A stretch of DNA of 64,000 nucleotides from Brachyhypopomus gauderio (Eukaryota > Chordata > Actinopteri > Gymnotiformes > Hypopomidae). This document shows, piece after piece, positions 1-64,000 of this stretch (its first letter is position 1; every line of letters starts with the position of its first letter). Both the position numbers and the translations under genes were made by a program. Below the pieces are notes generated by a model. The model was not told the origin of the DNA, made no database searches, and was given only the letters and a program-made list of their open reading frames with translations. The stretch lies in contig NC_135226.1 in the NCBI RefSeq assembly GCF_052324685.1, forward strand, positions 18,924,973 to 18,988,972. Reading direction: 5' to 3'.

Positions 1-333
1 GCAGACGCTGTTGAGTGGACACAGGAGAGCGTACGCAGGTGAGTACACAGTTGAGATTATGCAGGTGAGAGGATGCAGTTGAGTGGACAATGGATGCAGG
101 AGAGAGTACTCAGTTGAGTGGAATCAGTTGAATGGACGCAGGAAAGAGTTCACAGGTGAGTATGCAGTTGAGTACGCAGTTGAGATTATGCAGGTGAGAG
201 GACGCAGTTGAGTGGACAATGGATGCAGGAGAGAGTACTCAGTTGAGTGGACGCAGTGAATGGACGCAGGAGAGAGTACGCAGTTGAGAGTAATCAGTTG
301 AGTGGACACAGGAGAGAGTTCGCAGGTGAGTAT

Positions 334-532
334 GAAGGGGGGGACGAAGACAGCCTCCACGTGGCCTCCCCCGCAAGTAGCTGAAGAGTAGTTGCAAGGT
401 TGCATGCCCTTCAAGCGAAACAAATGTCTTCACAACGTCCACAGCCTAAAGTTCCTGCGCTAGCACTTTTCCAGCTTAACATCGAAGGTCTCACCACTGC
501 CAAAATTGCCGTCCTCGAGCAAATAGTTGCAG
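334..532 (+). mobile_element. LINE endonuclease 5' fragment trapped in the array, copy 1
   Basis: About 200 bp of non-repeat sequence interrupts the array. From 445 one frame reads PKVPALALFQLNIEGLTTAK followed by IAVLEQIV. This resembles the N-terminus of the apurinic-type endonuclease of non-LTR retrotransposons (an LNIEGL-type start). The clade cannot be fixed from so short a piece. The fragment stops abruptly where 14-bp monomers resume, so it is a captured scrap and not an active element. Confidence 0.6.
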
Positions 533-1326
533 GACGCAGTTGAATGGACGCAGGAGTTGGGTGGATGCTGTTGAATGGACGCAGGAGAGAGTACTCAGTT
601 GAGCGGACGCAGTTGAATGGACGCAGGAGAGAGTACGCAGTTGAGAGTAATCAGTTGAGCGGACGCAGGAGAGAGTACTCAGTTGAGCAGACGCTGTTGA
701 CTGGTCACAGGAGAGAACTCACAGGTGAGTACGCAGTTGAGATTACGCAGGTGAGAGGACGCAGTTGAATGGACGCTGTTGAATGGATGCAGGAGAGAGT
801 ACGTAGTTTAGAGTACTCAGTTGAGTGGACGCAGGAGAGAGTACTCAGTTGAGCAGACGCTGTTGATCGGACACAGGAGAGAGTTCGCAGGTGAGTATGC
901 AGTTGAGTACGCAGTTGAGATGTTGCAGGTGAGTGGACAGTGGACGCAGCAGAGTACTCAGTTGAGTGGACGCAGGAGAGAGTACTCAGTTGAGCAGACG
1001 CTGTTGAGTGGACACAGGAGAGCGTACGCAGGTGAGTACACAGTTGAGATTATGCAGGTGAGAGGATGCAGTTGAGTGGACAATGGATGCAGGAGAGAGT
1101 ACTCAGTTGAGTGGAATCAGTTGAATGGACGCAGGAAAGAGTTCACAGGTGAGTATGCAGTTGAGTACGCAGTTGAGATTATGCAGGTGAGAGGACGCAG
1201 TTGAGTGGACAATGGATGCAGGAGAGAGTACTCAGTTGAGTGGACGCAGTGAATGGACGCAGGAGAGAGTACGCAGTTGAGAGTAATCAGTTGAGTGGAC
1301 ACAGGAGAGAGTTCGCAGGTGAGTAT

Positions 1327-1525
1327 GAAGGGGGGGACGAAGACAGCCTCCACGTGGCCTCCCCCGCAAGTAGCTGAAGAGTAGTTGCAAGGTTGCATGC
1401 CCTTCAAGCGAAACAAATGTCTTCACAACGTTCACAGCCTAAAGTTCCTGCGCTAGCACTTTTCCAGCTTAACATCGAAGGTCTCACCACTGCCAAAATT
1501 GCCGTCCTCGAGCAAATAGTTGCAG
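1327..1525 (+). mobile_element. LINE endonuclease 5' fragment trapped in the array, copy 2
   Basis: This repeats the 334-532 fragment 993 bp downstream with at most a few base changes. The boundaries with the array are the same, so it multiplied as part of the higher-order unit and did not insert independently. Confidence 0.6.
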
Positions 1526-4408
1526 GACGCAGTTGAATGGACGCAGGAGTTGGGTGGATGCTGTTGAATGGACGCAGGAGAGAGTACTCAGTTGAGCGGA
1601 CGCAGTTGAATGGACGCAGGAGAGAGTACGCAGTTGAGAGTAATCAGTTGAGCGGACGCAGGAGAGAGTACTCAGTTGAGCAGACGCTGTTGACTGGTTA
1701 CAGGAGAGAACTCACAGGTGAGTACGCAGTTGAGATTACGCAGGTGAGAGGACGCAGTTGAATGGACGCTGTTGAATGGATGCTGGAGAGAGTACGTAGT
1801 TTAGAGTACTCAGTTGAGTGGACGCAGGAGAGAGTACTCAGTTGAGCAGACGCTGTTGATCGGACACAGGAGAGAGTTCGCAGGTGAGTATGCAGTTGAG
1901 TACGCAGTTGAGATGTTGCAGGTGAGTTGACAGTGGACGCAGCAGAGTACTCAGTTGAGTGGACGCAGTTGAATGGACGCAGTTGAGAGTACTCAGTTGA
2001 GTGGACGCAGGAGAGAGTACTCAGTTGAGCAGACGCTGTTGAGTGGACACAGGAGAGCGTACGCAGGTGAGTATGCAGTTGAGATTATGCAGATGAGAGG
2101 ACACAGTTGAGTGGACAATGAATGTAGGAGAGAGTACTCAGTTGAGTGGAATCAGTTGAATGGACGCAGGAGAGAGTACTCAGTTGAGCAGACGCTGTTG
2201 ATCGGACACAGGAGAGAGTTCGCAAGTGAGTATGCAGTTGAGTACGCAGTTGACATGTTGCAGGTGAGTGGACAGTGGACGCAGCAGAGTACTCAGTTGA
2301 GTGGACGCAGTTGAGAGTACTCAGTTGAGTGGACGCAGGAAAGAGTACTCAGTTGAGCAGACGCTGTTGAGTGGACACAGGAGAGCGTACGCAGGTGAGT
2401 ATGCAGTTGACATTATGCAGATGAGAGGACACTGTTGAGTGGACAATGGATGCAGGAGAGAGTACTCAGTTGAGTGGAATCAGTTGAATGGACGCAGGAG
2501 AGAGTACTCAGTTGAGCAGACGCTGTTGATCGGACACAGGAGAGAGTTCGCAGGTGAGTATGCAGTGGAGTACGCAGTTGAGATGTTGCAGGTGAGTGGA
2601 CAGTGGACGCAGCAGAGTACTCAGTTGAGTGGACGCAGTTGAGAGTACTCAGTTGAGTGGACGCAGGAGAGAGTACTCTGTTGAGCAGACGCTGTTGAGT
2701 GGACACAGGAGATAGTTAGCAGGTGAGTATGCAGTTGAGATTATGCAGATGAGAGGACGCAGTTGAGTGGAAAATGGACGCAGGAGAGAGTACTCAGTTG
2801 AGTGGAATCAGTTGAATGGACGCAGGAGAGAGTACTCACTTGAGCAGACGCTGTTGATTGGACACAGGAGAGAGTTCGCAGGTGAGTATCCAGTTGAGTA
2901 CGCAGTTGAGATGTTGCAGGTGAGAGGACGCAATTGAATGGACGCTGTTGAATGGATGCAGGAGAGAGTACGTAGTTGAGAGTACTCAGTTGAGTGGACG
3001 CAGGAGAGAGTACTTAGTTGAGCAGACGCTGTTGATCGGACACAGGAGAGAGTTCGCAGGTGAGTATGCAGTTGAGTACGCAGTTGAGATGTTGCAGGTG
3101 AGTGGACAGTGGACGCAGCAGAGTACTCAGTTGAGTGGATGCAGTTGAATGGACGCAGTTGAGAGTACTCAGTTGAGTGGACGCAGGAGAGAGCACTCAG
3201 TTGAGCAGACGCTGTTGGGTGGACACAGGAGAGCGTACGCAGGTGAGTATGCAGTTGACATTATGCAGATGAGAGGACACTGTTGAGTGGACAATGGATG
3301 CAGGAGAGAGTACTCAGTTGAGTGGAATCAGTTGAATGGACGCAGGAGAGAGTACTCAGTTGAGCAGACGCTGTTGATCGGACACAGGAGAGAGTTCGCA
3401 GGTGAGTATGCAGTGGAGTACGCAGTTGAGATGTTGCAGGTGAGTGGACAGTGGACGCAGCAGAGTACTCAGTTGAGTGGACGCAGTTGAGAGTACTCAG
3501 TTTAGTGGACGCAGGAGAGAGTACTCTGTTGAGCAGACGCTGTTGAGTGGACACAGGAGAGAGTTAGCAGGTGAGTATGCAGTTGAGATTATGCAGATGA
3601 GAGGACGCAGTTGAGTGGAAAATGGACGCAGGAGAGAGTACTCAGTTGAGTGGAATCAGTTGAATGGACGCAGGAGAGAGTACTCACTTGAGCAGACGCT
3701 GTTGATTGGACACAGGAGAGAGTTCGCAGGTGAGTATCCAGTTGAGTACGCAGTTGAGATGTTGCAGGTGAGTGGACAGTGGACGCAGCAGAGTACTCTG
3801 TTGAGTGGACACAGTTGAGAGTAATCAGTTGAGCGGACGCAGGAGAGAGTACTCAGTTGAGCAGACGCTGTTGAGTGGACACAGGAGAGAGATAGCAGGT
3901 GAGTATGCAGTTGAGATTATGCAGATGAGAGGACGCAGTTGAGTGGACAATGGACGCAGGAGAGAGTACTCACTTTAGCAGACGCTGTTGATCGGACACA
4001 GGAGAGAGTTTGCAGGTGAGTATGCAGTTGAGTACGCAGTTGAGATGTTGCAGGTGAGTGGACAGTGGACGCAGCAGAGTACTCAGTTGAGTGGACGCAG
4101 TTGAATGGACGCAGTTGAGAGTACTCTGTTGAGTGGACGCAGGAGAGAGTACTCAGTTGAGCAGACGCTGTTGAGTGGACACAGGAGAGCGTACGCAGGT
4201 GAGTATGCAGTTGAGATTATGCAGATGAGAGGACGCAGTTGAGTGGACACTGGACGCAGGAGAGAGTACTCAGTTGAGTGGACGCAGTGAATGGACGCAG
4301 GAGAGAGTACGCAGTTGAGAGTAATCAGTTGAGTGGATGCAGGAGAAAGTACTCAGTTGAGCAGACGCTGTTGAGTGGACACAGGAGAGAGTTCGCAGGT
4401 GAGTATGC

Positions 4409-4603
4409 AGGGGGAGACGAAGACAGCCTCCACGTGGCCTCCCCCGCAAGTAGCTGAAGAGTAGTTGCAAGGTTGCATGCCCTTCAAGCGAAACAAATGT
4501 CTTCACAACGTCCACAGCCTAAAGTTCCTGCGCTAGCACTTTTCCAGCTTAACATCGAAGGTCTCACCACTGCCAAAATTGCCGTCCTCGAGCAAATAGT
4601 TGC
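4409..4603 (+). mobile_element. LINE endonuclease 5' fragment trapped in the array, copy 3
   Basis: A third copy of the fragment, with a slightly different left junction (GCAGGGGGAGACG in place of GAAGGGGGGGACG). The right junction and the LNIEGLTTAK frame are kept, which again points to amplification with the array. Confidence 0.6.
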
Positions 4604-4729
4604 GGGACGCAGTTGAATGGACGCAGGAGTTGGGTGGATGCTGTTGAATGGACGCAGGAGAGAGTACTCAGTTGAGTGGACGCAGTTGAATGGACGCAGG
4701 AGAGAGTACGCAGTTTAGAGTACTCAGTT

Positions 4730-7062
4730 GAGTGGACGCAGGAGAGAGTACTCAGTTGAGCAGACGCTGTTGATCGGACACAGGAGAGAGTTCGCAGGTG
4801 AGTATGCAGTTGAGTACGCAGTTGAGATGTTGCAGGTGAGTGGACAGTGGACGCAGCAGAGTACTCAGTTGAGTGGACGCAGTTGAATGGACGCAGTTGA
4901 GAGTACTCAGTTGAGTGGACGCAGGAGAGAGTACTCTGTTGAGCAGACGCTGTTGAGTGGACACAGGGGAGAGTTAGCAGGTGAGTATGCAGTTGAGATT
5001 ATGCAGATGAGAGGACGCAGTTGAGTGGAAAATGGACGCAGAAGAGAGTACTCAGTTGAGTGGAATCAGTTGAATGGACGCAGGAGAGAGTACTCACTTG
5101 AGCAGACGCTATTGATTGGACACAGGAGAGAGTTCGCAGGTGAGTATCCAGTTGAGTACGCAGTTGAGATGTTGCAGGTGAGTGGACAGTGGACGCAGCA
5201 GAGTACTCAGTTGAGTGGACGCAGTTGAGAGTAATCAGTTGAGCGGACGCAGGAGAGAGTACTCAGTTGAGCAGACGCTGTTGACTGGTCACAGGAGAGA
5301 ACTCACAGGTCAGTACGCAGTTGAGATTACGCAGGTGAGAGGACGCAGTTGAATGGACGCTGTTGAATGGATGCAGGAGAGAGTACGTAGTTGAGAGTAC
5401 TCAGTTGAGTGGACGCAGGAGAGAGTACTTAGTTGAGCAGACGCTGTTGATCGGACACAGGAGAGAGTTCGCAGGTGAGTATGCAGTTGAGTACGCAGTT
5501 GAGATGTTGCAGGTGAGTGGACAGTGGACGCAGCAGAGTACTCAGTTGAGTGGACGCAGTTGAATGGACGCAGTTGAGAGTACTCAGTTGAGTGGACGCA
5601 GGAGAGAGTACTCAGTTGAGCAGACGCTGTTGGGTGGACACAGGAGAGCGTACGCAGGTGAGTATGCAGTTGACATTATGCAGATGAGAGGACACTGTTG
5701 AGTGGACAATGGATGCAGGAGAGAGTACTCAGTTGAGTGGAATCAGTTGAATGGACGCAGGAGAGAGTACTCAGTTGAGCAGACGCTGTTGATCGGACAC
5801 AGGAGAGAGTTCGCAGGTGAGTATGCAGTGGAGTACGCAGTTGAGATGTTGCAGGTGAGTGGACAGTGGACGCAGCAGAGTACTCAGTTGAGTGGACGCA
5901 GTTGAATGGACGCAGTTGAGAGTACTCAGTTTAGTGGACGCAGGAGAGAGTACTCTGTTGAGCAGACGCTGTTGAGTGGACACAGGGGAGAGTTAGCAGG
6001 TGAGTATGCAGTTGAGATTATGCAGATGAGAGGACGCAGTTGAGTGGAAAATGGACGCAGAAGAGAGTACTCAGTTGAGTGGAATCAGTTGAATGGACGC
6101 AGGAGAGAGTACTCACTTGAGCAGACGCTATTGATTGGACACAGGAGAGAGTTCGCAGGTGAGTATCCAGTTGAGTACGCAGTTGAGATGTTGCAGGTGA
6201 GTGGACAGTGGACGCAGCAGAGTACTCAGTTGAGTGGACGCAGTTGAGAGTAATCAGTTGAGCGGACGCAGGAGAGAGTACTCAGTTGAGCAGACGCTGT
6301 TGACTGGTCACAGGAGAGAACTCACAGGTCAGTACGCAGTTGAGATTACGCAGGTGAGAGGACGCAGTTGAATGGACGCTGTTGAATGGATGCAGGAGAG
6401 AGTACGTAGTTGAGAGTACTCAGTTGAGTGGACGCAGGAGAGAGTACTTAGTTGAGCAGACGCTGTTGATCGGACACAGGAGAGAGTTCGCAGGTGAGTA
6501 TGCAGTTGAGTACGCAGTTGAGATGTTGCAGGTGAGTGGACAGTGGACGCAGCAGAGTACTCAGTTGAGTGGACGCAGTTGAATGGACGCAGTTGAGAGT
6601 ACTCAGTTGAGTGGACGCAGGAGAGAGTACTCAGTTGAGCAGACGCTGTTGGGTGGACACAGGAGAGCGTACGCAGGTGAGTATGCAGTTGACATTATGC
6701 AGATGAGAGGACACTGTTGAGTGGACAATGGATGCAGGAGAGAGTACTCAGTTGAGTGGAATCAGTTGAATGGACGCAGGAGAGAGTACTCAGTTGAGCA
6801 GACGCTGTTGATCGGACACAGGAGAGAGTTCGCAGGTGAGTATGCAGTGGAGTACGCAGTTGAGATGTTGCAGGTGAGTGGACAGTGGACGCAGCAGAGT
6901 ACTCAGTTGAGTGGACGCAGTTGAATGGACGCAGTTGAGAGTACTCAGTTTAGTGGACGCAGGAGAGAGTACTCTGTTGAGCAGACGCTGTTGAGTGGAC
7001 ACAGGAGAGATTTAGCAGGTGAGTATGCAGTTGAGATTATGCAGATGAGAGGACGCAGTTGA
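4730..7062 (+). repeat. 1019-bp higher-order repeat blocks
   Basis: Recognisable variants recur at exactly 1019 bp spacing (5025, 6044, 7063; 5363, 6382; 5702, 6721). Each block consists of three sub-blocks of about 339-342 bp. A further 342-bp step runs from 7063 to 7405, and an 848-bp spacing from 2439 to 3287. The changing periods fit unequal crossing over within one array. Confidence 0.8.
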
Positions 7063-10000
7063 GTGGAAAATGGACGCAGGAGAGAGTACTCAGTTGAGTG
7101 GAATCAGTTGAATGGACGCAGGAGAGAGTACTCACTTGAGCAGACGCTGTTGATTGGACACAGGAGAGAGTTCGCAGGTGAGTATCCAGTTGAGTACGCA
7201 GTTGAGATGTTGCAGGTGAGTGGACAGTGGACGCAGCAGAGTACTCAGTTGAGTGGACGCAGTTGAATGGACGCAGTTGAGAGTACTCAGTTGAGTGGAC
7301 GCAGGAGAGAGTACTCTGTTGAGCAGACGCTGTTGAGTGGACACAGGAGAGAGTTAGCAGGTGAGTATTCAGTTGAGATTATGCAGATGAGAGGACGCAG
7401 TTGATTGGAAAATGGACGCAGGAGAGAGTACTCAGTTGAGTGGAATCAGTTGAATGGACGCAGGAGAGAGTACTCACTTGAGCAGACGCTGTTGATTGGA
7501 CACAGGAGAGAGTTCGCAGGTGAGTATCCAGTTGAGTACGCAGTTGAGATGTTGCAGGTGAGTGGACAGTGGACGCAGCAGAGTACTCAGTTGAGTGGAC
7601 ACTGTTGAATGGACACAGGAGAGAGTATGCAGTTGAGAGTACTCAGTTGAGTGGACACAGGAGAGAGTACTCAGTTGAGCAGACGCTGTTGAGTGGACAC
7701 AGGAGAGAGTTCGCAGGTGAGTATGCAGTTGAGATTATGCAGGTGAGAGGACGCAGTTGAGTGGACACTGTTGATCGGACACAGGAGAGAGTATGCAGTT
7801 GAGAGTACTCAGTTGAGTGGACACAGGAGAGAGTACTCAGTTGAGCAGACGCTGTTGAGTGGACACAGGAGAGAGTTCGCAGGTGAGTATGCAGTTGAGA
7901 TTATGCAGGTGAGAGGACGCAGTTGAGTGGACAATGGACTAAGGAGAGAGTACTCAGTTGATTGGACGCAGTTGAATGGACGCAGGAGAGAGTACTCAGT
8001 TGAGCAGACGCTGTTGAGTGGACACAGGATAGAGTTTGCAGGTGAGTATGCAGTTGAGTACGGAGTTGAGATTATGCAGGTCAGAGGATGCAATTGAGTG
8101 GACAATGGACGCAGGAGAGAGTACTCAGTTGAGTGGACGCAGTGAATGGATGCAGGAGAGAGGATGCAGTTGAGTGGACAATGGACGCAGGAGAGAGTAC
8201 TCAGTTGAGTGGACACAGTTGAGAGTACTCAGTTGAGTGGACGCAGGAGAGAGTATTCAGTTGAGCAGACGCCGTTGAGTGGACACAGGAGAGAGTTCGC
8301 AGGTGAGTATACAGTTGAGTACGCAGTTGAGATTATGCAGATGAGAGGACGCAGGTGAGTGGACAATTGACGCTGGAGAGAGTACTCAATTGAGTGGACA
8401 CAGTGAATGGACACAGGAGAGAGTACGCAGTTGAGTGTACTCAGTTGAGCAAACGCTGTTGAATGGACACAGGAGAGAACACGCAGGTGAGTACGCAGTT
8501 GAGTATGCAGTTGAGATTACGCAGGTGAGAGGACACAGTTGGGTGGACGCTGTTGAATGGACGCAGGAGAGAGTACTCAGTTGATTGGACACAGTTGAAT
8601 GGACGCAGGAGAGAATACGCAGTTGAGAGTAATCAGTTGAGTGGACACAGGAGAGAGTACTCAGTTGAGCAGACGCTGTTGAGTGGACACAGGAGAGCGT
8701 ACGCAGGTGAGTACGCAGTTGAGATTACGCAGGTGAAAGGACGCAGTTGAGTCGACGCTGTTGAATGGACACAGGAGAGAGTATGCAGTTGAGAGTACTC
8801 AGTTGAGTGGACACAAGAGAGAGTACTCAGTTGAGCAGACGCTGTTGAGTGGACACAGGAGAGCGTACGCAGGTGAGTACGCAGTTGAGATTACGCAGGT
8901 GAAAGGATGCAGTTGAGTGGACACTGTTGAATGGACACAGGAGAGAGTATGCAGTTGAGAGTACTCAGTTGAGTGGACACAGGAGAGAGTACTCAGTTGA
9001 GCAGACGCTGTTGAGTGGACACAGGAGAGCATACGCAGGTGAGTACGCAGTTGGGATTACGCAGGTGAAAGGACGCAGTTGAGTGGACACTGTTGAATGG
9101 ACACAGGAGAGAGTATGCAGTTGAGAGTACTCAGTTCAGTGGACACAGGAGAGAGTACTCAGTTGAGCAGACGCTGTTGAGTGGACACAGGAGAGCGTAC
9201 GCAGGTGAGTACGCAGTTGAGATTACGCAGGTGAAAGGACGCAGTTGAGTGGACACTGTTGAATGGACACAGCAGAGAGTATGCAGTTGAGAGTACTCAG
9301 TTGAGTGGACACAGGAGAGAGTACTCAGTTGAGCAGACGCTGTTGAGTGGACACAGGAGAGAGTTCGCAGGTGAGTATGCAGTTGAGATTATGCAGGTGA
9401 GAGGACACAGTTGAGTGGACAATGGACTAAGGAGAGAGTACTCAGTTGATTGGACACAGTTGAATGGACGCAGGAGAGAGTACACAGTTGAGAGTACTCA
9501 CTTGAGTGGATGCAGGAGGGAGTACTCAGTTGAGCAGACGCTGTTGAGTGGACACGAGAGAGGTCGCAGGTGAGTACGCAGTTGAGATTACACAGGTGAG
9601 AGGACTCAGTTGAGTGGACGCTGTTGAGTGGACACAGGAGAGAGTACTCATTGAGCAGACGCTGTTGAGTGGACACAGTAGAGCGTACGCAGGTGAGTAC
9701 GCAGTTGAGATTACGCAGGTGAGTGGACAGTGGACGCTGGAGAGAGTACTCAGTTGAGAGTACGCAATTGAGTGGATGCTGTTGAATGGACGCAGGAGAG
9801 AGTTCGCAGTTGAGTCGATGCAGTTGAATGGATGCAGGAGAGAGTACTCAGTTGAGTGGACGCAGTTGAGTGGATGCAGGAGAGAGTACTCAGTTGAGCA
9901 GACGCTGTTGAGTGGACACAGGAGAGCGTACGCAGGTGAGTACGCAGTTGAGATTACGCAGGTGAGTGGACAGTGGACGCTGGAGAGAGTACTCAGTTGA

Positions 10001-11704
10001 GAGTACGCAATTGAGTGGATGCTGTTGAATGGACGCAGGAGAGAGTACACAGTTGAGTGGATGCAGTTGAAAGGATGCAGGAGAGAGTACGCAGTTGAGT
10101 CGATGCAGTTGAATGGATGCAGGAGAGAGTACTCAGTTGAGTGGACGCAGTTGAGTGGATGCAGGAGAGAGTACTCAGTTGAGCAGACGCTGTTGAGTGG
10201 ACACAGGAGAGCGTACGCAGGTGAGTACGCAGTTGAGATTACGCAGGTGAGTGGACAGTGGACGCTGGAGAGAGTACTCAGTTGAGTGGATGCAGTTAAA
10301 TGGACACAGGAGAGAGTACGCAGTTGAGAGTACTCAGTTGAGTCGACGCAGGAGAGAGTACTCAGTTGAGCAGACGCTGTTGAGTGGACACAGGATAGAG
10401 TTCGCAGGTGAGTATGCAGTTGAGTACGCAGTTGAGATTATGCAGGTGAGAGGATGCAATTGAGTGGACAATGGACGCAGGAGAGAGTACTCAGTTGAGT
10501 GGACGCAGTGAATGGATGCAGGAGAGAGGATGCAGTTGAGTGGACAATGGACGCAGGAGAGAGTACTCAGTTGAGCAGACGCTGTTGAGTGGACACAGGA
10601 TAGAGTTCGCAGGTGAGTATGCAGTTGAGTATGCAGTTGAGATTATGCAGGTGAGAGGATGCAGTTGAGTGGACAATGGACGCAGGAGAGAGTACTCAGT
10701 TGAGTGGACGCAGTGAATGGACGCAGGAGAGAGTACGCAGTTGAGTGTACTCAGTTGAGCAAACACTGTTGAGTGGACACAGGAGAGAACACGCAGGTGA
10801 GTACGCAGTTGAGTATGCAGTTGACATTTTGCAAGTGAGTGGACAGTGGATGCAGGAGAGAGTACTCAGTTGAGTGGACGCAGTTGAAAGGATGCAGGAG
10901 AGAGTATGCAGTTGAGTCGATGCAGTTGAATGGATGCAGGAGAGAGTACTCAGTTAAGTGGACGCAGGAGAGAGAACTCAGTTGAGCAGACGCTGTTGAG
11001 TGGACACAGGAGAGAGTACGCAGGTGAGTACGCAGTTCAGATTACACAGGTGAGAGGACGCTGTTGAGTGGACAGGGGAGAGAGGACACCGTTGAATGGA
11101 CGCAGGAAAGAATATGAAGTTGAGAGTACGCAGTTGAGTGGACGCAGGAGAGAGGACTCAGTTGAGCAGACGCTGTTGAGTGGACACAGGAGAGAGTACA
11201 CTGTTGAGAGTACGCAGTTGAGTGGACGAAGTTGAATCGACGCAGGAGAGAGTACTCAGTTGAGTGGACGCAGTTGAATTGACGCAGGAGAGTACGCAGT
11301 TGAGAGTACACAGTTGAGCTGAAGCTGTTGAGTGGACACAGAGAGTATGAAGGTGAGTTTGCAATTGAGGACGCAGTTAACTGGACGCTGTTGAGTAGAC
11401 GCTGGAGAGAGTACGCAGTTGAGAGTACTCAGTTGAGCAGACGCTGTTGAGTGGACACAGGAGAGAGTATGCAGTTGAGAGTGCTCAGTTGAGTGGACAC
11501 AGGAGAGAGTACTCAGTTGAGCGGACACTGTTCCATGGACGCAGGAGAGAGCACTCAATTGAGCGGACGCTGTTGAGTGGACACATGAGAGAGTACGCAG
11601 GTATGAGGACGTGTTTGAGTGGACTCAGGTGAGAGTACGGAGTTGAGTGGACATTGTTGCATGGACGCAGGTGAGAGGATGCGGGCGATTAGACACACTC
11701 TACA

Positions 11705-12190
11705 GCGTCCTCTCACCTGCGTCCTTTCACCTGCATCCTCTCAACTGTGTACTCTCACCTGCGTCCAATCAACTGCGTACTCTCTCCTGTGTCCCCTCAA
11801 CTGCGTCCACTCAACAGCGTTCGATCACCTGCGTCCACTCAACTGCATCCTCTCACCTGCATACTCTCTCCTGCATCCACTCAACTGCGTCCACTCAACT
11901 GCGTCCTCTCACCTGCATACTCTCTTCTGTGTCCACTCAACAGCGTCCACTCAACTGAGTACTCTCTCCTGCGTCCTCTCAACTGCCTCCTCACCTGCGT
12001 CCTCTCTCCTGTATCCATTCAACTGCGTCTTCTCACCTGCATACTCTCTCCTGTGTCCACTCAACTGACTACTCTCTCCTGCGTCCATTCAGCTACGTCC
12101 ACTCAACTGCGTACTCTCCTGCGTCCACTCACCTGCATCCTCTCAACTGCGTACTTTCACCTGTGTCCACTCACCTGCGTCCGCTCAACA
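11705..12190 (-). repeat. Inverted block of the same minisatellite
   Basis: Between these positions the + strand shows the reverse complement of the array monomers (CGTCCACTCAACTG, ACTCTCTCCTGCGTCC, CCTCTCACCTGCGT). Forward orientation resumes at 12204. Both switch points are imperfect palindromes: arms 11665-11682 and 11705-11722 with a 22-nt spacer, and arms 12174-12190 and 12204-12220 with a 13-nt spacer. The block is pyrimidine-rich on the + strand. Confidence 0.9.
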
Positions 12191-12203
12191 GCGTTTGATC
12201 ACC

Positions 12204-12387
12204 TGTTGAGTGGACGCAGGAGAGATTACGCAGTTGAGAGGACTCAGGTGATTGAACGCTGTTGAGCGTACGCAGGTGAGCAGACGCTGTTGCGTGGACG
12301 CAGGTGAGCGGACGCTGTTGAATGGAAGCAGGTTGAGAGTACGCAGTTGAGAGTATGCAGTTGAGAAGACGCAGTTGAGTGGCCGTT
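12204..12387 (+). repeat. Right-hand end of the minisatellite, forward orientation
   Basis: Forward monomers (TTGAGTGGACGCAGG, GAGAGTACGCAGTTGAG) resume and then decay. The array ends near 12387, where unrelated sequence begins. Confidence 0.85.
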
Positions 12388-12394
12388 GTTGAAG

Positions 12395-12590
12395 GCTACA
12401 CCCCGGCCATGCCGCCCCCACCGCAGACCGAGCTAATGAGCAAGCCAAAGGCGACAGTGGCAAGGAAAAACTCCCTAGGGGAATAGGAAGATGCACCAGA
12501 GGAAAATGGAAATGGCGATGTCTTTTTAAAACTTGTAATATAATTGAAATGTTATGGTTCAGCATAGATCAGTTTTATATGTTCTTCAGA
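12395..12590. mobile_element. Dispersed teleost repeat fragment
   Basis: Sequence around 12450-12470 (CAGTGGCAAGGAAAAACTCC) is one I recall as a frequent motif in dispersed teleost repeats. No ends or target duplication are visible. It lies between the array and the LINE reverse transcriptase and may belong to the same insertion. The assignment rests on recall and not on a search. Confidence 0.35.
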
Positions 12591-12594
12591 ATTT

Positions 12595-13650
12595 TTGGAC
12601 TATCTTACACATCGGCCACAATACGTGAGGTTGCAGGACTGTGTGTCGGACTTGGTGGTATGTAATACAGGGGCCCCACAAGGAACTGTCTTAGCACCGT
12701 TCCTTTTCACCCTGTACACTGCAGACTTTAGGTATAGCACACAGAACTGTCACCTCCAAAAGTTCTCAGACGACTCAGCTGTTATCGGTCTCATCAGTAA
12801 TGAGGACGATCGAGAATACAGACTGGTTATTCAGAACTTTGTGGATTGGTGCCAAGCTAACCGCCTCCAGATAAATCCTGGGAAAACTAAGGAGCTGGTG
12901 GTGGACTTCCGAAAGCGCAGTCACCCTCACCCAACACCGGTGAACATCCAGGGAACGGACATCGACATGGTGAACTCGTACAAGTACCTGGGTGTTCACC
13001 TAAACACAAAACTGGACTGGTCGGACAACACTGCTGCACTTTACAAAAAGGGTCAAAGCAGACTCTATTTATTAAGAAAACTAAGGTCATTTGGAGTGCG
13101 GGGGCCACTCCTCAAGACCTTTTTTGACACTGTGGTGGCATCAGCCCTTTTTTATGGAGTAGTGTGCTGGGGCAGCAGCATCACTAATGCAGACAGGAAC
13201 AGACTGGACAAACTGATTAGAAAGGCCAGTTCTGTTCTGGGAGAACCCTTGGACACGGTACAGGTGGTGGGAGAAAGGAGAATGCTAAAAAAACTGGCAA
13301 CTCTTATAGTCAATGAATCCCACCCCATGTTTGAGACTTTATCAGCTCTGGGCAGCACCTTCTGTGACCGACTGCGTCACCCAAGGTGTGTTACAGAGCG
13401 TTACCGGAGATCCTTCACCCCTGCTGCAGTTAGACTGTACAATCAGCACTGCTCTCGTTAGCAATACACTTTTTGCCTATAGTTCTTTTCGCTTATATTC
13501 TATGTATATATGTATCAATGTAAGTTTGGAGTCTTGTCCTCTGTACTACTGTCACTTTGTCACTTTGTACCACTGTCACTTTGCTGCTGGGAATTGTGAA
13601 TTTCCCCATTGCGGGACTAATAAAGGCTTATCTTATCTTATCTTATCTTA
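12595..13650 (+). mobile_element. 5'-truncated non-LTR retrotransposon (reverse transcriptase part)
   Basis: An open frame at 12595-13461 (288 codons, entered from a non-ATG codon) encodes the C-terminal part of a LINE reverse transcriptase. TGAPQGTVLAPFLFTLYT (RT block 4) is followed by KFSDDSAVIG, the catalytic Asp-Asp box in the SDD form. Then come the NPGKTKELVVDFR and SYKYLGVHLNTKLDW motifs and a C-terminal RLYLLRKLRSFG segment. The endonuclease and upstream RT are missing, as expected for 5' truncation. The 3' end is a short AT-rich tail with AATAAA at about 13619 followed by (CTTAT)n. Such tandem-repeat tails are typical of CR1/L2/Rex1-type LINEs, and I favour that group without proof. 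It is not an independent host gene. Confidence 0.85.
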
Positions 13651-14444
13651 GAAGACTCTGAGTCCTCTGATGTTATTTAGATATTTAATTTTCAGTTCCT
13701 AGCTTAAGAGACTTGGAAATGCTGTACAGTTACATGGAAATGTTTCAAATAAAGTCAGTCTGAGACATCTGAAATTTTTGCGTGTCACATTCTTTATTTA
13801 CCTTAGAAAGCAATTCTGTATCAGTACATGTATTATTTATTTCATTTACATAAATAAAGTAAACATTTTACTTTCAGATGTCTAAGCTTAGGCCTAGTGT
13901 ATGAGAGAAAACAAACCCCCAACACTGCCTGCATCCAGAACCTTTCTACTGTCCCTAAAGGAAACGTTCCAGTTCCAACAATGAAACTCGAATCACATGT
14001 TCATAGCTTCCATGTTCAATACTAGATGTTCACCTACCATCTAATATGGTACATGAAATACATAGATTATCAAAATCGCTGGTTCACTGACTTCATGCCT
14101 GGTGTAAAAGACTACTGCAGTCCAAATGTAACCTACGGACATGAACCCACCAGAACCACAATTACCGCAGTACCCTATGCCATCACAAACTCCCAATAAC
14201 TACACAAACAAACGTCCCATACAAGCCACGTAGTCATGTTTTGGACATGGCATTTTGTTAGTGATAGATAAGGCCAGACAAACACACGTACCCTTTCAAA
14301 CCGAAACAGTTCTCCTGCACACTTAAACACAAAAGCAGGAACATCTGAACAACGTTTCCGCTGTAACTCCCCACAACAAACGTCAAAGCTCCTCATAGAA
14401 GAGTACACACGTGGGCGTAGACGTCTTCTTCTGTTACGGTGGGT
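13651..14444. other. Intergenic AT-rich sequence, nothing recognised
   Basis: No ORF with coding character, repeat structure or RNA gene was recognised between the LINE tail and the transposon starting at 14453. Short open frames on the minus strand near 14175-14489 have no recognisable motif. Confidence 0.5.
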
Positions 14445-14452
14445 CCTGTGGA

Positions 14453-14570
14453 GAGACGGGTCTGGCTGCAGACCTCCAGCAGGAGGCACCTCTACGCTGG
14501 GGCAGGAAGTGACGCACCTCCACGCTGGGGCAGGAAGTGACGCAGTTCCATGTTGGGGCAGGAAGTGACG
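14453..14570 (+). repeat. Left terminal inverted repeat with tandem subrepeats
   Basis: The outer part (GAGACGGGTCTGGCTGCAG, 14453-14471) is followed by ACCTCCAGCAGGAGGCACC and then by three copies of the GGGGCAGGAAGTGACG motif, each preceded by a CACGCTG-like or CATGTTG-like stretch. The same design in reverse complement closes the element on the right. Confidence 0.8.
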
Positions 14571-14603
14571 AAATTACAACAGTACAATAGTAAAGTTTTC
14601 AAG

Positions 14604-14635
14604 CAAGAGTACCTCGCTGCAGCCAGACCCGTCTC
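14604..14635 (-). repeat. Internal inverted copy of both transposon ends joined
   Basis: This 32-bp stretch joins, in inverted orientation and sharing the central CTGCAG, the reverse complement of the right tip (CAAGAGTACCTCGCTGCAG, one mismatch) to that of the left tip (CTGCAGCCAGACCCGTCTC, perfect). With 14453-14471 it could form a 19-bp perfect stem around about 145 bp of subrepeats. Confidence 0.75.
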
Positions 14636-14991
14636 AAGGTTTTCCTTACTTTTGAATGAAGGTGAGTATCTTAAGGTAAAATAGTTTATTTAATTAGTAT
14701 ATATTTTATTGAACTCTACAGCTTGAGTGAATAAAAGCTAAATAAAAAATAAAGCCTATTGAGACCTGTTTGTTAGCTAGGTAGGGTAACGTTGGCCAAA
14801 GGTTGGCGAACGTTACCCGGGGTGTAAAATGGACACAAATTAAGTATTATATTGAGATCGATCGATCACCAGGTGTTGCCGCCAGAGTGAACTAGTAACT
14901 CATTGAATCATACATATGGATCAGAGGTAAATAAACTAGATTTTTTTCCGGCGTGAGAAATCGGATGTATGGCGTGTGAGCGTGTGAAGAC

Positions 14992-15263
14992 CAGGGGTGT
15001 AGTTGGGGGGCGGGGGACGCCGTCCCCTCACTTATTTTAACCGGTGTTAAAAATGTTATTTTGTTACCGGTGTTGTTCTTGCTAAGACTGTTACGTTCAA
15101 AGCTAGGTTTAAACTTGACGCGTTAGTAATTCGCCAACCACTGGCGATCGATTTATTGCGATATAATACTTAATTTGTGGCTTACACTCGCCACCCCCCG
15201 CTCAACAACTTACACTCGCCATCACGCGACCCCCCCACTTATTTTTTTAGGACTACACCACTG
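14992..15263. mobile_element. Nested hAT-type MITE
   Basis: A 272-bp insertion has 12-bp terminal inverted repeats, CAGGGGTGTAGT on the left and ACTACACCACTG on the right (one mismatch). It is flanked by a perfect 8-bp duplication GTGAAGAC at 14984-14991 and 15264-15271. The CAGNGGTGTAG tip with an 8-bp duplication is typical of hAT elements. It is non-coding, so it was mobilised in trans, and it is younger than the transposon it interrupts. Confidence 0.85.
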
Positions 15264-15271
15264 GTGAAGAC

Positions 15272-15804
15272 GGTCAAATGCGTGTGTTTGAGAGTTGGCA
15301 ACTCTGTGACTTAGTCAAACCAATGTTGCTGTAATTAATATTTAGATGGACAATCATGTCAGTATATTAATTTTATTGGCACAACATACGTGTATTGTAA
15401 TAGGTTTATTTGTGTGCATAAATAATAGGTCTAGGTCATGTTACTTTAGTGTCATAAGCTGATCCATATACATCACCCTAGTTATCCCATGCTTTAAAAC
15501 AATATAAATATTTCCAGGTAATTTAATATTGCTTTACAAATGGAAATTTTTTAAGGATCTTCAGATTATATTAAGTCAGTGAATTTGAAATTTATGGGAA
15601 TGCATATCCGTTTGGGATTTTGATGGACACAGTTGCATGAAACCTCATGCACTACCCTCTGTATGCTGCAATACTGTAGTTTTTTGTTAGGTGTAAATAT
15701 AAAATGTTTCATATATTGTATATATTGCTGACCTTAGAATGATAACATTATAACATTTCAATAAAATAAATGTCCAATTAATCTTATTAATCACTGGGTT
15801 TTAG
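15272..15804. other. AT-rich internal transposon sequence
   Basis: Between the nested MITE and the first zinc-finger exon the DNA is AT-rich with no coding character. It reads like an intron or non-coding leader of the element and ends in a pyrimidine-AG acceptor (GGGTTTTAG) before 15805. Confidence 0.45.
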
Positions 15805-16792
15805 ATGCACCCTTCTATCTGTGATGCTGGTGTACAACCGAACCTCAAAGAATGCAACACATGTTGCAGAAAACTGTTTCACTGTCCTCTTTGCCCAACC
15901 TTCAAACCAACAACAAAGGGGAAGATCCAACAGACATGTGGACGCCCATATCAAGAATGGGATAAAATACAAAGGTACGCAAAGCTTATCTTTATTTTCA
16001 ATCATCATCTATGTTCTTTTAAATGTGCATACAGAGCCTATAGAAAGAATTCATATCCTACTGAAATCCTTGCGTTTTGCCACGTTATACCAAAATGTAA
16101 ATAAATGTCTAACTTTCCAGATGGTTTTACACATTTTAATCTGAAAAATGATATAATTAGTGAAATACCTCTTTTAGATAAGTAATGAGCCCCTTAGAGT
16201 AAACATTATAAACTTTCTCAGGTTCAACCAATCACATTCCAAATCACACACCAGGATAATTGACTCCACTACTAGTAGCACCATGGTTGGAAAGATGCTT
16301 TCAAGAGTTCTGTGATAGAGTTGTGGAAAGTTAGACGAAGGATACAAAAATATAGAATATGGTTATAATATGTAAATACAGCTGGAAACAACCCTAAAAC
16401 TCTGACCTTTTCCATAGCCATTGTCTGAATTACATTTCACAAAACACATTTACCGTAATTATTTCTGGTTTTCAGAGATGTTTAATTTTACTCCCATCAT
16501 GCTTTAAAATGTTTCTTTTTTTATCTTACAGACAAACATCTGTTAAAATGCAGATTATCATGCCGGACAGAGGGTCATTTTCACTGTCCTTTCTGCCAGA
16601 ACACAGTAATACGCCGGAATGATATGGAAAAACACTTGTGTTTGTGTGAGGTGTCTTTGAACACACTACCTTTATCTTCTCCAGCAAGGATCTCTTCTCT
16701 GTCTTCACACCAGTCTTTGAATGTACCTTCCCCATCAAATACCAAGCTTGCATCCAGTGCAATGGTTGGAAAAAAATGGCTTTGACTTGGAG
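15805..16792 (+). pseudogene. Transposon zinc-finger exons, frameshifted
   Basis: Exon-like segment 15805-15974 has an AG acceptor before it and a GT donor after it. It encodes CNTCCRKLFHCPLCPTFKP, then needs a one-base frame change near 15934 to continue as HVDAHIKNGIKYKG. The second segment, 16532-16792, encodes a Cys/His cluster: KCRLSC, then HFHCPFCQNTVIRRNDMEKH and LCLC. This is a C2HC/C2H2-like pair, followed by a Ser/Pro-rich linker. An extra A in the run near 16771 brings a stop (TGA, 16782-16784) just before the GT donor at 16793. The paired CPLC/CPFC fingers suggest DNA binding by the transposon protein, but this copy cannot make an intact product. Confidence 0.55.
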
Positions 16793-16970
16793 GTATGTAC
16801 TTCTATGCATGAATGCAGTAGTTACTTTTCTAAAAAGTGTAATTTTATAATCATACCATTTTGTCATTTCATCTAAAAATAAGTACAAACCTATTTTGGA
16901 ATTAAATTTTAGAGGGTGTAATTTATATATGCTGGTAATCTTATAAGAAAAGGGGTATTTGGTGGCATTC

Positions 16971-17088
16971 CTCTCTGTCTGTCTCTCTGTCTGTCTCACT
17001 CTGTCTGTCTCTCTGTCTCTCTCTGTCTGTCTGTCTCTCTCTGTTTCTGTCTGTGTGTGTGTGTGTGTGTGTGTGTTCGTGTGTGTAA
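16971..17088. repeat. (TCTG/TCTC)n-(TG)n microsatellite
   Basis: Mixed TCTC/TCTG repeats run into a (TG)n tract within the transposon, in what looks like an intron between the zinc-finger and protease remnants. Confidence 0.9.
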
Positions 17089-17157
17089 CATGATTGCTAA
17101 TGACAATAATCTCTCCCCATACATTTTATATTGGATTTTTGTTTATTGTTTCTACAG

Positions 17158-18098
17158 GGGTTTCCAAGCCAAGACTATGGGCTTGACTGTGGGATCTTCA
17201 TGCTAATGGTACGACATGTTATATGTAATTCATTTTGGTTTTAAACTTTTGAACTATAATATAGTAATATTATATTGTAGTTGTCCAAATTATAATATAT
17301 AATACAAACTTCCATGTGTTTAAATTGCAGTCTGCGTTATGTGGCATTGGATGCCCCTTTTGACTACACAATTGTAAGTAACTTGGAACTATTAAAGAGG
17401 ATCAATTGTACAAAAGATGTTCAAATGTAGCAAATTTTACTACTACAATACTTTTGTATGTTTACAGAATGGCATGCCCTCATTGCGGAAATGGTGGTGC
17501 CTGCTTTTAATGGAAAACTTTGAACTTGACAGGTATGATTTGATTGCTTTGAGAAAAATGCCTTAATGTTAGAAGTGTAACCAATATCAGGACTTTTCTA
17601 TTTTCAAGCTTTGGCAAACTCTTTGCTCATTGGACAGAGGAATCCAATGCTGTCCTGCAAGGCCACCATGTGCCGGTCTCAAAACTTAAAAAACGCAAGC
17701 GTGCAGAAGTTGATCAGGTCAGTGCAGTACAGAATCTCTAACCTGAATTGCAATTCCACATAATGTAACTATGGCAACACACTCTGATTTTCACTAAGAC
17801 TGTACTGATTATTTTTCTGTTGAAGGAGCCAGCGGTTGTAAGGGACCTTTCCACAGCTGTGAAATGGATCAGCCAGAACCGCACACAGTTACGGGGGCAT
17901 GTAACAATGCCAATATATTTGACACAGACTGAGGAAGACCGGAAAGATTCCCTCATTGAGCTTATGAAGGGAGATGGCCCAGAGACCAAGGAACCGTTCA
18001 TGTTCCAATTTGAATATGGAGAGGACATGGAATTGTTTTTGGAAGCATGTGTTGACAAACAGGGTCTCTGTGTCAATGCCATGGTTTTAAATAAATGA
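17158..18098 (+). pseudogene. Transposon Ulp1-like protease fragment with SMC5-hinge-like tail
   Basis: Five exon-like segments bounded by AG/GT are visible. Segment 17158-17208 reads GFPSQDYGLDCGIFMLM, which carries the Gln and catalytic Cys signature of Ulp1/SENP (C48) proteases (Q-x4-D-C-G-x-F). Segment 17331-17373 continues the protease fold but needs a two-base frame change. Segment 17469-17532 encodes MPSLRKWWCLLLMENFEL. Segment 17610-17718 encodes FGKLFAHWTEESNAVLQG and a basic KLKKRKR stretch. Segment 17827-18098 (stop TAA 18096-18098) encodes AVKWISQNRTQLRGHV, then PIYLT, EDMELFL and LCVNA. The order and spacing of these match my memory of the SMC5 hinge region (LxWLRNNRxxF..V..P..LT, EDMEVFL, LRVNA). 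The catalytic His part of the protease is absent. Expected role: a SUMO-protease-like accessory protein. This copy is inactive. Confidence 0.55.
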
Positions 18099-18984
18099 CA
18101 AAATACAATGTGTATCAAACATTTAATAAAAAGTAAAAAAAAGAACCTTGATATTATTGATTGTGTGCCTGTTAGGGTGGTGAGGGGGTTGCCGTTTTGT
18201 AAATGTAATGGCCTGTTTAATGAAATATACTGCCAAAAATACTTGGTTATAAAGATGGGTGAGAAAATAACTGTAAAGATGCACTTGCAGTTTTCCTGCT
18301 AATATGCAAATGTAAGTCTAAAGGAAGAACAGCATATTGCATTTCTGAATCTGACTGACTTTCGTTTTATTTAATATTAGGTAGTGTAAGAGTGTCATAC
18401 AATTGGCTTTTCAATTAACAAATAGCTGCTCAAGATATGCAAATTTGCTGAAAAACAAAAGTCTTAATGAATTGGCATGGGTAACAAGGGTGTGTATGTA
18501 CACACACTTTTATAGTTGTTTTACAAAAACAAATTACAGACGAAAACCACAAATTTTTATTATACTGTTTTATTGAACAACCGATCAACATTACAGATAA
18601 TATACAAAATAATATCCCACTTTTTAGAATCATATGGGTTATTTTGAGCAATTTTCTCAACACAGAACAATATCTAGTGTTTCAGTAACAAATATTATTT
18701 AACGTTTTTAATCGTTTTAAACCTTAACATGATCTGGGTGCCTCTCCAGCACCAGTGAGCTCACAGTAGCACTAATACACTAGCGTCTTTACTGCCTAAA
18801 CCTGTTTACTACATTGAAATATAGAGGAAAGTTGTTGTTTTTTTTTGCTTTTAAGCACAATACGTTCATCTGTCCTGGCCCAGTGGATAGTTAGCTAGCT
18901 GTTTTTAATCGGTATTTCTAGCATTGAGTTCCATTCATCTAGGCTCTGCTAATATCAAAGATATTTTATAAAATATAAATAAAA

Positions 18985-19228
18985 ATAAATCGATACATAG
19001 ATAAACATAAACGCGAAGCAAAATATTATTTATGTAAATCTGAATCGTAAATCCATACAAGGACACCCGTTTCGCCAGACGTGTCTCCGTTTCCAGCCCC
19101 ACGTTAATAAATCGATACATAGATAAACATAAACGCGAAGCAAAATATTATTTATGTAAATCTGAATCGTAAATCCATACAAGGACACCCGTTTCGCCAG
19201 ACGCGTCTCCGTTTCCAGCCTCACGTTG
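18985..19228. repeat. 122-bp tandem duplication next to the right transposon end
   Basis: The stretch from AATAAATCGATACATAG through CCGTTTCCAGCC is present twice in direct order, offset by 122 bp. The copies are almost identical (GACGTGTCTCC against GACGCGTCTCC). It lies just inside the right inverted repeat. Confidence 0.9.
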
Positions 19229-19326
19229 GAGCTGCGTCACTTCCTGCCCCAGCGTGGAGGTGCGTCACTTCCTGCCCCAGCGTGGAGGTGCCTCCTGCTG
19301 GAGGTCTGCAGCCAGGTACTCTTGTG
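19229..19326 (-). repeat. Right terminal inverted repeat with tandem subrepeats
   Basis: GCTGCGTCACTTCCTGCCCC and a second subrepeat copy (the reverse complement of the left-end subrepeats) are followed by GGTGCCTCCTGCTGGAGGTC and the tip CTGCAGCCAGGTACTCTTG (19306-19324). The flanking CCTGTGGA duplication follows at 19327. Confidence 0.8.
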
Positions 19327-19334
19327 CCTGTGGA

Positions 19335-19879
19335 AGACTAAACTGCGTTACACGTCGTACTGCCACCTACCGGACACATTAAGCATTTTCCATTGATATT
19401 TCTGCGAGCGACCGCAAGAGGGCGCCAAAGGAGCGTAGTCGGGAACACAAACGCTGAAAGCGCCGCCTGTGGTGTACGCATGTCCCTAAGGAGACATTCC
19501 GTTATAACCTACATTTATGGTATTGTTCATCCATTTATTCATAGAAATAGACATTGTAGATTGACAAATAATGCGGTGGGAAGTATTACCTAACCAATCG
19601 ATATAATATATTGAAATGGTAAATACCATAAGTAAACAAAAGATAAGAATCGTTACGAATACGAGCCATGTTCAAAATGTTCAAATCAAAATGTTTATCA
19701 GATACAGTGTAAACCCCCGTCATAACCGCCCGTCCAGGTCTAGGGGATAATCTATACACATTTATGCAAAACATTTCAGCCGCAGCAATTTATAATTAGC
19801 TTTACAATACAATTAAAGAGAACCAGAAAGCTAGCTACGTTTTCACAACCCTTTTCTGCCCGCCCGCTGCTACAGTAAA
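19335..19879. other. Intergenic spacer upstream of USP32
   Basis: AT-rich sequence without a recognisable gene. Short open frames on both strands show no domain. Confidence 0.5.
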
Positions 19880-20171
19880 CTGACATTCGCATCTTTATTA
19901 TTATAATACGCGACTTACAACCCGAGCCCACGTGACCGAGCATGGAGGCGTCGGCGCGGCGGCGCGGGGGGGCGCGGCGCGTCGGCGGCGCGTCGGCGCG
20001 CGTCACCACACGCCGCCGCGCGCGCACCAAAGTACACTTTTTGCCCACAGCGGCTACCTGACCCGCTGAGGCGACACATAAAAACGGGGAAACCGGGTGG
20101 GCGGTGTCGGGCGAAACAAGGCGACCGTTCCTCCGGCCGAACATCGAAGTTCGCAGTGAAATGAGGGCAGC
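19880..20171 (+). promoter_or_regulatory. USP32: USP32 promoter / 5' UTR in a CpG-rich island
   Basis: CpG-dense sequence (GGCGCGTCGGCGGCGCGTCG around 19975-19995) runs up to the USP32 start codon and on into intron 1. An E-box in the form CACGTGAC (19929-19936) matches 8 of the 10 bases of the CLEAR-type TFEB/USF site GTCACGTGAC. An upstream ATG at 19942 opens a 39-codon Arg/Ala-rich frame ending at 20061, which would be a uORF if transcription starts upstream of it. No TATA box is obvious, as is usual for housekeeping promoters. Confidence 0.6.
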
Positions 20172-50461
<30,290 letters not shown>

Positions 50462-52610
50462 AGTCATGCTCTTCCACTTTAAAGGCACTTATATTTCTCA
50501 GTATGCGCCTGCCACGCCCACACCCCCCCCCCCTTTACTGTGCCACAAAATGGCAACAAAAACTCAAACACTCATGCGGCCGACCTAAGGCTGCCCGACT
50601 GAAACCGAGGAGCGTCGATTACTCGAAGCACAGCTCAGCTCGGAGGTGACGTCTCTCTCGACCCGTTTTGAGGAGGCCGGGAGCTTAACCACTACTGTGG
50701 AAGGTGGACCACAGGAGTGGAGGGATGGCGTGAGAGAGGGAGAAGGTGGAGGAGTGAATAAGAACACCACCACATCAGCACAGATGTCCTCCGCTGCACA
50801 CACATCCCTTCACTAAGTTCTGTTGTTTCTTGCCACACTCAAACCCCAAATCCCAAGTTTGATGTCATGTTAGAAATTATACTCGTGTATTGATCAACTT
50901 GTGAGGGCAGGCGTCTCCCATTTCTTTCATGTTTGTGTGTAATAACAATAGGCAGAAATCATACAAGCCAGACTCGGACGGCCGATTCCAACCTGAATCA
51001 TAAACTCAACAGGGGGATGTTGTTATTGGACGAAAGATACTTTTCTAACTCTGTTCGGACTGAAACTAATGCTTAGCGGGCTTTGCGCTTTCCAAAGGAT
51101 TTTCTTTCAACCAGAATTGAAGGTCGTACACTACCTCACATTCTATTTTTTGTTGTTGCTGTTCTCCAACAACCGTTGATCGTTAAGTGGGTGTCGGCGA
51201 GACAGTATTACTGCGATCCCTGAAGCGCGTGTCCGTGAACGGCTCCCATCGGGGAGCGAGAGCACTGCTGACCTGCTCAAGTACCAGCCCACACGCCACT
51301 GCTGAATTCCCTCCGCAGCACCTGAACCACGCAGAACATCACCGCTGACTTTTCATTTATATCTCGGGTTGGCAGTGTCTCTTGACCAAGCGTCTCTGCG
51401 AGCCGGTATATATCTCGTTAATTTGCTATCTTAAACACGTTTTATCCTGAGGACTTTTTTATTTTTCAGTGACATTTGTTTTAATAACACCTGGTCATCA
51501 TACCTCACTATGATTCATCGTCATCATCATCAGTATCATTAGAATGTTCCTGTCGTCACTTTATTTCCTGCTAAAATCGTGGTGGTACTTCAGTACAGTA
51601 GCCAAATGCGTGCGTGACTGAGGAGGGTGCTCTCGCGAAACAGTGTCACGGTATCGTGGCAAAGTTTCTAACGCAGCGGGTGTCGTTGAATAACAAAACT
51701 AAGTTCTGGTGGCAGAATGTGAGAGAGTGGCGGTTTATGAGGCCAACGTTCTGTGAACGACTTGTCAGCACGACAAACCTTATAAGGGCCCCACACTGAG
51801 CGGAAGTAGCACTGGTGGTAGCCAGGTTGTGTGGCTTTAAACCATGCCATAGTTGTAGCACCTCTGTGGAGAGTCTCCATTACAGAGCCATCTTAACACT
51901 GTGAAAGTTAATTTAAAACAATGACTCATTCAAGCCCCTGAACCCACCCACCAAATTACTTCTGATGAGTTGAGTAAAGTGGTCATTTGAGTTGAGTAAA
52001 GTGGTCATTACACTGGGTCTGGAATTGGGAAAGTGCTTCACGTTGGACCCCACAATTTCTGCAATACTTTAAAACTGTGTTATGATTTATTTAAGTATTT
52101 GGCAACAAGAAAATGCTTAATTCTTGTAAAAAAAACTAAATTAAACACAACTGTGTTAATGTAATTTATTAGTCAAATATTAGACTTGTGAATCATCTTG
52201 CAAATAATTTATATCAGCTTTAAGCAGTGTTTTAATGAAGAGATGTCCCAATGTTGAAATGAAAAATGCTGTATTGAGCATTAGATGGGAAGAATATGTC
52301 TGTGTTTGACAACAGTAATTCACTCTGCTCACTTTGAAATCGGCGTTTGCTTGGCGTAACGAGTGGCTTGCTGGAAACCCCCCCCCCCCTCACCAGCCTG
52401 TGTCTACAAATATTCACATGACTTTTAAAGACATTTTTTGATACAGGGATAATTTATTAATACTTCATAAAAAATCAATTACTATTGGTTGGCAGGTAGT
52501 GCAATCGACTACTGACATGTAACTTTTGTTTCTGCTTAGTTTTGTTAAATTAATTGGCACAAATATATTAATTTAATGAACTTTATTTTGTAAAGTGTTT
52601 AAATAATAAA
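50462..52610 (+). other. USP32: USP32 3' UTR and downstream sequence
   Basis: No coding sequence follows the stop codon. The best polyadenylation signal I see is AATAAA at 52605-52610, which would make a 3' UTR of about 2.1 kb; an earlier site cannot be excluded. A 22-bp direct duplication (GAGTTGAGTAAAGTGGTCAT) lies at 51967-52010. Confidence 0.45.
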
Positions 52611-52879
52611 AAGACATTGCACTGACATTAAATGTACATACATTTTGTAAATATGCCAATTACAACAAGGATGTATTTGAAAATGAACTGTAAAAATGTA
52701 GATGTATATCAAGTGATGCCGTTGGTCTGTAACAAATATCCAAGCAACCAATTAAATTCATCCGATGCAACAGAACAGCCGCTGTCGTCTCTTGGTGTCG
52801 TTTGCAAGAGAAGTCGAGCACTTGCGTTTTGCGTCAGGCGCCTTTTTCTGCAGGGAGCAGCAGAGGAAACCGCAGGTGT

Positions 52880-53301
52880 GCAGCTCCAGTGCTGCAGTGC
52901 AGACCGCCACAGGCGCGTCTTCCCCGAAACGCTGCAGAAGCCCCTCCGCTCGCGCCGGAGCCCCTAGGAGCGCGTGCTCACCGGTCCACCCCCCCCCCCC
53001 CCCCCCCTCTCCGTGAGACTCTAGCTGGCCGGTGTTGTCAGACACGCCTCTTTTGTCAGCAGAGGCCGCGTGCCTGTCAGGAAGTCGGCCGGCCTCAAGC
53101 CCCCCCCCCCCCTATCCCTCCCCTCCCCTCGCGCTCTTTGCGCTGCTCACGCACCGCTACCGTTCCCCAACACGCGCGCGCTCGTCCGCTGCACCTGGCC
53201 ACCAGCGGTCGTCATTCACCCTGGCGAGAAGGTCAAGTGAGCAGCAAGTGAGATGAGATGAGTCAGAGTGGTCTGGGGAGCTCCGCTCCAACATCAAGAA
53301 G
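52880..53301 (+). promoter_or_regulatory. CpG-rich promoter and probable 5' UTR exon of the kinase-like gene
   Basis: GC- and CpG-rich sequence with C runs (about 52988-53008 and 53101-53111) ends in a good donor (CAAGAAG|GTGAGT at 53302). A non-coding first exon here would splice to a second 5' UTR/start exon ending at 54460. The transcription start is not determinable. Confidence 0.45.
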
Positions 53302-54385
53302 GTGAGTGTTCCCCACACACGCACGGGTTTAGGAGAAGAACTGTTCACTGATCATATGAACGACGCGCTTTTATACTGATCCAGGGTTGGAGGTCGTTTG
53401 AACTGCTAGATTGGAAACCTTAGAAAGTAATTAAGTCGTAAGTGTTTATACTTCCAGTTAGTTTAAATTAATGGAAAGTCGTATCCATTATTTCCTCTGC
53501 AGATGGTACACTTTTGAAGGTCTTCCTTTGGTTTGAAATAGGATGTTATAGATTTGGGCACATCTGTTTTGCAGAATTCTTGTGTCAGAATTTAGAATTT
53601 TGTCATTTTCCTAGATGTTTAGTTTGGGATAAATATTAGTATTTTTTTATTATTATTCATCTGTGCCTTTTAGGTTTGGTTTTACATGAATTCCCTTTTC
53701 AAATTATTCCTGCTTTAAATTTAATGCTAAAACAAGCAATGGTGGTTCTGGTGATAAAAATGGTCAGATTGCAGAGAAGTACGTTTCCAGAGAAACAGGA
53801 TGTTTCGGACAGTGGTCTTTCGTCAGCTGTGTGAAGATGGAGTTTCCGTGAACTATGTTGACTTTCTTGCATGAATATAACAAACACTTGGGTCACAGAG
53901 CTAATGATGCACCTCTGTCCAAAACATTCCCTTTCACTGGAAACCTCTTCTACCTCACTACAGTTCCCACTATAATCTCAACTCTGGGACAAGCGTCCAG
54001 AGTGGTTCATTAAAGAAGCGTCTTTAGAATGCCAAAAGTTTATAAAGCGGTGATCCATGGAAAATCACCAATTTAAAATGTATTAAATCCAAGTTTGATT
54101 AGATTAATTAATCACTGTTGTTGTCGCCACATAATTAAATCTAGTTACAGTACAGGTTTATTTCAGCAAACCTGTCTCTTGTCTTTCTTCATGCCGTATC
54201 TATCGCGTGACTATTACCAAGCCTACTGGTTCCTGTGCTATGCTTGTGTTATTACTTTGTATGGTGTTACTGACTTAGGCAAACCAATTAAATGGCTGCT
54301 CACAAGCTACTTTCTAATTAACACATTGCTCGGTTGGTTGAAGAGCTTTTTTCCTTTCGTTTTAGTTCTCCTAACTCCTCTTTAA
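53302..54385. other. Probable 5' intron of the kinase-like gene
   Basis: AT-rich sequence with no recognised exon. It shares a 29-bp identical stretch (53783-53811) with USP32 intron 1 (25928-25956). A possible acceptor (CTCTTTAAG) ends at 54385. Confidence 0.4.
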
Positions 54386-54435
54386 GAGCTGGGACATCCG
54401 GAGCCGACGCCATCGTCCACTTAAGGGAACACAGT

Positions 54436-57400
54436 ATGGCACCTTGTAGTAATTCAACAAGTAAGTGCACATATCGCTTTTAACATAACCTAGTGGGTGG
54501 GGATGTTCTCCAATTAATGAGACACAATGTAGGTATTAACAGGCTGGAGATGCTAGCAGGAAGGACGGGGAGTGTGCCTTGATGTTTACGCTGGTACACA
54601 CTGCTTTCTCTGTAGTTCAACTGGAACAACACAGAGTTTATTTCTCACGATTTCAACACTGTGTCCACTAACAGCACTTTTCGTTACTGCTACTTTAGCT
54701 GAACATAAATACCTGAATGCATTTCGGTGACTGAAAATGTTTTATTTAAATCCAGTCACATTTCATTTACTGAAAAGAAAATAATGAGGACAAAAGGCTC
54801 GTCATCTTAAACAAAGCCTGTTGTGGGACGGGGACGAGGGTGGGGACGAGGACGGGGACGGGGACAGGAGCGGGGGCAGAGGTGCAGGGGGGATATGATA
54901 TCACAGGCAAGATATTTAAGACCAGGTCTGGTATACAGCATGTGGCCTCATTTGTTTTCCTGTTTGTTGTGGTATGTCACATGACCTTTCCCATGCGTCT
55001 TGTTTCTGTAGATTCTGAAGGTGCTCTGGACCACACACACTACGTTCTCATCAGCGTCTCAGCTCTGACTGCCCTCTTCACCGTTTTCTGCGGGATCTTG
55101 TGGATCAAAAAGTAAACTGGATCAGAAAGTCTTCACTCACAATCTGTTTAGATCTGTGGCACTTGCCATCACTTCTCAAGTGCTTCCTTCCGTCACTCAG
55201 ATTGGTATTGTCCTTTCTGACCCTTTCGATTAACCTCCAGAAGGTCTTGACCAATGAGCTGATGTGTGGAATCCTGGTTGTGGTTGTGGTTGTGTTTGCT
55301 AGCCTATTTCTGATCCCTCTGTACTCTAGCGAAGGCATGGCTGTAGACCACAGTTCATCTGGCTCAGCCATGCTGTGTGCTGGTCCAGAACAAAAGCCTG
55401 TACTGGCTGAGATCTTCTGAGGACCAGGTTTGAGAAGTTATTAATCCTCCTCACCAGGTATCGAGCTCTAAGGAAAACCATCCGGCGGCTCCAGCCGAAG
55501 AAGCCGGCGTTCGCGCCTCCCCACACCTCCCCTCCTGCGTCTAGCGCCGCCCCGCAGGACGTGACCGTCATACCGCCGTTGAGCGGTCCTACAGAGACTC
55601 ACTTCCAAAGAGCGAAGAACAGGCAGAGCACCCGGTTACTGTGGAAACTGCCGCAACAGGTCCGACGCGCCGTACATCACACACGGTTAAGATTGGTCGT
55701 TTTTTGGTTTCTGTGGGAAATTCCACACGAACCCTCCACACACCGCTGTGTTGTTCAGACAGAGGAATGTGAATGAGCATAATGCAGACGAAAAGTGAAC
55801 GAACCGTAACATATTAGAGGCTCTGTGTCTTCAGAACCCCAGAGTCATGAAGTCGGATCTAAACCTCATCCAGCTAATCAAGGCCGGGAGAGAGGGAGCG
55901 TACTACAAGGCCAAAATGTTGAGAGGCACGTGCAAGGGGCACTCACTCATCACCTGCAAAATCTCTAAAGAAGGTAAGAAATTCCCCCCAAATACTATTA
56001 CACTGCAGTGTGCAAGTCAGCAGCTAATTAAAAGCAACAGAAACTAGCGTGAGATTGTGATGTATCCTGTCACACTTTGCTTTTGCCTTAGTTTAATTAC
56101 ATGTCTATGTGGCTTGTCGCCACTAGGTGTCACTCCTAAGCACATACAGACGGAGGTGTCTATTATGAGAAAGCTGGTCTACCATAAGAATGTTCTTCAG
56201 CTGCTTGAGTGGAACACTACAGAGGGTGAGAGTCCAAGACGAGCCTCCGCTCCACTGTTGAAAATGAAGCGCAGAACATTTTCACTTATTACACACACAC
56301 TGCAGTTTCACTGCGGTGACGAGTCACGTTTCTGATGCAAGTCTCCCGGTACCCCGCCCGCTTGGTAGAGCCCTTTGTGCTGATCATGGAGTACGTGAGT
56401 TACGGGACCCTCCGCAACTTCGTCCAGACGCATCAGGAGAAATTGCGAGACGACCCCGAGATACAGAGCCTCTTCACCATCGCCTCCTACCACATCGCCC
56501 TGGCGATGGAGCACCTGCGATCCAAAATGGTATCACTTCCTGGGTCAAGCGTCAAACGTGTTTCCCACAGCCTTGTAGATGTGGTGGGTGTTGGGAGAGC
56601 GACACACCCTGTGTTCTGGATTCTTCTGTGCGTTCTACAGGTGGTGCACTGTGACCTGGCCTTACGGAATATTCTGGTGAGCCGTTTCCCGTGGGAAGTC
56701 AAGGTGGCGGAGTTCGGCCTGGCCAGGGACCTGACGTGCATGAGAAGCAGACGCAGCACCCGGAAAAAGCATCACAGGGTCGGTCAGCATTTAGCACAGC
56801 CGCACAGCGCCTTAAACCGTTAAAGCCTCCTCACGAAGCTTTGAACGTGGCCTTGTTCTCCTAGGAACGTGTGCCCTTACGCTGGTACCCTCCTGAGTAC
56901 TTCCGCAGCAACTACTACAGCTTCAAGGGGGACGTGTGGGCTTTTGGCATTGTACTCTGGGAACTACAGACCTTTGGTGAGTAATGTGGCATACAATAGC
57001 CCTATCTACAAGTCCAACCTAAAGTCTCATTCAAATCCGCAAAAATAAAACTGTGGGGACTGTTCACAGGCAGCTTGCCTTACCCCAATCTGGAGACGTC
57101 GGAGGAAGTGGTGTATCATATTTGTGCTGGCCGCCGGAATGCATGCCCGGAGAGCTGCCGTCCTGAGATGTAAGCGTAGGCCCACCTTATCTCTTTATTC
57201 GGCCTTGAGATTGGGACGTCATGATCTCAAAGACCGTGTTGTTTGTCCAGCTGTACCTTTGTACTCTACAGTACAGTTCACCTTTCTGTACTCTTACTCA
57301 CCTGGTCCAGCTCCAGAACTGCTAAAGAAAACGTTGCATGTTCTCACTGAGAGGAATCTGATGTTTACCTCCTCAGACTGCAGATCATGAAAGATTGCTG

Positions 57401-57780
57401 GTTGGATCCATATACTGCCAGACCGTCCTTTTCAGACCTGGTCAGAATCTTGGAGGATGTCATTGAGAATGACACGGTGGGTGAATGAATGAAAGAATGA
57501 ATTAATTTGTTTATTTTCTTATATTAATCAGGGTGATCAGATTTTGGTTTTCAAAAAGGAGGTAGTCAGAGTGTATGCAAGCAAACACCAGCATGAGAGG
57601 AGAGCCCAACTCACTTTAGAAATCCCAGCCAAACACATTTTTGTAGGTCTTTAGAAGAGGACGTGTGGTCACCCTCTGTGACCGTACTGTTGTCAGATGC
57701 GTGATGAAAGGCCGTCATCTGTGTTGCAGGATTACGTGGATGTGGCAAGCCGTACATTGATGGATACAGCAACAAACTAA
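54436..57780 (+). CDS. Membrane-anchored tyrosine-kinase-like protein, 11 coding exons
   Basis: Coding exons: 54436-54460, 55012-55111, 55458-55659, 55835-55973, 56127-56225, 56369-56529, 56641-56778, 56865-56976, 57070-57169, 57377-57476, 57730-57780. All are GT-AG and in phase (408 aa). There is a very short N-terminus with a glycosylation sequon (Asn6-Ser-Thr). A single membrane segment follows (about 19-40, YVLISVSALTALFTVFCGIL), then a Pro-rich juxtamembrane stretch and one kinase domain. Lys151 (TCK), Glu165, Asp247 and Asn252 (HCDLALRNIL) are kept. DFG is EFG (Glu266), the first glycine of the P-loop is Lys125, and the activation loop is basic with no Tyr before PLRWYPPEYF. The C-lobe has DVWAFGIVLWELQTFG and the end is DYVDV. 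The layout resembles STYK1/NOK, while the C-lobe reads like RET/FGFR-type kinases. I do not recognise the exact orthologue. Activity is uncertain. Confidence 0.85.
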
Positions 57781-57972
57781 ATATTCAACATCACGAACAG
57801 GACTGACCCACCAAGGATCAGCAAAAAGCACACAAGTTCTTAGTCCTGCATGGACAGTGGAACATTTTGAAGAACTGGACAGTCATTCAGTTTAAATACT
57901 TTTTTTCCCGTTTTTATTCAGTTTGATTTTACATCGCACTTTCTCTTATTCAGTGGTCAATGGTGTTTCCTA

Positions 57973-57978
57973 ATTAAA
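57973..57978 (+). terminator. Polyadenylation signal of the kinase-like gene
   Basis: ATTAAA, the common variant signal, about 190 bp after the stop codon and just before the TMEM97 promoter region. Confidence 0.5.
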
Positions 57979-58059
57979 CTGGCTCTTTAAAACAAAGGTC
58001 GAAAATCTGTTCTATGCTCTACTAACGTCAACCAAAGTTCAAACAATGACCCGCCCCCA

Positions 58060-58226
58060 TCCTGATCAAGCGAGACGATCATCCAATAGGAAGAGCGATA
58101 GGGAGACCTTATGCAACGTTGCCTTTCGTACGTTTTCCCCTTTGGTTTTAACGCTGCCTGCGGAGACCGCTGGATGTTCACTTAGGTTCCATTTAATTGA
58201 CTTGCACACGTTTTTACTTTTATAAA
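58060..58226 (+). promoter_or_regulatory. TMEM97: Compact TMEM97 promoter and 5' UTR
   Basis: Only 447 bp separate the kinase-like stop from the TMEM97 start. A CCAAT box (58083-58087) lies 140 bp upstream of the ATG. No TATA box is evident at the expected distance. Confidence 0.45.
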
Positions 58227-58970
58227 ATGTTACTTAGGACTTTGGAAATAATATTTCTCATCTATTTTGCGTCGCATATCCCCATTACTCTTTTCATTGA
58301 TCTTCAAGCACTGCTGCCTGAACGAGTGTATCCTCAATCAGTAAGTTCTCGGTTTGTTGAGCTATCTTCTGGTCTTGATCTAGTAGTAACATCTATATTA
58401 AACCACAGTGCCATCGTTATCGTTCATTCCAATAATCATGTGTATTGCAGCTGAAAAACTTGCTGCAGTGGTATGCTTCCGAATTTAAAGATCCGATGGT
58501 GCTGGACCCGCCTGTCTGGTTCAGATCCTTCATATACTGCGAAGCACTTCTTCAGTTGCCGTTTTTTCCCGTGGCGGTGTATGCATTTTTAAAAGGTCAG
58601 TAACGCATGATCAAAACATTAATTACAGGGATGATGTCCAGCCTGTTTCGTATAAAACCTGTGCGCTCTCCTGTGATGTCAGCAAGGTGTTTTTTTTATT
58701 TTAGGCAACTGCAGATGGATCAGGACTCCGGTCATCGTGTACTCCACCCATGTGGCCACCAGTCTAATCCCCATACTGGGTCACATCTTATTCCATAACT
58801 TTCCTCCGGCGGGTCCACAGACGTTACAGGAGCGTTTGACCCTTGTGTCCATTTACGCGCCGTATCTCGTCGTTCCCGTCTTGCTGCTACTCACCATGCT
58901 GTGTAGCTCCGCGTATTGCTCCTCTCCTCCAGGTGGAAAAGCTTCATCAAAGTCCAAGAAACACAAATAG
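58227..58970 (+). CDS. TMEM97: Transmembrane protein 97 (sigma-2 receptor)
   Basis: Three coding exons, 58227-58340, 58451-58595 and 58705-58970, give 174 aa (human 176). TMEM97 is an EXPERA-family four-helix protein of the ER and lysosome that binds NPC1 and sterols. The motif [16 protein letters not shown] is family-typical. Asp25 and Asp52 (FKDP) correspond to the ligand-binding Asp29 and Asp56 of the human protein. Further matches are [36 protein letters not shown] and [16 protein letters not shown]. The C-terminus KKHK is a KKXX ER-retrieval signal. I chose the first ATG (58227), because an upstream in-frame TTG would add a stretch absent from relatives. The gene converges with IFT20 downstream. 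Confidence 0.95.
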
Positions 58971-59096
58971 ATTTGTTTTATTTCAGCTTTTTTCATTTAC
59001 TATGATTTCCACATCCCTTTTCTTTAAGTGTTCCTTACAACACAAAGAATCGACCTGTTTTTATTTACTGTGCCTTATGAAGTTAAATACAATCTT

Positions 59097-59102
59097 AATA
59101 AA
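59097..59102 (+). terminator. TMEM97: TMEM97 polyadenylation signal
   Basis: AATAAA 127 bp after the TMEM97 stop codon. Confidence 0.7.
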
Positions 59103-59838
59103 CTAAAGTGAGAATTAACTAATTTTCTGAAATGTTTATAGATTATTTTCCTATTAATTCAACTCATGGTGACCTAATTTGGTCTTCTGAACTGATTCAA
59201 AACAAAGTGCTGTCCCCCAGAATGCTGTTTGATTTATAAAATGAAGACCGAGATGTTCAAGTTTTTTAATTCAAATATATATCAACTTTACAAGGTGCTT
59301 GTAAAAGTAATGTTGCTTCATTTTTGTAAGGTTTGAATAATGTGGTGTAAAGAAATAAATGAATGGTCTGTTTGGTTCTAAACATACTGAATTTCTGCCT
59401 CTGTTGTGGTCCCATGAACAGACAATCAAGAATTTCAGGAAATTAAAAGGCTCAATATAAAAATGATTCAAATCACAAAAAGAACATAATATACAGAAAA
59501 ACATTTTAAGGCTGTAATTATTTACAGTAAGAAGCAAATACTGTATTAACATGTAGCAAAAGATATTAAATTACATTTACAATTTTGTATATATATATAA
59601 ATAGTATAAATATCAATTTCTATATAAATATTTTTCATGTAATTGTTTTTGACATATGTTACAACCCCTGAACTGGCCTTGATGGAGTAGTTTGTTGTTT
59701 AAACGGAGAAGTGCAGGTAGGTATTCGGAAGGACGCCTGTTAACACCATGTAAAGAAATAAATGACCTGTCAATCATAGTGAATTCCTGAAAAGAACTGA
59801 GTCAACCACAGCATCATCTCTACACACTTGACACGTGC
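59103..59838. other. Intergenic region between convergent TMEM97 and IFT20
   Basis: AT-rich sequence that should include the IFT20 3' UTR (minus strand). No clear minus-strand AATAAA was found. The open frames here are low-complexity and AT-rich with no domain. Confidence 0.5.
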
Positions 59839-60520
59839 TCATTTCTGTAGAATGAACTGGTCAATGAATTCATTCTGCTCTGCCTCCACTTTGCAAAGAG
59901 CTTCGTATTCAATCCGATACCTGTCGAAGAGCAGCAGAGGATGTTTAAATAGGAACGAGACAGTAATTATGGATGTGTGTGGACAGATATGAATGCACGA
60001 CACCAACATGCCGTACATCACCTACCTTTCTAGCTGCATCCTCTTCTCCGCGATCAGAGCCTGAAGTTGCTGCTGCTGGGCCTCCCTTTGCTTTGCAACT
60101 GACTTCAGCATATTTCTGGCTCCTATGGCCTATAAAATATTAACACGTCACATCGACTTAACTGATTTAAATGTAACGCATTTTTTTATGTGCTTACAAC
60201 ATATACCTTCAACTTCTCCGTTTCTGCTTCCTTGGACAATTCATCCACCATTTCAATCAGTCCACCCACTATCTTCTGAAACTGGCCAATTTCTATTTTC
60301 AGAGAAGTGATAGGGTTGGATCATTGACTTTACTGGAAAAAGAAACTGTTTGGTCATAATTATTATGATATTTACAGAGTACGACAAACATACTGTCAAC
60401 AAAGTCCTTGCACTCCTCCTTAAGCTCTGTGGTCTTCTGGCCAACATCAGGCTCAAGTATGCGCAACTTGTTGAGTTCATCGTAATGAAGCCCAGCCTCA
60501 GACAGTGGGTCATTAGCCAT
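59839..60520 (-). CDS. IFT20: Intraflagellar transport protein 20
   Basis: Four coding exons on the minus strand, 60394-60520, 60207-60292, 60026-60129 and 59839-59920, give 399 nt and 132 aa, the same length as the human protein. IFT20 is the IFT-B subunit that also sits at the Golgi and helps send membrane cargo to the cilium. The protein starts [20 protein letters not shown] and contains [29 protein letters not shown] and [14 protein letters not shown]. It ends [20 protein letters not shown]. It is mostly coiled coil, as expected. All introns are GT-AG. The ATG lies 5 nt inside its exon (acceptor boundary at 60525/60526), so a non-coding exon is spliced upstream. Confidence 0.96.
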
Positions 60521-60660
60521 GACACCTGTTGGGTAAAATATCATATTAACACAATTAAAGGTCGCACACTCACTGTGTGTGTTTAAATAAAGGATTATCC
60601 TGTGATAACACGGAGGTAACTGCACACACTCTCACTGGGAGAGCTGCAGCCGCCATCAGC

Positions 60661-60661
<1 letters not shown>

Positions 60662-60740
<79 letters not shown>

Positions 60741-60750
60741 GCGCGCGCGC
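60662..60750. repeat. (CA)n-(CG)n microsatellite in IFT20 5' intron
   Basis: About 38 CA units turn into ACGCGCGCGCGCGC. Alternating purine-pyrimidine sequence of this kind can adopt Z-DNA. It lies in the intron between the non-coding first exon and the start exon of IFT20. Confidence 0.95.
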
Positions 60751-60866
60751 TAGCCGGACAGGCTACTTGCTAGGCTAGCAAAACAAGAGCGAAGGAGCTG
60801 ATCAATGTTAATTAATAAACTATGTGGACCTTTAATTATAGAAAACAGACTGGTTCTGAAGCTTAC

Positions 60867-61060
60867 TGGACCGATATGAGACGTGTAGAATGAGAGATTC
60901 TCGCCTAATAAAGCCGCTAGGTCGGTGATCACTCCTCCAGTCTCCACTCGGTTATGTGGCACAGAGTTTCCCACCGACCGAGCTGCGCCTCCGCTCCTGT
61001 GTGTCGCCAGGGTGACGCTCGGCTCGTCTCACTCCACACGGACGGCGGGGGGGGGACCAC
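60867..61060 (-). promoter_or_regulatory. IFT20: IFT20 non-coding first exon and promoter
   Basis: On the minus strand a good donor (GGTCCA|GTAAGC) ends at 60867, giving a probable 5' UTR exon from about 60990 down to 60867. The sequence upstream (to 61060) is CpG-enriched. The start site is inferred. Confidence 0.5.
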
Positions 61061-62311
61061 GATCCGAAATACTAACTCAAGTTTTTACACAGCGCATTCA
61101 GACTTTCCTAATGTGGTTATTATTCCAGATAGTACTGTTTTCTGAATCTTAAAAAAATGTGGAAAGCAAAATTTTAATGTACAATATGTTTTGTATGACC
61201 GGTGTTAAGGAATTAACCCCCTGACTATCCCATTCTTTTAAGCTGCATCAGCCCGGCATCCCTGTTACGTTCGGGCGGATGTTTCTTTTGTAGAACAGTA
61301 TTCAACTTCCGGTCGTTTGGAAATCGTCGATTAGACGGAAGTTACGGTATAAATATTTTTTTCAACTAAATTATTTAGATCAACAAGTAATAAACCATCC
61401 CCAGTATGACAGCTAGGCTAATAGATGAAACCGATAAAAAATGTAATACATTTAAATAATAATAACAAAATGAATAAAATACGGTTACAGTAACGTAACC
61501 TAAAATATAAAACCTAGTCCACATAATTTCGTTCATTAGCGTTGGGTTTTAATAACTGCTGAAGAGGCATCTTAGTGGCTTTAGTGTTCAGTGATATTTG
61601 CAACTAAGTTTTGTTTATTTTTATCTTATAAAGCAGTATAACATTTGGAAATAATAAAATTACCCTGGATTTGTGAAGACTTGCAATTCATATCCAGGTA
61701 TATTTGATTTGATGTACAGATAGTTTACTCATGTACAGATAGTATGCTCATGTACGGATAGTATGCTCAAGTACGGATAGTATACTCAAGTACAGATAGT
61801 ATACTCAAGTACAGATAGTATACTCAAGTACAGATAGTATACTCAAGTGGACCGACAGCGCATGCCAGCGACACAAGCGGGAACAACGAACACCAGTACC
61901 GGTGAAGTAAATAAAGGGCGACCCTAGAAGTGTGGATGGTTTTGATAACAGGAGTTTTAACCCTTTTGTCAGATGTCAAGTAAGTGTAACCATTGCTATT
62001 ACTACTTGTGTTTTTGAACAATGTACAATCACACTTTTTGAGCATTTGAACATTTGATCAAAAAGATAGTCAAGATAGCTAGCTAGTTTGCTAACTGCTA
62101 GCTAGCAAGATTTTATTTCGGAGACAACGAAAAATGCGTGAAATTAAATTTTGTGTTGTATCGTTAGTCAGTGATTTAATATTTGCATTTACGAAGCCTG
62201 TCCTTGCAATATTCTTGTTGATTTTGGTATTAGATCCACACTTAACACGACTATAGGGTTGATATTCTAAGGTGATTTTGGTTGTAATGAGCCCAACTAA
62301 TGTCATTTCAG
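61061..62311. other. Region between divergent IFT20 and RAD1
   Basis: No protein-coding gene seen. It holds an ETS-like ACTTCCGG motif (about 61306), a 19-bp tandem repeat (61719-61850) and, near 61979, a donor-like TCAA|GTAAGT that could end a non-coding RAD1 exon. The acceptor TTTCAG before 62312 fits a 5' UTR intron of RAD1. Confidence 0.4.
61719..61850. repeat. 19-bp tandem repeat upstream of RAD1
   Basis: About seven units of AGTATACTCAAGTACAGAT with small variations (CATGTACGG). The unit contains the palindromic GTATAC in most copies. Confidence 0.9.
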
Positions 62312-62332
62312 GTTTTGGCGTTATAAGGAAGC

Positions 62333-63768
62333 ATGCCTTTGTCAACCCAGTCCCAGTCCGAGAGTGACGAGTACATCCTAATAGCTAGCTTGGATAACGT
62401 GAGGAACCTCTCCAACATCCTGAAAGCCATATCCTTCAAAGATCATGCAATATTTAATGCAACACAGAATGGTTTAAAAGTTACTGTAGAAGATTCCAAA
62501 TGCCTTCAAGCAAATGCATTCATTCAGGTTGGTTTTCTAAGTACAATATGTGGAAATATTGTCAATTTGAAAAACTGCTAAAATATTTAACAGTCCTTCA
62601 TTTTCTGGTCTTGTAGGCAGACATATTTCAGGAATTCACAATCAAAGAGGATGTAATTGGGTTTCAGGTAAACCTAACTGTGCTTCTGGACTGCCTCACC
62701 ATCTTTGGGGGTAGCACAGTTCCAGGCAAGTATTGCAGGCTGCTGTGGTGCCCTGTGCTGGGTACAACCTGTGCTTTTGGAGTGTAGTGCATCACTTACT
62801 ATCATGCCATGGTTTGTTATATACTACAGCAGTACAGTAAACTATGTTAGCAGTCTAGATTCATATATGAAATTGAGTCTGTGTGTGTTGCATGAAGGTC
62901 ACTTTGTGTTTTTTTTTTTCTTCTTATTCTTTGCTGTTAAGGAGTGAGCACAGCTCTCAGAATGTGCTACAATGGCTATGGCTACCCGCTAACCCTGTTC
63001 CTGGAAGAGGGAGGTGTGGTTACCGTCTGCAAGATCAACACCCAGGAACCCGAGGAGCCTCTCGACTTTGATTTCTGTAGCACTAATGTCACCAACAAAG
63101 TGATACTTCAGTCAGACAGCCTGAAAGAGGCGTTTTCAGAGCTGGATATGACCAGTGAGGTCCTGCAGTTAACCATGTCACCGAGTCATCCCTTTTTCAG
63201 GTGCAGACATTCTTTGCATGGTGCAATATTACAATGTTGATAATGTGAATATGAATGCATACCTGTGTCCTGACAGCTAGGTTATTCAGACGTGCTGGGC
63301 CACTGAATGTTCTCGCCCCTTGGCATATGGGGAGAAAGAGCATCTGTAATGTGCAAGCCAGTCAGTTTATCAATACAAGTCATGTAACCATAGAGAACAG
63401 GAGAAACCGTGCTACCACTTTCTTTGTGAACACTGTTGCCTTTACTTATTTCCAAATTCATCAGTGAAACATTTAACTGTGTTTTCGCATGGCTATGAAC
63501 CAGGGCTGTTGTATGGGATGAAGGTACATCTGTTCTTACTGTATTGTATTATGTCTGCGTTATTTTAAGAACTATGTTAACATTTGCCAATACTCTTCAC
63601 TCTTCAGTTCAAAAGAACTGATTCCACATTTTCAAATCGATTTTAATCTTTTTTGGATTTCCTTTCCAGATTGTCCACATTTGGGAATTCTGGGAATGCT
63701 CATTATGACTACCCCAAAGACTCTGAAATGATGGAGCTCTTCCAGTGCACTAAGACACAGACTAACAG
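62333..63768 (+). CDS. RAD1: Cell-cycle checkpoint protein RAD1 (3' end outside window)
   Basis: RAD1 is one subunit of the RAD9-HUS1-RAD1 (9-1-1) clamp, which is loaded at damaged DNA and activates ATR. Coding exons seen: 62333-62527, 62617-62725, 62942-63200 and 63670-63768. The protein starts MPLSTQSQSESDEYILIASL and contains LDNVRNLSNILKAI, VNLTVLLDCLTIFG, CYNGYGYPLTLFLEEGGVV, CKINTQEPEEPLDFDF and AFSELDMTSEVLQLTMSP. The order matches human RAD1. About 220 of about 280 residues are present; the rest lies past 64000. Intron 2 has a GC donor (CCAG|GCAAGT, 62726), while the acceptor is normal and the frame and length match the family, so the GC-AG intron looks real. Confidence 0.95.
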
Positions 63769-64000
63769 GTATGATGATTCAAAAGTGAATCCCAACGTCA
63801 ATAGGTGTGTTGACTTGTGCATTTTTGACAGCACGAGGAGGCAAATTCCTTGTAGATGACAGACACATGGCAGGAGGTAGTCTAAATGTCACTGAAGAAA
63901 AGCTTTGGCTGGTATAGCTTATGGGTTTGTGTGTATTCAGATACATCTTGAACACTTTTGTTTCTACACGGGTCTAAAAATGCAATGTAACAAAATTACC
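63769..64000. other. RAD1 intron 4 (partial)
   Basis: Starts with GTATGA at 63769. No further exon appears before the window ends. Confidence 0.7.

Follow-up and report, generated by a model that had tools for sequence, protein, structure and literature searches.

Ulp1-like protease exons and a tail resembling part of the SMC5 hinge in a transposon family of Brachyhypopomus gauderio

Why would a transposon carry a segment that resembles SMC5? The SMC5/6 complex silences extrachromosomal viral DNA, and its action against transposons has, to our knowledge, been little explored. What use Ulp1 proteases are to transposons is a long-standing open question, for which the accessible part of the Ginger paper offers speculation only (PMC2836005). 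Both matters are raised by a stretch of 64,000 nucleotides from Brachyhypopomus gauderio (hereafter the window), in which an original prediction, made from the letters alone, placed a transposon with zinc fingers, a Ulp1-like protease and an SMC5-hinge-like tail.

The first issue is the proposal that positions 14453-19326 hold a copy of a transposon, bounded by inverted ends and an 8-bp target-site duplication. The ends are 93% complementary over 103 nt (14462-14564 versus 19213-19315), and the duplication CCTGTGGA is present on both sides (Table 1). At least nine near-identical copies, the window copy included, are dispersed in the 796-Mb genome, and clear, mutually different 8-bp duplications are found at five of them. 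Duplications and ends were judged by eye on 14 copies of the window's own family. An 8-bp duplication was seen for the window copy, L010, L011, L012, L015 and L020, and one of 7 bp for L009. None was found at L014 or L016, L013 has no left end, and L018, L019, L021 and L023 have no paired ends. Within this family, terminal inverted repeats also occur at sister copies, contrary to the possible outcome of a host family with no such repeats around its copies. With terminal repeats, duplications and near-identical copies in hand, it is virtually certain that the element is a transposon. The family has been recently mobile; the copy in the window is a cut-and-paste DNA transposon that has lost internal sequence and is non-autonomous.

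Table 1. Features of the element, in positions of the window
Feature	Position	Strand	Remarks
Left target-site duplication	14445-14452		CCTGTGGA
Left terminal inverted repeat	14453-14564	+	28-bp units inside
CPLC zinc motif exon	15805-15974	+	ORF 15805-16104; donor GT read by eye
CPFC zinc motif exon	16532-16754	+	ORF 16486-16785; 3' side cut by internal deletion
Deletion junction and microsatellite	16755-17057	+	Zinc-finger/SWIM-type ORF here in L013
Ulp1 (C48) exon	17158-17208	+	Q-x4-DCG-x-F, catalytic Cys
Ulp1 C-terminal exon	17331-17373	+	Frameshifted in window copy and L011
Ulp1 C-terminal exon	17468-17532	+	MPSLRKWW...
Linker exon	17609-17717	+	Basic KLKKRKRAE end
Last exon	17826-18098	+	SMC5-hinge-like tail and stop codon
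Two AATAAA signals	18090-18130	+	18090-18095 and 18125-18130
Two 122-bp tandem units by right end	18984-19227		Unit number differs among copies
Right terminal inverted repeat	19213-19326	-	
Right target-site duplication	19327-19334		CCTGTGGA

Deletions in the window copy can be gauged from its sisters. The predicted CPLC and CPFC zinc motifs were both located in open reading frames, and L013 runs on past the position equivalent to 16754 by about 930 more bases, adding the zinc-finger/SWIM-type ORF. Of the protease triad, the window copy retains only the Cys; its His part is absent, as predicted, and the Ulp1 exons for His and Asp are supplied by L014. The predicted frameshift was also recovered: exon 17331-17373 is out of register relative to seven of eight young sisters and shares its frameshift only with L011.

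The next issue is the origin of the tail. The last exon, which begins one base earlier than predicted, resembles SMC5 residues 460-540 at 37% identity over about 80 residues, a stretch that we take to form the hinge's N-terminal subdomain. When the window tail alone was compared with the PDB by phmmer, SMC5 was the best match (E=2.4e-05; next match 0.19), as it was for a profile of nine tails (E=5.6e-11; next match 0.45). A tail exon from a second family again had SMC5 as its top PDB match. The tail-SMC5 alignment scores 105, compared with a mean of 24.1 (sd 4.5) and a maximum of 52 among 2000 shuffles, and a hand-made scramble of the tail reached only E=0.57, with no SMC protein found. Thus, the exon scores well above random sequence. 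In the reverse direction, the SMC5 stretch used as a genome query gave 29 matches, two of them at one presumed host smc5 place and the remaining 27 at places that the tail matches too, part of which were read.

Chance or convergence might be suspected from the modest identity over so short a stretch, and from the Pfam scan of tails, which returned no family for the window tail and no SMC hinge model. Also, the tail of a distant relative, L049, taken alone finds SMC5 at only E=0.0084, followed by a designed protein (0.03), and has a sub-threshold PAS_GdpP match (E=0.004). Set against the PDB matches of two exons and the profile, the reverse search, the shuffles and the scramble, such an origin is very improbable. 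The tail is very likely homologous to SMC5 residues of about 460-540.

Could the exons instead come from an smc5 pseudogene or a family of host genes, with no transposon involved? The multi-exon, gene-like layout and the SMC5 likeness would fit. The dispersed copies with their inverted ends and differing duplications do not fit, and the tail is a single exon, whereas the presumed host smc5 has the same stretch split over two pieces. A genome search with SMC_N argues weakly in the same direction, giving 13 matches with none near the tail loci, although scoring covered just 13 of the 40 first-look candidates and left the presumed smc5 place itself unmarked. Gene pieces scanned in the window and its relatives contained no ATPase heads or coiled coil. 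In our view the copy structure refutes a host origin for the window's family, and this alternative is extremely improbable.

The same tail is present in other families of the genome at 37-41% identity, which indicates that its capture is old and not special to the window element. Recent capture by this element alone is thereby ruled out. The proposal that an SMC5-like segment had been captured holds, but not as an event particular to this element; one old capture of a host SMC5 segment is probable. A scan of IMG/VR with the tail alignment gave 190 stretches that fit the patterns, with none confirmed.

Evidence for the predicted SUMO protease core improves when exons are combined. The DCG piece alone (17110-17241) matches Peptidase_C48 at E=0.019 and 15.3 bits, below the cut-off of 20.7, as do all single Ulp1 exons. 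Joined by eye, the L014 and window exons reach 34.4 bits and those of L049 reach 35.0 bits, both above the cut-off. His-Asp-Cys triad motifs were read by eye in L014 (GHFQLCV, LFLDS and DCGIF) and in L049 (GHWKLCV, FIFDS and DCGIF). Downstream of the protease, the linker exon closes with a complete codon and the tail opens with one.

The original prediction left to further checking whether these domains occur together with a transposase core. One strand of L049 carries core-like exons, a SAP-like piece, the Ulp1 triad and the tail; the SAP-like piece scores 23.4 bits, just below the cut-off of 23.9. At L047, a Ulp1 His/Asp-type sequence (30% identity to L049 over 99 residues, E=1.8e-08) lies about 830 bases upstream of the tail on the same strand. 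A third relative, L048, has a SWIM-type ORF, a linker and the tail on one strand, with only a retroelement-like fragment, read by eye, between the ORF and the tail. The SWIM label is our own assignment, made with no SWIM profile match. Pfam searches with small exon pieces were mostly empty or under cut-off. At the loci where Ulp1 was read (the window, L047 and L049), its pieces are followed by the tail. Judged from these exons, three diverged families, with tails about 40% identical to each other, have retained the tail behind Ulp1.

Wider searches rest in large part on coordinates rather than read sequence. Of 53 tail matches, 13 have a SWIM-ORF match no more than 15 kb upstream and on their own strand, and seven of these 13 belong to the window's own family. 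Same-strand pairs of a core match with a tail after it occur at C18 (4.0 kb apart), at C15 (3.0 kb) and at C8 (22 kb); the opposite-strand control has none. The core-like ORF was seen only in L049 among the loci read, none of which is a copy of the window's family with a catalytic core. Searching with the L049 core pieces by tblastn gave nothing in the window or L001-L028 beyond one chance-level match of 16 residues (E=0.16). Thus, the co-occurrence and order of Ulp1 and tail were borne out, and a core was encountered in the distant relative rather than in the window's family.

Placement in a known superfamily was also evaluated. A KDZ/Zisupton filing was dropped because the KDZ core profile (PF18758) had no match in the L049 core ORF, in a search that left out the stretch of the multi-exon gene between CxC4 and 6963600. 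Genome-wide, this profile gave 21 matches, of which 12 are near no SWIM, core or tail match and the other nine adjoin those 12. The KDZ-associated Cys cluster CxC4 (PF18717) gave 37 matches (16 above cut-off). For 26 of the 37, a SWIM-ORF match lies upstream at a distance of 3 kb or less; the L049 locus is among them, and CxC4 there scores 26.6 bits, or 26.9 with neighbours, for a cut-off of 26.9. A joined L020 piece from the window's family had no CxC4 match. Ginger1 was set aside on the basis of the 8-bp duplications and the lack of an rve integrase match in the pieces tested from the window and L049; the rve ORF at L047 is 7 kb away from the tail, to which its link is putative.

What might such a protein do? 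Pieced together from sisters and relatives, it would carry N-terminal zinc fingers, a SWIM-type zinc knuckle, a Cys cluster, a DDE-type core, Ulp1, a short basic linker and the tail. In the best explanation, whose chances are about even, a host SMC5 hinge segment would have been captured long ago to become a docking module that copies the SMC5 face meeting the SMC6 hinge or its partners. The tail would bring transposase and SUMO protease to SMC5/6 on excised transposon DNA or at the excision break. At that place the protease would strip SUMO attached by NSMCE2, and silencing would be relieved or repair steered. The SUMO ligase activity of NSMCE2 was required to silence unintegrated DNA in one study, and this requirement is disputed in the same review, in the portion available (PMC9980727). 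Docking to SMC5/6 is a tentative component, at somewhat under even chances. The tail has neither the SMC5 latch residue (human Tyr626) nor the second hinge half, and so it may not bind SMC6. DeSUMOylation at SMC5/6 as the purpose is a doubtful component. Counted in favour of the best explanation is the divergence between the window and L047, with saturated silent sites and a dN of 0.63. Counted against it are the dN/dS values of only 0.25-0.67 between the window and older copies, and the 45 of 49 core matches for which a search of 25 kb detected no tail.

Two other functions for a captured tail merit consideration. It might be a generic DNA or chromatin binder that makes no contact with SMC5/6 and attaches, for example, to single-stranded DNA at the excision break. 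The Smc5/6 hinge binds single-stranded DNA, but a pair of Smc5 arginines strongly needed for DNA binding (S. pombe 609/615, Loop C) lies in the second half of the hinge, beyond the part that was copied (PMC5290277, as available in part). While the SAP-like piece of the L049 gene would suit a generic binder, the invariant tail columns (W, I, G, V, D, L, P, F, E, M and C) include no basic residue. This function appears somewhat unlikely. Alternatively, the tail might now serve mainly as a passive structural C-terminal end that stabilizes the Ulp1 domain. Its position after Ulp1 wherever Ulp1 was read is compatible with this role, as is the finding that no tail was detected for 45 of the 49 core matches. 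However, the tail has been kept across families with invariant W14, P57, F58, F60, D67, M68 and E69, which suggests a specific surface, and the C-terminal domains tabulated for Ginger1 (Ulp1, OTU and PHD) include no SMC part in the section available (PMC2836005). A passive end is unlikely.

According to the original prediction, the combination is not known from described transposons, and no transposon with an SMC5-like segment was found in the literature searched, mainly titles and the beginnings of abstracts, with subscription papers and Repbase entries outside its scope. Retained over long divergence, a transposase that bears an SMC5 segment besides its SUMO protease links the question of what Ulp1 does for transposons to that of SMC5/6 and transposons. 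The arrangement suggests that the SMC5 piece was borrowed to deal with host DNA-surveillance machinery.

Comparison with known systems reveals partial likenesses. Target-site duplications of 8 bp, as in the window's family, are common to other superfamilies too. Some MULE transposons carry SWIM, and a SWIM-type knuckle together with Ulp1 is a likeness to some of them. The present elements differ from MULEs in domain order, with SWIM preceding the core here, and no MULE profile match was found in the pieces tested. Ulp1 is named for Mutator elements in the accessible part of the Ginger paper, which describes Ginger1 families in some of which a Ulp1 protease makes up the C-terminal part, after the transposase; the core there is a Gypsy-type integrase, and the duplications are 4-bp CCGG or CCGT (PMC2836005). 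Zisupton and KDZ transposons occur in fish, fungi and nematodes. Zisupton elements resemble the window's family in their reported 8-bp duplications (PMC12730594) and have multi-exon genes and evidence of inverted ends (PMC9297572); CxC4 downstream of a SWIM-type gene in the relatives may be a further KDZ likeness. In contrast, the available portions of these two papers make no mention of Ulp1, SWIM or SMC. SMC5 itself differs from the tail in having an ATPase head, a coiled coil, the second hinge half and the latch residue. A self-guided counter-silencing enzyme of animal DNA transposons, in which a transposase, a SUMO protease and a captured half of the SMC5 hinge would strip silencing SUMO at SMC5/6 on transposon DNA, is an improbable reading in this full form. 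If true, it would be the transposon counterpart of viral SMC5/6 antagonists, acting through mimicry and deSUMOylation rather than degradation.

The DNA-transposon copy in the window bears both the inverted ends and the 8-bp duplication of the original prediction: its terminal inverted repeats span 103 nt at 93% identity, and CCTGTGGA stands on either flank. When the last exon was used as a DNA query against the 796-Mb genome, 22 rows were returned, nine of which, the window's own included, match at about 100%. The other 21 rows are contained in 20 retrieved stretches of 9.8 kb (loci are given L numbers, contigs C numbers). Among 14 copies whose ends were judged by eye, 8-bp duplications surround the window copy, L010, L011, L012, L015 and L020, and that of L009 is 7 bp. 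No flanking duplication was seen for L014 and L016, L013 is without its left end, and no paired ends were found for L018, L019, L021 and L023. Aligned with the window copy over 1,651 bp, the eight young sisters show 0 to 6 mismatches, and seven also have 30 to 38 gap bases; the family therefore moved recently. With 40 of its 46 initial candidates scored, a left-end query produced at least 49 genomic rows, several copies contributing more than one each.

The window copy is a deletion derivative. Where it passes from 16754 to 17057, the sister copy L013 has about 930 extra bases, whose ORF combines a CPHC finger with a CPC...CVH knuckle, labeled SWIM-type here by us; a SWIM profile had no match in the ORF pieces scanned. 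Another sister, L014, retains additional Ulp1 exons with the motifs GHFQLCV (His) and LFLDS (Asp), which reach 34.4 bits with the C48 profile (cut-off 20.7) when joined by eye to the Cys exons. The older copies L020 and L024 extend further beyond the knuckle and then skip to the Ulp1 end. The frameshift noticed originally is real, is common to L011 only, and is absent from seven sisters.

Coordinates of features in the window (bare numbers) and at other loci
Location	Feature	Detail
89-12194	degenerate tandem repeats, >10 kb	units 14, 42, 166, 342 bp; GC skew ~0.3-0.4; stop just short of transposon
12568-13458	open frame with reverse transcriptase domain	RVT_1 E=3.3e-10; retroelement fragment close to transposon
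14453-19326	DNA-transposon copy
14812-14991	left part of transposon; another repeat seems nested or shared here	resembles ~60-185 bp stretches outside copies at ~80-91%, including L010:8265-8431, L015:1908-2080, L021:104-269 and others
17331-17373	exon with frameshift
17826-18098	last exon, SMC5-like tail
24769-25717	42-bp minisatellite	within open frames of 326-420 codons, both strands
L013:6996-7448	right end	28-bp terminal units expanded, >10
L020:4534-4821	linker exon before tail	17-residue unit FAHWTEESSAVLQGHHV, x3
L024:5004-5240	linker exon before tail	same unit, x2
L047:7193-7513	integrase core ORF, probably a separate element	rve E=6.9e-09; 7 kb upstream of second-family tail, same strand
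C10:7511813-7512490	presumed host smc5	two adjoining pieces

The SMC5 stretch (residues ~460-540) returned 29 rows from the whole genome. Two are the adjoining pieces on C10, one at 64% identity with a single TAG within the matched stretch and the other at 53% (E=0.22). An SMC_N profile (at least 13 genomic rows; 13 of 40 candidates scored) did not mark this locus, so identity is the sole basis of the host-gene label. The remaining 27 rows fall where tail queries from the window or L049 match too, C21:10390930 and C6:33084337 (41% to SMC5) among them, both known from matches alone. The stretch lies in two pieces in the presumed host gene versus one exon in the transposon, which would fit RNA-mediated capture or subsequent intron loss. 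Checked against SMC hinge models, as originally suggested, the tail matched no Pfam hinge model. We infer that the copied stretch corresponds to the N-terminal subdomain of the SMC5 hinge because it precedes the latch, whose residue is Tyr626 in the human protein (PMC5290277).

The tail is old and common to several families. As a protein query, the window tail gave 53 rows under an E limit of 10, of which 30 reach E<=0.001. These 30 comprise 20 from the window's family (80-100% identity), seven from a second family (39-41%), two from a third (C18:6969704 and C28:1005209, 37-38%), and one at 31%. The tail of L049, a third-family locus, returned 61 rows, including C15:23226952. In the second family, L048 carries a SWIM-type ORF, a linker resembling the window's, and the tail on a single strand, and L047 has Ulp1 His/Asp-type sequence ~830 bases upstream of its tail (30% identity to L049 over 99 residues, E=1.8e-08). 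L049 carries, also on a single strand, core-like exons, a SAP-like piece (E=4.4e-05; 23.4 bits, cut-off 23.9), Ulp1 His/Asp/Cys exons (35.0 bits, joined by eye), and the tail. Ulp1 sequence followed by an SMC5-like tail on one strand is present in three diverged families (window, L047, L049); shared gene parts and copy number suggest that the second and third are also transposons.

Values of dN/dS between the window tail and older copies range from 0.25 to 0.67 in six comparisons, with 0.89 for L018 versus L017 and 0.24, on four changes, for L047 versus L048, all of which fossil copies would blur. Between the window and L047, silent sites are saturated and dN is 0.63. The last exon is open in nine young copies at 98.9-100% protein identity, which says little on function because the copies are young.

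Much of the architecture was deduced from match coordinates, with ~300 kb of genome sequence retrieved and overlaps counted. A SWIM-ORF row lies upstream on the same strand within 15 kb of 13 of the 53 tail rows (chance expectation ~0.0007 per row). Seven of these pairs come from the window's family; two of the seven, on C6 and C16, have as their SWIM row only the 42-residue start of the ORF. The core, meaning the core-like, putative transposase exons read in L049, pairs with a tail on the same strand on C18, C15 and C8 (there 22 kb apart) and in no case on opposite strands; tblastn with L049 core pieces detected none either in the window or in L001-L028. Against such a linkage, no tail was detected within 25 kb of 45 of the 49 core rows, so either the tail is a mark of only some of these transposons or it has elsewhere diverged beyond detection.

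The SWIM-type ORF has 78 genomic rows. CxC4, a KDZ-associated Cys cluster, has 37 (16 above its cut-off), 26 of which have a SWIM row no more than 3 kb upstream, and 31 of the 49 core rows lie within 12 kb downstream of a CxC4 row (opposite-strand control, 0). The element is therefore best called a CxC4-associated, apparently DDE-like transposon, 'DDE' being our motif reading rather than a profile result. It is not filed as KDZ or Zisupton because the 21 genomic rows of the KDZ core profile are at other loci and the profile has no match in the L049 core ORF; the 12 KDZ rows tested by script all lie away from SWIM, core and tail rows, and the remaining nine adjoin those 12. Four alike SWIM, CxC4 and core loci (C1:26915639, C6:3912646, C7:1623820, C7:24622928) have 28% identity to the SWIM ORF, stop-free SWIM and core rows, and no detectable SMC5-like tail nearby, and form a further, possibly young family.

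The tail might serve as a docking module for SMC5/6 or its partners. SMC5/6 is a silencer of extrachromosomal DNA; one study found the SUMO ligase activity of NSMCE2 necessary for this, and another found that it was not (PMC9980727). Alternatively, the tail may be a plain nucleic-acid-binding module or a structural part. If it does dock to SMC5/6, it could bring a SUMO-removing protease to the complex on excised transposon DNA, where deSUMOylation would be a fitting counter-measure, or the protease might instead steer repair of the excision break. A role of this sort has been suggested in general terms for the Ulp1 and OTU domains of Ginger transposons (PMC2836005).
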